DNA of 64,000 bases from Sulfurimonas marina (GTDB lineage: Bacteria > Campylobacterota > Campylobacteria > Campylobacterales > Sulfurimonadaceae). Where the stretch lies: positions 1,426,001 to 1,490,000 of the forward strand of contig NZ_CP041165.1 in NCBI RefSeq assembly GCF_014905095.1. Reading direction: 5' to 3'. A program made the position numbers and the translations under genes. The notes beneath the pieces were generated by a model. The model saw nothing but the letters and a program-made list of their open reading frames with translations. It did not search any database and was not told where the DNA came from. Every line of letters begins with the position of its first letter. Position 1 is the first letter of the stretch. Shown here piece after piece: positions 1-64,000 of this stretch.

Positions 1-620
1 GCTTTTTTATAATCAAGATCACTCAGTACCTGAAATTGTGTTACCAATGTCTCTTTTGCATTTTGAATATCAAAAAGTGCCTGCTTTACAACATTTCTTT
101 GAATAATAGCATCATCTAAAAAACCAGAATCGAGTCTTCCGCTTAAGTACTCTTCTCGTCTTTGTTCAAGGTTTATATCTGCATTTTTGATCTGCAATAC
201 TTGACGTTGTTCTTGAAAATCCGATTTTTTCAGCTGCATTAAAATAGAGATAGTATCTTTAATCATTTTTCGTTTTGCAACATCAATCGTATAATCGTTA
301 TACAACCTCATTGCATTGGCATATCTGATCCCATAATAAATACCACCGCTTTGAAAAATCGGTTGATTCATCTTTATTGTAGCCGATTGATTTGTCTGTT
401 CTACTACATTGGGATTACTCTTAGAATAACTATAATTTAGTTGTATTGGTGCTATCCAAGTATCACGCAATTTTGAACTTTCTTGATCATTTTTTTCATA
501 ATCATATTCAAACTGCTTCTGTTTAAGATCAGAAAGATAAGTATCTAAAGAGGTGTTATTTTCATTTGCCAGTAAGCTAGAGCTTACTAACAGCAGATTC
601 AAGAGCTTTAAAGCCTTCAT
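1..620 (-). CDS. TolC-like outer-membrane efflux protein (partial)
   Basis: This reading frame runs off the left edge, leaving about 206 N-terminal residues. The start is the ATG at 620. It is followed by a short signal peptide (MKALKLLNLLLVSSSLLA, then NENN), as expected for export to the outer membrane. Long amphipathic helical stretches with few cysteines (for example SDFQEQRQVLQIKNADINLE) resemble the periplasmic helical barrel of outer-membrane efflux (OEP/TolC) proteins. The first 44 bases overlap the 3' end of argD in another frame, so translation may be coupled. A membrane-fusion protein lies three genes upstream on the same strand, which suggests a tripartite exporter whose inner-membrane pump may lie beyond the left edge. 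The family call is good; the substrate is unknown. Confidence 0.75.
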   Translation of the reverse strand, partial: MKALKLLNLLLVSSSLLANENNTSLDTYLSDLKQKQFEYDYEKNDQESSKLRDTWIAPIQLNYSYSKSNPNVVEQTNQSATIKMNQPIFQSGGIYYGIRYANAMRLYNDYTIDVAKRKMIKDTISILMQLKKSDFQEQRQVLQIKNADINLEQRREEYLSGRLDSGFLDDAIIQRNVVKQALFDIQNAKETLVTQFQVLSDLDYKK

Positions 621-1758
621 CTATTTCCTCTTTCGTGATAGTGAGGGGTGGTAAAAATCTTAGTGTATTACGTCCTGCTTTAAGGACCATTACACCGTTT
701 TCCTGAGCATTTTTAATGATTGCAGACAACGTCTCAGAATCTTTAACGCGTAGACCACACATCATTCCAAGTCCTACTTTTGCAGTAAATAAGTTTGTAT
801 GGTTATTGTAAAACTTTTCTAATGCAGCATCAAAATATGCTATTCCATCTGAGAGAGCACCGCTTGCATCATATTCATTTAAAATATCAAGCACTTCACA
901 AACAGCAGTCGTACTTAAAAAGTTTCCGCCAAAAGTTGATCCGTGATCACCGGGACTAAAAATATCTTTTTTACTTGTCATCACAACACCGACAGGTACA
1001 CCGCCGCCGACACCTTTTGCTAATGAAATGATATCAGGTTCTATCTCATACAGATTTGATGCTAAGAACTTCCCTGTTCTATATACACCTGTTTGTACTT
1101 CATCAACGATAACTAAAATATCTTTAGATTGTAACAACTTTACCAGCTCTTGAACTTTTTGTTTATCCTGAGGTTGTACACCACCCTCACCTTGAACCAG
1201 TTCGATCATAACCGCTACAGTATGATCATCAAGTAAAGATTCCACTTCATCGATATCTTTTGCATACACAAAACCGTCAGGGAACGGTCCAAAATAGTTA
1301 TGCATAGACTCTTGCCCTGTTGCTTTTACTGTGGTGATCGTTCTTCCGTGAAATGAGTGATCAAGTGTAATAATTTTATAACGTTTTGGAACACCATCTT
1401 TTTCACCGTATTTTCTAGCGATCTTAATGGCACCTTCATTTGCTTCTGCACCACTGTTTCCAAAGAAACATTTCATATCATAACCGCTGGCTTCAACTAT
1501 TTTTTTAGCAGCAAGTGCCTGCGGTGCAGTATAGTATAGGTTTGACATATGTATCAGTTTTTTTGTTTGCTCACATAGAGCATTTGTCAGTCTTTCATTA
1601 CCGTGCCCCACACTCACAACTGCGATACCTGAAGTAAAGTCTATATACTCTTTACCATTAGCATCTGTAAGTCTTGCATTTTTACCACTAACGAACTCAA
1701 CATCTGCTCTTGCATATGTCGGTAAAACATATTTTTTATCTAATTGTTGTATATCCAT
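577..1758 (-). CDS. argD: Acetylornithine aminotransferase
   Basis: This 393-residue class III PLP aminotransferase converts N-acetylglutamate semialdehyde to N-acetylornithine in arginine synthesis, and may also act on succinyldiaminopimelate. Visible marks are NSGAEANEGAIKIAR near residues 101-115, HSFHGRT near 134-140, the PLP-contacting DEVQTG at 219-224 and the Schiff-base lysine K248 in SLAKGVGGG. Length matches the family. It sits in a minus-strand cluster with a molybdopterin oxidoreductase upstream (31-base gap) and a TolC-like gene overlapping its 3' end, so its neighbours are not arginine genes. BioA at 33490-34785 is a paralogue; the DEVQTGVYRTGKF motif and length favour ArgD here. 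Confidence 0.93.
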   Translation of the reverse strand: MDIQQLDKKYVLPTYARADVEFVSGKNARLTDANGKEYIDFTSGIAVVSVGHGNERLTNALCEQTKKLIHMSNLYYTAPQALAAKKIVEASGYDMKCFFGNSGAEANEGAIKIARKYGEKDGVPKRYKIITLDHSFHGRTITTVKATGQESMHNYFGPFPDGFVYAKDIDEVESLLDDHTVAVMIELVQGEGGVQPQDKQKVQELVKLLQSKDILVIVDEVQTGVYRTGKFLASNLYEIEPDIISLAKGVGGGVPVGVVMTSKKDIFSPGDHGSTFGGNFLSTTAVCEVLDILNEYDASGALSDGIAYFDAALEKFYNNHTNLFTAKVGLGMMCGLRVKDSETLSAIIKNAQENGVMVLKAGRNTLRFLPPLTITKEEIDEGFKALESAVSKL

Positions 1759-1789
1759 AATTTATCCAATAATTTTTATAAGATTATAA

Positions 1790-3532
1790 CTAAAAATCTC
1801 TTACGATTGAAACCGTATTTTCTTGAAAAATAGCACTTTTACCTTCAATAGAGTGCCTTGAAGATGTAAGATTATTCACACCTGGTGTTCCGCTGTAGAT
1901 CAAAACAGTATCATCTCTAAGATCTTCTGAGTTTTTAACCTCTAAAACCACTTCACCGTTTTTAGAAATAATTTTCACACGTTCCCCATCATTTATTTGG
2001 TGTGAGCTGTTAAGATACACATAGTTTTCTCTGTTAAATTGGGAGTTTAGGCTCTGAGCGCTTTTTGGTGTTATAAGATGAAAATTCCCTTCCGGTATAT
2101 CTTGTAAAACATCAAACTCTTCAAGAAATAAAAACTCTCCATCATCGGTATCAAACCCCTCTTGATAAGAGATATGTTCTCTGTTTTCCACTTCAAAAAC
2201 TCCATTGATTTTCACTACGCCGAAACTTTTAAAATGTTCTAAATATTCCTGTTCGCTTTTTAAATCTATTCCAAAAGCATCACACAAATATTTTGCCAAC
2301 TCATACTCGCTGATCCCAATTTCACTCTCTATTTGTTTATTCATTACTGAAAGCGTATTATGTCCATACGAAGCACGAACATCATCTTTTTCCAAAAATG
2401 TTTTTGCAGGGATTACAAGGTCTGCTCTTTCACTTGTTTCATTTTCATAAAGCCCGAAATAAACAACATTTTTTGTATGGTAGATACTGTTTTGTACACG
2501 TATAGTGTCAGGCATCTGTGCAAGAGGATTCGCCCCTTGAATAAAAACCGATTCAAACTCATCAAAAGGGGTATTTACTTTTGAAACTTTTTTTGATTTC
2601 GTATTAAAAGGACTCTCAATCCCCTCTTTTGAATCTCCCAGATATGCTACACCAGAACCCTCTTTTCCAAAAAGACCTAGAGTAACGGCAAATGCATCTA
2701 TTGCACGCATTATATCTGCACCATCGGAATACTTTTGAATCCCTACGCCACAGACAATTGCCACTTTTTGATCTTTTACAAGTTCTAAAACTGCTCCGAT
2801 ATCACCAAGAGACAATCCCATAGTATCAAGCGTTGCTTTAATACGAATACCTTGTGTCAGTTCGTAATAATCTTCAAATTCACTTGCGTATTCTTGTAGA
2901 TACTCTTCATCCAAAGAGCCCTCTATATGTAAAAAACGAGTTAAAAGCATAGCAAAATAGAGATCAGTATGGGGCTTGAGCTGTACATGATAATCTGCCG
3001 TTTTTGCAATCTGTGTTTTTACAGGATCAATAACAATAATTTTCTTATCTTTTATAAGCGGTAAAAGATGTGAAGATGTCACATGAGGGTTTCTTCCCCA
3101 AAAGATAATAACATCAGATTTTTCGATCTCAGAATAAGGCATATTTTTATTACTACCGCGCCCTTCAAGTATACCGGCTTCACCCGCACCGTCACATAAA
3201 CTTCCATCAGTCAAGATATTATCATTTGAGGCAAAAAAATGATCTGTTACATCTTGCATTAAACCAAAGTTTCCATGCCCCTTGTAATGGAGCATTTGAT
3301 GTTTTGGAGTTTGTTCAATAATCTCTTTTAACTTCTTTAACGCTTTGTCTAAACTAATTACCTCACCTTTATATCTCGGTGCACTGATACGTTCAAAATT
3401 TTCATAATGGTTTAGATGCGGACATAAAAACCCTTGTGTATGTCCATTTGCTGTACCTTTTAAAGTACCATCTTTGTAAACCACTTCACATGCATCATAA
3501 CAATCGAGTGGACACGCCGTATATTCTGTCAT
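1790..3532 (-). CDS. Molybdopterin oxidoreductase with N-terminal Fe4S4 site
   Basis: The protein has 580 residues. Cysteines at 7, 11, 15 and 37 (CPLDCYDAC, then FLCPHL) give the CX3CX3CX21C pattern of the Fe4S4 site at the N terminus of DMSO-reductase-type molybdenum enzymes. The middle holds the expected Rossmann-like features (DVIIFWGRNP, IIVIDP), and the C-terminal third has the molybdopterin dinucleotide-binding beta-barrel (EGNFHLITPKSAQSLNSQF). No twin-arginine signal is visible, so it is probably cytoplasmic. It ends 31 bases before argD and starts one base after the stop of a membrane-fusion gene. It is shorter than catalytic formate dehydrogenases, and no partner subunit is adjacent. 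Substrate unknown. Confidence 0.85.
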   Translation of the reverse strand: MTEYTACPLDCYDACEVVYKDGTLKGTANGHTQGFLCPHLNHYENFERISAPRYKGEVISLDKALKKLKEIIEQTPKHQMLHYKGHGNFGLMQDVTDHFFASNDNILTDGSLCDGAGEAGILEGRGSNKNMPYSEIEKSDVIIFWGRNPHVTSSHLLPLIKDKKIIVIDPVKTQIAKTADYHVQLKPHTDLYFAMLLTRFLHIEGSLDEEYLQEYASEFEDYYELTQGIRIKATLDTMGLSLGDIGAVLELVKDQKVAIVCGVGIQKYSDGADIMRAIDAFAVTLGLFGKEGSGVAYLGDSKEGIESPFNTKSKKVSKVNTPFDEFESVFIQGANPLAQMPDTIRVQNSIYHTKNVVYFGLYENETSERADLVIPAKTFLEKDDVRASYGHNTLSVMNKQIESEIGISEYELAKYLCDAFGIDLKSEQEYLEHFKSFGVVKINGVFEVENREHISYQEGFDTDDGEFLFLEEFDVLQDIPEGNFHLITPKSAQSLNSQFNRENYVYLNSSHQINDGERVKIISKNGEVVLEVKNSEDLRDDTVLIYSGTPGVNNLTSSRHSIEGKSAIFQENTVSIVRDF

Positions 3533-3533
3533 A

Positions 3534-4331
3534 TTACTTCTCTTTCAATTCTATTTTTACGAGTTTAGAAAAAATCTTTGGAGGATTAATTACAATCTGT
3601 ACTAAATATTTAGAGATATTTTTCTCATCGGCAATAGATAATACTCTTGTTGGTTTATAATCCGTTTTCTTGCCGTCAATATAAACTACTTTCTCTTTTA
3701 AACTTCTAAGTTCATCTTCCGTGACATAGATACTAAGTAAACCTTTAGATGTATCTGCAATTTTTGCCAGTGCCATCCCCGGTGAAACAACTTGCCCAAC
3801 CTTTACATCGATTGAATAAAGTATTAACCCTTTGTTACGTAAATTTTTATCTTCTATAGTTTTTTCCAGCTGCTTTTTGCGTAACTTTAAGTCTGCTAGT
3901 TGAATATTAAGATTATTGATCTCTTTTTTTGTCGATAGAGCCAAGTTCCTACTTGTCACTAGATTATAAAATTCGTTGTCTTTTTCAATTTTAGACTTTA
4001 TCTTTAATGCGGCAACTTTTTTATAGTTCAACTCTTTTTTTTCTAACGATAGATTGAGGTTTTCTAAAATTTCCTGATTCACTTTAATCGTATCTTTAAT
4101 ATAAGTGATCTTCTCATTTACATCTTTTAACTCATCTTTGTCTAAAGCATCGTCTATTTTAATATATATCTTCGTAGTTAATTTTTTTCCCACCATATTC
4201 TCGGCTATATCCAATACCTCACCGGACACGTTTGAACTAATTGTTCTCATCTCATAAGGTTCTACCTTTGAATAATAAACTTGAGAGTATGCTAATGTAG
4301 TTAAAAATAGTAATAATGAAAGTAATTTCAT
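3534..4331 (-). CDS. HlyD-family periplasmic membrane-fusion protein
   Basis: The protein has 265 residues and an N-terminal signal sequence (MKLLSLLLFLTTLAYS). A half-lipoyl motif near residues 30-50 (TISSNVSGEVLDIAENMVGK) precedes a long, lysine- and glutamate-rich coiled coil (about 65-165). A second half-lipoyl segment follows (VKVGQVVSPGMALAKIAD), then a beta-barrel. This is the order expected for the adaptor of RND or ABC tripartite exporters. It is first in a minus-strand cluster that ends with a TolC-like gene. No inner-membrane pump lies in the visible part, so it may be off the left edge or elsewhere. Substrate unknown. Confidence 0.8.
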   Translation of the reverse strand: MKLLSLLLFLTTLAYSQVYYSKVEPYEMRTISSNVSGEVLDIAENMVGKKLTTKIYIKIDDALDKDELKDVNEKITYIKDTIKVNQEILENLNLSLEKKELNYKKVAALKIKSKIEKDNEFYNLVTSRNLALSTKKEINNLNIQLADLKLRKKQLEKTIEDKNLRNKGLILYSIDVKVGQVVSPGMALAKIADTSKGLLSIYVTEDELRSLKEKVVYIDGKKTDYKPTRVLSIADEKNISKYLVQIVINPPKIFSKLVKIELKEK

Positions 4332-4444
4332 ATCTTTTTATCCTTCGTAAAAACTAAACTAATTTTAACATGAGATTGTTAATTCAAGCATATTTCATAT
4401 TTATTTTGGTACTATTTATCCATCTTTAATAAATGGGGAAATGA

Positions 4445-5392
4445 ATGGCTTTTTTGGATAAAGTTGATGCCGCTACAAATCTTGCCAAGAACAATGAATT
4501 ACAACTCCTTGTCTTTAGAATAAGCGAGAGTGAAGATTCGGCGTACTATGCAATCAATGTATTTAAAACGAGAGAGGTTGTAGAATCAAAAAATCATTTT
4601 TTGACGCAAATTCCTTCTTCTCATCCACTACTCGAAGGCACTATTATCTTACGTGGGTTACAGATCCCTCTACTAAATCTGCCAAAATGGTTGGGTGTGA
4701 ATCTCTCAAAAGAGGAAGTAGAAAAATCTGATATTCTTATCTGTGACTTCAATGGAGTTATTATCGGTTTACGCATTATGTATGCATACAGAGTTATTAA
4801 GAAAAACTGGAATGAGATGCATGCGCCTGATAGTTACCGTCTTAAAGATGACGGTGTTGTGATCAATGACACAAGACTCGAAGATGGCAGTCTTTGTTTG
4901 GTACTTGACTATGAAAAACTTTTAGCTGATGTTATTCCTCAAGCACTTGTAGATATAGATAAAGATACAGCAATGCTAAAAGATATCGTTTTACCTCAAA
5001 AACTGAGAGAAGGAACTGTACTTGTTGCAGAAGATTCAAAAACTGCACAGAAACATTTGATACAGATTTTTCAAAATGCCCATATTGATATGATACTTTT
5101 TGATAACGGGAAAAAACTTGTTGAACATCTAGATAGTTTAGATGATGCAGGAATTAAAAAAATTGCTGCAGTTATTACAGATATTGAGATGCCTGAAATG
5201 TCTGGTTTTACCGTAACGAAACTTTTAAAATCAAACCCTCTTACAAACGAGATTCCTATCATTGTTAATAGTTCTATGACTGGAGAGAACAATAAACGTG
5301 AAGCAGAAGATTTAGGTGCTGACGGTTTTGTAGATAAAACGAAAAGTCATAATATCATACCGATGATTGCATCATTAATAACGAAAGAATAA
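4445..5392 (+). CDS. cheV: Chemotaxis coupling protein CheV (CheW + receiver)
   Basis: The 315-residue protein has a CheW-like coupling domain (about residues 15-170; NVFKTREVVE, GTIILRGLQIPLLNLPKWLG) followed by a CheY-like receiver domain (about 190-315). The receiver has the acidic pair in VAEDS, the phospho-acceptor Asp246 in ITDIEMPEMSG, and the lysine in FVDKTKS. CheV couples chemoreceptors to the CheA kinase and is tuned by phosphorylation; Campylobacterota often carry several copies. The gene stands alone, divergent from the membrane-fusion gene and convergent with oadB, with a shared hairpin terminator. Which CheV copy this is cannot be told from one window. Confidence 0.92.
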   Translation: MAFLDKVDAATNLAKNNELQLLVFRISESEDSAYYAINVFKTREVVESKNHFLTQIPSSHPLLEGTIILRGLQIPLLNLPKWLGVNLSKEEVEKSDILICDFNGVIIGLRIMYAYRVIKKNWNEMHAPDSYRLKDDGVVINDTRLEDGSLCLVLDYEKLLADVIPQALVDIDKDTAMLKDIVLPQKLREGTVLVAEDSKTAQKHLIQIFQNAHIDMILFDNGKKLVEHLDSLDDAGIKKIAAVITDIEMPEMSGFTVTKLLKSNPLTNEIPIIVNSSMTGENNKREAEDLGADGFVDKTKSHNIIPMIASLITKE

Positions 5393-5414
5393 TTTAATTA
5401 AAAAGAAAGAAAAG

Positions 5415-5445
5415 AGGAAAAGATGCGTAATCGCATCTTTTCTTT
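5415..5445. terminator. Bidirectional hairpin terminator between cheV and oadB
   Basis: An 11-12 bp perfect stem (AAAAGATGCG / CGCATCTTTT, extended by flanking A/T pairs) with loop TAAT lies between two convergent genes. A-rich sequence precedes it and CTTTAAT follows, so it can act as a Rho-independent terminator on both strands. Confidence 0.8.
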
Positions 5446-5456
5446 AATCTCAACTA

Positions 5457-6785
5457 TTATTGAAATAGTGAGATTAAAACACCGGCAGCAACAGCTGAAC
5501 CGATAACACCTGCAACATTTGGACCCATTGCATGCATTAGAAGCATATTAGTTCTGTCATACTCCATACCAACTTTATTTGATACACGAGCCGCCATTGG
5601 AACTGCTGATACTCCCGCCGAACCGATAAGTGGGTTGATCTTATGTCCAGGGAAAAGGTTCATAATCTTAGCCATGATAACACCAGCTGCAGTACCTACA
5701 GAGAATGCAACAATACCAAGACCCATAATAAACATAGTTTCAGGTACTAAGAACTGATCAGCTGCTAGTTTAGAACCAACACCAAGACCTAAGAAAATAG
5801 TTGTAATGTTGATAAGAGCATTTTGTAATGTATCATTTAAACGCTCAACAACACCTGATTCTTTTAAGAAGTTACCAAACATAAACGCACCGATTAGTGG
5901 TGTAGATTCTGGTAAAACTAAAATAGCAAGAACTAAAACTAAAACCGGGAACACTAGTTTCTCTAAACGAGATACATGACGTAAAGTCGTCATCTTAATC
6001 TTACGCTCTTTTTCAGTTGTTAACGCTTTCATAATCGGAGGCTGGATAATAGGTACCATAGCCATATAAGAGTATGAAGCAACTGCAATCGCACCTAAAA
6101 GTTCAGGTGAAAGTTTTGTAGCAATAAAGATTGATGTCGGACCATCTGCTCCACCAATAATAGAGATAGCTGATGCTTGTTTAATAGTGAAATCAACAAG
6201 ACCCATATCTGCTAAAACAACTGCACCAACGAGTGTTCCAAAGATACCAAACTGTGCAGCACCACCAAGTAGAGCTGTCTTAGGGTTTGATAAAAGTGGA
6301 CCGAAGTCAGTCATCGCACCAACACCCATAAAGATGATTATTGGGAACATCTCATTTGATAGACCCATATGATAGATAACACCTAGGAATCCGTGTTCAC
6401 CAGCAATACCTGCAACAGGGATGTTCGCCAGTAGACCACCAAATGCAATTGGTAAAAGTAGTAATGGTTCAAACCCTTTAGCAATTGCTAACCAAAACAG
6501 TAAGAACACTACTAAGATCATGATAACACGACCAAGACCTTTATGAAAATCACTCATCTTTTCACCAGTAGCACTCAGCTCATCTGGATTTGGATTAACT
6601 AAAGCAACAATACCTGTTGACTTTAAAAATCCCGTAACCATTTCACCAAAAGGTTTTGACTCATAAGTCTCCTCTTGATGTGCAGAAGTATTACTTGCTG
6701 CTGCTCCATGCTCAGATGCGATAGCAGTAGTGCTAAAAGCAAATAGCATTGTAAAAGCTAGAAGTTTAAGTACAATATTTTTCAT
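5457..6785 (-). CDS. oadB: Sodium-transporting decarboxylase beta subunit (OadB type)
   Basis: This 442-residue polytopic protein has a long N-terminal extension: a hydrophobic signal-like stretch, then a soluble His/Glu-rich linker. It is followed by about nine or more membrane segments. [15 protein letters not shown] is the hallmark motif of the beta subunit, and [13 protein letters not shown] and [12 protein letters not shown] near the C terminus also fit. In the family this subunit decarboxylates carboxybiotin and couples the reaction to sodium export. It is the last gene of oadG-oadA-oadB, four bases after oadA. It could serve an oxaloacetate decarboxylase or a related biotin-dependent decarboxylase; the alpha subunit favours oxaloacetate or pyruvate chemistry. 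Confidence 0.92.
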
Positions 6786-6789
6786 ACCA

Positions 6790-8589
6790 TTACCCTATGT
6801 TTGCTACGATTTGACCTTCAACTACTTTGTCATTTGTAGCAACGTTGATAGATTTGATTACACCACCACGAGGTGCAACAACATCAATCTCCATTTTCAT
6901 AGATTCTAGGATCATGATTACATCACCTTCATTTACACTTTGACCCGGATTAGCAACGATTTTCCAAACGTTACCAGGAAGAAGTGCTTTAATCGGCTCA
7001 CCCTCACCTGAAGCTGCTGCTGGAGCTGCTGCCGCTGGAGCTGCACTTTCACCGTTTACTGCAGTTACTTGAATATCAGCATTACCTTCTGCTACTTGTA
7101 CACTAAATTTTTGACCATCTACAACTACTGTATAGTTTCCACTCATCTCTTTATTCCCCTCTTTACAATCTTCTTTCATTTGAGATATTTTTCTAACGTT
7201 TAGTTCACCTTCACCTTTTAAGAAAGCGATACCTTTTTCTTGACATGCTGCTGCAATAAAAATATTTTCTTCAGTAATTTCAATATCTTCTTCTTTAAGA
7301 ACATTAATCCAGCTCTCTAAAGATTTTGCAGGATCAGCATCAGCTAAATCAAGTGCTTTTTCAGTTGTAGGCTCAAGTCCTAATTTTTCAGAAGCAATTT
7401 TTACAATTTCCGGATCTGGTTCTACCGGAGTTTTACCGAAGTAACCAAGTACCATTCTTCCGTATCCTGGAGCGATTGCTTTCCATGGACCTTGCATTAC
7501 GTTGTTTAATGCTTGTTGGAAGTAAAATTGTGAAACTGGAGTTACAGATGTACCGTAACCACCTTTCTCAACAACCTCTTGCATTGCAGCAATAACTTCT
7601 GGGAATTTATCCATAATGTCATTATCACGCATCATTTGAGTGTTTGCAGTAAGTGCACCACCCGGCATTGGTGAAAATGGAATAATTGGTGATACCATTG
7701 TAGCTTCAGGTGGTACGAAATAATCTTCTAGACACCCTTGTAACTCTTTTTCATATGTTAAAATCTTACCGATATCTAAACCACCAAGATCGAAATCCAT
7801 ACCTTTTGTAGCATGTAACATAGTTAACATATCAGGTTGACTTGTTCCACCACTAACAGGTGAAGCAGCTAAATCAATACCATCAACACCAGCTTCAAGA
7901 GCAGCCATATATGCAGCTACAGAAACACCGGCAGTTTCATGTGTATGTAAACGGATATGTGTATCATCTGGAAGAAGTTTTCTTGCCATTTGAATAGTTT
8001 CAAAAACTTTTTGCGGGTTAGATGTACCAGATGCATCTTTAAAACAGATACTATCGTATGGGATACCGCTATCTAAAATATCACGAAGAGTTTTCTCATA
8101 AAACTCAACAGTATGAGCACCGTGACAACCCGGTGGTAAGTCCATCATAGTTACAACTGCTTCATGTTTTAGACCATGATGAGTAATTCTCTCAGCTGAA
8201 TATTTTAAGTTCTCAACATCATTTAATGCATCAAAGTTACGAATTGTAGTCGCACCGTGTTTTTTAAACATTTTTGCATGTAGATCGATAAGGTCTTTAG
8301 AACCTGTATCTAGCATTACCGTATTTACACCACGTGCAAGCGTTTGTAAGTTTGCATCAGGTCCAACAATTTTACGGAATTTATCCATCATTTCAAAAGC
8401 ATCTTCTCTTAAATAGAAGTATAAAGATTGAAATCTAGCTCCACCCCCAAATTCGTAGTGCGTAATGCCAGCTGTTTTCGCTGCTTCTACTGCTGGAAAA
8501 AAATCATCCATTAGAACACGACCACCAAATACTGATTGGAAACCGTCTCTAAAAGTTGTATCCATTATGTCTATAAATTTCTTAGCCAT
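6790..8589 (-). CDS. oadA: Oxaloacetate decarboxylase alpha / pyruvate carboxylase subunit B
   Basis: The 599-residue protein starts with the HMG-CoA-lyase-like carboxyltransferase barrel ([11 protein letters not shown] near residue 10; the [11 protein letters not shown] region carries the catalytic lysine). A conserved helical domain and an Ala/Pro-rich hinge (about 510-530) follow. A C-terminal biotinyl domain ends the protein, with ESMKMEIDV placing the biotinylated lysine at about K565. It moves a carboxyl group between oxaloacetate and biotin. Very similar proteins act as PycB in Campylobacterota pyruvate carboxylase. Being clustered with beta and gamma subunits points to the membrane-bound sodium pump. 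No biotin carboxylase gene is nearby. Confidence 0.92.
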
Positions 8590-8597
8590 TATAATCC

Positions 8598-8831
8598 TTA
8601 CCCTTCTCTATGGTATTTTATAGCTGCTGTAATAGCCGCAATCACTTTTTTATTGTCTTGTTGCTTTGCTGTATTTGATACATCAGCACTTGCTTGTGGT
8701 TCAGGGAAAAATTTATGTATCACTGAAGACATAAGATTCATAGCTATTATTAGAATAACTAAGAATGCAAACACTGTCCCCATCCCTAAAAACATAAACT
8801 TAATCCCCTCTATTACAAGGTTAGTTTCCAT
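8598..8831 (-). CDS. oadG: Oxaloacetate decarboxylase gamma subunit
   Basis: This 77-residue protein has a single N-terminal membrane helix (about 10-35, GIKFMFLGMGTVFAFLVILIIA) followed by MNLMSSVIHKFFPE and a short charged tail. This is the usual shape of OadG/MMCD gamma subunits, which hold the alpha subunit to the membrane beta subunit. It is the first gene of the oadGAB operon, eight bases upstream of oadA. The tail ends in AITAAIKYHREG rather than the histidine-rich zinc tail known from some enterobacterial OadG. Confidence 0.85.
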   Translation of the reverse strand: METNLVIEGIKFMFLGMGTVFAFLVILIIAMNLMSSVIHKFFPEPQASADVSNTAKQQDNKKVIAAITAAIKYHREG

Positions 8832-9037
8832 AAAATTTTACCTTTATCCATAATTTGTCCGCTGTAGTATAGTAAAAAGATGTTTAAATAAAGTTTTTAA
8901 TCCTTTATTAGTTTTAAAAACATCAATTTGATGTTACTTTTTCATTCAATAAAAAAATCTAAAATATTCATAAAGATCTTTTAGATACACTTTCAATAAT
9001 ATATAAACAAATAAATTTTTAACAGGATATAGTAAAT

Positions 9038-9328
9038 ATGATTGCAGGTATGTATGAACAAGATTTTATAGCATATATGATTTTTGGACTGATTTTAAAC
9101 TTTTTATTTTCAATTCTTTTTGGACTTTACTTAAGCAAAAATATCGGTATGAAAGAGATGATTGAATCAAAAGGTGACAAGGAACAATCTATCCTTGTGA
9201 GCTTAAGCCTTTTTATCCCTTATGCAAAAATGCTTGTTACACTCTATCGTGTAGCAATTTTACAATTTTTCTTTTTAAATAAAGGGCACACACACAAAGA
9301 GTTCTGGATCTATTTAACACACAAATAG
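9038..9328 (+). CDS. Small two-helix membrane protein, unknown
   Basis: The 96-residue protein has a clear membrane helix at about 12-36 (AYMIFGLILNFLFSILFGLYLS), a charged middle (KEMIESKGDKEQSI) and a second hydrophobic stretch (LVSLSLFIPYAKMLVTLYRVAILQFFF). The ATG has an upstream AGGA in an AT-rich leader. I recognise no family. It is monocistronic on the plus strand between oadG, which diverges, and the convergent nuclease-like gene. Confidence 0.6.
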   Translation: MIAGMYEQDFIAYMIFGLILNFLFSILFGLYLSKNIGMKEMIESKGDKEQSILVSLSLFIPYAKMLVTLYRVAILQFFFLNKGHTHKEFWIYLTHK

Positions 9329-9339
9329 AAGAAAACAAT

Positions 9340-9915
9340 TTAATAAAAACGCTTCATACAGCTAAGTACTTTCTGATCGGAAAACATTCCCCTTTTCCAG
9401 GTTTCAGCACTTTTTTGTGCTGATTTAAACCTCGCATTATAGATTTCATCTTTAAACCCTTTATCTATTAATGCAATCCCATTTTGCAATAAAATTTCTG
9501 AAAATGTAAGCTCCCCTTTTGCATGGACAAGACAACTTTTGTCTAAATACTCTACATGATAAAAAGATTTCCTTTTTAAATAGCGGCGATATAGGTTGTA
9601 AAGTCTTGGGTTTTGAATGTAAAACTTCTGGAGTGTGTTTTTACACTCTTTGTCAGTCTCTTTCGAATTTAATACTTCATCAAGAGTAACAACACCGTAA
9701 GGTTTACATACAAAAGAGTAATACGGAGCAATTTGAAACTCCTGCAGAGAGTTGTTTATACCTCTTTTTACCATCATCATAGTAGGTTCTTTTGCATCAA
9801 GGGCAAATAATGGTATAATAAACAACCAAATTTTTAGGATATTTATGAGTGATTTTAAATTAAAATTGATTCTTAGCTTACTTAGCGGTATACTTTTTTC
9901 GTTTATTTTCATCAT
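9340..9915 (-). CDS. Thermonuclease-like (SNase-fold) secreted protein
   Basis: The 191-residue frame has an internal hydrophobic export-like stretch (ILKIWLFIIPLFALDA, about residues 26-42). The C-terminal half resembles the staphylococcal-nuclease fold: LLQNGIALIDKGF, then ARFKSAQKSAETWKRGMF, close to the usual AQ..AK....G(I/M)(W/F) ending. The usual catalytic Arg/Glu/Arg set is not clearly visible, so activity is uncertain. The start at 9915 gives a long basic n-region and overlaps, on the opposite strand, a promoter and the 5' end of the small gene at 9845-10015. No convincing ribosome site precedes 9915, so the true start may be a non-ATG codon further in. Confidence 0.55.
   Translation of the reverse strand: MMKINEKSIPLSKLRINFNLKSLINILKIWLFIIPLFALDAKEPTMMMVKRGINNSLQEFQIAPYYSFVCKPYGVVTLDEVLNSKETDKECKNTLQKFYIQNPRLYNLYRRYLKRKSFYHVEYLDKSCLVHAKGELTFSEILLQNGIALIDKGFKDEIYNARFKSAQKSAETWKRGMFSDQKVLSCMKRFY
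9814..9819 (+). promoter_or_regulatory. -10 box for the 56-residue plus-strand gene
   Basis: A perfect TATAAT lies 25 bases before the ATG at 9845, and TTTTTAGGA supplies a ribosome site between them. It lies inside the N-terminal coding part of the nuclease-like gene on the other strand. Confidence 0.5.
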
Positions 9916-10015
9916 ACTTGCTTTTGCTCTTCCAACTAAAGATAATGAAGTGGTTATTATTAAAAAACCTGAAGGAAAGCTCGAACAAATTTCCCAATCT
10001 CTGCGAGACAGATAA
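9845..10015 (+). CDS. Single-helix 56-residue membrane protein, unknown
   Basis: ATG at 9845 is preceded by TTTTTAGGATATTT (ribosome site) and by a TATAAT at 9814-9819, which supports it over a longer frame opening at 9752. The product has one membrane helix (about 8-30, LILSLLSGILFSFIFIILAFAL) followed by a short charged tail (KKPEGKLEQISQSLRDR). No family is recognised. It converges with the next minus-strand gene, with only three bases between the stops, and overlaps the 5' end of the nuclease-like gene by 71 bases on the opposite strand. Confidence 0.5.
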   Translation: MSDFKLKLILSLLSGILFSFIFIILAFALPTKDNEVVIIKKPEGKLEQISQSLRDR

Positions 10016-10018
10016 ATT

Positions 10019-10528
10019 TTATAAGCTACTTTTCACTTCCATAAGTCGCAGCGTATCGTATGCACGCTTTGGTTTTAATTTAATTGCACAATATTTTAAA
10101 GCTTCTAAACACGTTAGAAGATAATCTAAATCATCTTTTTTCATTAATTCATACAGTAATACTTGTGCATCGTGGATACGAAGGTTTCTTGCGACACCTA
10201 GATTTTTATGTGCCAGTTCTCTAAACGGGGTATAATCCAGCTCTTCTTGATGTGCTTTAGAGTCTTGGAGTTTTTTTAAATATAGTTCAAACTGTACAAC
10301 AGATTTTGTCACTTGCTCCACATAATCTTCCACAAGTTGTTCTACCAACTCTTGATCGAGACCTAGCTCTTCTACAGCTGCAGCAGGATTGTATGCATAG
10401 TTTTCTATATCTAAATGTGAAAGTTCAAATACAAACAGTTCGTGACATAGTATCTCTGCTTGTTCTGATAGTGTGATAGGATCGGTTTCATGTATGTTTG
10501 TAATATAATATTCAAGTTTCTCTAACAT
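10019..10528 (-). CDS. Soluble all-helical protein, unknown
   Basis: About 169 residues from the ATG at 10528; a TTG two codons upstream is also possible. The sequence is leucine- and glutamate-rich with predicted helices throughout (EILCHELFVFELSHLDIENY, ELVEQLVEDYVEQVTKSVVQF, ALKYCAIKLKPKRAYDTLRLM). It has no signal peptide or membrane segment. I recognise no domain. A hairpin with a U-tract ends about five bases upstream of the start codon and there is no Shine-Dalgarno sequence, which is unusual (see findings). It lies downstream of htpG on the same strand. Confidence 0.65.
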   Translation of the reverse strand: MLEKLEYYITNIHETDPITLSEQAEILCHELFVFELSHLDIENYAYNPAAAVEELGLDQELVEQLVEDYVEQVTKSVVQFELYLKKLQDSKAHQEELDYTPFRELAHKNLGVARNLRIHDAQVLLYELMKKDDLDYLLTCLEALKYCAIKLKPKRAYDTLRLMEVKSSL

Positions 10529-10532
10529 TAAC

Positions 10533-10569
10533 AAAAAGATAACATATTTTTATATTAAGTTATCTTTTT
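10533..10569 (-). terminator. Hairpin terminator downstream of htpG
   Basis: Arms of 11 bases (AAAAAGATAAC / GTTATCTTTTT) surround a 15-base AT-rich loop. On the minus strand it reads A-tract, stem, U-tract, typical of a Rho-independent terminator. It lies about 65 bases after the htpG stop and directly before the next start codon. Confidence 0.6.
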
Positions 10570-10592
10570 TGCTAGAAAATGTTATTTAATAT

Positions 10593-10628
10593 AGTGTTAG
10601 AGTGCTACAAAAACACTCATTTAACACT
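10593..10628. repeat. Bulged inverted repeat in the htpG 3' region
   Basis: AGTGTTA+GAGTG pairs with CACTC+TAACACT around a 9-base loop with a three-base bulge. On the plus strand it is followed by T6, but no plus-strand gene ends here. It may simply be part of the htpG 3' processing or termination region. Confidence 0.45.
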
Positions 10629-10631
10629 TTT

Positions 10632-12524
10632 TTATAATGCTTTTGTGATAATTCTGTTAAGTCTTGTAACAAAATCAGCAGTATCTTTTAACTCTTGACC
10701 ATCAAATAGTTTAGCTTGATCAAGAAGTACATGTGCAGCATCTGCTATCAGATTTTGATCAGCAGAGTCTTTTAATTTTTTGATAAGCTCATGGTTAGGG
10801 TTTACCTGTAAGATTGGAGCCGGTTCTTCTACATCACCACCCTGACCCATCTGTTTCATCATTTGTGCCATCATATATGCAGGGTCTTCTTTATCTGCTT
10901 TGATCGCAACTGCAGATTCAACAAGTTCAGGTGCTACTTCTACAGATTTTACCTCTTCACCTAACATATCTTTGATCTCTGTTGTAAAACCTTCAAACTC
11001 TTTTGAAAGCTCCTCTTTTGCTTTTTGCTCCTCTTCACTCTCTTCTAGCTTCGCATCTGTAACATTTACAAGTTTGTACTCTTTATATTCCGTAACCATT
11101 GGGAATATGATAGTATCTACCTCTTCATTAAGTACAAGAACGTCGATATTTTTCGCTTTAAACTTCTCTAATACAGGAGATTTTTTGAGCATATCTAGAG
11201 ATGATTTACCAGTGATGTAATAGATCTCTTTTTTCTCTTCATCAACAGATTTTACAAACTCTTCGATCGTAGTTTGCTCTTCAGAGTTAAGTGTATTGAA
11301 TTTTAATAGTTCTAAAATCTTCTCACGGTTTGCGAAGTCATTATAAAGTCCCTCTTTAAGAACGTTTCCAAATTCTTTATAGAAAGTATCGTATTTCTCA
11401 GGAGACTTTTTCATCATCTTAGCAAGTTCAGAAAGTACTTTTTTCACAGATGCATTTTTAATTTTTGCCATTACAGCATTGCTTTGTAAGATCTCACGAG
11501 ATACATTTAGAGGTAAATCTTTTGAGTCAATCACACCGCGTAAAAATCTTAAGTATGTCGGCATAAGCTCTTTTTCATCATCTGTAATAAATACACGGTT
11601 AATGTAAAGCTTGATCCCTGATTGATAATCAACTCTGAAGATATCCATCGGTGCTTTGCTTGGGATATAGAAAAGTGTAGTGTATTCAATAGCACCTTCA
11701 GCTTTATTGTGCATCCATGTTAACGGCTCTTCGCTAGAGTGTGCAATCGTTTGGTAGAAATCTTTGTACTCTTCGTCACTTACTTCAGATTTTGCAATGC
11801 TCCAAAGTGCATTTGCTTTATTGATCTGCTCATTTTTTACTTCAGTTTTTGCAGGCTCTGTTTCGTTGCCTTCATCATCAGTTTTTGCCGGAATAGTTTC
11901 CTCTTTATCCATAAAAATTGCAAATGGGATATGGTTAGAATATTTCTTGATTAAAGATTCAAGTCTAAAAGTTTCAGTAAATTCTGTTTCATCATCGTTT
12001 AGGAAAAGTTTAATCTCTGTACCGTGACCCTCTTTAGTTGTTTCTTCGATGTCAAATTCACCGTCACCGTTACTTACCCATTTGTAAGCTTTCTCTTCAC
12101 CTGCTTTTTTTGTAGTAACCTCAACTTTTCCTGCTACCATAAATGCAGCATAGAAACCTACACCAAATTGTCCGATCAGTTGAGAATCCTCTTTTTGATC
12201 ACCACTTAAAGACTCTAAGAATGCTTTTGTACCTGATTTTGCGATTGTACCTAAGTTGTTCATTAGGTCCTCTTCGTTCATACCAATACCGCTGTCTATA
12301 ATTGTTAATGTTTTTTCATCTTTGTTCGGTAGTAGGTCGATACGAGGATTAAAGTTTATAGTTTTATATTTATCATCTGTTAAATGGAGCATATTAAGTT
12401 TGTCTAGTGCATCTGATGCATTTGAGATAAGCTCACGTAAAAAAATCTCTTTATTTGAATAGAGTGAATGTATCATTAAATGTAGTATTTGATTTGCTTC
12501 AGTTTGAAACTTATGTGTTGCCAT
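10632..12524 (-). CDS. htpG: Chaperone HtpG (bacterial Hsp90)
   Basis: This 630-residue protein has the GHKL ATPase domain at the N terminus (ELISNASDALDKL near 34-46, DSGIGMNEEDL, IGQFGVGFYAAFMVA), then the middle domain (DLPLNVSREILQSN) and a C-terminal dimerisation domain with an acidic linker. It is a cytosolic ATP-dependent folding chaperone. GGAAG lies before the ATG and a TAGAAT -10 lies about 28 bases upstream. The upstream region also holds alternating TTTAGT/ACTAAA half-sites that could bind a regulator. No CIRCE element is present upstream. Confidence 0.97.
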   Translation of the reverse strand: MATHKFQTEANQILHLMIHSLYSNKEIFLRELISNASDALDKLNMLHLTDDKYKTINFNPRIDLLPNKDEKTLTIIDSGIGMNEEDLMNNLGTIAKSGTKAFLESLSGDQKEDSQLIGQFGVGFYAAFMVAGKVEVTTKKAGEEKAYKWVSNGDGEFDIEETTKEGHGTEIKLFLNDDETEFTETFRLESLIKKYSNHIPFAIFMDKEETIPAKTDDEGNETEPAKTEVKNEQINKANALWSIAKSEVSDEEYKDFYQTIAHSSEEPLTWMHNKAEGAIEYTTLFYIPSKAPMDIFRVDYQSGIKLYINRVFITDDEKELMPTYLRFLRGVIDSKDLPLNVSREILQSNAVMAKIKNASVKKVLSELAKMMKKSPEKYDTFYKEFGNVLKEGLYNDFANREKILELLKFNTLNSEEQTTIEEFVKSVDEEKKEIYYITGKSSLDMLKKSPVLEKFKAKNIDVLVLNEEVDTIIFPMVTEYKEYKLVNVTDAKLEESEEEQKAKEELSKEFEGFTTEIKDMLGEEVKSVEVAPELVESAVAIKADKEDPAYMMAQMMKQMGQGGDVEEPAPILQVNPNHELIKKLKDSADQNLIADAAHVLLDQAKLFDGQELKDTADFVTRLNRIITKAL

Positions 12525-12598
12525 TTGACTTCCTTTTTTTTAAATTTGAGTAATTCTATCAAAATTTCGTTAATGAATGCAAATCATATCAATAAACT

Positions 12599-12627
12599 TT
12601 AGTCAAATAAACTAAACTTTATTTAGT
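12599..12627. promoter_or_regulatory. Alternating TTTAGT/ACTAAA half-sites, candidate operator
   Basis: TTTAGT, ACTAAA and TTTAGT follow one another with 6-base and 5-base spacers, so the central half-site can pair with either neighbour. The second pair forms a perfect 6-5-6 dyad at 12611-12627. It lies between the divergent htpG and 12664 genes, about 75 bases from the htpG start. The binding protein is unknown. Confidence 0.4.
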
Positions 12628-12651
12628 CTCATAAAAATTAATTTTTTAGGA

Positions 12652-12657
12652 TATAAT
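12652..12657 (+). promoter_or_regulatory. -10 box implying leaderless start at 12664
   Basis: A perfect TATAAT is followed by TCACTC and then ATG. Normal spacing from -10 to transcription start puts the first base of the mRNA at, or within two bases of, the start codon. Confidence 0.5.
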
Positions 12658-12663
12658 TCACTC

Positions 12664-12981
12664 ATGAATGTAAACTTTATAGATATGATGGAACCTACAC
12701 CGGTTTTGTTGACAAAAAAATGCAAGTTAATTGCGCTTCTTATTAGAATTTTTTTACAGTTTAGCATTTACCCTATAAGTGCTGTAGTTTGGTATATTTA
12801 CGGATGGTTTATAGCCGTTTTGACACTCTTTTTAGGTTTTGTTATTATAGGTATTATCCGTTCAAAACTACGAAACGATTCTATCCCCGTTAAACAAAGA
12901 GAATATAACTACAACGATCAAGGAATAGCTACTTGGTACACTGCTAAGCAATTTTGTTACCCGGAGGAGGTCAAACAATGA
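12664..12981 (+). CDS. Small membrane protein, unknown, coupled to DUF808 gene
   Basis: The 105-residue protein has two membrane helices (about 25-48 and 50-66, IRIFLQFSIYPISAVVWYIYG and WFIAVLTLFLGFVIIGII) and a hydrophilic tail. A TATAAT at 12652-12657 ends only six bases before the ATG, so the transcript may be leaderless; there is no ribosome site between. Its stop overlaps the next start as ATGA. No family recognised. Confidence 0.65.
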   Translation: MNVNFIDMMEPTPVLLTKKCKLIALLIRIFLQFSIYPISAVVWYIYGWFIAVLTLFLGFVIIGIIRSKLRNDSIPVKQREYNYNDQGIATWYTAKQFCYPEEVKQ

Positions 12982-13862
12982 CAGGTGGATTTTTTGCCGT
13001 TTTTGACGACATTGCAACTCTTTTAGACGACGCAGCTTCTATGACAAAAGTAGCTACAAAAAAAACGGCAGGAATCCTAGGTGATGATCTGGCTGTTAAT
13101 GCCCAAAAAGCTTCTAACTTTGCAGCTTCACGTGAGATACCCGTACTTTGGGCAATCACAAAAGGCTCTTTTATCAATAAACTCATCATCTTGCCCCTTG
13201 CTTTTTTACTTAGTTACTTTGCCTCTTGGGCGATTATTCCGATTTTAATGCTTGGTGGTGCTTATTTAGCTTATGAGGGTGCGGAGAAGATACTTGAATG
13301 GATACTTCCCCACAAACAACATAAACATGAAAACCCGGATCTCCAACTTACAGAAGATGAGATACTCTATATAGAAAAAGAGAAAATAAAGTCTGCAATT
13401 AAAACAGATTTTATCCTCTCGATTGAGATTGTAATTATGGCACTCGGTGTAGTTTTAAACGAAACACTTACTACTCAGATAATTGCCGTAAGTGTAGTAG
13501 CTTTTTTAGCAACTATCGGTGTATATGGGATAGTAACACTTATTGTACGTATGGATGATTTTGGTTTTCATCTTATAGAAAGAGCTGGAGAGGATAAACT
13601 ATTTCTCAAAAACATCGGTTTATTACTTGTCCGCTCACTTCCAAAAGTGATCAAAGCACTTACGGTGATCGGAACGCTGGCAATGCTTTTAGTTGCAGGT
13701 GGGATCTATATGCATAATATCCATCAGGTTCATCAGTTTTTCGATTTTCTTCCATCGATCGTAGCCGAGCTACTTATAGGACTTGTTCTAGGAGCTGTTG
13801 TTGTAGGATTTGAAAAAGTGTTCTTACAGCTAAAAAAAGTTATAATTCCGACAAAAAAATAA
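12978..13862 (+). CDS. DUF808 family inner-membrane protein
   Basis: About 294 residues from the ATG at 12978, which has GGAGG eight bases upstream and overlaps the previous stop. A start further up at 12954 would cover that ribosome site. TGGFFAVFDDIATLLDDAA followed by KKTAGILGDDLAVNAQKA is the conserved N terminus of DUF808 (YedI-like) proteins. Several membrane segments follow (LIILPLAFLLSYFASWAIIPILMLGG and three or more later). The molecular role of this family is not established. It forms an operon with the small membrane protein before it and probably the ABC-F gene after it. Confidence 0.85.
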   Translation: MTGGFFAVFDDIATLLDDAASMTKVATKKTAGILGDDLAVNAQKASNFAASREIPVLWAITKGSFINKLIILPLAFLLSYFASWAIIPILMLGGAYLAYEGAEKILEWILPHKQHKHENPDLQLTEDEILYIEKEKIKSAIKTDFILSIEIVIMALGVVLNETLTTQIIAVSVVAFLATIGVYGIVTLIVRMDDFGFHLIERAGEDKLFLKNIGLLLVRSLPKVIKALTVIGTLAMLLVAGGIYMHNIHQVHQFFDFLPSIVAELLIGLVLGAVVVGFEKVFLQLKKVIIPTKK

Positions 13863-13872
13863 GAACAATTTT

Positions 13873-15828
13873 ATGGCATTAATAGACTTACAAAACATTT
13901 CAAAACACTACTCTGCACAAAAGATCCTTGTAGAGATCGACTTTCACGTTGATGAGGGCGAACGTATCGTTATCATCGGTAAAAACGGAAGTGGAAAATC
14001 TACCTTGATGAAGATCGTAAACGGCACACTCGATGCCGATGAGGGTAAACGTATTATCCAAAACGATATCGAAGTAAAAATGCTCGATCAGCGCCCCGTT
14101 TTTGAAGAGGGACACAATGTTCGAGAAGCTGTTGAAGCGGGTCTTAAAGAGATCAATGCTGCAAAAGATCGTTACAATGAACTGACAAATCTTTTGGCTG
14201 AAGATTTTGAAAACAAAACACTCTTACGTGAGCATGAGAAACTTTCCAACTACATCGAACACCACTCTGCATGGAACTTGGATGATAAGATCGAGCGTAT
14301 CATCCAGCACTTCGATCTCAAACGTTATGAAGACAAACCAATAGCACTCTTAAGTGGTGGGGAGCAAAGACGTGTAGCCCTTGCCTCTTTACTTTTACAA
14401 AAACCAGATGTCCTTTTACTCGATGAGCCGACCAACCACCTTGACGTCTATATGGTTGAGTTCTTGGAGGAGCTCCTTTTAAAAGAAAAATTTACACTTG
14501 TATTTATCTCCCACGACCGTTACTTTATTGATAGAGTTGCAACAAAATCTATCGAAGTTGAAGATTGTGCATTACGTGAATATAAGGGTGGATATAGCGA
14601 CTACCTGCAACAAAAAGAGCTTTATCTACAAAACCTCCAAAAACAGCATGAGACCCTACTCTCCTTGCTCAAACGTGAAAATGAATGGTATTCACGCGGT
14701 GTTAGAGCACGTTTAAAAAGAAATGAAGGGCGTAAGGAGCGTCTCATGGAGTTGCGTGAAGCTGCAAAAAACAATCCTTCAAAAATCAGAAAAATGTCAA
14801 TGGAGTTGCAACGTGAAGCGAAACACTTCAACCGTGACAAAAGTATCAACAAACAAAAGATGCTTTTTGAGATCGAAGACCTCCATCTGAAACTTGGTGA
14901 TAAAGAGTTACTGCACGACTTCTCAACAAGAATCCTCCAAAAAGACGTAATCGCAATCGTTGGACCAAACGGAAGTGGAAAATCTACTCTTTTAAAAACA
15001 CTTCTCGGGCGTATTAAACCAACATCTGGAAAGATCAAACAAGGTGAATTTACTATCGGATATTTCGATCAACACCGTGAGATGTTGGATGATGATAAAA
15101 ACCTGATCGAGACATTCTGTCCACATGGTGGTGACCGTGTAAGTGTGCAGGGAAAAGATCTTCATGTATACGGCTATCTTAAGAACTTCCTTTTCCCTCG
15201 TGAATTTTTAGATAAAAAGATAGGGGTGCTTAGCGGTGGAGAGAAAAACCGTGTAGCACTTGCTCTGCTTTTTACAAAAAAAGTAGATATCCTGATCCTA
15301 GATGAGCCTACAAATGATCTAGATATCCCGACTATAAATATCCTAGAAGAGCAGCTTACAAACTTTCCAGGAGCCGTAATACTGGTAAGTCACGATAGAT
15401 ATTTTGTTGATAAGATCGCGAAAAAACTTTTTATATTCAAAAAAGATCAAACGATTGAAGAATCTTACCAGGACTACAGTGAATACTTAGAACTTGAAAA
15501 AGAGTTACATGAACTTGATGAGATGGAAAAAGAGGCTGTTATTGAACAAGAGAAGCCTAAAGAGAATGTAAAAGAGAAACCAAAACCGGTCAAACTTACA
15601 TATAAAGAGAAAATTGCCCTAGAAAAACTCCCTCAAGAGATCGAAGAGCTTGAGAACACTATCGAAGAGAAAAACAACTGTTTAGCCGATCCTGAGTGTT
15701 ATGAGAAAATCGGTATCTCTGTTTTAGCAAAAGAGCTTGAAGAGATCGAAGCTCTTTATGAGCAGAAAGTGGAAGAACTTTTAAATATAGAGGAAAAACT
15801 AGAGGCTATTGAAAATGGGACATCATAA
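13873..15828 (+). CDS. ABC-F family ATPase (Uup/EttA-like)
   Basis: The 651-residue soluble protein has two ABC ATPase domains and no membrane segment. The first has GKNGSGKST near residue 36 and LLSGGEQRRVALA; the second has GPNGSGKST near 362 and LSGGEKNRVALA. A charged linker between them (REAAKNNPSKIRKMSMELQ region) and a long acidic/basic C-terminal coiled coil are typical of Uup-like ABC-F factors. These act on ribosomes or nucleic acid rather than in transport. Base composition is somewhat richer in GC than its neighbours, possibly codon bias. It overlaps the following transporter gene by 14 bases. Confidence 0.93.
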   Translation: MALIDLQNISKHYSAQKILVEIDFHVDEGERIVIIGKNGSGKSTLMKIVNGTLDADEGKRIIQNDIEVKMLDQRPVFEEGHNVREAVEAGLKEINAAKDRYNELTNLLAEDFENKTLLREHEKLSNYIEHHSAWNLDDKIERIIQHFDLKRYEDKPIALLSGGEQRRVALASLLLQKPDVLLLDEPTNHLDVYMVEFLEELLLKEKFTLVFISHDRYFIDRVATKSIEVEDCALREYKGGYSDYLQQKELYLQNLQKQHETLLSLLKRENEWYSRGVRARLKRNEGRKERLMELREAAKNNPSKIRKMSMELQREAKHFNRDKSINKQKMLFEIEDLHLKLGDKELLHDFSTRILQKDVIAIVGPNGSGKSTLLKTLLGRIKPTSGKIKQGEFTIGYFDQHREMLDDDKNLIETFCPHGGDRVSVQGKDLHVYGYLKNFLFPREFLDKKIGVLSGGEKNRVALALLFTKKVDILILDEPTNDLDIPTINILEEQLTNFPGAVILVSHDRYFVDKIAKKLFIFKKDQTIEESYQDYSEYLELEKELHELDEMEKEAVIEQEKPKENVKEKPKPVKLTYKEKIALEKLPQEIEELENTIEEKNNCLADPECYEKIGISVLAKELEEIEALYEQKVEELLNIEEKLEAIENGTS

Positions 15829-17230
15829 AACAAAAAATAAAATACTTCACCTAAAACAACTTGCCATTTTTATAGTCGGCATTTTGTTATGGTTTACTCC
15901 TACTCCGGATGGGCTTACACTCCAGGCCTGGCATCTTTTTGCTATATTTATCTCGGTAATTTTTGCAGTTATTATAGAAGCTTTTCCTATCTTTACAGCT
16001 TCTATTATAGGAGTAAGCTTTAGCATACTAACCTCTACACTTTCCGCAAAAGAAGCCTACAGCGGATTTTCCCAAAGTTTTATCCTTTTAATCATCGTCG
16101 CTTTTTTGATCGCACGCGGGGTTATTAAATCTGGTCTTGGGAAAAGAATAGCATTTTTAATTATCAAAAAATTTGGCAAATCCTCTTTAGGACTGGGATA
16201 CTCTATGATCGCAGCAGATATGTTCATTGCCCCTGCTTTTCCAAGTAATACGGCGCGTAGTGGTGTATTGTTTCCGATCGTAAATGCTCTTGCAGCAGAC
16301 AGCGGTTCTAAAGTGGCTGATGGAACAAGAAAAAAACTGGGAGCTTATTTGATGATGACATCAATGGCCGGAATTACAATCTCATCAGCGATGTGGCTCA
16401 CGGCGATGGCAGCAAATCCCGCGGGAGTAAAAATGGCTGAGGAGTTTGGAATAAACATTAGCTACGGTTCATGGGCATTAGCTGCATCACTTCCAACTCT
16501 CCTAGCATTCATTGCAATTCCATGGGTTCTGTTTAAAATATTTCCACCTGAGATAAAAGAGACACCAGATGCACCGCAAATTGCTGAGAGAGAGCTTGAG
16601 CATATGGGGCCTGTGCACAAAAACGAATATATTATGGGCTTTACATTTATTGCAATGGTCACATTATGGGTACTTTCCCCTGCATTTGGCTTTGATAAAA
16701 CAGCCATCGCTTTTTTAGGCTTGGCTGCTATCATGATTACAAATATTTTTACTTTAGAAGATTTGGCCCAAGAGGGTCGAGCCTTAGGAACACTCGTATG
16801 GTTTGCCATTTTATACTCTATGAGTTCTGAGTTAAACCATTTAGGTTTTATGTCTTGGCTAGGGGCTCATATATCTGAATTTGTAGTTGGTTATTCTTGG
16901 CAAATGATCTACATCATACTTGTACTCTCATATGTAGCTATCCACTACTTTTTCGTATCTCAAACAGCACAGATGTTGGCACTCTTTTCGGTCTTTTTAG
17001 GTGTAGGTGTTGAGACAGGTGTACCTGCTGAGCTCTTAGCATTAATGCTTTTATTTGCGACAAATTTCAATGCTATGATCACACCGCAAGGGTCTTCCGC
17101 AAATGTTATCTATCTCGGTTCTGGATATATTGAATCTAAAGAGGTTTATAAATACGGTGGAGTAATTACGCTGTTAAATAGCTTTATCTACCTAACTGTT
17201 GGAAGTTTTTGGATTATTTCAGTGATTTAA
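15815..17230 (+). CDS. SLC13/DASS-type anion:sodium symporter
   Basis: About 471 residues from the ATG at 15815; an in-frame TTG at 15809 is possible. It has about a dozen hydrophobic segments. Family marks include AFPSNTARSGVLFP, LTAMAANPAG and the late NFNAMITPQGSSANVIYLGSGYI, the substrate- and sodium-binding SNT-like motif. It fits the divalent anion:sodium symporter (DASS) family that carries dicarboxylates or similar anions. It overlaps the ABC-F gene by 14 bases, so translation is probably coupled. A second DASS gene lies at 45893-47254. Confidence 0.88.
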   Translation: MGHHKTKNKILHLKQLAIFIVGILLWFTPTPDGLTLQAWHLFAIFISVIFAVIIEAFPIFTASIIGVSFSILTSTLSAKEAYSGFSQSFILLIIVAFLIARGVIKSGLGKRIAFLIIKKFGKSSLGLGYSMIAADMFIAPAFPSNTARSGVLFPIVNALAADSGSKVADGTRKKLGAYLMMTSMAGITISSAMWLTAMAANPAGVKMAEEFGINISYGSWALAASLPTLLAFIAIPWVLFKIFPPEIKETPDAPQIAERELEHMGPVHKNEYIMGFTFIAMVTLWVLSPAFGFDKTAIAFLGLAAIMITNIFTLEDLAQEGRALGTLVWFAILYSMSSELNHLGFMSWLGAHISEFVVGYSWQMIYIILVLSYVAIHYFFVSQTAQMLALFSVFLGVGVETGVPAELLALMLLFATNFNAMITPQGSSANVIYLGSGYIESKEVYKYGGVITLLNSFIYLTVGSFWIISVI

Positions 17231-17231
17231 T

Positions 17232-17258
17232 AAAGTAGAGAAAAGCTCTCTCTACTTT
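17232..17258. terminator. Bidirectional terminator between DASS and DAHP synthase genes
   Basis: A perfect 10-bp stem (AAAGTAGAGA / TCTCTACTTT) surrounds a 7-base loop. It lies between two convergent genes and covers the stop codon of the minus-strand gene. Confidence 0.75.
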
Positions 17259-18601
17259 TGTGCTTCTTTTAAAGAATCTGCGATTAGGAATGCAAGTTCT
17301 AAAGATTGATCAGCATTTAGACGTGGGTCACAATGTGTGTGGTAACGTGAGCTTAAATCCTCTTCCGTTACTGTAAATACACCACCGATACATTCAGTTA
17401 CATTTTTACCAGTCATCTCTAAGTGAACACCACCTGCATGAGTACCTTCAGATTTATGAACTTGGAAGAACTGTTTCATCTCAGTTAAGATATCATCAAC
17501 CGGACGAGTTTTATAGTTGTTTGAAGACTTGATTGTGTTTCCATGCATTGGATCACATGACCAAACTACATTTAAGCCCTCTTTCTCAACAGCACGGATA
17601 AGTGACGGTAAACCTTCAGCTACTTTATTTGCACCCATTCGAACGATGATATTTAGACGACCTGCTTCATTTTCAGGGTTTACTGCATTTGCAAGACGTA
17701 CTAAATCTTCAGGGTCCATAGATGGTCCAGCTTTAATACCGATAGGGTTATGAATACCTTTCATATATTCAACATGAGCACCATCAAGTTGACGAGTTCT
17801 ATCACCGATCCAAACCATATGAGCAGCTACATTGTACCAGTCACCAGTGATTGAGTCTTGTCTTGTAAACGCCTCTTCATAAGGAAGTAATAACGCTTCA
17901 TGAGATGTATAGAAATCTGTTTCACGTAAAGTTCTATATGTTTTAGATGTAATACCACATGCTTCCATAAACTTAAGTGATTGTTGAATATCATCAGCAA
18001 GCTTTTCATACTTTTGCGTCACGTCACCTTGATGAGCAAAGTCTAAAGTCCATTTATGAACTTGATGTAGATCTGCTAAACCACCCGATGCAAATGCACG
18101 AAGTAAATTTTGTGTAGATGTAGCTTGGTTGTATGCTTTGATCATACGCTCAGGATCCGGTACACGAGCAGTTGAATTAAAATCAACAGAGTTAATAATA
18201 TCTCCACGATATGAGTCTAGTGTAACACCGTCTATAGTTTCCGTATCGCTTGATCTAGGTTTTGCAAACTGTCCACCTAAACGTCCAACTTTAACAACAG
18301 GAAGTCCACCTGCGTAAGTCATTACAACTGCCATCTGCATTAATGCTTTAAAAGTATCACGAATGTTATCTGCATGAAATTCACTAAAACTTTCAGCACA
18401 ATCACCACCCTGTAGTAAAAATGCTTTCCCGTTTGCAACATTTGCAAGTTGCTCTTTTAATGAACGAACCTCTCCAGCGAACACTAACGGCGGATAGTTT
18501 TTTAATTCAGCTAAAACATCATTCAACTTCCCTTGATCAGGATAAGTCGGTTGTTGTAAAATTGGTTTTTCTCTCCAGCTAGATGGGGTCCAAATACTCA
18601 T
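17252..18601 (-). CDS. Class II 3-deoxy-7-phosphoheptulonate (DAHP) synthase
   Basis: About 449 residues from the ATG at 18601 ([18 protein letters not shown]), chosen because AAGG lies eight bases upstream; two earlier in-frame ATGs begin a non-conserved extension. It condenses erythrose-4-phosphate and phosphoenolpyruvate, the first step to chorismate. Class II (plant-type) marks are [47 protein letters not shown] and [18 protein letters not shown]. The class II type, unlike the E. coli AroFGH type, is common in Campylobacterota. A TAGAAT -10 lies upstream. AroE and TrpE in this window act further along the same pathway. Confidence 0.95.
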
Positions 18602-18757
18602 AATCATAACCTTAAACATATTATTTTTCGCAATTCTATCTAATAATAGTTAAAATCAGTATGAGTTCTATCTTTTTTTAGCTATCTTTTATATAAAAGT
18701 TTTATTTATGGTTATTTTTTGTATAATCCCTTTTATAAAATTGATGGAGTTCCTTAA

Positions 18758-19675
18758 TTGAAAAAAGATGATCTAAAGTCCCTTGTTACACAGCTTTGTA
18801 ATGATCTTCTCGACAATATTGATGCGCAAGAGCATCCTACGAAAGATCAAATTGCTGAATATCTTCAAGATTCAGCACTCACTATCCAGTCGATCCATGA
18901 AAATGATATGGATACGGTAGAACATGCGAAAGAAGCTTTTACCAATGCATATAAGATCATCGCAGAACAAGGGATATCATCATACCAGGAGACAAGTGAC
19001 AAATTTCTAGATCTCACGGAACAACATCAGGCAAGCCTAGAAGAATATAAGAAAAGCTCACTTGTAGATATTCAAACAATCACTGCAAAATTTGATGAGA
19101 TACATCAACATATGACACATGAAATAGAAAAAGCTAATAATGTCATAAATAGTTTGCAAGATAAAATAAAAAATCTCGAAGAGAGTTCCCAACTCGATCC
19201 TCTTACAAAAGTTTTCAATAGACGTGCATTGAACTCTTATGTAAACCAGATATGTGACAAGGGAGAAATTACTCATGAAATGCACTTCCTTATTCTTGAT
19301 ATAGACGACTTCAAAAATATCAATGACACTTACGGTCATGTTGCAGGTGATAAAGTACTTATCTTTCTTGCAAACCTACTAAAGAAAACTTTACGTGACG
19401 GAGATAAAATCTTCAGATACGGAGGGGAAGAGTTTGTTATTATTCTAAATAGAATAGATCATGAAGACTGTTTAAATATCTCTGAAAGAGTATTAAAACT
19501 TATTAGTTCAAACAAACTTATTTACAAAGGTACTACTCTGCAAGTAACAGTTAGTATCGGAACTACACAATACCATAACGGTGATACTATGGAAGATCTT
19601 GTAGAAAGAGCAGACAAAGCTTTATACAGATCGAAAAGTAATGGTAAAAATCAAATGAACGTGGAAAAAAAGTAA
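18758..19675 (+). CDS. Diguanylate cyclase (GGDEF domain)
   Basis: The 305-residue cytoplasmic protein starts at TTG with GGAG eight bases upstream; a TATAAT lies near 18721. Residues 1-145 are helical and hydrophilic with a coiled coil (HEIEKANNVINSLQDKIKNLEESS), probably a sensor or dimerisation part. The GGDEF domain follows (LDPLTKVFNRRAL, LDIDDFKNINDTYGHVAGDKVL, RYGGEEFVIIL). The intact GGEEF active site predicts c-di-GMP synthesis from two GTP. No RxxD inhibitory site is obvious before it. It is followed after one base by cvpA and then fur and lysS. Confidence 0.9.
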   Translation: MKKDDLKSLVTQLCNDLLDNIDAQEHPTKDQIAEYLQDSALTIQSIHENDMDTVEHAKEAFTNAYKIIAEQGISSYQETSDKFLDLTEQHQASLEEYKKSSLVDIQTITAKFDEIHQHMTHEIEKANNVINSLQDKIKNLEESSQLDPLTKVFNRRALNSYVNQICDKGEITHEMHFLILDIDDFKNINDTYGHVAGDKVLIFLANLLKKTLRDGDKIFRYGGEEFVIILNRIDHEDCLNISERVLKLISSNKLIYKGTTLQVTVSIGTTQYHNGDTMEDLVERADKALYRSKSNGKNQMNVEKK

Positions 19676-19676
19676 A

Positions 19677-20327
19677 ATGGAATTAAATTATTTTGATATT
19701 GTTGCAGGTGTAATCATCCTTCTATTAGGATTAAAAGGGATTATTAACGGTTTTTTCAAAGAGGTTTTCGGACTTATCGGGATCATCGGGGGTATCTTTA
19801 TCGCTTCTAGAATCGGTGATGATGTTGGTCAATACCTGAGTGATATGATCTTTAAATTCACAAACCCTTCAGCTATCAGCTTTACAGGCTTTTTAGTCTC
19901 TTTAGCTCTATTTTGGGTACTTATGATCTTAACAGGAATGGTATTTCATAAATTAAGCAGATTAAGTGGACTTGGCGGTTTAGATAAAATACTGGGATTT
20001 CTTTTCGGTGCAAGTAAGTTTTTCCTAATCGGTGCCGTTATCGCATTTGCTATAAGTAACATCAAGTCATTAAAGCCAACTTTGGACTCTGTAATGAGTA
20101 ATAGTATTTTATATCCTGTTTTTGTTTCTACAGGTAGTTTTATTATGAAGATCGATCCTGTTGAAGAAGTTGCACAAGTTCAAGAGAACATCGATGCAGT
20201 TACACAAACTGTAGAAGAGACAGCACAAGAGATGATTCAGGATTCTATAGAGAAAAACATTAGTGAAATCAATGCAACAATTGAAACGAATCTAACAAAT
20301 GAAACCAATCTAACAAAAGAGAATTAG
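19677..20327 (+). CDS. cvpA: CvpA family inner-membrane protein
   Basis: The 216-residue protein has four membrane helices in the first 165 residues (YFDIVAGVIILLLGLKGIINGFFKEVFGLIG, the CvpA signature, then GFLVSLALFWVLMI and KFFLIGAVIAFAI). A soluble glutamate/asparagine-rich tail ends in short ETNLTNETNLT repeats. It starts one base after the GGDEF gene and ends three bases before fur. The cvpA-fur-lysS order is the one found in Campylobacter. The family is linked to envelope homeostasis, but its molecular role is not settled. Confidence 0.88.
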   Translation: MELNYFDIVAGVIILLLGLKGIINGFFKEVFGLIGIIGGIFIASRIGDDVGQYLSDMIFKFTNPSAISFTGFLVSLALFWVLMILTGMVFHKLSRLSGLGGLDKILGFLFGASKFFLIGAVIAFAISNIKSLKPTLDSVMSNSILYPVFVSTGSFIMKIDPVEEVAQVQENIDAVTQTVEETAQEMIQDSIEKNISEINATIETNLTNETNLTKEN

Positions 20328-20329
20328 TC

Positions 20330-20818
20330 ATGTCAGAAATAACAACTAACTTTAATGATAGAACAATAGAGTACAACCAGCTCCTTGATGATTTTAAATC
20401 TTTAATTAAGAAAAACAACCTCAAGTTTACAATCCAACGTGAAGTGATTTTAGAAACTTTGTATAACTCGGATGAGCACCTTACACCTGAAGAGTTACAT
20501 AGAATCATACAGGAAAAATACCCGGAACTAAAAACGGGAATCGCAACGGTTTATCGTACACTATCTCTTTTGGAAGACTCTAATATTGTAACTTCTTTAT
20601 CTTTCGGTGCACAAGGGAAAAAATATGAACTTGGTGCAAAAGATCATCACGACCATCTTATCTGTACAGTGTGTGGAGATATTACTGAGTTTGTAGATGA
20701 AGAGATAGAGAAACGTCAACACAAGATCACGGATGAGCTGGGATTTAAAATGCTTGATCACTCTATGCAGATCTACGGTGTTTGTAAAGCATGCCAAGAA
20801 AAAAATAAATCTAACTAA
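20330..20818 (+). CDS. fur: Fur-family ferric uptake regulator
   Basis: The 162-residue protein has an N-terminal winged helix (TIQREVILETLYNSDEHLTPEELHRIIQEK, KTGIATVYRTLSLLEDSNIV) and a metal-binding dimerisation domain (DHHDHLICTVCGDITEF, VCKACQEK). The HHDH cluster and two CxxC pairs fit an iron-sensing Fur with a structural zinc site. Position between cvpA and lysS matches the fur locus of Campylobacter rather than perR. In the family it represses iron uptake when bound to Fe(II). Confidence 0.93.
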   Translation: MSEITTNFNDRTIEYNQLLDDFKSLIKKNNLKFTIQREVILETLYNSDEHLTPEELHRIIQEKYPELKTGIATVYRTLSLLEDSNIVTSLSFGAQGKKYELGAKDHHDHLICTVCGDITEFVDEEIEKRQHKITDELGFKMLDHSMQIYGVCKACQEKNKSN

Positions 20819-20833
20819 GAAAGGAATAGTTTT

Positions 20834-22351
20834 TTGATTTTTGATAATAAATTCATACAACAAAGAATCCAAAAAGCAAAAGTTTTAAAGGAATCTGGTT
20901 TCAATCCATATTCGAACGATTCAAAAAGAAATACTACAATTAATAAATATATTAACGTTAACCAAGATATTTTCGATAAAGAGGAAAAACGTGATGAAAA
21001 GCGCCACTACATTGTAAGTGGTCGTATCAAACTTCTACGTATTATGGGTAAAGCAAGTTTTGCTAAGATCGAAGATGAAAGCGGTATGCTTCAAGTGTAT
21101 ATTGCCAGAGATAATCTTCCTGAAGGTTTCTACAATGAAACTTTTAAGAAAAACATTGAAGTTGGTGATATTATCGAAGTTGGAGGTTATCCGTTCGTTA
21201 CTGGTAAAGGGGAACTTTCTTTACATGTAGATGAGCTTAAACTTTTAACAAAAGCTATCTCTCCGCTACCTGAAAAATTCCACGGTATTACTGATAAAGA
21301 GATCAGATATAGAAAAAGATATCTTGACCTGATTATGAACTCTGAAGTAAGACGTACATTTCAAATCCGTTCGCAGGTGATCTCTCTTACAAGAAGATTC
21401 TTTGAAGATAAAGGTTTCTTAGAAGTTGAAACACCAATGATGCACCCAATCGCAGGCGGGGCAAATGCTAAGCCGTTTGTAACACACCACAACGCTCTTG
21501 GAATCGACAGATACCTGAGAATTGCACCGGAACTTTACCTAAAAAGACTTATCGTCGGTGGATTTGAAGCTGTTTTTGAGATCAACAGAAACTTTAGAAA
21601 TGAGGGGATGGATGCTACACATAACCCTGAGTTTACTTCGATCGAATTTTACTGGGCGTATAAAACATATAAAGATTTAATCGAGATCACAAAAGAGTAT
21701 TTTCACTATCTTTTCGATCACCTAAACCTTCCTACTATTTTACCGTACGGTGATATGGAAGTAAACTTTGACAACTTTACAGAGATCCCTTTAATTAAAT
21801 CTCTTTCAGAGATTGGTGGCGTTCCTGAAGAGATCGTATATGACAAAGAGAAAATCTTAGAGTATTTACAATCAAAAGGTCTAGAAGCAAATGCAGCTAT
21901 GAATCTTGGTCAACTTCAAGGTGAACTTTTTGACGAGTTTGTTGAAGAGAAACTAATTGATCCGACATTTATTACTGAATATCCTGTAGAGATCTCTCCA
22001 CTTGCTCGTAGAAATGATGAAAACCCTGAAATTACTGAAAGATTTGAGCTTTTCATTGCAGGTCGTGAAATAGCAAATGCATTTAGTGAGCTTAATGATC
22101 CAGTTGACCAACTAGAGCGTTTTGAAGGGCAAATGGCTGCCAAAGACAGCGGTGATGATGAAGCGCATGAAATGGATAGCGACTTTGTTGAAGCACTCAG
22201 CTACGGTATGGCACCGACTGCAGGTCAAGGTATAGGTATTGACAGACTTGTAATGCTTCTTACAAATGAGCATAGTATTCGTGACGTATTACTGTTCCCG
22301 GCTATGAAACCTCTACACAACGAAATCCATGAAGAAGATGAAAACGAATAA
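20834..22351 (+). CDS. lysS: Lysyl-tRNA synthetase, class II
   Basis: The 505-residue enzyme starts at TTG with AAGGA upstream. It has an N-terminal OB-fold anticodon-binding domain ([36 protein letters not shown]) and a class II catalytic core with motif 2 ([23 protein letters not shown]) and motif 3 ([26 protein letters not shown]). It charges tRNA-Lys in the cytoplasm. It is the last gene of the GGDEF-cvpA-fur-lysS run and is followed by a strong terminator. Confidence 0.97.
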
Positions 22352-22373
22352 ACTTTTTCATAAATCTTCCTTA

Positions 22374-22414
22374 ACAATTACTACAATTTCTTCCCATATG
22401 TAGTAATTGTTTTG
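22374..22414 (+). terminator. Rho-independent terminator after lysS
   Basis: A perfect 12-bp stem (ACAATTACTACA / TGTAGTAATTGT) with a 13-base loop is followed by TTTTG, 22 bases after the lysS stop. Confidence 0.85.
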
Positions 22415-22503
22415 ACAAACATACTCCAATTTCATCTTTTTCATGATTTTTTCATTATAAATTTTTATAATACTTTCACAACTTAACACAAGGGAATATA
22501 AGT

Positions 22504-23043
22504 ATGAAGAAATTGGCAATTGCAGGATTAACAACAGCACTTTTAACAACAGCTCTGGTAGCTAAAGGAAAAACAGTTACAACCTCAACAACATTAACAG
22601 ATGAGCAGTTAGATACTTTAGTATTTATCTATCAAGAGGAAAAAGTTGCTCGTGATACTTACATCACTTTAGGCAATATGTATTCAAACCAAACTGTTTT
22701 TGCAAATATTCAATTATCTGAGCAAGAGCATATTGATCAAGCTGAAGCTTTATGTGATACTTATGGGGCTGATACATCAGCAATTGATGAAAGTAATGTT
22801 GGTGAATTTGAGGTTCCAGTTTTACAAGAACTTTATGATACTTTAATTGCACAAGGAACACAATCTGAGCTTAGCGCATTAATGGTTGGTGAATATATTG
22901 AAATTACAGATATCGATGATCTTGAACATGCTGAAGAAGGTATGCCAACAGATGTAGTAAATGTGTATGAAAACTTAAAAGCGGGTTCTTTAAGTCATTT
23001 AGATGGATTCCGTGCTGCAATCGATGTATACAACAACAAATAG
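22504..23043 (+). CDS. DUF2202 ferritin-like exported protein
   Basis: The 179-residue protein has a signal peptide (MKKLAIAGLTTALLTTALVA). The mature part carries four-helix-bundle di-metal-type motifs: YQEEKVARDTY near 45-55, EQEHIDQAEALC, DDLEHAEE and LKAGSLSHLDGF. This spacing of Glu and ExxH is typical of DUF2202, a ferritin-like family of unknown role. A TATAAT lies about 40 bases upstream and AAGGGA precedes the ATG. Its stop codon overlaps the GTG start of the next gene (TAGTG), so the two are probably co-translated. Confidence 0.85.
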   Translation: MKKLAIAGLTTALLTTALVAKGKTVTTSTTLTDEQLDTLVFIYQEEKVARDTYITLGNMYSNQTVFANIQLSEQEHIDQAEALCDTYGADTSAIDESNVGEFEVPVLQELYDTLIAQGTQSELSALMVGEYIEITDIDDLEHAEEGMPTDVVNVYENLKAGSLSHLDGFRAAIDVYNNK

Positions 23044-23498
23044 TGAAAAAAGTACTTTTATCTTTTATTTTACTTGTGGGTAACTTACTTGCAAGTGAAG
23101 TAAATCTCCAAACGCCATCAAATACTTTACAATCTTATTATGATGCTATCAGTGAGGGTGATATATCAGCTCTTAAACAGATAATGACACCTCAATCATA
23201 TGACACGGACATTCAAGTGTATGCACTCTCTTTAGCATTTCAAAATAAAGAGTTCCATAAAAATTTAAAGCTGTACAAAACTAGTCCTGAAGCAAAAAGG
23301 ATTGTTGAAAATGGTGTTAAAAAAAAGTTACAAAACAGAGGGAAAAGAACTATAATTATTAAAAGTGAACTTAACTTAGGTTCTGATCGAGTTGCAGTAA
23401 GATTTACAGAGAACTCAAAAAAGAAACAACTCTACTTTAGAAAAATTCAACAGGTATGGATACTTGACTATCTTGCAGGACGAAATTTAAAAAGATAG
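23043..23498 (+). CDS. Exported small protein, possibly NTF2-like fold, unknown
   Basis: This 151-residue protein begins at GTG, overlapping the DUF2202 stop. A signal peptide is clear (MKKVLLSFILLVGNLLAS). The pattern SYYDAISEGDISALKQIMTPQ early, then a strand-rich C terminus ending QVWILDYLAGR, resembles small NTF2-like (DUF4878-type) exported proteins. That assignment is from shape only. Lysine-rich and basic overall. Likely acts in the periplasm together with the DUF2202 protein. Confidence 0.6.
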   Translation: MKKVLLSFILLVGNLLASEVNLQTPSNTLQSYYDAISEGDISALKQIMTPQSYDTDIQVYALSLAFQNKEFHKNLKLYKTSPEAKRIVENGVKKKLQNRGKRTIIIKSELNLGSDRVAVRFTENSKKKQLYFRKIQQVWILDYLAGRNLKR

Positions 23499-23568
23499 TA
23501 AGTTAAAAAAGATTTATAAGTTTGAACTCTATTAGAAGTCTAAAATTTTCTGATGAAAGATGATTTCC

Positions 23569-24138
23569 TTAGAAATCACCTTTTGCAGCACGTTCTGGAA
23601 CCATCTCCATTGCTTCTTTTACTTTAAGAGCAGCTTCTAACATTTCAGGAGGAAGTGGTTTACCACCATGAATTGCCAATGTCATATCCATACTGATTAG
23701 ATTTGCATGTCCGTCTCCATATTGGATATACATAATTCTACATGGCATAAAACCACCATACCATTGTGAATAATTTAAGAATACTTTTGCAGTAGTTAGA
23801 TTACATAAAGAGAAAATTCTTGCTTCTTTAACTTCATCTGGTCCAGCATCCTCTTTTGTATACATTTTTACGTAACCAGTAAGTCTCATATTGTACTCTT
23901 CAGTAAGTGCTTCAATTGATTCTTTTACTTCATCACCAGTAATACCATCTTGAACTTTCCATGTTTTCATCATTGCACGAGCTGGATCACCATTTGTTAA
24001 AATGTTATCAAACATTTCCATAAAAGCAGGCATTGCCTTTTCATCTAATGCACTCACTTTTGAACCGAAAGTTGCATATAATCCAATCGCAGCTACAATA
24101 ACAACAGCACCTATAAATGCTAAGAAGTTTTTGATCAT
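23569..24138 (-). CDS. DUF302 family membrane-anchored protein
   Basis: The 189-residue protein has an uncleaved-looking N-terminal membrane anchor (NFLAFIGAVVIVAAIGLYATF, about 4-24) and a periplasmic domain. The region FSLCNLTTAKVFLNYSQWYGGFMPCRIMYIQYGDGHANLISMDM has the P-C-R-I ... GD ... pattern of DUF302, a family of unknown role sometimes seen beside sulfur or redox genes. AAAGGA precedes the ATG. It stands alone, convergent with the exported protein before it. Confidence 0.7.
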   Translation of the reverse strand: MIKNFLAFIGAVVIVAAIGLYATFGSKVSALDEKAMPAFMEMFDNILTNGDPARAMMKTWKVQDGITGDEVKESIEALTEEYNMRLTGYVKMYTKEDAGPDEVKEARIFSLCNLTTAKVFLNYSQWYGGFMPCRIMYIQYGDGHANLISMDMTLAIHGGKPLPPEMLEAALKVKEAMEMVPERAAKGDF

Positions 24139-24288
24139 TTACTATCCTTTGTTTATTTTGGGGAAGGATCGTATCACATTTTAACCTTTATAAAAATTAA
24201 TCTCCAATTATCTTCCTTACATTCAGAACTCTATTATGATATTTTTAGTATAATCTTGCCAATTTTATGAAATGAGGAATTTTAAAGT

Positions 24289-25536
24289 ATGAGCTTTTTA
24301 AAAGAGTTTGATGAAGAAGTATATAACTTATGTGAGCAAGAGCTTGAAAGACAAACTGATCACTTAGAGATGATCGCATCTGAAAACTTTACACTTCCGG
24401 CTGTTATGGAAGCTATGGGAAGCGTTTTTACAAACAAATATGCTGAAGGATATCCGGCAAAAAGATATTACGGCGGATGTGAATATGCTGACGGTGTTGA
24501 GCAATTAGCGATCGACAGAGCTTGTAAACTTTTCGGTTGTAACTATGCAAACGTACAACCACACGCAGGAAGCCAGGCAAACGGTGCAGTATATGCAGCA
24601 CTTTTAAAAGCTGGTGATAAAATCCTTGGTATGGACCTTAGCCACGGTGGACACTTAACTCACGGTTCAAAACCAAGCTTTTCTGGGAAAAACTACCAAT
24701 CTTTCACTTATGGTGTAGAACTTGACGGTAGAATCAACTACGACAGAGTTATGGATATCGCTAAAATTACTCAGCCTAAGATCATCGTATGTGGTGCGTC
24801 TGCTTACGCTCGTGAAATCGACTTTAAAAAATTCCGTGAAATCGCTGATGAAGTTGGTGCTATTCTTTTCGCTGACATTGCACACATCGCAGGTCTTGTA
24901 GCTGCTGGTGAGCACCCTAGCCCATTCCCATATGCAGATGTTGTAACAACAACTACTCATAAAACTCTTGCAGGACCACGTGGTGGTATGATCATGACAA
25001 ATGATGAAGATATTGCTAAGAAAGTTAACTCTGCAATCTTCCCGGGTCTTCAAGGTGGACCGCTTGTTCATGTTATCGCTGCTAAAGCTGTTGGTTTCAA
25101 ACACAATCTTTCTGATGAATGGAAAGAATACGCTAAACAAGTGAAGAAAAATGCTGCTGTACTTGCAGATGTTCTAATCAAACGTGGATACGACGTAGTA
25201 AGTGGCGGAACTGACAACCACTTAGTACTTGTAAGCTTCTTAAACAAAGACTTCAGCGGTAAAGATGCAGATGCTGCACTTGGTAATGCCGGTATTACAG
25301 TAAACAAAAACACTGTTCCTGGTGAAACAAGAAGTCCATTCGTTACTTCAGGTATCCGTGTAGGTTCACCTGCTCTTACATCTCGTGGTATGAAAGAGAA
25401 AGAGTTCGAACTAATTGCAAATAAAATGGCTGATGTTTTAGATGATATTAACAACACTGAACTTCAAGCACAAGTAAAAGCAGAGTTAAAAGAATTAGCA
25501 CAAAACTTCGTAATATATAACCAGTCAACGTACTAG
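24289..25536 (+). CDS. glyA: Serine hydroxymethyltransferase
   Basis: The 415-residue PLP enzyme interconverts serine and glycine with tetrahydrofolate. Marks are [41 protein letters not shown], the PLP lysine in [16 protein letters not shown] (K near 226) and TPSGE-like [26 protein letters not shown] near 24249 and GAGGA before the ATG mark its promoter and ribosome site. Codon choice is enriched in C-ending codons compared with neighbours, as expected for a highly expressed gene. It follows fur-lysS and leads DUF1882-SPOR-trpE-aroE. Confidence 0.97.
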
Positions 25537-25549
25537 TCAGGTATATATT

Positions 25550-26092
25550 ATGACTGCAATGGATCTCAAGCTTATAAAAATGGTAACAGACCACTACTGG
25601 ATCAAAAGAGATACAGTAGTGGATAAAATCAACTTTAAAGGTCGTACTTTTTACAACAAATTTGAAAAAGTAAATGAGATGCTCTCTCAATCAGTGATCA
25701 ATAAACACCTAAAAGGTGAAATTACAGTTGCCCACTCACTTGTAAACAAACACAATAAAGTGGAAAACATAGTAATTGATTACAACGGCAGAGATCCGGA
25801 GCGCTTTTACCACAAAACACAACTTCTTCTTCGTGAAGAAGGCTTCATAAACTTCACTGCATACAAAACAAAGACAGAAGGTCATCTTCATGTTTATATC
25901 CATAAAGGACATACTACTTTACAAGAGGCTATTCAACTTGGAAAAATGTTAAGTATGAAGTTAGCTGCAAAACAACCAAAACAATGGCGTATGTTTCCAA
26001 ACAATGATATGCCCGATGAATACAACATTTTAACTTTACCATATGAAGTATATGCAAAAGAGCGTGGTGCTTCTTGGTCAAAGCATATGTAG
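25550..26092 (+). CDS. DUF1882 family protein
   Basis: The 180-residue soluble protein begins [24 protein letters not shown], the conserved N terminus of the DUF1882 family, which I know only from Campylobacterota. The centre has [44 protein letters not shown] and the C terminus is basic ([12 protein letters not shown]). No signal peptide or membrane segment. It lies 13 bases after glyA, the same place as Cj0403 in Campylobacter jejuni. Function unknown; the conserved link with glyA and a SPOR protein is the main clue. Confidence 0.8.
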
Positions 26093-26168
26093 TACATCTG
26101 TCATACAGTTGTTTATTTATCCTATTTTTGGTATTATAAATCCATCAAATAACTACTGAGGTAAAACT

Positions 26169-26849
26169 ATGAATGAAAACAATGAACTAAGTGATATCGT
26201 TTTAAATAAGAACTCATCTTCAGGTTCTAGTAAAAAAATGGTGTTGGCTATTGCAACACTAGGTATTATACTTATTGCTGTTGTAACAATTATGAAATCA
26301 TGCGGTTCAGATAACATCAACGGTGCACCTCAGAGTGTTATACCACCCAAACCACAACAAAATATTGTTGAACAAGATACAGAAAGTATTTCTGAACAAA
26401 CGACTAAAAATGATGAACCTCTTTTTGAAGAAGTTGAAGTTATTGAAGATGATAGTGTAGATGATGCAGATCTAGATAAAATCGCACAGAAGTTAAAAGA
26501 GGAATCTAAAGAAGAAGTTGTACAGCCTCAACCAAAACCTGTTGAAGAGCCTAAAGTGACAAAAACTGTAGTAAAACCTACTCCAAAACCTGTTACACAA
26601 AAAGCTGTAAGTACAACATCATATTATATTCAAGTTGGTTCATTTACAAAATTTGAACCAAATCAGAAATTTTTACAATCTATTACAAAACTTGGTTACC
26701 AATATATGTACCATAAGGTAAGAGTAAATAACAAAACTCTAAACAAAGTTCTAGTTGGACCTTTTTCAACAGAACAAGAAGCTAGAGATGCTAGACGTGT
26801 ACTACGTTCAAAAGTTGAACCAGGTGCATTTTTAGTTAAATTAAAATAA
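26169..26849 (+). CDS. SPOR-domain inner-membrane protein
   Basis: The 226-residue protein has a cytoplasmic N terminus, one membrane helix (about 24-42, MVLAIATLGIILIAVVTIM), a long Pro/Glu/Lys-rich periplasmic linker and a C-terminal SPOR domain (about 148-226, YYIQVGSFTKFEPNQKFLQSI ... KVLVGPFSTEQEARDARRVL). SPOR domains bind glycan strands lacking stem peptides at division septa, so a cell-wall or division role is likely. A TATTATAAAT -10-like element and GAGG precede the ATG. The position matches Cj0404 of C. jejuni. Confidence 0.88.
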   Translation: MNENNELSDIVLNKNSSSGSSKKMVLAIATLGIILIAVVTIMKSCGSDNINGAPQSVIPPKPQQNIVEQDTESISEQTTKNDEPLFEEVEVIEDDSVDDADLDKIAQKLKEESKEEVVQPQPKPVEEPKVTKTVVKPTPKPVTQKAVSTTSYYIQVGSFTKFEPNQKFLQSITKLGYQYMYHKVRVNNKTLNKVLVGPFSTEQEARDARRVLRSKVEPGAFLVKLK

Positions 26850-26866
26850 TTTTTACAGGCTCAAAA

Positions 26867-28276
26867 TTGATACACAATAAACAATTTACATTAGATCAGC
26901 TAGCACCCATAGCTGTCTATTCAAAGATAAAAGAATTTTTTGAGGGTGAGATTACATATCTATTTGAAAGTGCCAGTCAAAGTGAAGGTAACTACAGCTT
27001 TATATGTATAGGTGCTAGAGAAAGATTACAGTATATCGATAATCAAACTGTTTATACTGATCAAAACGGTACTAAACATATAAAAGATGAAAATCCGTTT
27101 ACATTTTTAAAAAACTATTATAAAAAAATAGACACTTCTGTTTATAAAGAGATGGCAAGAGAACTTAACATCGGTTATGTTGACGGCTTTATTGGTTATA
27201 TCGGTTACGATATGGTGAAAGTGTTTGAACCTGTGTTAAAGCCTTATATGGACAACTTAGATGATGAATTAGATACTCCCGATCTTGATCTGATTTTACC
27301 GAAAATGATACTTGTTTATTCTCACAAAAATAACAAGATTACACTTCTTTCTACTTTAGAGGAGTATGCAAACCAATTTGAAGCAATTGAAGAAAATCTC
27401 AAAGCAACGTATGATTATAAGCATCCTATTTATAATATCGGTGAGGATAAAGGAAGCTTTGCACATACAAAAGAAGAGTTCTTTGAGATGATCGCAAAAT
27501 CAAAAGAGATGATTAAATCTGGTGATGTGTTTCAGATCCTTATGACAAACCGTTTTACAAGAAACATAAAAGTTGATCCGTTTAGTTTCTACCGTATTTT
27601 ACGTGCAAAAAATCCATCTCCATATATGTTTTTAATGGAGTACGAAGATTTTAGTATTGTAGGTTCTTCACCAGAAGTTATGGTAAGACTTGATGAAGGT
27701 GAATTATTACTCCGCCCTATTGCAGGTACAAGAAAACGCGGTAAGACTAAAGAGCGTGACAAAGAGCTTGAAGAGGAGCTCTTAGCTGACCCTAAAGAGC
27801 TTGCTGAACACCTTATGCTTATTGATCTCGGACGTAATGACGTTGGTCGTGTTGCAAAAACCGGAAGCGTAAAAGTTGAAAACATGATGCATATAGAACG
27901 CTATTCTCATGTTATGCATATTGTTTCTGATGTTGTAGCCGAGCTTCAAGAAGATAAAGATATGTTTGATCTTTTTATGGCTACATTTACAGCTGGAACA
28001 ATGACGGGAGCTCCAAAAATTCGCGCAATGGAGCTAATTGCCGAGTATGAAGGGCTTAAACGCGGTTTTTACAGCGGTAGCATTGGATACTTTGGATTTG
28101 ACGGTAATATGGATAGTGCTATTACAATCAGAACTGCCCTTGTAAAACCTGAAAAAGTTGTACTACAAGCTGGTGCAGGTGTTGTTGCTGATAGTGTTGA
28201 TGAGTTAGAATATCTTGAAGTAAAAAATAAACTCGGAGCACTTATCCACTCTTTAGAGGACTTAGATAAAAACTAA
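26867..28276 (+). CDS. trpE: Anthranilate synthase component I
   Basis: The 469-residue chorismate-utilising enzyme starts at TTG with AGG upstream. YLFESASQSEGNYSFICIG at the N terminus resembles the tryptophan-feedback site of TrpE. The catalytic domain has FQILMTNRF, YMFLMEYEDFSIVGSSPEVMVR, PIAGTRKRGKT, LGRNDVGRV, TGAPKIRAMELI and AGAGVVADS. It makes anthranilate from chorismate with a TrpG glutaminase, which is not in the window. PabB is the main alternative; the N-terminal domain favours TrpE. Its stop overlaps the aroE start (TAATG). It seems inserted between the SPOR gene and aroE relative to Campylobacter. Confidence 0.88.
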   Translation: MIHNKQFTLDQLAPIAVYSKIKEFFEGEITYLFESASQSEGNYSFICIGARERLQYIDNQTVYTDQNGTKHIKDENPFTFLKNYYKKIDTSVYKEMARELNIGYVDGFIGYIGYDMVKVFEPVLKPYMDNLDDELDTPDLDLILPKMILVYSHKNNKITLLSTLEEYANQFEAIEENLKATYDYKHPIYNIGEDKGSFAHTKEEFFEMIAKSKEMIKSGDVFQILMTNRFTRNIKVDPFSFYRILRAKNPSPYMFLMEYEDFSIVGSSPEVMVRLDEGELLLRPIAGTRKRGKTKERDKELEEELLADPKELAEHLMLIDLGRNDVGRVAKTGSVKVENMMHIERYSHVMHIVSDVVAELQEDKDMFDLFMATFTAGTMTGAPKIRAMELIAEYEGLKRGFYSGSIGYFGFDGNMDSAITIRTALVKPEKVVLQAGAGVVADSVDELEYLEVKNKLGALIHSLEDLDKN

Positions 28277-29067
28277 TGCAGCTTTTTTCTATATTCGGTA
28301 ATCCGGTTTCCCACTCACGAAGCCCTTTAATGCACAACACTGTTTTTAAAAATTTAAACTACAAAGGGTGTTATACACGCACCCATCTGCTAGAGGGCAG
28401 TAAACTCAAAGAAACTTTTTTCAACCTAAAACTAAGCGGTGCCAATGTAACCGTGCCACATAAAGAAGCAGCGTTTGAAGCTTGTGATGAAGTAAGAGGC
28501 TTTGCACAAAAGGTGGGTGTTGTAAATACTTTGATCAATGAAAACGGCAAGCTGATCGGCTACAATACCGATGCTGATGGTTTTATGTTTAGCATTGAAG
28601 AGTTTAAAGATGTCAAAAAAGTACTTATTATCGGTGCAGGAGGTACTGCAAAAGCACTTAGTATGAAGTTTTTGGATGAAGGTTTAGAAGTGAGTGTTTT
28701 AAACCGTTCTGCAGGACGTCTTGAGTTCTTTCAATCTATCGGATGTAAAGTTTATAGCTGGGATGATTTTCAAATATCAGAGTTTGACCTCGTAGTAAAC
28801 ACTACAAGTGCAGGCTTATCAGATGAGAACCTTCCTGCTCCACAAGAGATGATCGAAGATATCCTTAGCCATACACGTTATGCAGCTGATGCTATCTACG
28901 GAAAACTAACACCTTTTTTACGATTAGCTCAAGAGAAAAACATCCCTTTTAAAGATGGTGCAGATATGCTTTTAGGACAAGGGGTGCTTGCTAATGAGCT
29001 CTTTACAAACTACACCCTCAAAAAAGAGGATATTAAAGAGCAGATGCAAAAAAGCTTTCTTTACTAG
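28276..29067 (+). CDS. aroE: Shikimate dehydrogenase
   Basis: The 263-residue enzyme reduces 3-dehydroshikimate to shikimate with NADPH. Marks are the shikimate-binding NPVSHSRSPLMHN (about 8-20), NVTVPHKEAAF with the catalytic lysine (about 56-66), VLIIGAGGTAKAL (NADP loop), VVNTTSAGL and DGADMLLGQGVLANELF. It starts inside the trpE stop, so it is translationally coupled. Its 3' end lies two bases from the convergent pldA. Confidence 0.95.
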   Translation: MQLFSIFGNPVSHSRSPLMHNTVFKNLNYKGCYTRTHLLEGSKLKETFFNLKLSGANVTVPHKEAAFEACDEVRGFAQKVGVVNTLINENGKLIGYNTDADGFMFSIEEFKDVKKVLIIGAGGTAKALSMKFLDEGLEVSVLNRSAGRLEFFQSIGCKVYSWDDFQISEFDLVVNTTSAGLSDENLPAPQEMIEDILSHTRYAADAIYGKLTPFLRLAQEKNIPFKDGADMLLGQGVLANELFTNYTLKKEDIKEQMQKSFLY

Positions 29068-29068
29068 G

Positions 29069-29887
29069 CTATCTTGAAAAACTAAATCCTATAGAGAACT
29101 TGTTGACATGATTTTTATAGTCAATAAGAGTCTCTGTATAGCCGCTAAAAGCTTTAAAATAAAGATTCACCGCCCGTCCTACAGGATATGAATAAGCTGC
29201 TTCAACTGAGCCTTTTTTTGTCGCTAAATTCCCTCTTGCATCTATTGAGAAGACTTGATCATCTGCAAAATACTTTATCCCTATTCCCGTATAGCCAATA
29301 TAATCCATAATATCAGGGTTGTCATCTAATGAAAAAATAGGATACCAAACTTTTAAATCTGTGTGTAGATTTCCATGTACTAAGCCTACAGTTGCATAAA
29401 GAGTATTGATCCCTCTTGAAATATTACCTATTGCTTCCCCGTCTACTGTCGTATAGGTAGTGTCCGGATTTCCGTTAGATTGATGTTCATATCCGAGTTG
29501 TAACCTCTCCAGATGCTCTACATTTAAGCTCTTTAGATCATAACGTGCGAATATTTCCGGATCGTATATGTTTTCACGAAAAGGTTTTGAAGTTGTATAA
29601 AGCTGCCAAAATGCATGTTGAGAATATGAGAGATAATATTTCCCGCCCCAACCAAATATATTGTTTACAACATTATATTTAATACTGATCTGCACTTCAA
29701 CCTCAGCATGTTTATAATCTGTATCTTTTACAAAAGATGTGTAACTCTTGTCTCTGTAAGAAAGAGGACAAATATAGTTCACTTTGTATGCTTCTAAATC
29801 AGACCCGCTAAACCATTGTTCATCTTTTAGCTTATCTTCTGCTAAAAGAGTATGACAAACAAGAAGTAAAGCGAGCAAATATTTCAT
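29069..29887 (-). CDS. pldA: Outer-membrane phospholipase A
   Basis: The 272-residue protein has a signal peptide (MKYLLALLLVCHTLLAE) and a beta-barrel pattern ending in phenylalanine-rich strands (VNKFSIGFSFSR). The active-site motif YEHQSNG places the catalytic His135 and Ser137, and SRGINTLYATVG carries the matching Asn of OMPLA. It hydrolyses phospholipids in the outer leaflet of the outer membrane after damage. It ends a minus-strand run of mltA-recR-pldA, one base after recR. Confidence 0.93.
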   Translation of the reverse strand: MKYLLALLLVCHTLLAEDKLKDEQWFSGSDLEAYKVNYICPLSYRDKSYTSFVKDTDYKHAEVEVQISIKYNVVNNIFGWGGKYYLSYSQHAFWQLYTTSKPFRENIYDPEIFARYDLKSLNVEHLERLQLGYEHQSNGNPDTTYTTVDGEAIGNISRGINTLYATVGLVHGNLHTDLKVWYPIFSLDDNPDIMDYIGYTGIGIKYFADDQVFSIDARGNLATKKGSVEAAYSYPVGRAVNLYFKAFSGYTETLIDYKNHVNKFSIGFSFSR

Positions 29888-29888
29888 T

Positions 29889-30458
29889 TTACACCCTTAC
29901 CCTGTCTTCCAAGGCTCTTGTTAAAGATAGAAGATCGATATTTTCTAAACTTACTCCAGTTGGAACACCTTGTGCAATTCTGGAAAAATGAACATTATAT
30001 TGACTGAGTTTGTCTTCAATATATAAGATCACTGCATCATTGGCAATAGAAGGTGTAAGGGCAAACAAGATCTCCTCTACCCCATTTTTTACTATATCTT
30101 CAAGATGAGAGACACTTAACTCTTCTAAACTCTCCAATACAAAGTATTTCCCTTCAAACAGACCGTTCTCTTCCAACAATAAAATATCTTTTGCATTTTC
30201 AACCATACAAAGTAAAGTAGTGTCACGGTTTTCGTCTGAGCAGATATGACAGATCTCATCTTCACTCATACCGCCGCAAACTCTACATTTCTTCAAAGAC
30301 CCCAAAGCGTCTTCGATTGCATGGGCTATCTTCATCCCGGCATATGTATCGTTCATAATCATAAAATATGCAAGTCGTGTTGCTGACTTTTTTCCAATAG
30401 TAGGTAACTCCTGTAGAGCATCAACTAAGCGGTTAAATTTATCTAATGAACTATTCAT
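29889..30458 (-). CDS. recR: Recombination mediator protein RecR
   Basis: The 189-residue protein has a helix-hairpin-helix start (LDKFNRLVDALQELPTIGKKSATRLAYF), a four-cysteine zinc finger (CRVCGGMSEDEICHIC, about 57-72) and a Toprim domain (LLCMVENAKDILLLEENGLFEGKYFVLE). It acts with RecO in loading RecA at gaps. Its start overlaps the end of mltA by eight bases, and it is slightly shorter than the usual 195-200 residues. Confidence 0.94.
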   Translation of the reverse strand: MNSSLDKFNRLVDALQELPTIGKKSATRLAYFMIMNDTYAGMKIAHAIEDALGSLKKCRVCGGMSEDEICHICSDENRDTTLLCMVENAKDILLLEENGLFEGKYFVLESLEELSVSHLEDIVKNGVEEILFALTPSIANDAVILYIEDKLSQYNVHFSRIAQGVPTGVSLENIDLLSLTRALEDRVRV

Positions 30459-31536
30459 CTCTCTCTTTATTCTCTTCTTTTGGTAAAAATACCCATAATT
30501 TCAGCGGTGCTTTTAATTTGCCGGCAAGCTCTTCAGCCTCTTTACCGAATCCTGTAAAAAAGTCAGCTCTTACACTCCCTTTAATAGCCCCGCCTGTGTC
30601 TTGTGCAAACACAATTTTGCTGATTTTTCGATCCTCTAAATCAGCATCTAAGTATAGCATAGATCCCAGTTTTATATATTTGCGATCAACAGCAACAGAG
30701 CGCATCGGAGTGAGTTTTAAACCAAGTGCCCCATATGCTCCTTTTGCTTTTTTTCTAAAAAACACCATTGAGTCGTTATAGTTTAATACCTCATCTATCC
30801 GTTTGGGATGAGCTTCCAGCCAAGCTCTTATACTTTGCATAGATACATCTTCTATTCTCATCTCACCCTGAGCGACTAAATATCGCCCAATAGCTTTATA
30901 TTTACGACCATTTTGGTTATCGTAGCCTATATACATAGTAGTGTTGTCATCAAGATACACTTTTCCAGAGCCTTGAATCTCTAAAAAGAACTTGTCTACC
31001 TTTGAGTCACAGTAACAAAGTACGGGAGCTTCTATATTTTCAGCTTCTGCTCTGCTATAGTATGGGATCACTTTTCCATCAACCAAACGACCTCGAAGTC
31101 TGTAATGTTTTAATTCAGGATAGATTTCTGAGAGATTAACACTTACTAAATCTACAGGTGTTTTATATACAGGATATTTATAGATATCTGTTTTTTCCAG
31201 TGAGGCATTAATACTAGCTAAATAGTACCCTGTTAATAACCCCTCTCCTTTTTCATTATTTAGTTGATATGGTTGAAAGTTTTGCAGTATAAATGTTTTG
31301 GGGTCCTCAACATCTAAAGATTTTTCACATAATCCCGGATAAATTTTCAATGTTCTTTTTGACTGACAATTTTCTTGAAAAAGTTCTAAAACATTTTGAA
31401 AATCTTCATCTTTAAAACTCTCCGGTAATGCGGAATAATTACTCTTTTGCATTATTTTAGTCTCTTGTTTGAGATTTTTTTGTGAACATCCCAAAAAAAG
31501 TGTTGCAATAAAAATTAAAACTATAGTTCTCTTCAT
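30451..31536 (-). CDS. mltA: Membrane-bound lytic murein transglycosylase A
   Basis: About 361 residues from the ATG at 31536, chosen because it begins a lipoprotein signal (MKRTIVLIFIATLFLGCS, lipidated Cys17); a frame opening 12 codons earlier would spoil it. The MltA barrel domain has LTGYYLASINASLEKTD, IQGSGKVYLDDNTTMYIGYD and IGRYLVAQGEM. The C-terminal 3D domain has FAQDTGGAIKGSVRADFFTGFG with the catalytic aspartate. It cleaves peptidoglycan to 1,6-anhydromuropeptides at the outer membrane. First gene of mltA-recR-pldA. Confidence 0.93.
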   Translation of the reverse strand: MKRTIVLIFIATLFLGCSQKNLKQETKIMQKSNYSALPESFKDEDFQNVLELFQENCQSKRTLKIYPGLCEKSLDVEDPKTFILQNFQPYQLNNEKGEGLLTGYYLASINASLEKTDIYKYPVYKTPVDLVSVNLSEIYPELKHYRLRGRLVDGKVIPYYSRAEAENIEAPVLCYCDSKVDKFFLEIQGSGKVYLDDNTTMYIGYDNQNGRKYKAIGRYLVAQGEMRIEDVSMQSIRAWLEAHPKRIDEVLNYNDSMVFFRKKAKGAYGALGLKLTPMRSVAVDRKYIKLGSMLYLDADLEDRKISKIVFAQDTGGAIKGSVRADFFTGFGKEAEELAGKLKAPLKLWVFLPKEENKERDE

Positions 31537-31593
31537 AAAATGGATTATATAGTTATGCAACTTTAGTATCAATTTAAAGTTAGGAAAAAACGA

Positions 31594-31599
31594 TATAAT
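31594..31599 (+). promoter_or_regulatory. -10 box of the dnaJ leader
   Basis: TATAAT in CGATATAATTCG predicts a transcript starting near 31606, about 13 bases before the leader hairpin and about 116 bases before the dnaJ ATG. Confidence 0.6.
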
Positions 31600-31618
31600 T
31601 CGAACAAAATTAAACTTA

Positions 31619-31693
31619 CAACTAGAGAAGTTATAGATTCAACGACAAATCCTTCCTGCGGTCTGGGCGTTTCACTTATAACTTTTCTAGTTG
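31619..31693 (+). ncRNA. Long hairpin in the dnaJ 5' leader, candidate cis-regulatory RNA
   Basis: Two 17-base arms (31619-31635 and 31677-31693) pair perfectly apart from one G-U pair. The 41-base loop is much richer in GC than its surroundings and contains UCCUUCCUG, which resembles an anti-Shine-Dalgarno sequence. AACG and CGTT inside the loop can pair. CTTTTC in the right arm (31682-31687) is complementary to GAAAAG at 31715-31720 in the dnaJ ribosome-site region, so two mutually exclusive pairings are possible. No U-tract follows, so it is not a simple terminator. I recognise no known riboswitch family; SRP RNA was considered and rejected. Confidence 0.55.
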
Positions 31694-31721
31694 ATATAAA
31701 AACAGAAATGATAGGAAAAGA

Positions 31722-32846
31722 ATGGAAGAGTTAAGCTATTATGAGATTTTAGAAATATCACAAACTGCAGATAAGGCAGAGATCAAAAAAGCTTATAGAA
31801 AGATGGCAAAAAAGTACCATCCCGATAAAAATCCCGACGATGCGGAAGCGGAAAAAATGTTCAAGCTTTGTAATGAGGCATATCAGTGTTTAAGCGATGA
31901 GCAGCAAAGAAGTATCTATGACAGATATGGTAAAGAAGGTCTCCAAGGGATGGGTGGTGGCTCACGTTCATCTGGAGGCTTTGACGATCTCGGTGCTATC
32001 TTTGAAGAGATGTTTAGCGGGTTTGGCGGAGGCGGCCGCTCTCGCAGAAGAAATCCGGCCGATATGGAAAAATATCCGCTTGATATGAATGTAGATATGA
32101 GAATTACGTTCCAAGAAGCTGTCTTTGGTTGTGAAAAAGAGATCAACTACTCTTATAAAGATGCATGTAACGACTGTAACGGTACAGGTGCAAAAGATGG
32201 GAAACTTTCAACTTGTCCACACTGTGACGGGCAAGGTCAAGTGTTTATGAAACAAGGTTTTATGACTTTCTCTCAAACTTGTCCACACTGTAACGGAACA
32301 GGTACATCAGCAGCTGAAAAATGTTCAACATGTAAAGGGGATGGTTATAAAACTATCAAAGAGAGTGTAAGTATAAAAATTCCTGCAGGGATCGATACTG
32401 GAAATCGCCTTAGAGTTTCAGGAAAAGGAAACATTGGAAAAAGAGGAAACCGCGGTGACCTCTATGTAACTTTTGATGTACAACCTGACAAACATTTTAT
32501 CCGTGATGATAACGATGTTTATATTGAGATCCCAGTGTTTTTCACTCAGGCAATTAAAGGTGATACACTGACAATCCCTTCACTTACAGGTGAACTGGAA
32601 CTAAAACTTGAATACGGTACTCGCGACAAACAAAGATATACATTTAGAGGTGAAGGTATAGAGGATGTTCACGGACACGGTAAAGGGAATCTAATTGCCG
32701 TTGTGAACCTCCAGTATCCAAACAAACTAAATGAGGAACAACTAGAATTACTAAACAAACTTCAAGAATCTTTCGGTGTTGAATCAAAACCACATGAGGG
32801 TGTACTCGATTCAGTAATCGATAAAATGAAAAGTTGGTTTAAGTAG
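31722..32846 (+). CDS. dnaJ: Chaperone DnaJ (Hsp40)
   Basis: The 374-residue protein has the J domain (residues 5-70, with HPDKN near 33), a Gly/Arg/Ser-rich region and [11 protein letters not shown], then the zinc domain with four CxxCxGxG repeats ([32 protein letters not shown], about 150-210). The C-terminal peptide-binding domain follows. It stimulates DnaK and delivers substrates. dnaK and grpE are not adjacent. The ATG has AGGA upstream, and a 75-base hairpin in the leader may control expression. Confidence 0.96.
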
Positions 32847-32899
32847 AGCTTTTGTATAGTTTAGCAAAGTATCTTAGAAGTTAAAAAAAAGGTCTAATA

Positions 32900-33493
32900 A
32901 TGAACAAAGATCATCTTAAAAAAAAGCTCTCTTCTTTATCGCTTTCTATGTTTAGAAAAGATTTCTTTGGAATCTACCACGGTTCCCTTTCGGCAAAAAC
33001 CGAATCGGGGCGTTTTTTAATAAATACAAAAGAGGCTGTTTTTGATGATCTTGACGAAAATTCCTTGATCGAGCTCTATTTTAAAAAAGATTACAGATGG
33101 CACCAAGCAAGTATTGATGCAGATATCCATCAAAATATCTACTCAAAAATATCTGATGCAAAGTTTATCTGTTTCTCTATGCCGCAATTTACCACGGCAT
33201 ATTCACTATACCACAACGTAATCTCTCCAAAAGATTATTTTGGACACAAAGTCCTCGGAAATATTGAAATTTACGATCCAAAACAGTTTGATGATTGGTA
33301 CGATCGTGCAAGAAGTGAGATCCCTTACTATTTTCAAACAAATAAGACCAATATTATGATTATTCGCGGATACGGAGTTTATGCTTACAATAGAGATGTC
33401 CATGAGATGGCAAAAAAACTTGCCATCTTGGAAAAAAGTTGTAGGTTATTAATGCTCGATACTAATAATAGTATCGATTTAGAACTTAACTAG
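32900..33493 (+). CDS. Class II aldolase/adducin-like protein
   Basis: The 197-residue soluble protein resembles the class II aldolase/adducin fold: IYHGSLSAKTESGRFLINTKEAVFDDL at the N terminus and a C-terminal MIIRGYGVYAYNRDVHEMAKKLAILEKSCRLLM that matches the usual G.G.......A...E.... ending. The HxH and C-terminal His zinc ligands of true aldolases are only partly present, so catalysis is uncertain. Substrate unknown. It follows dnaJ by 53 bases and its last bases overlap the convergent bioA by four. Confidence 0.68.
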   Translation: MNKDHLKKKLSSLSLSMFRKDFFGIYHGSLSAKTESGRFLINTKEAVFDDLDENSLIELYFKKDYRWHQASIDADIHQNIYSKISDAKFICFSMPQFTTAYSLYHNVISPKDYFGHKVLGNIEIYDPKQFDDWYDRARSEIPYYFQTNKTNIMIIRGYGVYAYNRDVHEMAKKLAILEKSCRLLMLDTNNSIDLELN

Positions 33494-34785
33494 AGTGACT
33501 TAACAGCCTCTAGTGCTATATCGAACATCTTATCGCATTCCTCTTCACTTAGGATATACGGAGGCATAAAATAAACTATATGTCCTAAAGGACGAAGCAA
33601 TACACCGTTTTTCAAACCGTAATCATATACTTTAAGCCCTATTCTGTCTTCTGAAGAGTACCCTTTTAACTCAACGGCACAAACCATACCAGTTTGTCTT
33701 ATACTCTCAACATTTTCAAGAGCTTTAAACTCCTGCAAACGTCTTGACATATGCTCGCTTAACACTCTGTTTTTCTCAATTATATTTTCATTTTCAAAAA
33801 TATCCAGTGTTGCATTGGCAGCTGCACAAGCAAGTGCATTTCCTGTATAGGAATGGGAATGTAAAAATGCTTTGTATTCATTATAGTCACAATAAAACTT
33901 CATATAGATTTCATTAGATGTAAGTACTGCAGATAAAGGTAAGTATCCACCAGTTAACCCTTTTGAAAGTACTATAAAATCAGGTGATATACCAGCAACA
34001 TCACAGGCAAACAACTCCCCCGTTCTACCAAATCCAACCATAACTTCATCAGCGATAAAGTGAACATCGTAACGGTTACAAATATCACGGACAAGCACTA
34101 AAAATTCTGGATGATACATATGCATATACCCAGCCCCTTGTATAAGAGGTTCTAATATAATAGCACTTATCTCATCAGCCCTTTCCTGACACAGTTTTTC
34201 AAATGCATCTGCCGCTTCTTGTGCAGCTTCAACCGACATATCTTTCGGCACGGGTGTTTGAATAGACTGAATTAAAAGCGGCTTGTATGTATCTTTATAA
34301 AGTTCAACATCTCCAACACTTAGTGCACCTATCGTCTCCCCATGATACGAGTTTGTTAGTGATACGAAAAGCGGTTTGTTTTTTCCATCATTTAAATTTG
34401 CATGATAACTCATCTTTAAAGCAACTTCTACTGCCGATGAACCGTTGTCTGCATAAAAACATTTATCTAGTCCTTTTGGTGTTATCTTAACAAGTCTCTC
34501 AGATAATGTAATCACCTGTTCGTGTGTAAAACCGGCAAGTATAACATGCTCCAAAGTATCAAGCTGCTCTTTTATTTTAGAATTTATATACTTATTTGTA
34601 TGTCCAAAGATATTTACCCACCATGAACTAACAGCATCAATATACTTATTTTCTTCAAAATCTTCTAAGTATACTCCATAAGCTTTTTTTATAGGTATGA
34701 GAGGTAAAGTCTCATGATCTTTCATCTGCGTACACGGATGCCACAGTACTTCTAGGTCTCTATTTTTCAATTCTTGGTTCTTCAT
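33490..34785 (-). CDS. bioA: Adenosylmethionine-8-amino-7-oxononanoate aminotransferase
   Basis: The 431-residue class III PLP aminotransferase transfers an amino group from S-adenosylmethionine to KAPA in biotin synthesis. Marks are the N-terminal LWHPCTQMKDHE, VSSWWVNIFGH, FYADNGSSAVEVALKM, SLTNSYHGETIGALSVGD, FIADEVMVGFGRTGELFAC and the PLP lysine in VLSKGLTGGYLPLSAVL. The WHPC.Q and SSWW motifs separate it from ArgD. Biotin is needed by the OadA subunit in this window. A reading frame without a start codon overlaps its first 26 bases (see 34760-34909). Confidence 0.95.
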   Translation of the reverse strand: MKNQELKNRDLEVLWHPCTQMKDHETLPLIPIKKAYGVYLEDFEENKYIDAVSSWWVNIFGHTNKYINSKIKEQLDTLEHVILAGFTHEQVITLSERLVKITPKGLDKCFYADNGSSAVEVALKMSYHANLNDGKNKPLFVSLTNSYHGETIGALSVGDVELYKDTYKPLLIQSIQTPVPKDMSVEAAQEAADAFEKLCQERADEISAIILEPLIQGAGYMHMYHPEFLVLVRDICNRYDVHFIADEVMVGFGRTGELFACDVAGISPDFIVLSKGLTGGYLPLSAVLTSNEIYMKFYCDYNEYKAFLHSHSYTGNALACAAANATLDIFENENIIEKNRVLSEHMSRRLQEFKALENVESIRQTGMVCAVELKGYSSEDRIGLKVYDYGLKNGVLLRPLGHIVYFMPPYILSEEECDKMFDIALEAVKSL

Positions 34786-34909
34786 AATCTACCTCTTTCA
34801 TAATCTCTAATACTTTTTTGGCAAGATTATATCTTTGTATCGTTTCTTTATCAAGTTTAAAGGCTAAATTACATAAAATATCGCAAATTACACCAAGAGG
34901 ATATATTTT
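34760..34909 (-). pseudogene. Start-less 49-codon frame before bioA, possible remnant
   Basis: A minus-strand frame from 34909 to the TAG at 34760 encodes a protein-like helical sequence (for example DKETIQRYNLAKKVLEIMKE). No ATG, GTG or TTG lies before its last 20 codons; only rare ATT or ATA starts are available. It is bounded upstream by a stop three bases inside the divergent ppiD gene. It overlaps the bioA start. It may be a gene fragment, a small gene with an unusual start, or chance. Confidence 0.25.
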
Positions 34910-34911
34910 TT

Positions 34912-36378
34912 ATGATTACATGGATGCAAAGACACAAAAAGTGGCTTATAATTACTATCTGGATCTCAACTATCGCATTTGTAGGTGCAGGTTTTGTTGG
35001 ATGGGGTCAATATAACTACGGTGATAAAGCCGGAGCAGTTGCAAAAGTTGGTGAAGTTGAGATCAGTATGGGTGAACTGCAAAAGTCTTACTCAAGACTT
35101 TATCAGCAATATGCACAAATGTTCCAAGGTAATTTTGACGAAGAGAGAGCAAAACAGTTTGGACTGCAGCAACAAGCGTTGCAACAACTTGTACAACAAG
35201 CACTTTTAGTAAACCTGGCAAAATCATATAATCTTAGCATCAGTGATCAAGAGCTTTACGATCAACTCAAACAAGACAACAACTTCTTCAATAACGGTGT
35301 ATTTGATAAAGAAGTATATAAACAAGTACTCTCTCAAAACAGATTAAGTATTGCAGAGTACGAGCAAGAGTTAAGAAAACAACTTCTTATTCAAAAAACG
35401 ATCTCTTTACTAAATGTAAAAACAAGTAAAAACGAAGCAAAGATCTTAGATACCCTACTAAGCATCTCAGACAAGATCGAGTACAAAGTATTATCGGCTG
35501 AAGATATCAACATAGAGATCAGAGATGAAGATTTAAAAGCTTTTTGGCAAACGATGCAAAATAACTTTATGAATGAAGTAAGTTATGAAGTAAAATTTAT
35601 CAAGCAAGAAAACATCACTGCTACATATGATGATGTGACAATTGCTGATCATTACCAAGATAATAAAAACCATTTTAAAGATAATGACGGAAAAATCCTT
35701 GCACTTGAAGAAGCAAAAGAGGCAGTTGTATCAGAGTTAAATGCAGCAGCAACAAAAAAAGCGGCACTTAGAGCTTTTGTTGATTACAAAAACGGAAAAC
35801 TTGACAAAACGGTTACTATTAATGAGGCTGTAGTTTCAAGTAAGAAAAACCCGTTTAATGCAGAAGTGTTACAAAAACTCTCAGAAACAGCGATGACAAA
35901 GCCGTTTATCAAACCTGTTAACGTAGATGGTGTATATTATAGTTTTGAACTGGTAAAAGTAAATCCTGCTACACCAAAAACATTTGCTGAAGCAAAATCA
36001 AAAGTTTTACCTTTCTTTATTGAACAAAAGAAAAAAGAGAAGATTTTAGAGTTAGCCAACAATTCAGTTGCTGTTTTCAAAGGGCAAACATCTGAATTCT
36101 TAACAATGGAGTCAGTTGGTAAACTACCTTCGTTAAACGATATGGAGAGCGCTGAATTTTTACAAAAACTTTTCACGTCAGACAAAAAACGTAGTTTTAT
36201 CACTTTACAGAGTGGAAAAATTGTTCTCTATAACATATTGGAACAAAAGTTGCTTGAAAATTCCAATGATGATCAAGCTAATGTGGTAGCGAGATTAAAA
36301 ACTAGTATCTTTAGTGAAGGGTTGATTAAAACTCTACAAAATAGATACAAAACTGAGATATTTATTCAAGGACTCTAA
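34912..36378 (+). CDS. ppiD: PpiD/SurA-type membrane-anchored periplasmic folding factor
   Basis: The 488-residue protein has one N-terminal membrane anchor (about 10-32, LIITIWISTIAFVGAGFVGWG) preceded by basic residues, then a large periplasmic part. YGDKAGAVAKVGEVEISMGELQKSYSRLYQQYAQMF is typical of the SurA_N_3 chaperone region of PpiD. The parvulin domain (about 255-385) looks reduced. It probably helps fold exported proteins at the inner membrane. It precedes ftsA by one base, an order also seen in Campylobacter (Cj0694-ftsA-ftsZ). Confidence 0.85.
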   Translation: MITWMQRHKKWLIITIWISTIAFVGAGFVGWGQYNYGDKAGAVAKVGEVEISMGELQKSYSRLYQQYAQMFQGNFDEERAKQFGLQQQALQQLVQQALLVNLAKSYNLSISDQELYDQLKQDNNFFNNGVFDKEVYKQVLSQNRLSIAEYEQELRKQLLIQKTISLLNVKTSKNEAKILDTLLSISDKIEYKVLSAEDINIEIRDEDLKAFWQTMQNNFMNEVSYEVKFIKQENITATYDDVTIADHYQDNKNHFKDNDGKILALEEAKEAVVSELNAAATKKAALRAFVDYKNGKLDKTVTINEAVVSSKKNPFNAEVLQKLSETAMTKPFIKPVNVDGVYYSFELVKVNPATPKTFAEAKSKVLPFFIEQKKKEKILELANNSVAVFKGQTSEFLTMESVGKLPSLNDMESAEFLQKLFTSDKKRSFITLQSGKIVLYNILEQKLLENSNDDQANVVARLKTSIFSEGLIKTLQNRYKTEIFIQGL

Positions 36379-36379
36379 A

Positions 36380-37738
36380 TTGAGTAGAAATGTTTTAGCC
36401 ATAGATATTGGCTCGACAAAGATTTGTGCAATTACTGCTGATATAGCAGATGACAACTCTATAACTATCACAGGTGCCGGTACCACAAAAGCGCAAGGGC
36501 TAAAAAAGGGAAGTATTGTAAATATTGAACTTGCAGCTCGCAGTATTAAAACAGCCGTTGAAGATGCAAAACGTGTATCTGGTTCAACTGCTACAAGTGC
36601 TATAGTTTCAATATCTGGTGCATATACAAAAAGCTTAAACTCAAACGGGATTGTAAATATCCAGTCAAAAGAGATTAGTTTTGATGAGATTAAACGTGTT
36701 ATGCACACTTCACTTTACAATGCAAACATCCCTAATGAATATGAAGTTCTTCATGCACTTCCATATAACTTTAAAGTTGATGATCAAGACTTTATAGAAG
36801 ATCCGCTTGGGATGAATGCTTCTCGTCTTGAAGTTGAAACACATATTATCACTACTCAAAAATCAAACCTGAACAACCTGAAAAAAGCGGTTCGCGGTGC
36901 GGGTGTTGAAGTTGAAAATATTGTTCTTAACTCATACGCTTCAGCGATTGCCGTATTGAATGAAGATGAAAAAGAGCTTGGAGCAGCAGTTATTGACATG
37001 GGTGCTGAGACAAGTAACATAGCTATCTATTCAGGTAATGCGATCAGATATAACGAATATCTCGGTGTTGGTTCAAAACATGTTACAAGTGATTTATCTA
37101 TGGCACTTCATACACCGCTTAATGCTGCAGATAAAGTAAAACTGGATTTTGGTTCACTTTTAACTCCAAGTAACGATCTTATAGAGTTACCGATTATCGG
37201 TGATGAGAGTACTACACATGAAGTCTCTTTAGAAGTTGTACACAACGTTGTTTTTGCAAGAGTTGAAGAGACGTTAATGATTCTTGCTCAGTTTATCGAA
37301 AACAGTAGATTAAAAGACCAGATTGGTGCTGGAGTAGTTCTAACAGGCGGTTTTTCAAAAATGGAAGGGATTCGTGACCTTGCTATCGCTACGTTTGGCT
37401 CTGTTCCTGTACGTTTAGCAAAACCTATGGAGATGGATGGTCTATTTGAAGGACTATTAGAACCGGAATATGCAAGTGCAGTGGGTCTTATAATGTTCTC
37501 AGCCACTCCGTACACACCGTATGAGATAGATGTAAACAAAAGAGTTCGTCACTCAAATGAGGAACCTACATCTAATGTAAAAGTTGATTTTAATCAATCA
37601 ATGCAAGAGAGTGTACCTGTAGCTGAACAGGAAGAGGAAACTACTAAGATGGTTAACCTTGAGGCGTCAAAAGAGAAAAAGAGTGATGAACCTAGTGTTG
37701 TTAGCAAATTTTGGAACTGGGCTACACAGTTATTTTAA
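36380..37738 (+). CDS. ftsA: Cell division protein FtsA
   Basis: The 452-residue actin-fold protein starts at TTG with AAGGA seven bases upstream. VLAIDIGSTKICAITAD is the phosphate-1 loop, GAAVIDMGAETSNIAIY the phosphate-2 loop and GVVLTGGFSKMEGI the adenosine motif; the SHS2 1C domain lies at about 80-160. A long acidic linker leads to a C-terminal amphipathic helix (KFWNWATQLF) that anchors it to the membrane. FtsA ties FtsZ to the inner membrane. It lies between ppiD and ftsZ. Confidence 0.96.
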   Translation: MSRNVLAIDIGSTKICAITADIADDNSITITGAGTTKAQGLKKGSIVNIELAARSIKTAVEDAKRVSGSTATSAIVSISGAYTKSLNSNGIVNIQSKEISFDEIKRVMHTSLYNANIPNEYEVLHALPYNFKVDDQDFIEDPLGMNASRLEVETHIITTQKSNLNNLKKAVRGAGVEVENIVLNSYASAIAVLNEDEKELGAAVIDMGAETSNIAIYSGNAIRYNEYLGVGSKHVTSDLSMALHTPLNAADKVKLDFGSLLTPSNDLIELPIIGDESTTHEVSLEVVHNVVFARVEETLMILAQFIENSRLKDQIGAGVVLTGGFSKMEGIRDLAIATFGSVPVRLAKPMEMDGLFEGLLEPEYASAVGLIMFSATPYTPYEIDVNKRVRHSNEEPTSNVKVDFNQSMQESVPVAEQEEETTKMVNLEASKEKKSDEPSVVSKFWNWATQLF

Positions 37739-37750
37739 AGGAGTGAGATA

Positions 37751-38875
37751 ATGGAACCATTTATAGTTGAAGAGGTACAAAACCCAAGCGGTGCAAGAAT
37801 TATTGCTGTAGGTGTCGGCGGCGGTGGCGGCAACATGATCGGTCATATGCTAAATGAAGGTGTGGGTGGCATCGAGATGATGCTTGTAAACACGGATGCG
37901 CAAGTACTTAACGAAAACACATCTGCAACAAAGATCCAAATCGGTGCGAACCTAACTAAAGGTCTTGGTGCAGGTATGAAACCACAAGTTGGTCGTGATT
38001 CTGCATTAGAGAACTATGATGATATTAGAAACGCTTTAGAGGGTGCTGATATCGTATTTATCTCTGCTGGTCTTGGCGGTGGTACTGGTACAGGTGCTGC
38101 ACCTGTTGTTGCTCAGATCGCAAAAGAGGTAGGTGCACTTACTATTTCTGTAGTTACAAAACCTTTCAAATTTGAAGGGAAGAAAAGACTACAACTTGCA
38201 GATGCAGGTTTAGAAGAGCTCAAAAAAGAGAGTGACTCTATTGTAGTTATTCCAAACGATAAACTTTTATCTATCATCGACAGAAGACTTGGTCTAAAAG
38301 AGAGCTTCAAGATCGTAGATAGCGTTTTAGCACAAGCTGTAAGCGGTACATCTGGTGTTATTTTATCAAGCGGTGATAACGACATCAACCTTGACTTTGC
38401 CGATCTACAAACTGTAATGAGTCATAGAGGTATGGCACTTATGGGTGTTGGTGAGCATGAAGGTGAAAATGCTGCTTATGAAGCTATCAAAGCGGCTATC
38501 GAGTCTCCGTTACTTGACAATATGTCTATCAATGGTGCAATGGGTGTACTTGTACACTTTAAAATCCACCCTGACTTCTCGTTTATCGATATGTCTGAAG
38601 CTATGGAAGTTGTACACGAAAGTGCTCACGATGAAGCAGATGTTATCTGGGGAACTTCAACAGATGCAGATCTTCCGGAAAACTATGTAAGAATTACTAT
38701 TGTTGCAACTGGTTTTGATAAAGAGGAAGAGGAAGTATTAACAAACAATACAGACTTTGAAGCTCAGGAACCAATCACTCCAAAAGTAAAAATGAGCCCT
38801 CGTATGGTTGTAGGTGGAGAGCTAGACGGTGACTACCTGGACATTCCTGCGTATATGAGAAAACAACAAGACTAA
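37751..38875 (+). CDS. ftsZ: Cell division GTPase FtsZ
   Basis: The 374-residue tubulin homologue forms the division ring. GGGTGTGAAP at residues 109-118 is the GTP-binding tubulin signature, with GVGGGGGNMI near 21-30 and NTDAQVL near 47-53. NFDFADLQTVM-like NLDFADLQTVMSHRG carries the T7 loop. The C-terminal peptide DGDYLDIPAYMRKQQD is the FtsA-binding tail. AAGGAGTGAG precedes the ATG. It ends the ppiD-ftsA-ftsZ operon, perhaps with the J-domain gene after it. Confidence 0.98.
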   Translation: MEPFIVEEVQNPSGARIIAVGVGGGGGNMIGHMLNEGVGGIEMMLVNTDAQVLNENTSATKIQIGANLTKGLGAGMKPQVGRDSALENYDDIRNALEGADIVFISAGLGGGTGTGAAPVVAQIAKEVGALTISVVTKPFKFEGKKRLQLADAGLEELKKESDSIVVIPNDKLLSIIDRRLGLKESFKIVDSVLAQAVSGTSGVILSSGDNDINLDFADLQTVMSHRGMALMGVGEHEGENAAYEAIKAAIESPLLDNMSINGAMGVLVHFKIHPDFSFIDMSEAMEVVHESAHDEADVIWGTSTDADLPENYVRITIVATGFDKEEEEVLTNNTDFEAQEPITPKVKMSPRMVVGGELDGDYLDIPAYMRKQQD

Positions 38876-38881
38876 TTACTC

Positions 38882-39181
38882 TTGAACTCCTCCTTTGAAA
38901 AACTTATGAAGGCCAAATCACTCCTTGGTCTTCGTGAAAAATCCTCCCTTAAAGAGATAAAACAAAAATACAAACTCCTTATGAAAAAATGGCATCCAGA
39001 TAAACATAAAGAGAATCCTGAACGTGCTACACAGATGAGTATGCAGATAAATGAAGCGTATGAGACTATTATGAACTATTGCGACAGTTTTGAGTATCCG
39101 TTTGATGAAGAGAGCATAAAAGCAGCTACATACACTCCACAAGAGTGGTGGAATGATAAATTCGGCCCTAATAATAATTAA
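38882..39181 (+). CDS. Stand-alone J-domain protein
   Basis: The 99-residue protein starts at TTG, six bases after the ftsZ stop. It is almost all J domain: AKSLLGLREKSSLKEIKQKYKLLMKKWHPDKHKENPERATQMSMQINEAYETIM, with HPD near residues 38-40. A short tail (YTPQEWWNDKFGPNNN) follows. Without client-binding domains, it probably recruits DnaK to one specific place or partner. Its position right after ftsZ suggests a link with division, an inference only. It overlaps the convergent membrane gene by four bases. Confidence 0.85.
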   Translation: MNSSFEKLMKAKSLLGLREKSSLKEIKQKYKLLMKKWHPDKHKENPERATQMSMQINEAYETIMNYCDSFEYPFDEESIKAATYTPQEWWNDKFGPNNN

Positions 39182-40137
39182 GAGAGCCATACCCCGTTTT
39201 TAAAATAATAACCAACCACAAAATAACTCACTAAAATAAGATATATTAAGTTAAATAGCAGTGAGAGATTAAACCTTCTTTTCAACTCTTTGCTCTCGTA
39301 TTCTAAGAATGCAAGAGAGAGACCGTAATATGTTCCGTAAAATAAAAAGATATATAAAAAATAGCCAATATAACCATAATCTTTTTGCAATAAACAAAAC
39401 GGACAATGGTGTGTCGGAAGCTCATATATATAGGTACCAAAAAACGCTATAAGCGATAATAGAGATATAATCACAAACAGAAGATTCAATACCCCGTAAA
39501 GCACCCTTTGTTTCAAAAAGAAAAAGAGGGTTAAGAGGAGAAAATTTCCATAAAAAAGAGCTACTAAGAAGATATCTTTTGATAATATCTCGGAGATATA
39601 TGTGGTATCTGTAACTGAAAAGATAACACCACAACAATCTACAACACTGTTTATATCTATATTTGAGAACATCACAATCTCTGTAATAATCTCAATCAAC
39701 AGTAGTACAAAAGCAACGATAAAAAGTAAAAATTTAACACGGAAATATTTTTGCTCTTCATACTTCATATCTTCACTATTGAGTGTGATCCAAAACGCAA
39801 ATATATAAAGATTTAACATTTTTAGTATTAGTAACGGCACGCCGTACTCAGTTGCATTGACAACTCCGGCTGCACACATAGCACCTACTAAGATGTTTGA
39901 GATCTTATCAAGAGTAAAGACAAAAAAGACAAACATAGGGATCTTAATAAAGAAAATAAACTTGATAATTGTCGCTGCTAAGTAGCTTTTTTTCTCAAGC
40001 TCATACTGCTGCTGTGTATTTTTATTTCGATCGTAGTTCAGTGTAATTTTTAGACTCAGATAAAAAGCGAGTGAAGCAAAAAACAAAAATAGTATATCAA
40101 CGATATATATACTTAAAACTTCAGGTGTTAAACTCAT
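39178..40137 (-). CDS. Polytopic membrane protein with CC and CPFC motifs, unknown
   Basis: The 319-residue protein has about eight hydrophobic segments. Cysteines stand out: C88 in GAMCAAGVVNATEYG, C168-C169 in DCCGVIF, and H243-H244-C245-C248 in THHCPFCLLQKDYG at the mouth of a helix. The HHCPFC site resembles a redox or metal-binding pair in DsbB/VKOR-like or copper-handling membrane proteins, but I recognise no family. It is the last gene of a four-gene operon with 4-8 base overlaps (NosL-like, FtsX-type permease, ABC ATPase, this). It probably works with that transporter. Confidence 0.7.
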   Translation of the reverse strand: MSLTPEVLSIYIVDILFLFFASLAFYLSLKITLNYDRNKNTQQQYELEKKSYLAATIIKFIFFIKIPMFVFFVFTLDKISNILVGAMCAAGVVNATEYGVPLLILKMLNLYIFAFWITLNSEDMKYEEQKYFRVKFLLFIVAFVLLLIEIITEIVMFSNIDINSVVDCCGVIFSVTDTTYISEILSKDIFLVALFYGNFLLLTLFFFLKQRVLYGVLNLLFVIISLLSLIAFFGTYIYELPTHHCPFCLLQKDYGYIGYFLYIFLFYGTYYGLSLAFLEYESKELKRRFNLSLLFNLIYLILVSYFVVGYYFKNGVWLS

Positions 40138-40790
40138 GCTTTTAGTTGTCCATTTTCGATCTCTATAATGCGATCGACAAAATCAAGTTCAAAAAAGAGC
40201 GGATCGTGCGTAGCGATAATAATTGTTTTGTTTTCACTTTTAAGGGCCTTAATCTGCTCAATAAACTCTAAAGAGAGTTCTCTATCCAGATTTGATGTAG
40301 GCTCATCCGCCAAAATTATTTTCGGGTTGTTTACAATAGCTCTTGCAATCGCTACACGCTGCTGCTGTCCGCCTGAGAGGTTTTGGGAATAATTATCTTT
40401 ATACTCTTGGAGTTTATACATATCCAGCAACCTCTCCAGCCTTGTTTGCAACTCCTTTTTTGAAAGGTTTAACGGTCGCAGAGGAAGAAGAATATTTTCA
40501 GCCACACTCATATTTGGAATAAGATTGTATCTCTGAAAAATAAACCCTATATTGTCACGGCGAAATTCACTTGCAAAATGGTCCGCAATTTTGGCAAGCT
40601 TTTTTCCATCTACTATTACTTCACCGCTTGTCGGTTTTAAAAGTGCCGAGATTAAAGAGAGGATGGTTGTCTTACCGCTGCCACTTACCCCTTTAAGAAC
40701 AATTAGCTCACCCTCTTTAAATGAGAGGTTTATATCTTTGAGAGCAATTTTATCTTTGTACGATTTATTAATATCAATTAACTGGATCAT
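40134..40790 (-). CDS. ABC transporter ATPase, LolD/MacB type
   Basis: The 218-residue ATPase has Walker A GVSGSGKTT (near 34-42), Q-loop FIFQRYNLIPNMSVAENILLPL, signature NLSGGQQQRVAIARA, Walker B IILADEPTSNLD and the switch histidine in IIIATHDPLFF. RYNLIPNMSVAENI places it in the LolD/FtsE/MacB group that works with FtsX-type permeases, which use ATP for mechanotransmission or export rather than classic uptake. It overlaps both neighbours by four bases. Confidence 0.92.
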   Translation of the reverse strand: MIQLIDINKSYKDKIALKDINLSFKEGELIVLKGVSGSGKTTILSLISALLKPTSGEVIVDGKKLAKIADHFASEFRRDNIGFIFQRYNLIPNMSVAENILLPLRPLNLSKKELQTRLERLLDMYKLQEYKDNYSQNLSGGQQQRVAIARAIVNNPKIILADEPTSNLDRELSLEFIEQIKALKSENKTIIIATHDPLFFELDFVDRIIEIENGQLKA

Positions 40791-41956
40791 CTCATCACCT
40801 CATCAGCATCCTGTGTTGCTATCTTCCACGACGGAATAATAGTTGCGGCAATATATACAGGGACACTTAGGAAAAATACGATAGCTAAAGGTTGCAGATC
40901 TACTCTTAAGTCTAAAGAGTCTATCTGCTCTACCCCTGCTATATTTAAAAAGATATCTCTTAAGTAGTAGCCATCAAAAAAGTAAAGATATGCAAAAGCC
41001 AAAACCACACCAAAAATATACGAGAAGATTGAGATAATGCTTGCTTCATATATCTTCACACGCAAAATATCTTCAACTCTCCATCCTAAAGCTTTAAGTA
41101 TCCCGATCTCCCTTTTTTCACTGCTGCTTACACTGTTTGTTTTGTCATATACGATCATAAAAAAGGTAAAAATAGAGATGATAAACAGAGTGATAAATAT
41201 CCCGCTGTCATAATCAAACAGCATCTCAACTTTTGTCTGTTCATCCTCTTTTGTAACTACTTTTGCATTTGGATAGAGTTGTTGCAGTTGTGCAATCACG
41301 TTTATGAGTTCGTTTTGGTTTGAAAGATATATAGCAATATCTGTAAATTCGTTTGCTTTATATCCAAAGATCACTTTAGCATCATCTTTATTCATCACTG
41401 CCAGATATCTTTTATCTATAGCATCACTCTTAAAGCTTTGAGCGATAACCATCTTTTTAACTTTTAAAGAGGGTTGTAAAAAATTAAACTCATCTTTGTA
41501 GTAATTCTTTTCAAAAAGGTTAGCTAAATCTTGTGAGAGGAACATCTCCCCTATTCTTAATTCATCTTCTTTGAGTAACTTTTCAAGATATGGCTCTTTT
41601 TGTGTTTCAAATATATCAACGCCCACTATCTTGAAACTAAGGTTAGCTTGTTTATATTCATACTCCCCGTATACGCGAGCCAGTACATCGTTTACACCGT
41701 AGATCTCATATATTTTATTGAGATTTGTATCATCTATGGTTGTATATCTTTGCGCTTTTTGATTTTGCAGTACGATATCTGGATGTTGGGCCGTAACTTT
41801 ATCAACCTGTTGTTTGATGCTTGTTTGTATCAAAAACAAAGAGGAGAGCAACATCACAAGGAGTGTATAAACAATAACTATAAAAAGGTTTTTGGTAAAA
41901 AAACGAAAAAGCGTATGTAGAGCATACACAAAGAGCTGGGAGTTAAAACTAATCAT
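40787..41956 (-). CDS. ABC transporter permease, MacB/FtsX type
   Basis: The 389-residue protein has an N-terminal membrane helix (about 22-46), a periplasmic domain of about 200 residues and three C-terminal helices (about 255-277, 305-330, 355-378). SSSEKREIGILKALGWRVEDIL is the cytoplasmic coupling helix region of FtsX/MacB/LolCE permeases. Unlike NosY of the NosDFY system, which lacks a large periplasmic domain, it has MacB-type topology. It starts eight bases inside the nosL-like gene and ends in the ATPase gene. Substrate unknown. Confidence 0.88.
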   Translation of the reverse strand: MISFNSQLFVYALHTLFRFFTKNLFIVIVYTLLVMLLSSLFLIQTSIKQQVDKVTAQHPDIVLQNQKAQRYTTIDDTNLNKIYEIYGVNDVLARVYGEYEYKQANLSFKIVGVDIFETQKEPYLEKLLKEDELRIGEMFLSQDLANLFEKNYYKDEFNFLQPSLKVKKMVIAQSFKSDAIDKRYLAVMNKDDAKVIFGYKANEFTDIAIYLSNQNELINVIAQLQQLYPNAKVVTKEDEQTKVEMLFDYDSGIFITLFIISIFTFFMIVYDKTNSVSSSEKREIGILKALGWRVEDILRVKIYEASIISIFSYIFGVVLAFAYLYFFDGYYLRDIFLNIAGVEQIDSLDLRVDLQPLAIVFFLSVPVYIAATIIPSWKIATQDADEVMR

Positions 41957-42614
41957 CTAAATCATACACCGTATCTTCAGTAATTTCATCAAATTTAAGT
42001 ATCTTCTTCCCCTTATGATCAACCATAAACTTCTCTGCAGATTTGAGTGTTTCAAAAGCGATAAACTCATTCCCCATCGGTCCATATACATCACTGCCAA
42101 TTACAAAATAAGATTCTCTTGCCTCTAGCGTTTTTTGTGTGTAATAATCCTGTACTAAAATCTCTTGTATGTTTTTTTGATGTTCAAAGTAGTATTTGAA
42201 AAGATCTTTAATTCCATCGAAAAAGTACGATTTATTATTGTACTGAATCTTTGAGATCCAAGTAGGATACTTATATAAAAACATTCCGCAAACCGGGCAC
42301 TTATCTTCATGAGATACAATTAATTTACCGTAATGTTTCTCTTGTACGTCACTGCGTTGCAGATCCCAGAGATATAAAGAGAGAGCTTCGAGATGTTTCG
42401 GATTTAATTTTTTGCATAAAGATTTTTCATCTATATCTTTGAGTAAAGACTCGTAAGAGCTATAGTGGTTTACATCTATCTGCCGACATCTTGAAGCATA
42501 GATCTTTTTCCCCATAGGATAGATCTTTTTCTCTTTGATCGCAGTTGAATAGTTTGGATATGAATAAAGTGTAGTTGAGAGTAAAAATAGAATAAAAATT
42601 TTAAGAAATAGCAT
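41949..42614 (-). CDS. NosL-type metallochaperone with N-terminal cytochrome-c-like region
   Basis: The 221-residue protein has a signal peptide (MLFLKIFILFLLSTTLYSY), so it is periplasmic. Residues about 100-215 are a NosL domain: CPVCGM at 106-111, the copper-binding motif of NosL, then FFDGIKDLFKYY and GPMGNEFIAF at 178-187. Residues about 34-86 (MGKKIYASRCRQID ... LNPKHLEALSLYLWDL) resemble the first and last helices of a class I cytochrome c, but CxxCH is absent. It is the first gene of an operon with an FtsX-type ABC transporter and a CxxC membrane protein. No nitrous oxide reductase gene is in the window. Confidence 0.78.
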   Translation of the reverse strand: MLFLKIFILFLLSTTLYSYPNYSTAIKEKKIYPMGKKIYASRCRQIDVNHYSSYESLLKDIDEKSLCKKLNPKHLEALSLYLWDLQRSDVQEKHYGKLIVSHEDKCPVCGMFLYKYPTWISKIQYNNKSYFFDGIKDLFKYYFEHQKNIQEILVQDYYTQKTLEARESYFVIGSDVYGPMGNEFIAFETLKSAEKFMVDHKGKKILKFDEITEDTVYDLDD

Positions 42615-42672
42615 CTTTTTAGCCTCTGTATTTAAGGTAAAAAGATTCTATCGAAAAAGTGTTAAAAATCTG

Positions 42673-43155
42673 TTAAGAGATACGTAGCAACATCAAACGG
42701 CGGATAAAGAGTACCAGTAGAGAAACCGCTAAAATTTTAAAGTCAATTTCACTTGCTATATGGATGTTTTGAAATGTATCACTTTGTGTCGCTTCAGTGC
42801 CTAATGCCTGCATAGCTAAAATTTTCGGTGAATATACGGCTGAGAACATTAATGCTGTCGCAATAGTTAAAAAGCAGCTGATAAGTGCAATGTTATCACG
42901 TTGTCCCTGCTTATACATTAGTGCTTCATAAACAAATACATAAGCAGCTAAAAAGTAGATCCAGTAAGAGAATCTGCGAAAAATCTCACCCATAATTATT
43001 CCCGCATTGTAATTGTCTAAAAATATCCCCACCAGCATTGTATCTGTATGGAATACTACAGGTGCCACTATTGCACCAAGTGCTAAAACGCCGCCGAAAC
43101 TTGCAGCTATAACTAATAAATAACTAAAATCTAAAAATATATTTCTTTTGATCAT
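42673..43155 (-). CDS. DUF4149 family membrane protein
   Basis: The 160-residue protein has four membrane helices (about 8-32, 60-78, 88-108, 138-155). FGGVLALGAIVAPVVFHT near residues 20-37 and FRRFSYWIYFLAAYVFVYEA are typical of DUF4149 (TMEM205-like) proteins; MFSAVYSPKI also fits. Function unknown. It overlaps prmC by four bases and closes the M48-prmC operon. Confidence 0.78.
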   Translation of the reverse strand: MIKRNIFLDFSYLLVIAASFGGVLALGAIVAPVVFHTDTMLVGIFLDNYNAGIIMGEIFRRFSYWIYFLAAYVFVYEALMYKQGQRDNIALISCFLTIATALMFSAVYSPKILAMQALGTEATQSDTFQNIHIASEIDFKILAVSLLVLFIRRLMLLRIS

Positions 43156-43982
43156 TGTATTGCCCTTAAGGTAAAACCTCTGTCAAATTCACTGAGGTCT
43201 TTATAAAAATCTAAACTTATGTAATATTTGTTTTTCAAATAATTCTGTATTTTATCTTTTTGATCATAACCCATCTCACAACTAAAAAACTTAATTTTTC
43301 GTTTTAAGACTTCATCAAGAAGTTCTTGAATAATCTCATCGCCGATTTCACCACCGAAAAGTGCATTTTGAGGCTCATATGAAAGGTTTGATTCAAGTGG
43401 TGCATCATTGGCAATATAGGGTGGATTTGAAACAAGATAATCGATCTCTTCATCTACATGATCAAGAAGTGAACCTAAACGTAATTCAACTCTATCTTGC
43501 AGACCAAACTTTTCAAGATTCTTCTTCGTAACTTCCAAAGCTTTAGGGGAGATATCTACCGCTATAAATTTTGCATTTTTAAAATGAAGTGCCAGAATAA
43601 TAGAGATGATACCGCTCCCTACTCCAACCTCAACAAATTGAAAATTAGAGTCAGCTGGTACACGGTTTTTCACTTCATCGATCAGAAGTTCCGTCTCAGG
43701 TCTTGGGATCAAAGCTCCCTCATCTACATAAAACTCTTCAGAGTAAAAACTGACCCTGTTTGTAATATATTCAAGAGGTTCATTTTTAGCACGGCGTTCA
43801 ACCAAAGTAAAAAAATCATCACCGATCTCAACTTCAGAGTTTTGATTGGTGATAAGCCAAAGTTCATCTTTATCAAGATAAAACATCAAAAGCAGCTGTG
43901 CTTCTCTTTGTGAGCGCTCAATATCTGCTAATTGAGCACTTATATCTTTAAGGAGTTCTTTGACTATATATTTGCTTCGCAT
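43152..43982 (-). CDS. prmC: Release factor glutamine methyltransferase
   Basis: The 276-residue enzyme methylates the GGQ glutamine of release factors RF1 and RF2. Marks are an N-terminal helical domain, LIPRPETELLIDEV, the SAM-binding FVEVGVGSGIISIILAL and the catalytic VSNPPYIA (about 186-193). It overlaps the M48 protease gene upstream by 19 bases and the DUF4149 gene downstream by four. Identification is firm from NPPY plus IPRPETE. Confidence 0.94.
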   Translation of the reverse strand: MRSKYIVKELLKDISAQLADIERSQREAQLLLMFYLDKDELWLITNQNSEVEIGDDFFTLVERRAKNEPLEYITNRVSFYSEEFYVDEGALIPRPETELLIDEVKNRVPADSNFQFVEVGVGSGIISIILALHFKNAKFIAVDISPKALEVTKKNLEKFGLQDRVELRLGSLLDHVDEEIDYLVSNPPYIANDAPLESNLSYEPQNALFGGEIGDEIIQELLDEVLKRKIKFFSCEMGYDQKDKIQNYLKNKYYISLDFYKDLSEFDRGFTLRAIQ

Positions 43983-45223
43983 TTTCCCTCTAATGAACTT
44001 TTATCAACACCTTTAATATCCATTCCGAGTACTTTTAATCTCTCAATCACAGGCGGATGCGTATAGTGAAAAAAGATATAGATCGGATGCGACAACGGAA
44101 AACTCTTATTTTCGGCTACAAGTTTCACTAACGCATTTGCCAGTTCTATCTCACCGCCGTTTCCGCCAAGCTTACTTCCCATCTCATCGGCTGCATATTC
44201 ATATTTACGACTTATAAATCCCATCACAGGCATCATAATAAATCCAAGTACAGGCATCACCAACATAAAAAGGATCATAACGACATAAGGCTGTTGAGAT
44301 AAACCTAGTTCCAAATATAAACTCTCAGGAAGGTTTCCAAAAAGAGCGAACATTGCAAAGAGAATTACTCCCAACATACCGATATTTTTATATACGTCAC
44401 CGTGTGCGAAATGTCCAAGTTCATGCCCAAGTACCGCTAAAAGTTCTCTTGTTGAAAGCTTTTCTAAAAGAGTATCAAAAAGCACTACCCTTTTCGCTTT
44501 TCCAAAACCGCCAAAATAGGCATTTAATCTGGCATCACGTTTTGAAGCATCACTTACAAAAACACCTGAACTTACAAAACCTGTTTCATCCATTAATCTC
44601 TTGATCTCGGCATCTAGTTTTTCATCTTTAAGCGGTGTTAATTTATCAAAAAACATTGCACGGAATGTCGGATAGAGCATATTTACCAAAATAATTATGG
44701 CAAATATAAATACAAAGCTCCATAGCCACCAAAGCTCAAAACTGCTAAGGATAAAATATACACCCCATACAACTAAAGAGCCTAAAAGAAGTGTCATAAC
44801 GAATGAGATCGCAGTATCTTTAATCCATTGTGCTTTTGTTGATTTATTAAATCCAAACTCTTGATCGAGTACAAACTTTTCATAATAGTTAAAAGGGAGT
44901 GCAACGATATAGTTAATAAGGATAAAGCCCATTACGATCGCTATGTTTTTTATCGCTTCATCCTGGAAAAAATAAAACTGACCCTCTAAAAACTGTATAC
45001 CAAAAGAGATCCAGCCTAAAAATAGAAGAAACTCAAGAAATGTGTTTAAAATAGAAAGCTTCTCTTTTTTAACAGAATAATTTCCCGCTTTTAAGAACTC
45101 ACTAGGAGATAATAGTACAGCCTCTTTTCTTTTTGCCAGGTTTACATAACCTATCTGCATTACACTTGTATATATTGAGAGGAGGACATACAGACTATAT
45201 ACCCCAATGATAATTGTTAACAT
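43964..45223 (-). CDS. M48 family membrane metalloprotease (Ste24-like)
   Basis: The 419-residue protein has about seven membrane segments. The zinc site HELGHFAHGD lies near residue 265, with the third ligand in EYAADEMGSKLGG. DASKRDARLNAYFGGFGKAKRVVLFDTLL and TISTEAKRR-like features place it with Ste24/CAAX protease-like M48A enzymes. Bacterial members act in membrane-protein quality control; this one's substrates are unknown. The tail ends beyond the stop region shared with prmC. Confidence 0.9.
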   Translation of the reverse strand: MLTIIIGVYSLYVLLSIYTSVMQIGYVNLAKRKEAVLLSPSEFLKAGNYSVKKEKLSILNTFLEFLLFLGWISFGIQFLEGQFYFFQDEAIKNIAIVMGFILINYIVALPFNYYEKFVLDQEFGFNKSTKAQWIKDTAISFVMTLLLGSLVVWGVYFILSSFELWWLWSFVFIFAIIILVNMLYPTFRAMFFDKLTPLKDEKLDAEIKRLMDETGFVSSGVFVSDASKRDARLNAYFGGFGKAKRVVLFDTLLEKLSTRELLAVLGHELGHFAHGDVYKNIGMLGVILFAMFALFGNLPESLYLELGLSQQPYVVMILFMLVMPVLGFIMMPVMGFISRKYEYAADEMGSKLGGNGGEIELANALVKLVAENKSFPLSHPIYIFFHYTHPPVIERLKVLGMDIKGVDKSSLEGKCEANI

Positions 45224-45235
45224 TAATTTACCTTC

Positions 45236-45439
45236 TTATTTAACCGGTATTGATTTTATTTTTTGCTCAACTTGAATATTGTCTTCAGCATTTGTAAATA
45301 TTTTTGATGCAATAACATATGCAGAGCCTATGATAAGGCCGGCAATAACTACCGCCCATACGATTTTTTTCTTTTCACCCTTTAGAGTGTCATAATCACT
45401 AATAGTTTCTAATGTCGGTTCGCTTGACGGATTGTTCAT
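45236..45439 (-). CDS. Small single-helix membrane protein, unknown
   Basis: The 67-residue protein has a charged N terminus (SDYDTLKGEKKK), one membrane helix (about 27-46, IVWAVVIAGLIIGSAYVIAS) and a short tail (EQKIKSIPVK). AAGGAATTATT before the ATG gives a good ribosome site. It precedes the M48 gene by 12 bases and is probably in its operon. No family recognised. Confidence 0.65.
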   Translation of the reverse strand: MNNPSSEPTLETISDYDTLKGEKKKIVWAVVIAGLIIGSAYVIASKIFTNAEDNIQVEQKIKSIPVK

Positions 45440-45557
45440 AATAATTCCTTTTATTAAATTCTATGATATAGTAACACACAAACTTAAAAAAAGGATAAAC
45501 TGTTTCAAACTAAACCGACGTCTTAAGTCTTTTTTTTATTTTATTTTTACGTCAGAC

Positions 45558-45851
45558 CTATTCTAAGATATAATCTACTACTTTAGACTCTAAAGTTACC
45601 TCTTTTATAAACTCTACAACTTTAAGATGCTCCGGGTGCACTGCATATGCTTGCAAGTCTTCTACACTCTCAAAAGTTGAGTAAAGTGAAAGATCCATTG
45701 CACGATCTGCTTCTGTAAAGTTGATTCCAACTTCCATACTTTTTAATTCATCTATTAAAACTTCTAAATTTTCTAATTTATTTTGTACTTTAGCAAGGTT
45801 TAATGCCTTGTTTTCCTCTTTGAATTTAAACATAACTATATGAACGATCAT
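45558..45851 (-). CDS. Dabb (stress-responsive A/B barrel) family protein
   Basis: The 97-residue protein begins MIVHIVMFKFKEENK, followed by LEVLIDELKSMEVGINF, DLSLYSTFESVEDLQAYAVHPEHLKVVEFI. This is the full Dabb pattern, including the conserved Y..HP.H..... segment. The fold is a dimeric ferredoxin-like alpha/beta barrel found in many small enzymes and stress proteins. The role here is unknown. AAGGAAAAAAAG precedes the ATG. Confidence 0.88.
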   Translation of the reverse strand: MIVHIVMFKFKEENKALNLAKVQNKLENLEVLIDELKSMEVGINFTEADRAMDLSLYSTFESVEDLQAYAVHPEHLKVVEFIKEVTLESKVVDYILE

Positions 45852-45892
45852 CTTTTTTTCCTTCTAAATTTTTTTTGGATTCTATCACGTTT

Positions 45893-47254
45893 TTAATTAA
45901 AAAAAACACCTTTCCAAAAATACTCTGCTATCATCACAATAAAAAATATACCAAGTAAATTAAGTACAATTCCGTAACGAATCATATCTTTTACACGAAC
46001 AGCTCCGCTACTCATTGCGATCGCATTTGGAGGAGTGGCAATTGGAAGCATAAATGCGTACGATGCACATAAAGTCGCAACCATCATAAAAAGTGTCGTA
46101 TTTATCCCCGCTTGTTCTGAAACCGAATATATCACCGGTAACATAATAGAGATCAATGCAGTATTTGATGTAATCTCCGTAGAAAATGTAATCATAAAAG
46201 CGATACTAAAAAGTAAGATCAATGGTGGCAATGCCGTCATATCTAAAAGATAGGTAGCTATCTCATCGGCTAAACCTGTTTCAACAAACGCCTTTGCAAT
46301 TGAGAATCCTGCCCCAAACAACATAATGATCGCATAAGGGATTTTATTGTGATCTTCTAGCCACTCTAAAATATTAAACGGAGGAAGAAACATCAATAGT
46401 CCAAACCCGAGTAATATTCCACTTTCACTCAGTCCCAAACCATCCCAGTACGGCTTTATAGGTGCATTAAAAATAAGTAAAGTGATTAAAGCAAGTAAAA
46501 CATATGTCACTTTTTTCTGATCGACCGTCAACTTATCAACTACCGCTTCTCTGGAGATCTCCACATCTTTTAAACCAAGACCTAGCAACCAACTCATAGC
46601 TACTATCATAACCAGACATAAAGGAGCTACCATCACCATCCACTGAAAAAACGGGATAGCTTCCATCTTATGACTCTCCATAATTCCAAGTAATATTAAG
46701 TTCGGAGGTGTCCCGATTGGTGTTAGAATTCCACCTATGTTTGCTCCATATGCAATAGCAAGTGCAAAGCGCAATTTTAGTTGCGTATTGTCAGTAATAA
46801 ACAATGCTATAGTTATTAGGAGTAAAGTAGTAGTCGTGTTGGATAAAATTGAACTCAGAAGTCCCGAAGTAAGTGCAAGGGAAAGTATCATCGCCCGTGG
46901 AGTTGCTGGAAAAATATTTAAAATCTTATCAGTTATACGTATATGTAACTTTGTTTTTTCCACCGCAATAGCCAGTAAAAATCCACCTAGAAAAAGGTAG
47001 ATGATAGGATGTGCATAGTTGATCGTAGTCTCTTTTGTCGAGATGATTCCAAATGCCGGAAATAATATAATAGGCATCAGAGAAACTACACCCAAAGGGA
47101 GTGCTTCATTTGTCCATAGTGTCACTAAAAAAGCTACGATTCCAATCAAAAAACTTTGTTGTAAAGTAAAAAACTGTGTTCCAAAAAAATATACAATAGC
47201 ACCGATTAAACCGGCTATGAAAACCTTTTGAAATACTTTATTGCTCTCTTCCAA
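45893..47254 (-). CDS. SLC13/DASS-type anion:sodium symporter
   Basis: The 453-residue polytopic protein has the DASS marks: TLWTNEALPLGVVSLMPI, LFLGGFLLAIAVEKT, SNTTTTLLLITIALF, IGTPPNLILLGIM (substrate/sodium motif, near 180), ITSNTALISIMLPVIYS and the matching late motif PIATPPNAIAMSSG. It probably carries dicarboxylates, phosphate or sulfate with sodium. It is more standard than the DASS paralogue at 15815-17230. The gene appears monocistronic, between Dabb and CDF genes. Confidence 0.92.
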   Translation of the reverse strand: MEESNKVFQKVFIAGLIGAIVYFFGTQFFTLQQSFLIGIVAFLVTLWTNEALPLGVVSLMPIILFPAFGIISTKETTINYAHPIIYLFLGGFLLAIAVEKTKLHIRITDKILNIFPATPRAMILSLALTSGLLSSILSNTTTTLLLITIALFITDNTQLKLRFALAIAYGANIGGILTPIGTPPNLILLGIMESHKMEAIPFFQWMVMVAPLCLVMIVAMSWLLGLGLKDVEISREAVVDKLTVDQKKVTYVLLALITLLIFNAPIKPYWDGLGLSESGILLGFGLLMFLPPFNILEWLEDHNKIPYAIIMLFGAGFSIAKAFVETGLADEIATYLLDMTALPPLILLFSIAFMITFSTEITSNTALISIMLPVIYSVSEQAGINTTLFMMVATLCASYAFMLPIATPPNAIAMSSGAVRVKDMIRYGIVLNLLGIFFIVMIAEYFWKGVFFN

Positions 47255-47316
47255 ATATTATCCCTCTTTTTTAAACTTTTGTCCAAAATTTTAATTTACA
47301 ATTGTATACAAAACTT

Positions 47317-48219
47317 TTAAAATTCACATCTACTTTTGGGCTCGCACAAAGATTTGTCTATAGATGATTCGATTTGTATCGTTGCATGTTCAATTTTGAA
47401 ACGATCATGGAGTTGTTGGTCCAATTCATGTAAAAAGCTATTGTCCAGATGCTCATCATTTACAACCAGATGAACAGTCAATGCTATCTCAGTAGTACTT
47501 AACGCCCATATATGAAGATCATGTATAGACTCTACCCTCTCATTTTCTAAAAAGAACTGTTCAATCCCCTGAGTATCGATATCTCTTGGAACAAAATCCA
47601 AAGCATAGAAAACAGAATCGCGCAACAAACCCCATGTCCCTATTAAAATCACACTGACAATAATTAAGCTCACAAGCGGATCTAACCAGTTCCAGTTTGT
47701 AAACATAAGCACTATACCGACAAAAGCCACTCCAAGAGATACCGCTGCATCAGCTGCCATATGTAAAAATGCCGCCCGAATATTTAAATCACTCTCTTGA
47801 CCTTTTAAAAATAAAAGTGCCGTAGCTGTGTTTATAAAAAATCCGATTAATGCCACAACAATGACAGTCAAGCTCTCTACCGATGTCGGTTCTCTAAACC
47901 TTTGCAGAGCTTCAATAGCGATAGAACCCAATGCAAAAAAGAGCAAAAGTGCACTAATTAATGAAGCAAAAATTGTTACTTTTCTAAATCCGTAAGTTCT
48001 GTTAAACGTTGCAGATTTAGTAGCTAAAACACTCGCACCCCAGGCAAGGAGTAGACTAAGAACATCACTAAAGTTATGTCCCGCATCAGAAATTAAGGCA
48101 AGTGAATCTGCAGCTATGCCATAGATGACCTCTATAATCACAAAAATAATATTAAGAGCTATCCCTACTCCAAAAGCAAGATTGTAATTTTTAACTTCGT
48201 GATGATGTTCATGACTCAT
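47317..48219 (-). CDS. Cation diffusion facilitator (CzcD/ZitB-like)
   Basis: The 300-residue protein has six membrane helices and a C-terminal cytoplasmic domain. Metal-site motifs are SDAGHNFSD in helix 2 (about 42-50) and HMAADAAVS in helix 5, the HxxxD type linked to zinc efflux. A short His-rich N terminus (MSHEHHHEV) and a Cys-containing tail (SLCEPKSRCEF) also fit zinc handling. It exports Zn(II) or similar cations in exchange for protons. It lies 14 bases downstream of gpsA. Confidence 0.93.
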   Translation of the reverse strand: MSHEHHHEVKNYNLAFGVGIALNIIFVIIEVIYGIAADSLALISDAGHNFSDVLSLLLAWGASVLATKSATFNRTYGFRKVTIFASLISALLLFFALGSIAIEALQRFREPTSVESLTVIVVALIGFFINTATALLFLKGQESDLNIRAAFLHMAADAAVSLGVAFVGIVLMFTNWNWLDPLVSLIIVSVILIGTWGLLRDSVFYALDFVPRDIDTQGIEQFFLENERVESIHDLHIWALSTTEIALTVHLVVNDEHLDNSFLHELDQQLHDRFKIEHATIQIESSIDKSLCEPKSRCEF

Positions 48220-48233
48220 AGTATATAAACCTC

Positions 48234-49124
48234 TTATTTAGAGAGTAGATCTTTTAACGACTCCTGAGGACTTTTTCCCTCCAGCATCTCATATACCTCT
48301 TTTGCAATTGGGAGATACAACTCATGTTTTATGGCAATATCGTGAAGTGCATAGGCAGTCCCTATCCCTTCTGCTACCTCACCTAGCTCTTCTAAGATCT
48401 TTTCCTGAGATTTCCCTGCGGCTAGCCCAAGTCCGACACGGAAGTTTCTACTCATAGTTGAAGATGCCGTCAAAAACAGGTCCCCTGCTCCGCTAAGGCC
48501 AATAAATGTATCAGCCTGTGCTCCGAATTGTTTTCCAAAACGTGCAATTTCTACAAGTCCGCGAGATGTAAGTGCTGCGGCCGCATTATTACCAAGTTTT
48601 AAACCTTCACATATTCCCGCTGCAATAGCGATTACATTTTTATAAGCTCCTGCGATCTCTGAACCTATAACATCATCAGAGGTATACCCTTTGATAAAAT
48701 CAGGGAACATATCTGCAAACTCTAACGCTAATTCTTTGTTTTTACTATTAACCACTAATGCAGTCGGCAATGCTTGAATCACTTCAGCTGCAAATGAAGG
48801 TCCAGTTAAAAATGCAATATTTTCCTGTGGCACATACTCATTGTAGATCTCATTTAAAAACTTTCCCGTACTTGCTTCAATCCCTTTAGCTACTACTAAA
48901 ACTTTTTGTCCACTAAAAGTAAAATGCTCTTTGAGCCATGTTGAGATCTGCTGTACCGGAATAGCCATAATCAGATATTCACAGCTCAAAGCTTCTTCAA
49001 GAGTAACAAAATTTTCCAGTTCCCTTTTAGTTCTTGAAGTGATCACAACCTCATTTTTTTGTGAAAGTGCGTATGCTAAAGCACTTCCCCATTTTCCAGC
49101 TCCTATAACTGCTATCTTTTGCAT
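48234..49124 (-). CDS. gpsA: Glycerol-3-phosphate dehydrogenase [NAD(P)+]
   Basis: The 296-residue enzyme makes sn-glycerol-3-phosphate for phospholipids from dihydroxyacetone phosphate. Marks are IAVIGAGKWGSALAYAL (nucleotide fold), FLTGPSFAAEV, GAYKNVIAIAAGICEGLKLGNNAAAALTSRGL with the catalytic lysine, and GLSGAGDLFLTASS. The C terminus is short compared with E. coli GpsA. It overlaps the RCK gene upstream by 13 bases. Confidence 0.96.
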   Translation of the reverse strand: MQKIAVIGAGKWGSALAYALSQKNEVVITSRTKRELENFVTLEEALSCEYLIMAIPVQQISTWLKEHFTFSGQKVLVVAKGIEASTGKFLNEIYNEYVPQENIAFLTGPSFAAEVIQALPTALVVNSKNKELALEFADMFPDFIKGYTSDDVIGSEIAGAYKNVIAIAAGICEGLKLGNNAAAALTSRGLVEIARFGKQFGAQADTFIGLSGAGDLFLTASSTMSRNFRVGLGLAAGKSQEKILEELGEVAEGIGTAYALHDIAIKHELYLPIAKEVYEMLEGKSPQESLKDLLSK

Positions 49125-49816
49125 TTTTCTTCACCTATAAATTTTTTAAATTCTTGAATATCTTGCTCATACCCTACAACAACAAAAATATCGCCGTTTG
49201 TAATCTCATTGTGTTTTGCTTTTGAAGAGTATATAAACTCATGCGTCCCGTCTTGATGGATAATTGAAAGCACTAAAACACCGTGATCGCGACTCCAGTT
49301 GATATCCGCAGGATACTCTCCGCCGAAACACTCTGCATTATGCACCTCGACCTGAATAAGACGTAGATCACTGTCTTCATAAAGTATCCCGTGCAGCACT
49401 TGTGTTACGATCGGTTTCTTTAACATATCTGTAATGATGTTTGCCGTAGTCTCAACAATTGGAATAACTTTTGTAGCCCCGGCCATATGGAGTTTGTTTG
49501 AGTCTTCATTATTTTTTGCCAAAGCTATGATGGTAGTATCAGCAAAGGCTGAGCGTAAAGATATCGTTAAAAATATATTTTGAGCTTCATCTTTTAAAGC
49601 ACAAAATATAATAGAGTTATCCATATCATGCTTTTGCCGCAACTCGTCCCAGTGATCACTTAGGTCAAATCTTTCAAATTGAAAATCGTTAGTATCACCC
49701 TCATTCTCATCAAGACCGAAAATTGTAATATTTGAGTACTTATGTTCTACATTTTTAGCAATTTCTAACCCATACTCATTGTTTCCAAAAATTAATACAC
49801 TGCTATTTTCCATCAA
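49112..49816 (-). CDS. RCK-domain (TrkA-like) potassium channel regulatory protein
   Basis: The 234-residue soluble protein has a TrkA_N Rossmann domain (SVLIFGNNEYGLEIAKNV; ALKDEAQNIFLTISLRSAFADTTIIALAKN) and a C-terminal TrkA_C domain. The nucleotide loop reads GNNEYG rather than GxGxxG, so NAD binding is doubtful. It starts inside the end of the channel gene (14-base overlap). It probably assembles with the RCK domain of that channel, giving the double RCK ring used in gating. Confidence 0.82.
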   Translation of the reverse strand: MMENSSVLIFGNNEYGLEIAKNVEHKYSNITIFGLDENEGDTNDFQFERFDLSDHWDELRQKHDMDNSIIFCALKDEAQNIFLTISLRSAFADTTIIALAKNNEDSNKLHMAGATKVIPIVETTANIITDMLKKPIVTQVLHGILYEDSDLRLIQVEVHNAECFGGEYPADINWSRDHGVLVLSIIHQDGTHEFIYSSKAKHNEITNGDIFVVVGYEQDIQEFKKFIGEEKCKR

Positions 49817-51386
49817 ATGCCTTTTTTGATGATTTTACCATCAGATGTTTTGTAAACTCACGTATAAATATATAGTTTCCTATTACAAATAATACATCCC
49901 CAACTTCTAGCAATGTCTCATCTATTGGATTAAAATAGAACCGTTTTGTCTCTCTTTTATGAATACCTAAAAGTACAACTCTAAAATCGACATTTTCAAG
50001 CTCACCCACTTTTGATATATTTTCCACAATCCTTTGAGTAATAGTGATCTCTTCAATTTTAATGTTTGAATCCTCTGCACGAATTGCGTGGATAGCTTCA
50101 AAAGCAACCGGCTGTCCTACGTATTCACGTGCTACAAGTCCTACAAGTTCTTTGTCATGTAAGATTTCATCTACTCCTGAAAAGATTAGTTTACTTCTAT
50201 TTGCACTATTCATGAGAAGGGACATAATTTTTACATTTTTATCAATTGAGCGGACCGTTAATGCCGTATAGACATTTTCAACATCATCCTCTTTTAAACA
50301 TAAAATCGCTTTAACTTGTGTTGAGAGATTGATATTGAGTTTTTTATAACTCTCCACCTGTCCCGGATCGTAGTTTAAAGCCTGAAGCCCATCCCTTTTT
50401 GCATCTTCAACCCTTTCTATCACTTCATCTAAAACCAAGACATTAAACTTTGAATTTATCAGCTTTTTCGCAACCTCTTTGGCAATACTTTCATACCCGC
50501 ATATAATGTATGTTTCATTCTCTTTAGAGACGTCTTGAATTACTTTTGCCTCTTTAATATCTTCAAGTTTTTCTGTAAATGCAGAAACAAAAAGTGATGT
50601 TGTAAATGCTAAAACAGAGATCCCTGAAAGTATAACTATAATTGCAACAAACTGCCCTTCCGGAGAGACGGCAACCACATCTCCATATCCAACGGTAGAT
50701 ATGGTCACAATCGACCAGTAAAATGCTTCATAGAGTGTATCGATCGGAGAGGAAGGGTTATTTGCTTCCATTACATAGATAAGCACAGAAGAGACAAATA
50801 TAACGATAGCCGCAAACATCGCCAAGGTAAAAAACTCAAAACGTTTTGTTGCTAAAACCGATGCAAATGTACTGAAACTTTTCGCATATCTAAAAAGTTT
50901 AAATACTCTAAATAAGATAAAGATACGAAGTAATCTCAGCTCGTGGAAAAATGGAATAATCGCTAAAAGGTCTATAATAGCTTTTAGCGATAAAACATAT
51001 TCCATCTTATCTTTAAAAACTTTGTTGACTACATATAATAAACTAAAATCACGCCCTAAAAGATCGCTGTACTCATCCTGGTTAATGATAACCTTGGAGA
51101 TACTACTGTGGATCCAGAGTCTCAATACATACTCTACAAAAAAGATAAACGATATTATGTAGGAATTAAAGATATTCAAATAATCGTGAATATCTCTTTT
51201 TACTTCATAAATGAGGATAGATACACTTGAAAAGATAAGTATCATCATAAAAAGATCAAAGTACTTTTTATACTTGTAATCATCATTTTCAAGTAAATTA
51301 TAAAAAAATCGTCTTTTTCTCTGATAAGCATCAGAAGAGTTTAAAAAATATGCAAAATTTACTAAAAGACGATTAAAGTATTGCAT
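49803..51386 (-). CDS. Six-helix potassium channel with C-terminal RCK domain
   Basis: The 527-residue protein has a Kv-like layout: helices S1-S3 at about 42-62, 72-92 and 130-146, an arginine-rich S4 (R151, R154, R160, K163, R166), then S5, the pore and S6. The filter TVGYGD lies at 231-236. After S6 come TrkA_N (about 290-410; ICGYESIAKEVAKKL, with a degenerate glycine loop) and TrkA_C domains. It likely conducts K+ under ligand or voltage control; HpKchA of H. pylori is a comparable channel but smaller. It starts in the gatB stop (TAATG). Confidence 0.88.
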   Translation of the reverse strand: MQYFNRLLVNFAYFLNSSDAYQRKRRFFYNLLENDDYKYKKYFDLFMMILIFSSVSILIYEVKRDIHDYLNIFNSYIISFIFFVEYVLRLWIHSSISKVIINQDEYSDLLGRDFSLLYVVNKVFKDKMEYVLSLKAIIDLLAIIPFFHELRLLRIFILFRVFKLFRYAKSFSTFASVLATKRFEFFTLAMFAAIVIFVSSVLIYVMEANNPSSPIDTLYEAFYWSIVTISTVGYGDVVAVSPEGQFVAIIVILSGISVLAFTTSLFVSAFTEKLEDIKEAKVIQDVSKENETYIICGYESIAKEVAKKLINSKFNVLVLDEVIERVEDAKRDGLQALNYDPGQVESYKKLNINLSTQVKAILCLKEDDVENVYTALTVRSIDKNVKIMSLLMNSANRSKLIFSGVDEILHDKELVGLVAREYVGQPVAFEAIHAIRAEDSNIKIEEITITQRIVENISKVGELENVDFRVVLLGIHKRETKRFYFNPIDETLLEVGDVLFVIGNYIFIREFTKHLMVKSSKKAFDGK

Positions 51387-52813
51387 TAACTCAGCTTTTG
51401 TTTTAAGATCTCATTTACTGCTTGAGGATTTGCACTCCCTTTACTTGCTTTCATAACCTGTCCTACAAAGAAACCGAAAAGTTTGTCTTTTCCAGATTTA
51501 TACTGTTCTACTTTATCTTGGTTTGCACCGATAATCTCATCACAGATAGCTTCAATAGCTCCAGTGTCTGTTACTTGTTTGAGTCCAAGCTTCTCAATCG
51601 CAGCATCAACATCTTCATCATTTTCCATAAGGTAATCAAGTACCTCTTTTGCAGCTTTACCAGAGATAGTTTGGTCGTCTATGCGTTTTGCGATCATTCC
51701 AAGCTTATCTGCATTAACAGGTGAGTTAGAGATATTAAATTCACCTTTTAGACGAGCTAGTAATTCAACTGTTAAAAGTGAAGTTGCAGTTTTTCCACTT
51801 ACACCATCTATCGCCATCATAGTTTCAAAGAAATGTGCCATCTCTATTTCAGATGTAATAACAGAAGCATTGTATTCACTAATTTTATACTCATTCATAA
51901 AACGCTCTTTTTTTGCATCTGGAAGTTCAGGGATTTTCGTAAACTCCTCCATCATTGCATCTGTTACTTCACATTTAAGAAGATCAGGTTCAGGGAAGTA
52001 TCTGTAGTCAGCCGCTTCCTCTTTACCACGCATAGAACGAGTTTCCGATTTTACCTGATCAAACAGACGAGTTTCTTGAACGATCTCATTTTCATACACA
52101 CCGTCTTCCCAAGCTTCGATCTGACGTACAACTTCAACTTCTATCGCTTTTTGGATAAATTTAAACGAGTTAATGTTTTTAATCTCTACACGAGTATAAA
52201 GTTTTTGATCACCCTTTGGACGGATCGAAACGTTTACGTCACATCTAAAAGAACCCTCTTGCATATTTGCATCTGAGATATCGATGTAACGTAAAATTGA
52301 GTGTAGTTTTTTCAGGTAAAGTACCGCTTCTTCAGCACTTCTCATATCCGGTTCACTTACGATCTCCAAAAGCGGTGTACCAGCACGGTTCAAGTCAACT
52401 TTTGAGATATCACCGTCATGGATATTTTTCCCTGCATCCGCTTCAATATGTGCACGGTTAATTCTGATAGTTTTATTTGAACCGTCTTCAAAATCGATTG
52501 TAAGTTCTCCATGTTCAACTATAGGCGTATATAATTGAGTAATTTGATAAGCAGACGGAGAATCGGGATAAAAGTATGATTTTCTATCAAAATATGAAGT
52601 TTTATTTATTGTTGCATCAACTGCAGTTCCAAGCATAATAGATTTGTGTAAAACTTCTTTGTTAAGTACCGGTAAAGCGCCAGGAAGAGCTAAACATGTT
52701 GGACAAGTATTTGTATTTTGTTTATGATTAAAACTCGTAGGGCACGAGCAAAAAAGTTTTGTTTTAGTGTTTAACTGTACATGGACCTCTAGTCCGATAA
52801 CGACTTCAAACAT
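51386..52813 (-). CDS. gatB: Asp-tRNA(Asn)/Glu-tRNA(Gln) amidotransferase subunit B
   Basis: The 475-residue protein has [38 protein letters not shown] (zinc cysteines), [58 protein letters not shown] and a C-terminal YqeY-like tRNA-binding domain. With GatA and GatC it converts Glu-tRNA(Gln), and in this phylum Asp-tRNA(Asn), to the amide form. gatA and gatC are not nearby, typical for Campylobacterota. AAGGA precedes the ATG. Confidence 0.97.
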
Positions 52814-52869
52814 AATGTTCCTTGGGAGTAAAAAATTATAAGTGTTTTATAATAACTAAATTATCTTTT

Positions 52870-52902
52870 AAATCTGCTAAAAGAGCTTGTGCAAGCAGAT
52901 TT
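52870..52902. repeat. Inverted repeat between gatB and pcm
   Basis: AAATCTGCT and AGCAGATTT (9 bp, 15-base spacer) lie between the divergent gatB and pcm starts, upstream of the pcm -10 box. It could be an operator or a hairpin; flanking TTTT/AAAA can extend the stem with one bulge. Confidence 0.4.
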
Positions 52903-52923
52903 TAAAAATCTTATACTATTGAG

Positions 52924-52929
52924 TATAAT
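52924..52929 (+). promoter_or_regulatory. -10 box implying leaderless pcm mRNA
   Basis: A perfect TATAAT lies seven bases before the ATG at 52937 with no ribosome site, so transcription probably starts at the start codon. Confidence 0.5.
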
Positions 52930-52936
52930 AATAATT

Positions 52937-53551
52937 ATGGATTCACAAAAAGATTTAGTAAATCATCTGATTAATACAAATGCCTTGCACTCCCCTGAGA
53001 TTATAAAGGCATTTCTAGATATAGACAGATCTGATTTTGTAAGAGATTATAACTCTTATGCTACCTATGAAGACTTTCCTCTCTCCATAGGCAACTCCCA
53101 AACCATATCTCAGCCAACAACCGTTGCCATGATGCTTGAGATGTTGTCTCCTAAACAAGGCAACTCAATTTTAGATATAGGAAGCGGTTCAGGCTGGACA
53201 ACGGCAATGCTTGCACATATAGCAGGTCCAGAGGGTTCTGTAACGGGACTAGAGAGAGTTGATGAACTTGTAAAATTTGGCTCAAACAATCTGGATAAAT
53301 ACCATTTTAATAATGCAACGATTTTAAAAGCGACAGATAGGCTTGGTATTGAGGGGAAAAAGTTTGACAGGATCTTAGTTTCAGCTTCGGCCCAAAAGTT
53401 TCCAGCTAAGCTGACAGATCAGTTAAAACCGGGAGGAAAACTTGTTATACCTGTGAAAAATTCGATTTTTGAGATAACGAAAAGAGAAGATGACACATTA
53501 AAGATAATTGAACACTACGGCTTTGTATTTGTACCTTTGATATATAGTTAG
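52937..53551 (+). CDS. pcm: Protein-L-isoaspartate O-methyltransferase
   Basis: About 204 residues from the ATG at 52937 (MDSQKDLVNHLI); a longer frame from a GTG at 52889 would add an unusual hydrophobic start. Marks are RSDFV, YEDFPLSIGNSQTISQPTTVAMMLEML, ILDIGSGSGWTTAMLAHIAG (SAM loop) and RILVSASAQKFPAKLTDQLKPGGKLVIP. It methylates isoaspartyl residues so that damaged proteins can be repaired. It diverges from gatB and probably has a leaderless transcript. Confidence 0.9.
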   Translation: MDSQKDLVNHLINTNALHSPEIIKAFLDIDRSDFVRDYNSYATYEDFPLSIGNSQTISQPTTVAMMLEMLSPKQGNSILDIGSGSGWTTAMLAHIAGPEGSVTGLERVDELVKFGSNNLDKYHFNNATILKATDRLGIEGKKFDRILVSASAQKFPAKLTDQLKPGGKLVIPVKNSIFEITKREDDTLKIIEHYGFVFVPLIYS

Positions 53552-53606
53552 GATACTCTGTACATTTCATGTAAATAGGCACAAAACCATAATTTGTTTT
53601 GGGAAA

Positions 53607-53635
53607 TGTTCTATGCCCTTTAGGAGCATAGAACA
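53607..53635 (-). terminator. Hairpin downstream of torF-like porin gene
   Basis: A perfect 10-bp stem (TGTTCTATGC / GCATAGAACA) with a 9-base loop lies about 60 bases after the porin stop; on the minus strand TTTCCC follows. The U-run is short, so termination may be weak. It also lies downstream of pcm on the other strand. Confidence 0.5.
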
Positions 53636-53696
53636 GAAGGGGGGGAGAATATATTGAAATTTGTGTTTATTTACTTTGAATCTTTGAAAATTAAAC

Positions 53697-54389
53697 TTAG
53701 AAACTAGTACCAATAGTAAATGTTGCTTTATCTTCTGTGGAAACTTCAACTGAACCAACTGAACTATCAGTAAGACCTGTATATGCCAATGTAAAGTCAT
53801 AACTTTTAATAGATTTTGTTAAACCTACATAATAATAATCACCAACATTTTCATAAAACCCATATGTTCCGTCAAGTGCCATATCGTAAGGTAATAGAAC
53901 ACTTGCAGAAAGCTCTAATAAGTTATATTGGTCATCCCATCCATTATCCATTGTATCAATAGCATAGCTGTATTTTGCACCTACAGATACAACTTCCATG
54001 TCATAAGAAAGACCTAAGTAAGCCTCACCCCATCCAGATTCATCTGTACTTCTTGGATAGCAGAATTGAAGGAAACCTATATCATAACCAATTCCAGCGA
54101 ATTCAGAACTATAACCAGCATAAAGGTCTAGTTCCATACTTGCATCACCATAATAACCTTGATCACCACCTGCAACATTAGAACCCCATGTCCCTACATA
54201 AAAACCTTTATAATCTAAATCAAACCCACCTTGAATTGCTGGAGCATCATGAGTTTGTGTCATACCACGCCACATATAGTTACTTGTCATTGCTACATTT
54301 GCACTTACACCTATCTCTGAAGTAATATCACTTGCCATTGTCATAGTTGCTGCTAATGCCGCTGCTAAACTCAACTTAATTAATTTCAT
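53697..54389 (-). CDS. TorF-family outer-membrane protein
   Basis: The 230-residue protein has a signal peptide (MKLIKLSLAAALAATMTMA). Alternating hydrophobic strands run to a final phenylalanine (ATFTIGTSF), an outer-membrane barrel. SANVAMTSNYMWRGMTQTHDAPAIQGGFDLDY at the N terminus is the hallmark of the TorF (Gcw_chp) putative porin family. AAGGA precedes the ATG. A 400-base upstream gap is rich in inverted repeats, and a 17-bp dyad lies 67 bases upstream, so expression is probably regulated. Substrate unknown. Confidence 0.87.
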   Translation of the reverse strand: MKLIKLSLAAALAATMTMASDITSEIGVSANVAMTSNYMWRGMTQTHDAPAIQGGFDLDYKGFYVGTWGSNVAGGDQGYYGDASMELDLYAGYSSEFAGIGYDIGFLQFCYPRSTDESGWGEAYLGLSYDMEVVSVGAKYSYAIDTMDNGWDDQYNLLELSASVLLPYDMALDGTYGFYENVGDYYYVGLTKSIKSYDFTLAYTGLTDSSVGSVEVSTEDKATFTIGTSF

Positions 54390-54455
54390 TTGTAATCCTT
54401 TTTCATTTGATATGCAGTATGATACAAGAAGTTTTACATTTTATATTCAAAAAAA

Positions 54456-54472
54456 TGATTAATTTTTAATCA
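54456..54472. promoter_or_regulatory. 17-bp dyad, copy 1 (candidate torF operator)
   Basis: TGATTAA-N3-TTAATCA, 67 bases upstream of the torF-like start. On the minus strand copies 1 and 2 share 19 of 20 bases (consensus ATTGATTAAAANTTAATCAT). The regulator is unknown. Confidence 0.5.
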
Positions 54473-54496
54473 ATGGTGTGTTTTATGCATAGTTAA

Positions 54497-54526
54497 TACA
54501 ATTTTGTATTTTATGACAAAATTGTA
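54497..54526. repeat. Hairpin in torF upstream region
   Basis: TACAATTTTGT / ACAAAATTGTA, an 11-bp perfect inverted repeat with an 8-base loop (ATTTTATG). Confidence 0.6.
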
Positions 54527-54548
54527 GTGCTTGTTGGGGAATCTTAGC

Positions 54549-54578
54549 CACCTTATGTATATCTATTAACATAAGGTG
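54549..54578. repeat. Hairpin in torF upstream region
   Basis: CACCTTATGT / ACATAAGGTG, a 10-bp perfect inverted repeat with a 10-base loop. Confidence 0.65.
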
Positions 54579-54615
54579 ACTTAGTCTTAGGAGGGGAAAG
54601 GTTTAAAAAATATAG

Positions 54616-54698
54616 AAACTAGTAATAAGGGGAGTTAAGGATTAGAACTTACATCTCTTCTTATTTAAGAATGCTAACTTAACTTACTAGTTTTTCAT
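54616..54698. ncRNA. Nested stem structure, candidate RNA or bidirectional terminator
   Basis: Three concentric stems are visible: AAACTAGTAA/TTACTAGTTT (outer), AGTTAAG/CTTAACT (middle, sharing one base) and TTCTTA/TAAGAA (apical). T5 follows directly on the plus strand and a U-rich run follows on the minus strand. Its orientation and whether it is an independent RNA are not known. Confidence 0.45.
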
Positions 54699-54762
54699 TG
54701 TATCCTTGAATCTTAGGATGGAAAAATTATAATATAAAAATAAAATTGATGTAACACTTTTA

Positions 54763-54779
54763 TGATTAAATTTTAATCA
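54763..54779. promoter_or_regulatory. 17-bp dyad, copy 2
   Basis: TGATTAA-N3-TTAATCA again, 307 bases from copy 1 and 11 bases after the stop of the small membrane gene downstream of atpB. Confidence 0.5.
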
Positions 54780-54789
54780 ATACAAAATT

Positions 54790-55047
54790 TTACTTTTTTT
54801 CCAGTAGTTTTTCTAAAAGTTCAGTCTGTTTTTTTGCTTCTTTCAATCGTTGTTTATTTACAAGTAATGCATCTAAAACAAGAACCAGGAAAAGAGAAAC
54901 TATTATATAAAGAAGTGTAAATAAAAAAGCTATTGTAAAACCGAAGTTAAATAAGAGGGAAAAAAGTGCAAGAGCACCTAGGAGGATAATTCCCCAAGAT
55001 GCTCCAAGCAAGAAGCTTATGATTCTTTCAAAAGCGTCTTTTTGCAT
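54790..55047 (-). CDS. Small membrane protein linked to atpB
   Basis: The 85-residue protein has two hydrophobic segments (about 8-32 and 32-62, SFLLGASWGIILLGALALFSLLF and FGFTIAFLFTLLYIIVSLFLVLVLDALLV), followed by a charged coiled-coil tail (KQRLKEAKKQTELLEKLLEKK). It follows atpB by 11 bases on the same strand, as does an uncharacterised integral-membrane gene in C. jejuni (Cj1203c after Cj1204c). A role in ATP synthase assembly, like that proposed for AtpI, is possible but unproven. Confidence 0.72.
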   Translation of the reverse strand: MQKDAFERIISFLLGASWGIILLGALALFSLLFNFGFTIAFLFTLLYIIVSLFLVLVLDALLVNKQRLKEAKKQTELLEKLLEKK

Positions 55048-55058
55048 TTTGGAGGTTT

Positions 55059-55760
55059 TTAGTGTTCCTCAGTAGCTACTGCACCACCAAGGTATACATA
55101 TGTAAGCATCATAAAGATGAATGCTTGTAGGAATGCCATAAAAGTTAATAATGCATATGGGATCATTGGAAGTAACCAAGGAGCAAGCATTAAGATTACC
55201 ATTAAGAACATATCATCCCCTTTTACGTTACCGAAAAGACGGAAAGAAAGTGAAACTAAACGAGAAAAGTGTGATACGATCTCAATTGGGAACATTAACC
55301 AATATAACCACCAAACAGGACCTAAAAAGTGTTTGAAGTATTTAATAACACCTTGACGACGGATACCTTCAAAGTTATAATATACAAATACAACAAGCGC
55401 TAATGTTAAAGGCATCTCTAAAAATGCTGTCGGAGCTTCAAATCCTGGAATAACACCAATAAGGTTAGCGATACCAACGAATAAACCGATAGTTGCTACT
55501 AAAGGAAGGTAACGAGAAGCATTTTCCTTACCCATAACATCAGTTCCCATTTTTAATACACCACCGATGTACGCTTCCATAACGTTTTGAGTACCTTTTG
55601 GTACCAATTGTAGATTTGACATTGCTACTTTTGCTAAAACAATTGCAATTACAGCAGAAAGTAACATGTGAGCTGTATAAACTACTAATTTATAAGTCTC
55701 AGGGTCAGCATGATGAGAAACACCAAATATAGAACCTATGAATGTAAATAATTCAGGCAT
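55059..55760 (-). CDS. atpB: ATP synthase F0 subunit a
   Basis: The 233-residue protein has five or six membrane helices. [23 protein letters not shown] carries the essential arginine facing the c-ring, and [27 protein letters not shown] is the conserved last part. It forms the proton path of F1F0 ATP synthase. The other atp genes are not adjacent; atpB standing alone is normal in this phylum. GGAGTG precedes the ATG. Confidence 0.96.
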
Positions 55761-55869
55761 CGAAACACTCCATGATTAAAATAATTATGCGATTTTACTC
55801 AAACTAGGATTAAATTATTATAAGTTTGGTACAATTTGTATGACAATTTTTAAATTTATGGAGAAAACA

Positions 55870-56436
55870 ATGAAATTAATTAGTTCACTTACATTAATAA
55901 CTCTAAGTACTTTTACACTATTTGCAAGCGATTCAGCTACCCTGAAAGATGTTACTCAAAAAGGGGAATCCAGCACAAAACTACTTTTACAAACACTTGG
56001 AAAGAATATGAAAATGCATATGAAACACGGTGGAGCAATCGAAGCACTTGATTTCTGTACACAAGAGGCTCAAAATTTAACTGGGGATGTAAATAAAAAA
56101 CTTCCAGAAGGTGTAAGCGTAAGACGTATTACCCTTAAAACAAGAAACCCTATGAATATGCCTACTGATGATGAGGCAAAAGTTTTAGAAGAACTTCAAA
56201 AAGAACAAAAAAGCGATAAAAGTCTTCCAAAACATATTATTAAACAAGTGGGAAAAGGTACATATAAATTTTATAAACCATTAGTAATTACAAACCCTGT
56301 GTGTTTAAAATGTCACGGTGATATACAAGATAATAAACTAAAAACAGAGATCTCAAACAGATATCCTGAAGATAAGGCTATCCATTATAAGATGGGGGAT
56401 TTAAGAGGAGCTATTGTTACTACGGTAAAAAAATAG
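55870..56436 (+). CDS. DUF3365 (Tll0287-like) heme-binding periplasmic protein
   Basis: About 188 residues from the ATG at 55870, chosen because GGAG lies seven bases upstream and it opens a normal signal peptide (MKLISSLTLITLSTFTLFAS). The mature protein has GGAIEALDFCTQEAQNL, RRITLKTRNPMNMPTDDEAKVLEEL and one c-type heme motif CLKCH near the C terminus, then IHYKMGDLRGAIVTTV. This is the complete pattern of the DUF3365 heme sensor/electron-carrier family. It diverges from atpB and converges with rny. Function unknown. Confidence 0.87.
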   Translation: MKLISSLTLITLSTFTLFASDSATLKDVTQKGESSTKLLLQTLGKNMKMHMKHGGAIEALDFCTQEAQNLTGDVNKKLPEGVSVRRITLKTRNPMNMPTDDEAKVLEELQKEQKSDKSLPKHIIKQVGKGTYKFYKPLVITNPVCLKCHGDIQDNKLKTEISNRYPEDKAIHYKMGDLRGAIVTTVKK

Positions 56437-56451
56437 TTTTAAAAGAGTATG

Positions 56452-58020
56452 CTATTTTGCATACTCTACAGCCCTGCTCTCACGAATAACATTCACTTTA
56501 ATTTCACCCGGATACTGCACCCTGCTTTCAATTTCAGATGCTATCTCTCTAGCAATTAAGATAGACTCGTCATCATTTACAAGCGTCGCATTTACTATTA
56601 CTCTCACTTCACGACCTGCATTAATTGCATATGCTTGTTTTACACCGGTATGTGCTGAAGCGATATCTTCAATCTCTGTTACACGTTTTAAGAAACTTTC
56701 TAAAACTTCACGTCTCGCACCAGGGCGCGCTGCTGAGAGTGCATCAGCTGCACAAACGGCACCACACTCGATCGATTTGATCTCCTCTTGATCATGGTGT
56801 GCATATATAGCATTAATAACTACTGCATCTTCATTGTATCTTCTACACACTTCTGCACCGAGATCAACATGGTTCCCATCATGATCATGAGTTAAAGCTT
56901 TTCCAATATCATGGAGTAAACCTGCACGCTTTGCTAGACGCGGATCACCGCCCATCTCTGCAGCCATCACACCTGCTAAGTTTGCAACCTCCAGTGTATG
57001 GGCAAGTGCATTTTGTCCATACGAAGCTCTGTATCGCAAGCGTCCGATAAGTTTCATAAGATCCGGATGCATTACACCCACATCCAGTTCAGCTACAACC
57101 TCTTCACCCTCATTTAAGATTCTCTCTTCAAACTCATTTGAAACTTTCTCAAAAATCTCTTCTATACGTGCAGGCTGAATTCTTCCGTCTTCGATCAACA
57201 GCTGTAAAGTTTTTGTAGCTATTGCACGTCTATAAAGGTTAAAACTACTTACCAAGATCGCATTTGGTGTATCGTCTATAATAATATCAACACCAAGTAA
57301 AGTCTCAAGCGCTTTAATGTTTCGCCCCTCTTTACCGATAATGCGCCCTTTTAGCTCATCATTGTCTAAATGAACTAAGTTTGTGAGTCTCTCTGAAGCA
57401 AACTCTCCTGCAAAACGGCTTGTAGCTTGAGCAAGTATATAGTTAGCTTTTCTTTGAGCTTCCTCTTTCGCTTTATTTTCATACTTTCGTACTATATGGG
57501 AGATCTCACCCCTTGCTTTTGCTTCTATATTATCTAGTAGTACTTTTTGTGCTTCCTCTTGCGTCATCCCGGCAGAGTGTTCTATCGCATGGAGGGCATC
57601 ATCTATTTTTTCTTCATATCTCTTTTTTAATGAAGCTAAAGATTTTTCATTTCTCTCTAAATTTACTTTTTGTGCTTTAATATGTCTTGTTTCATTTTGA
57701 AGTTTTTGTTCTTCAATTTTTTTATAGTGCTTAAAATCAGTCTCCATTTTACGCACTTGCTCTTCCCTTTGAGCAAAGTCTGCACGAGCTCTGTCTTTTG
57801 CACTATCAAATGCTTTTTGCGCATCTAATTCAACTTCACGAGCTCGGAGTCTTGCACGCTCCAATAAAGTCTGCGCTTCATTCTCAATAGCATTTGCTTT
57901 CGCTCGAGCCTGCTCCGTATATACTTCAAAGTTTGCACTAGTAAGTTTTTTAGAGATGAAAAATCCGATAACTCCACTTACGATGGCTGTTCCACCGCCT
58001 AGTAGTATCTCATTTAACAT
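56452..58020 (-). CDS. rny: Ribonuclease Y
   Basis: The 522-residue endoribonuclease has an N-terminal membrane anchor (LLGGGTAIVSGVIGFFISKKL), a long charged coiled coil (about 30-200), a KH domain (NDELKGRIIGKEGRNIKALETLLGVDIIIDDTP) and an HD domain with the metal site RAGLLHDIGKAL and HHDQEE. It starts mRNA decay at the inner membrane. It follows the 5-FCL gene by two bases, the same pairing as in C. jejuni (Cj1208-Cj1209). Confidence 0.97.
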   Translation of the reverse strand: MLNEILLGGGTAIVSGVIGFFISKKLTSANFEVYTEQARAKANAIENEAQTLLERARLRAREVELDAQKAFDSAKDRARADFAQREEQVRKMETDFKHYKKIEEQKLQNETRHIKAQKVNLERNEKSLASLKKRYEEKIDDALHAIEHSAGMTQEEAQKVLLDNIEAKARGEISHIVRKYENKAKEEAQRKANYILAQATSRFAGEFASERLTNLVHLDNDELKGRIIGKEGRNIKALETLLGVDIIIDDTPNAILVSSFNLYRRAIATKTLQLLIEDGRIQPARIEEIFEKVSNEFEERILNEGEEVVAELDVGVMHPDLMKLIGRLRYRASYGQNALAHTLEVANLAGVMAAEMGGDPRLAKRAGLLHDIGKALTHDHDGNHVDLGAEVCRRYNEDAVVINAIYAHHDQEEIKSIECGAVCAADALSAARPGARREVLESFLKRVTEIEDIASAHTGVKQAYAINAGREVRVIVNATLVNDDESILIAREIASEIESRVQYPGEIKVNVIRESRAVEYAK

Positions 58021-58022
58021 CT

Positions 58023-58616
58023 TTAATTCCCTTTTTTTATTGCAATGTGCCCTTTAAATATCTCCGCTGTCGGGGTGATCAAAACATCTGCTTCAACATC
58101 ATAACTATCACAGATACTCTCTCTTGTATAACACAGCACTGGCTGCACAAAAATAGTATATGGTTTTTTCTTTAATTTCGCAAAGAAGCGATCATACATC
58201 CCTTTGCCAAAGCCTATTCTTTTTAAATCTCCATCAACACCGATACTTGGAACAATTGCAATATCTATTTTTTTTATATTTCTTATTGTATCGCCAGCTT
58301 CAAAAATTCCAAATTTTTTTTTCTTAAGCGGCAATCTAAATGGTACCATCTTAAAACTTTCGCCTTCCATAAATGGCACGTAAACATTCAATTTTCGTCT
58401 CATTTTTGTAATACTTTTTCTTATATCTGCTTCAAATGGTAACGGATGATAAACCAAGATATTTCTATGTTTGTATTTCTTTAGTAATCTCAGCAGCTTT
58501 TGTTCTAGCAATGCATCTCTATACACTTTATTATAGGTATGGAGGTTTTGAATTTTTTCAATAGAATTTTTTCTAAAAGTTTCTTTTGTAAGAGTCATAT
58601 AAAGTCTTTCAGACAT
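58023..58616 (-). CDS. 5-formyltetrahydrofolate cyclo-ligase family protein
   Basis: The 197-residue protein has YHPLPFEADIRKSI, VYVPFMEGESFKMVPF, DIAIVPSIGVDGDLKRIGFGKGMYDRFF and VEADVLITPTAEI. The G.G.GYYD-type loop reads GFGKGMYDRFF. It converts 5-formyl-THF to methenyl-THF with ATP. The start at 58616 lacks a strong ribosome site; Met7 (MTLTKETFRK) is an alternative. It is the first gene of a two-gene unit with rny. Confidence 0.87.
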   Translation of the reverse strand: MSERLYMTLTKETFRKNSIEKIQNLHTYNKVYRDALLEQKLLRLLKKYKHRNILVYHPLPFEADIRKSITKMRRKLNVYVPFMEGESFKMVPFRLPLKKKKFGIFEAGDTIRNIKKIDIAIVPSIGVDGDLKRIGFGKGMYDRFFAKLKKKPYTIFVQPVLCYTRESICDSYDVEADVLITPTAEIFKGHIAIKKGN

Positions 58617-58640
58617 CTTTTACAACTATATAAAGTATGA

Positions 58641-58845
58641 GCAAAAAGAGAAACAATTTAATCAAGGCAGATATTCTCAATCGTAGCTGAAGCTACGATT
58701 GAGAATATCTAACGCAGAGTAAAGAAGCTTATCTTTTTGCCCTTTGGGAAAAATAAAAAGAGGCAGTCTTGCACAAAAAAATTATTTCACCTTAACTTCG
58801 GTTAGGCTGAAAAATTTATTTTGCACAATCTTACCTCTTTTTATC
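58641..58845 (+). ncRNA. Candidate structured non-coding RNA
   Basis: A TATAAA at 58629-58634 could start a plus-strand RNA near 58641. It would contain a 20-bp palindromic hairpin (58669-58710), a short CCC/GGG hairpin (about 58735-58755) and a long imperfect hairpin (58753-58844). The last has an 11-bp base stem (ATAAAAAGAGG / CCTCTTTTTAT), interior stems and a C(UUCG)G tetraloop at 58796-58801, and ends in a U-rich tract. UUCG reads correctly only on the plus strand. In E. coli the 6S RNA gene is next to the 5-FCL gene, but here the orientation is opposite and no 6S bubble is evident, so no family is assigned. Confidence 0.5.
58669..58710. repeat. 42-base palindrome
   Basis: AGATATTCTCAATCGTAGCT and its exact reverse complement are separated by GA. 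As RNA this gives a 19-bp stem with a UGAA loop. Such a long perfect stem is unusual for this AT-rich window. Confidence 0.8.
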
Positions 58846-58925
58846 TCTTCTCATATCTTTTTATAGTTATAAAAGAAGTCTATAGATATAATTTCGCTTA
58901 TTTTACAAAATAGAGGCAAAAATTT

Positions 58926-59480
58926 ATGTTAAAAAAATCAATTTATTCATTATCTCTAATTGTCGGACTATTATTTACTGCTTGTAGTTCACAAGATGAA
59001 AACGATGCCAATGCACTTTTATCAACAAATGAATTTGTATTAAAAGAGATATCTGGTCAAGAATTTGTTATCAAAAAAGCTAACGAAGGTTTTGTTTTAA
59101 ATTCTCAAAAAGAGAAAATCATCATCCTGGATATCTTCGCAACTTGGTGTCCACCTTGTCAAGCTGAAGCTTCTCACCTTTCAAAACTGCAAGAAAAGTA
59201 CAAAGACAACCTAAACATTATCGGAATATCTGTTGAAGATGATATCAACGCTACAAAACTACTAGATTTTAGAAAACAATATGATGCGACATATGCACTT
59301 TCAACTTCAAGTGACAACCGCCGCATTATCAATGCAGTTGCGACAAGTCTCAATATTGGAAGAAACTTCGGTATCCCTCTTATGGCGATGTATAAAGATG
59401 GCAAACTAATTAACTACTATCAAGGGGCTACTGAAGAGGAGTTTATTGAAAGTGATATTCTTAGAGCGTTAGGAAAATAG
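58926..59480 (+). CDS. TlpA-like thioredoxin-fold lipoprotein
   Basis: The 184-residue protein has a lipoprotein signal (MLKKSIYSLSLIVGLLFTACS, Cys20). The thioredoxin fold follows with the redox pair WCPPC in ILDIFATWCPPCQAEASHL (about 62-80) and the cis-proline in FGIPLMAMYKDGKL. It is probably a periplasmic thiol reductase of the TlpA/ResA type, attached to a membrane by its lipid. It is followed immediately by ftsY, as in C. jejuni. A TATAAT lies near 58887. Confidence 0.9.
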   Translation: MLKKSIYSLSLIVGLLFTACSSQDENDANALLSTNEFVLKEISGQEFVIKKANEGFVLNSQKEKIIILDIFATWCPPCQAEASHLSKLQEKYKDNLNIIGISVEDDINATKLLDFRKQYDATYALSTSSDNRRIINAVATSLNIGRNFGIPLMAMYKDGKLINYYQGATEEEFIESDILRALGK

Positions 59481-60362
59481 ATGTTTGGCTTTATAAAAAA
59501 ATCTCTTAATAAAACAGCGGAGGCTATAAAATCTGTTGCTCCGAAAAAGAAAATTACATTTACAAAAGATGAGATTGAAGATATCCTGCTTGAAGCGGAT
59601 GTAGAGTACGATCTTGTAGAGATCATAATGGAGCAGACCTATCAGGAAAAAATAACTCGTGAGATACTCAGATCTAAACTTTTAGCTACACTTGCTTACA
59701 CTGAGTACAAAGAGCCTGAATATACAGCTCCGTTTGTAGAACTTATAGTTGGTGTAAACGGTGCAGGAAAGACAACTACAATCTCTAAACTTGCTCAAAG
59801 ATATAAGAATGAAGGTAAAAAAGTTATGCTGGGTGCAGGAGATACATTCCGTGCTGCTGCAATTGAGCAACTTACTTTATGGGCAAAAAGATTAGATATT
59901 CCGATAATCTCATCAAAACAAGGGCATGATCCTTCTGCTGTTGCATACGATACAATCGATTCAGCAAAATCTAAAGGGTATGATCATGTTATCATCGATA
60001 CTGCGGGGAGATTGCATACCCAAACAAACCTTGCGAACGAACTAAAAAAGATCAATAGAATCTGTGATAAAGCACACAGTGGTGCTCCACATAGAACTCT
60101 CCTTATTATAGACGGTACACAAGGAAACTCTGCGATCAATCAGGCAAAAGCTTTTAATGAGATGGTCGGTATTGACGGTATTATCATCACTAAACTTGAC
60201 GGAACTGCTAAAGGGGGAAGTATCTTCTCTATTGCTTATGCACTTGAACTTCCTATTTTATATGTGGGAACTGGTGAACAACCGGATGACCTTACACCGT
60301 TTGACAAATATGAATTTGTCGACGGTTTACTTGATGCTATCTTCATTGATGAAGAGGCATAA
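59481..60362 (+). CDS. ftsY: Signal recognition particle receptor FtsY
   Basis: The 293-residue GTPase has a short N domain with no long acidic A domain, then the G domain: [19 protein letters not shown] (GxxGxGKTT at 91-100), [46 protein letters not shown]. It docks ribosome-SRP complexes at the membrane. The N-terminal [14 protein letters not shown] helix is probably the membrane-contact part. It begins one base after the thioredoxin stop. Confidence 0.97.
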
Positions 60363-60452
60363 ATAAAGGAATATGACATTCTGTCATATTTCCACTCCTT
60401 CACACTTTTTTCTTATACAATTACAGACAACTTTACAAAAGGCTAATTGAGC

Positions 60453-61799
60453 ATGGCAAAAGCAAAAACATTATTTGAGTGTCAACATTGTGGTATGACT
60501 ACACCAAAATGGATGGGAAAATGTACTAACTGTGGAGCTTGGGATAGTTTTATAGAACTCAATCCGCAGCAACAAGAGGTGATCAAACAAACAAAGTCCT
60601 CATCTGCAAAAAGTGCAAAAGCTATTAGTATCAACAACGTCATTGAAGATGAGATCACACGTTTCTCTTCACTTGATGTTGAGCTTGATAATGTTTTAGG
60701 TGGAGGAATCGTACCTGGCAGTCTTACACTTATTGGTGGAAGCCCAGGTGTCGGTAAATCTACGCTACTCCTCAAAGTTGGCTCTAATATTGCATCAACA
60801 GGTAAAAATGTTCTTTATGTTTCAGGGGAAGAATCGGCATCTCAGATTAAGATTAGAGCTAACAGGCTTAAATCAAACCACGATACGTTATATCTTTTAA
60901 GTGAGATAAGACTTGAACAGATCTTAGTGGAACTTCAAGAGAGAAAATACGACTTTCTCATTATTGACTCGATCCAGACTATCTATTCCGAAAATATCTC
61001 ATCGGCTCCGGGAAGTGTTACACAAGTAAGACAGATCACATTTGAACTTATGCGTATTGCAAAAGAGCAAGATATAGCTACTTTTATCATTGGTCATATC
61101 ACAAAAGAGGGTTCGATCGCAGGTCCAAGGGTACTTGAGCATATGGTTGATACTGTTTTATATTTTGAGGGTGATTCTTCTCAAGAGCTGAGAATACTCA
61201 GAGGATTTAAAAACCGTTTTGGTGCAACAAGTGAGATTGGTGTCTTTGAGATGCGAGGGGATGGACTTATCAGTGCTACCGATATTGCATCGAGATTTTT
61301 TAACAGAAACTCTACTCAAGCCGGTTCTGCACTCACTGTAATTATGGAAGGAAGCCGCCCTATTATACTTGAAGTTCAGGCTTTAGTCTCAGAATCTCAT
61401 ACCCCTAATTCTAAGCGTCAGGCAACCGGTTTTGACAATAACAGGCTCAATATGCTCTTAGCCCTTCTGGAGCGTAAACTAGAGATGCCTCTTTCTGGTT
61501 ATGATGTTTTTATCAATATTACGGGAGGAATTAAAATTACTGAGACTGCAGCGGACTTGGCAATACTTGCAGCAATCATTAGTAGTTTTCGCGATCGTGC
61601 TATCTCTAAAGAAACTATTTTTATAGGTGAAGTTTCACTAGTCGGTGATGTTAGGGAGGTATATGGTCTGGATAACAGACTAAAAGAGGCAAAAATGCAA
61701 AACATCACAAAAGCACTGATTCCTAAAAAACCTCTGGAAAAAACTGCATTGAAAACATATATAGTGGATGAAGTAACAAAATTGTTACAATGGTACTGA
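60453..61799 (+). CDS. radA: DNA repair protein RadA
   Basis: About 448 residues from the ATG at 60453; a TTG two codons earlier is possible. It has an N-terminal C4 zinc finger (C10, C13, C24, C27), a RecA-like ATPase with GGSPGVGKST at 95-104, the RadA motif KNRFG near 253 and a C-terminal Lon-protease-like domain (ISGGIKITETAADLAI-type). It drives branch migration of recombination intermediates. A small imperfect hairpin lies between ftsY and radA. Confidence 0.96.
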   Translation: MAKAKTLFECQHCGMTTPKWMGKCTNCGAWDSFIELNPQQQEVIKQTKSSSAKSAKAISINNVIEDEITRFSSLDVELDNVLGGGIVPGSLTLIGGSPGVGKSTLLLKVGSNIASTGKNVLYVSGEESASQIKIRANRLKSNHDTLYLLSEIRLEQILVELQERKYDFLIIDSIQTIYSENISSAPGSVTQVRQITFELMRIAKEQDIATFIIGHITKEGSIAGPRVLEHMVDTVLYFEGDSSQELRILRGFKNRFGATSEIGVFEMRGDGLISATDIASRFFNRNSTQAGSALTVIMEGSRPIILEVQALVSESHTPNSKRQATGFDNNRLNMLLALLERKLEMPLSGYDVFINITGGIKITETAADLAILAAIISSFRDRAISKETIFIGEVSLVGDVREVYGLDNRLKEAKMQNITKALIPKKPLEKTALKTYIVDEVTKLLQWY

Positions 61800-61819
61800 T
61801 TTAAACAATAAAAAAGTAG

Positions 61820-61835
61820 ATATTATGCATAATAT
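61820..61835. promoter_or_regulatory. 16-bp perfect palindrome at a promoter, candidate operator
   Basis: ATATTATGCATAATAT lies four bases upstream of a TATAAT -10 box (61839-61844) before the 61875 gene. Its location over the spacer/-35 zone is that of a repressor site. Confidence 0.5.
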
Positions 61836-61874
61836 ATGTATAATTTTTAAACTTATAATTCAAGGTAGAACAAT

Positions 61875-62135
61875 ATGATCGATGCAGAAGTTAGAAGTGA
61901 AGAGAGATTTTCAAGATTATCATTAGCTTATGAGTCTGAAGATGAGAAACAAAAAGTTACTAAATGTTTAAACGGTGTTATTGAAAAACACAATATGAAA
62001 CCGGAGATGTATACAACAAAAGTTTCAAACGGTAAAGAAGTACTAGTAGTAGAATATCATGATGATGTATGTCGCGAAGCGGGTGGTATATTTGAAGATA
62101 TTCTTTGTTCACTAGATATTAAAGAATGTAACTAA
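61875..62135 (+). CDS. Small soluble protein, unknown, paired with carbonic anhydrase
   Basis: The 86-residue acidic protein has no signal or membrane part. It has ESEDEKQKVTKCLNGVIEKHN, VSNGKEVLVVEYHDDVCREAGGIFEDILCSLDIKEC, with three cysteines. No family recognised. AAGG precedes the ATG, a TATAAT lies about 31 bases upstream and a palindrome lies just before that. It ends 20 bases before the carbonic anhydrase gene, so the two are probably one operon. Confidence 0.65.
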   Translation: MIDAEVRSEERFSRLSLAYESEDEKQKVTKCLNGVIEKHNMKPEMYTTKVSNGKEVLVVEYHDDVCREAGGIFEDILCSLDIKECN

Positions 62136-62155
62136 TTTAAGAAAGCTGTTTCATT

Positions 62156-62794
62156 ATGAATCTTGAACAATATGCCCAAGGTAACAAGCTATTTCGTACT
62201 TATTTTAAAAAAAATAAAGAGTCATTATTAGAACTTGTTAAGGGGCAAAAACCAAAAGCACTTTTTATAGGCTGTTCCGATTCTAGAGTTATTCCCGATC
62301 TTATGTTGCAAACAAATCCAGGAGATCTTTTTGTACTTAGAAACGTAGGAAACTTTGTCCCTCCATTTAAAGAAGATGAAGATTTTCATGCAACGGCTTC
62401 TGGGATTGAATATGCAGTAAGTGCTTTAAAAGTACAAGAGATTATTATTTGCGGGCATACACATTGTGGTGCTTGTAAACATCTGTACGAACCGGTTCCT
62501 GATGACACTTCACTTATCCATACTAAAAAATGGTTAGAGCTTGGCGAAAGTGCAAAAAAAGCAGCTATTCTAAGTTTGGGTGTAAATGCACCACGTGAAG
62601 AGTTGCTAAGACTTACAGAGAAATTATCTGTAATCAATCAGATAGAAAATATTCTCACATACCCTGCCGTCAAACAAAGATTTGAAGATGGGGATTTACA
62701 TATACATGGATGGTGTTACGATATCGAAACAGGTAAAATTGAGTACTATAATGCAGATACTTACGAATTTTTACCGCTTAATGAACTCTCTTAA
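62156..62794 (+). CDS. Beta-class carbonic anhydrase
   Basis: The 212-residue enzyme interconverts CO2 and bicarbonate. The zinc ligands and active-site pair are visible: CSDSRV (Cys near 39, Asp-Arg dyad) and GHTHCGAC (His near 100, Cys near 103). No signal peptide, so it is cytoplasmic, where it would supply bicarbonate for carboxylation. GWCYDIETGKIEYYNADT near the end is typical of bacterial beta-CAs. Confidence 0.95.
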   Translation: MNLEQYAQGNKLFRTYFKKNKESLLELVKGQKPKALFIGCSDSRVIPDLMLQTNPGDLFVLRNVGNFVPPFKEDEDFHATASGIEYAVSALKVQEIIICGHTHCGACKHLYEPVPDDTSLIHTKKWLELGESAKKAAILSLGVNAPREELLRLTEKLSVINQIENILTYPAVKQRFEDGDLHIHGWCYDIETGKIEYYNADTYEFLPLNELS

Positions 62795-62864
62795 GAGTAA
62801 AATTTTATTTTTTTTCATAAAATTCGATATACTAACAACAAAAAGATCAATTCAAGGATGAAGC

Positions 62865-63407
62865 GTGGCTGAAGAAGTAAAAGAGGAAGAATCTCAAGGG
62901 AAAAAATCGAGTAATATGTTGATGATTATTATCATCATCGTTTTAGTACTAATTATCATACTCGGTGCAATTGCATTTTTATTTATAGGTAGCGATGATG
63001 AAGAGGCTATCTCATCAACTCCTGCAAAACAAGAAAAAGTCAAACAAACTACTAAGAGAACTAGTGGTTACAATATGGAAGAAGATTCTAGATCTTTGAA
63101 TGAAATAGGGATATTATACCCTCTTGATACATTTACGGTTAATCTAAAAAGTGATTCAGGAAGAAGATTTTTAAAGACAACAATATCTTTAGAACTTGAA
63201 GGTGAAGAGTTAAGTTTAGAACTTGATGCAAAATCAGCAGTTCTTCGCGATAGAATCATTAGAATTCTATCTTCAAAAACGCTTGAAGAAGTATCATCAA
63301 AAAAAGGGAAGAACAAACTTTCTATGCAAATTATGGATACACTAAACTCAATGATCTCAGACGGTAGAATTAAGGGGATCTATTTTACTGAGTTTGTTAT
63401 TCAGTAA
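62865..63407 (+). CDS. fliL: Flagellar basal body-associated protein FliL
   Basis: The 180-residue protein starts at GTG with AAGGA upstream. It has an acidic N terminus, one membrane helix (about 18-42, LMIIIIIVLVLIIILGAIAFLF), a linker and a periplasmic domain with YPLDTFTVNLKSDSGRRFLKTTISLELEG and a C-terminal SDGRIKGIYFTEFVIQ. FliL surrounds the stators at the flagellar motor. No other flagellar gene is adjacent. A strong terminator follows. Confidence 0.93.
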   Translation: MAEEVKEEESQGKKSSNMLMIIIIIVLVLIIILGAIAFLFIGSDDEEAISSTPAKQEKVKQTTKRTSGYNMEEDSRSLNEIGILYPLDTFTVNLKSDSGRRFLKTTISLELEGEELSLELDAKSAVLRDRIIRILSSKTLEEVSSKKGKNKLSMQIMDTLNSMISDGRIKGIYFTEFVIQ

Positions 63408-63440
63408 ATCCTTTTTTATCTTATATTTTACCACTCTCTT

Positions 63441-63466
63441 GCCCCAATAACTTTGGGGCTTTTTTT
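63441..63466 (+). terminator. Rho-independent terminator after fliL
   Basis: GCCCCAA / TTGGGGC, a 7-bp GC-rich stem with a 5-base loop followed by T7. The strongest classic terminator in the window. Confidence 0.93.
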
Positions 63467-63571
63467 ATCCACCTTTTTTATTTCACTATAAATATCACAA
63501 TAACTATCAATATCTTATTTAAAACCTATTCTTATCACATTTTTTTGTTATTTTTGTTAAATAAGGAGAAA

Positions 63572-63616
63572 ATGATGTATTTAGTCTTAATTTTACCGAC
63601 TATTATAATAATTTAA
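63572..63616 (+). CDS. Possible 14-residue hydrophobic leader peptide
   Basis: AAGGAG four bases before ATG opens a 14-codon frame (MMYLVLILPTIIII) that ends 55 bases before the PAS gene. The ribosome-site context resembles the one before the PAS gene (AAGGAGAAAA). It may be a membrane micropeptide, a leader or chance. Confidence 0.25.
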   Translation: MMYLVLILPTIIII

Positions 63617-63620
63617 TGTT

Positions 63621-63639
63621 ATATTACATAAAGTAATAT
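63621..63639. promoter_or_regulatory. 19-bp dyad before the PAS gene
   Basis: ATATTAC-N5-GTAATAT, a 7-5-7 perfect dyad about 32 bases upstream of the PAS-gene ATG. It may be an operator or a short hairpin in the leader. Confidence 0.35.
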
Positions 63640-63670
63640 TAGTGCTATCAATAAGACAAGGAGAAAAGAG

Positions 63671-64000
63671 ATGAAAAAACAACAAGATCTTCAAAATTCA
63701 AAAGAGATCAAGCTTAGTGATATCAAACCTATCCTCAGTCGTACAGATCTTAAAGGTACAATAAAATACTGTAATAAATATTTCCAAGAGATAAGTGGAT
63801 ACAGTGAAAATGAATTAATAGGTGCTCCGCATAACATTATTCGTCACCCGGATATGCCTAAAGTGATATTCAAACTTATGTGGGAACGCTTAAAACAACA
63901 ACAAGATATACTCGCTGTTGTTAAAAATCTTTCAAAAAGCGGAGACTATTATTGGGTTACTACTCTTTTTGAAACCAAATACCACCCTTTTACTAAAGCA
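63671..64000 (+). CDS. PAS-domain sensory protein (partial)
   Basis: The frame starts at ATG 63671 with AAGGAG upstream and runs off the right edge (110 residues). It is a PAS domain of the aerotaxis type: IKPILSRTDLKGTIKYCNKYF, ISGYSENELIGAPHNIIRHPDMPKVIFKLMWERL, and LSKSGDYYWVTTLFETKY. IRHPDMP is characteristic of Aer/CetB-like PAS domains that bind FAD or heme. A methyl-accepting domain may follow beyond the edge, or it may be a short CetB-like protein. Role: energy or oxygen taxis, inferred. Confidence 0.83.
   Translation, partial: MKKQQDLQNSKEIKLSDIKPILSRTDLKGTIKYCNKYFQEISGYSENELIGAPHNIIRHPDMPKVIFKLMWERLKQQQDILAVVKNLSKSGDYYWVTTLFETKYHPFTKA

Follow-up and report, generated by a model that had tools for sequence, protein, structure and literature searches.

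One of the closest described counterparts of the locus reported here is NosDFY-NosL, the machinery for assembly of the NosZ copper site, in which a NosL chaperone and an ABC transporter are encoded together with the copper enzyme. NosL has been described as lipoprotein-anchored (PMC7558416) and its step in NosZ assembly is the copper step (PMC6530538). A second point of comparison is the mcc cluster of Wolinella succinogenes; MccA-type sulfite reductase is also counted among the cuproenzymes (PMC7558416). FtsX-type permeases with a large periplasmic domain and a separate or fused ATPase occur in LolCDE, FtsEX and MacAB, while DsbB/VKOR and DsbD/CcdA are helical membrane proteins that present a CxxC motif and additional cysteines to the periplasm. 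Finally, a five-gene insertion was drawn in the nos cluster of three Sulfurospirillum strains with no function or family assigned (PMC4794192).

The window analyzed (the whole 64,000-nucleotide stretch of the Sulfurimonas marina genome) was found to possess a unit of four genes encoding a NosL protein, a permease, an ATPase and a membrane protein here called the CPFC protein (Table 1). The first-pass annotation had described four overlapping genes for a NosL-like protein, a permease of MacB/FtsX topology and its ATPase, and an eight-helix last protein with C88, C168-C169 and HHCPFC. All four ORFs were recovered, with overlaps of 8 bases (NosL/permease), 4 bases (permease/ATPase) and 4 bases (ATPase/CPFC gene), and the features named for the proteins were also borne out, as detailed below. 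A DUF4149 gene is located 58 bases upstream of the NosL gene on the same strand. It precedes NosL together with prmC in approximately 40 loci of the window genus and one related genus by neighborhood count, and whether its product has a part in the unit is uncertain. The dN/dS values of the unit genes against the nearest relative are 0.05–0.09, which indicates purifying selection in genomes lacking nosZ. As the gene set also recurs in order across Campylobacterales, the four-gene arrangement is not due to chance. No match for carriage of the unit on a plasmid was found.

Table 1. Genes of the unit and the adjoining upstream gene (positions within the window).
Feature	Position	Strand	Length (aa)	Family or type
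CPFC protein gene	39178..40137	-	319	eight membrane helices; no known family
ATPase gene	40134..40790	-	218	Pfam ABC_tran; FtsE/LolD/MacB type
Permease gene	40787..41956	-	389	Pfam FtsX C-terminal; LolC/MacB/FtsX type
NosL gene	41949..42614	-	221	Pfam PF05573
DUF4149 membrane protein gene	42673..43155	-	160	Pfam PF13664 (53.7 bits)

The NosL protein scored 111.9 bits against its Pfam profile (cut-off of 24) and matched the NosL structure 7og7 in the PDB (E = 1.6e-8). Its C-terminal domain carries C106-P-V-C109-G-M111, and the CxxCGM motif is invariant in an alignment of 13 relatives. The protein is thus a member of the NosL family, with putative Cu(I) binding. Its N-terminal domain (approximately residues 21–97), which bears C43 and C67, resembles a haem-less cytochrome c; the model has a pLDDT of 83.9 and cytochrome c6 was the top Foldseek match, a weak one (TM-score 0.57, E = 0.38). 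The haem-binding motif CxxCH was present in none of 108 distinct matches to this domain. A signal sequence is present, and there is no lipobox, as the first cysteine is residue 43.

The permease was identified by the Pfam FtsX C-terminal domain (49.3 bits, cut-off of 25.5). By hydropathy it has hydrophobic segments at residues 16–47, 245–273, 302–328 and 352–377, which predicts one membrane segment at the N terminus and three at the C terminus, with a periplasmic domain of approximately 200 residues between them. The ATPase (ABC_tran, 128.9 bits) possesses Walker A (GVSGSGKTT), signature (LSGGQQQ) and Walker B (IILADEP) motifs. On their sequences the pair is assigned to the type VII ABC transporters (FtsEX/LolCDE/MacB class). 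NosFY with the periplasmic NosD, in contrast, belong to another ABC family; the window unit has neither NosD nor a NosY-type permease, its FtsX/LolC-type permease having a periplasmic domain of its own, and it differs further in including the CPFC protein and in occurring without nosZ. Unlike LolCDE, FtsEX and MacAB, the unit is accompanied by neither a carrier for lipoproteins, nor an activator of hydrolases, nor a membrane-fusion protein, the partners here being NosL and the CPFC protein.

The best PDB sequence match of the permease was LolC (7arh, E = 1.5e-4), and it matched the NCBIfam lolCE model (E = 1e-9) below the family cut-off. This, with the lipobox found in some unit-adjacent NosL copies (such as NosL_c in L166), could suggest a dedicated LolCDE-like system for the release of NosL lipoproteins. 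However, the window NosL has no cysteine before the one at residue 43, paralogous trios of permease, ATPase and CPFC protein exist without NosL, and lipoprotein release does not account for the CPFC protein, so that such a role appears most improbable. The class of the permease could also point to MacB-type efflux of copper, another metal or a peptide, with NosL as a periplasmic metal binder. The window genome does carry separate copper-resistance genes, namely those of a P-type ATPase and an adjacent multicopper oxidase, from which it follows that copper stress occurs. Yet the hallmark of MacAB-TolC (a fusion of ATPase and permease together with a membrane-fusion partner) is missing, as the two are separate ORFs with no such neighbor, no outer-membrane channel belongs to the unit, and the unit travels with copper enzymes rather than with resistance genes. 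Efflux is therefore considered very unlikely.

The CPFC protein has no Pfam or NCBIfam family and no sequence match in the PDB. Its AlphaFold2 model (pLDDT 89.5, pTM 0.86) consists of eight long helices and matched none of the PDB folds (best E = 1.3). In an alignment of 50 sequences the invariant residues were M87-C88, C168-C169 and H243-x-C245-P-x-C248, giving five cysteines. These residues lie in three loops, all of which are predicted to be periplasmic, with the N terminus outside (the side being set by the positive-inside rule).

The five invariant cysteines, among them a vicinal pair, could also belong to a thiol-redox system, in which the CPFC protein would take up electrons from the membrane or cytoplasm and, with the ABC machine, keep the cysteines of both NosL and the client reduced for the insertion of copper or another cofactor, while NosL alone would carry copper. 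The CPFC motif, preceded by PTH, may resemble the CxxC followed by LxQ of DsbB/VKOR. Metal-ligand cysteines are present in MccA and NosZ as clients, DsbD_2-family proteins follow the unit in four loci, and a NosL-less copy of the trio beside a peroxidase fits redox better than copper. Nevertheless, sequence, profile and fold searches related the eight-helix CPFC protein to none of DsbB, VKOR and DsbD, and a redox role leaves the constant ABC transporter unexplained (the ATPase is present in 148 of 151 trio loci). This explanation is judged rather unlikely.

Rare adjacency of these genes in other genomes, named as counter-evidence in the first-pass annotation, was looked for and did not occur. 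The trio was identified in 161 of 397 genomes of the phylum and in 34 of 68 genera, recurring across Campylobacterales. Its usual companions are NosL and a small one-helix gene, normally situated between NosL and the permease and lost in the window lineage, and a further NosL-like gene often follows the CPFC gene. The four-gene description therefore holds for the window, while the unit normally comprises five or six genes, the one-helix gene and the NosL-like gene having been overlooked. By gene order and gene type alone, the Sulfurospirillum insertion (hypothetical, ABC permease, ABC ATPase, hypothetical, hypothetical) can be equated with small gene, permease, ATPase, CPFC and NosL-like (PMC4794192). 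The other counter-evidence named in the first-pass annotation, that the cluster is an already described nos or cytochrome-maturation unit, was half borne out: in many relatives the genes lie in nos clusters, and one paper drew them there, but the literature searched assigns no function to the trio. The scan of the collection kept the best 80 loci; locus L123, titled Acidobacteria, is a metagenome bin. NosL is missing from the same gene run in 45 of 151 loci, some of which are contig ends, and a paralogous trio without NosL lies directly before a dihaem peroxidase, an enzyme not known to contain copper. Both observations count against a purely copper reading.

In several genera the trio lies in nos operons, either flanked by nosF and nosY or joined to them (L140, L144, L153, L157, L159, L162, L170, and L171). 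The premise of the first-pass annotation that NosL serves NosZ and has no such partner here is accordingly correct for the window genome and not for the system. As NosDFY and the trio coexist in these nos operons, the trio does not replace NosDFY. In other genera it forms the end of mcc operons that begin with the gene for MccA, an octahaem enzyme and the haem c-copper sulfite reductase. Genome G262 has such an operon, ending with the trio and NosL genes, and its MccA is identical in sequence to the Wolinella enzyme of known structure (PDB 4rkm); the window genome is without mccA. Among the 397 phylum genomes the CPFC gene was present in all 55 with MccA type 1 (Fisher p = 4e-25) and in 102 of 127 with NosZ (p = 5e-29), p-values which are too strong because the genomes are related. 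In genus g9 every genome with MccA type 1 has the gene (34/34) and none of those with only type 2 does (0/9). Of the 150 CPFC genes located, 29 have nosZ and 26 have mccA type 1 no further than 25 kb away, and none is near mccA type 2. Within the window genus the nosZ association was significant for all 100 genomes (p = 0.007) and lost significance when the genomes were roughly filtered for good ones (p = 0.26), and it was not retained. In the CPFC tree the copies linked to nos do not group together (12 label changes, of which well-supported branches force at least seven), so that the nos link was gained or lost repeatedly; the mcc-linked copies form one group.

The trio is missing in 25 of the 127 nosZ genomes and so is not essential for NosZ, and 47 genomes carry the trio but lack both nosZ and mccA type 1; these are further counterpoints to a purely copper reading. 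Another concerns the MccA cysteines C399 and C495, which we take to be the copper ligands. They were considered as a discriminator between the types and rejected, since type 2, which is trio-less and has a third cysteine at 396, also keeps the cysteines aligned with both.

The same neighborhoods could be read in terms of haem, with the trio maturing multihaem or dihaem cytochromes and NosL marking a haem step rather than a copper step. The mcc operons encode a CcsBA haem lyase beside the octahaem MccA, the paralogous trio precedes a dihaem cytochrome as well as the dihaem peroxidase, and the NosL N-terminal domain is cytochrome-c-like, without CxxCH. However, the MccA type 2 octahaems (some CcsA-adjacent) are without the trio, and Campylobacterales cytochromes generally have no adjoining trio. 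The nos operons do contain it, yet the step of NosL in NosZ assembly is that of copper (PMC6530538). Haem handling is accordingly regarded as improbable.

As the first-pass annotation had stated, no nitrous oxide reductase gene was found in the window genome, and searches of this genome and of 100 genomes from its genus gave no match to mccA. The window genome and its relatives G047 and G082 lack SCO1, PCuAC and the CuA subunit but possess ccoN; the single trio-less genome examined has SCO1. These few genomes give the only hints of a cbb3 link. It is a tentative guess that the client here is the cbb3 oxidase, the sole copper enzyme in all three nearest relatives tested. No neighborhood was found to join the cbb3 genes to the unit. 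The multicopper oxidase was rejected as a client, since G047 and G082 retain the unit but have no such enzyme.

As copies in relatives sit in nos and mcc operons, the unit probably helps to load copper into respiratory enzymes. The reading we favor, with some reserve, is that of a NosL-fed, ATP-driven maturation module for periplasm-facing copper enzymes, working in parallel with NosDFY. NosL would act as a Cu(I) carrier in the periplasm, copper being the substrate that we infer and its passage presumably starting from NosL. Cytoplasmic ATP hydrolysis by the permease and ATPase would be converted into motion of the periplasmic domain of the permease, which may serve metal transfer or remodeling of the apo-enzyme rather than transmembrane transport of a solute. 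In the CPFC protein, five cysteines, a methionine and a histidine would form a periplasmic cluster that either relays Cu(I) or donates thiols to keep metal-ligand cysteines reduced. The interpretation in the first-pass annotation is thus partly supported as a whole; its periplasmic copper- or thiol-handling system is supported by the occurrence of the same genes in nos and mcc operons and by the predicted periplasmic position of the cysteines. It is conceivable, though we would not yet expect it, that the unit represents an order-wide new class of metallocenter assembly, in which a type VII ABC mechanotransmission transporter and a CPFC protein of unseen fold, with its invariant periplasmic site of five cysteines, are fed by NosL and serve several unrelated copper enzymes (NosZ, MccA and, in genomes like that of the window, a further client, perhaps the cbb3 oxidase, with the unit replacing SCO1/PCuAC).

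If the maturation reading is true, the unit would be a second ABC machine with which clade II bacteria assemble nitrous oxide reductase, the only known biological sink for a greenhouse gas. It would also supply the missing copper-loading step of the haem c-copper sulfite reductase, and would name a conserved CPFC membrane family that is found in half of the sampled genera of the phylum, with no entry in curated libraries and no match of its predicted fold among solved structures. The question of which genes place Cu(I) beside a haem in MccA would thereby become testable.

The four genes lie on the minus strand and overlap by 8, 4 and 4 bases, as the first-pass annotation had placed them. By Pfam, NosL, the FtsX-type permease and the ABC ATPase are clear assignments, and the MacB/FtsX topology proposed for the permease was confirmed, with ~200 periplasmic residues between a single hydrophobic segment at the N terminus and three near the C terminus. 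The last product, a 319-aa cysteine-rich membrane protein (CPFC protein), had no match in family searches including Pfam, nor any PDB chain match by sequence. The window genome (G000; 2.26 Mb, one contig, 99.9% complete) was indeed found to contain no nosZ, and no gene for the octahaem haem c-copper sulfite reductase MccA was found in it either. Among the named genomes compared, its close relatives are mostly Sulfurimonas. Upstream of NosL are prmC and a DUF4149 membrane protein, an arrangement seen in about 40 loci, which may just be ancestral. A second NosL of this genome, again without nosZ, is encoded after a large molybdoenzyme that has FeS and NrfD-like subunits, and the next gene codes for a DUF4395-like membrane protein.

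Positions of the four-gene unit and of associated features
Feature	Sequence	Position
NosL	window, minus strand	41949-42614
NosL N-terminal domain	NosL protein	residues 21-97
NosL/permease overlap	window	41949-41956
Permease	window, minus strand	40787-41956
ATPase	window, minus strand	40134-40790
CPFC protein	window, minus strand	39178-40137
prmC and DUF4149 protein	window	42673-43982
Second NosL	locus L003 (G000:C1 near 488958)	8776-10045
Two inserted genes	locus L037	7789-9488
nosZ match in two pieces	G262:C1	870653-873755

An AlphaFold2 model of the CPFC protein (pLDDT 89.5, pTM 0.86) has eight long helices, in agreement with the number first proposed. The cysteines singled out earlier (C88, C168-C169 and the CPFC pair C245 and C248) are invariant in an alignment of 50 diverse sequences, as are M87, H243 and P246, and loop charge predicts a periplasmic location for the N terminus and all of these residues. 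Against the PDB, Foldseek gave no match to the model better than E=1.3. The N-terminal 77 residues of NosL form a separate domain with two invariant cysteines, and none of 108 distinct matches to it contains CxxCH; the best Foldseek match of its model (pLDDT 83.9) is cytochrome c6, with a weak E. The window protein has the appearance of a haem-less cytochrome-c-like domain fused ahead of NosL, and many relatives carry an additional NosL domain in front (NosL-domain-NosL).

Of 100 genomes from the window's genus, 79 carry the CPFC gene, as do 161 of 397 phylum genomes (34 of 68 genera), all belonging to a single taxonomic order among the matches listed. For the 151 CPFC genes in fetched loci, some present twice through duplication between collections, the same run included the ATPase in 148, the ATPase together with the permease in 130, and NosL in 106. 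A small gene directly precedes the permease in 40 of the 51 permease loci checked (one or two could be chance ORFs); most of these genes encode a single hydrophobic segment and overlap the start of the permease. The window, where NosL and permease overlap by 8 bases, and its closest relatives (L031 to L033) lack this gene. In locus L037 two unrelated genes separate ATPase and permease in an otherwise intact unit, and in L147, L149, L155 and L157 the CPFC gene is followed by a NosL-like gene and a DsbD_2-family protein with an HCIGMCGG motif. The only good genus genome without the permease-ATPase-CPFC trio among those examined (L212, G356:C53) has SCO1, a DsbD_2 protein and a caa3-like second oxidase beside its cbb3 genes. 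All four genes have a dN/dS of 0.05-0.09 between the window and its near relative G047 although neither genome has nosZ, which indicates that the unit is in use without nosZ.

In genomes from several genera the trio lies within the nos operon, in L140 and L171 in the order nosG-C1-C2-H-F-NosL-small gene-permease-ATPase-CPFC-nosY-NosL and similarly in L157, L159, L162 and L170; in L144 and L153 it directly follows nosY-NosL. Many members of the window's genus have it convergent with nosZ at a distance of 10-17 kb. For Sulfurospirillum cavolei, PMC4794192 depicts five inserted genes of this make-up between nosL and nosY, with no function given. A second setting is the mcc operon (mccA, FKBP isomerase, FeS protein, NrfD, CcsBA haem lyase, Sel1 protein, NosL, small gene, permease, ATPase, CPFC, NosL-like), whose first product is MccA (seven CxxCH and one CX15CH; PDB 4rkm at E=0). 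The MccA of genome G262 is identical to 4rkm from end to end, and the nosZ match of this genome falls in two pieces 1.3 kb apart, as if interrupted. PMC7558416 counts MccA-type sulfite reductase among the cuproenzymes.

Recurrence across Campylobacterota was compared with that of nosZ and mccA, with p-values that are indicative only because the genomes are related to each other. The CPFC gene occurs in 102 of 127 nosZ genomes of the phylum set, in 55/55 with the trio-linked MccA type 1 and in only 7/41 with the distant octahaem type 2 (670-757 bits). In genus g9 it tracks type 1 exactly (34/34 vs 0/9); two of the nine CPFC-less genomes have nosZ. At least 29 of 150 located CPFC genes are within 25 kb of nosZ, and at least 26 within that distance of mccA type 1. 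In a quick-search tree with SH-aLRT support only, the mcc-linked copies group together (97), as do those of a peroxidase-linked set (99). Copies linked to nos fall in many places on the tree, where well-supported branches require at least seven changes. Several findings fit this pattern poorly. The peroxidase-linked paralogous trio (L024-L028, L030) has no NosL, and directly after it come a dihaem cytochrome c peroxidase gene (CCP_MauG) and one for a dihaem cytochrome. The trio is also absent from 25 of 127 nosZ genomes, and 47 trio genomes, including that of the window, lack both nosZ and mccA type 1. Lost cysteines were rejected as the reason for trio-less type 2, which retains both at the C399 and C495 positions, so that missing residues do not explain the absence. 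Distant MccA-like octahaems in L182-L188 carry an extra cysteine (CPxC at the 396-399 position) and adjoin a cytochrome with six CxxCH; NosL and the trio are absent there.

The role of NosL as a Cu(I) chaperone for the CuZ site in NosZ is established (PMC6530538, PMC7558416), and in type VII ABC transporters ATP hydrolysis powers work in the periplasm (PMC11491553, for FtsEX). From this knowledge and the genomic contexts we infer the copper step, its direction and the thiol role; in this most economical model NosL would bring Cu(I), the permease and ATPase would drive transfer or open the client, and the CPFC protein would offer a thiol site in the periplasm that acts as a relay or a reductant. 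Among the copper proteins sought, cbb3 oxidase alone is common to G000 and its near relatives G047 and G082. SCO1, PCuAC and CuA subunits were not found in these three genomes, and a multicopper oxidase, present in G000, was rejected as it is not common to the other two. By elimination from this short list, cbb3 oxidase is a candidate for the client in the window genome, not a finding. The module is real and conserved, and its function is undescribed; the NosL and ABC parts are ordinary, and the novelty is their combination together with the CPFC protein. It is placed here as a variant of copper-enzyme maturation systems, outside both NosDFY and MacAB.
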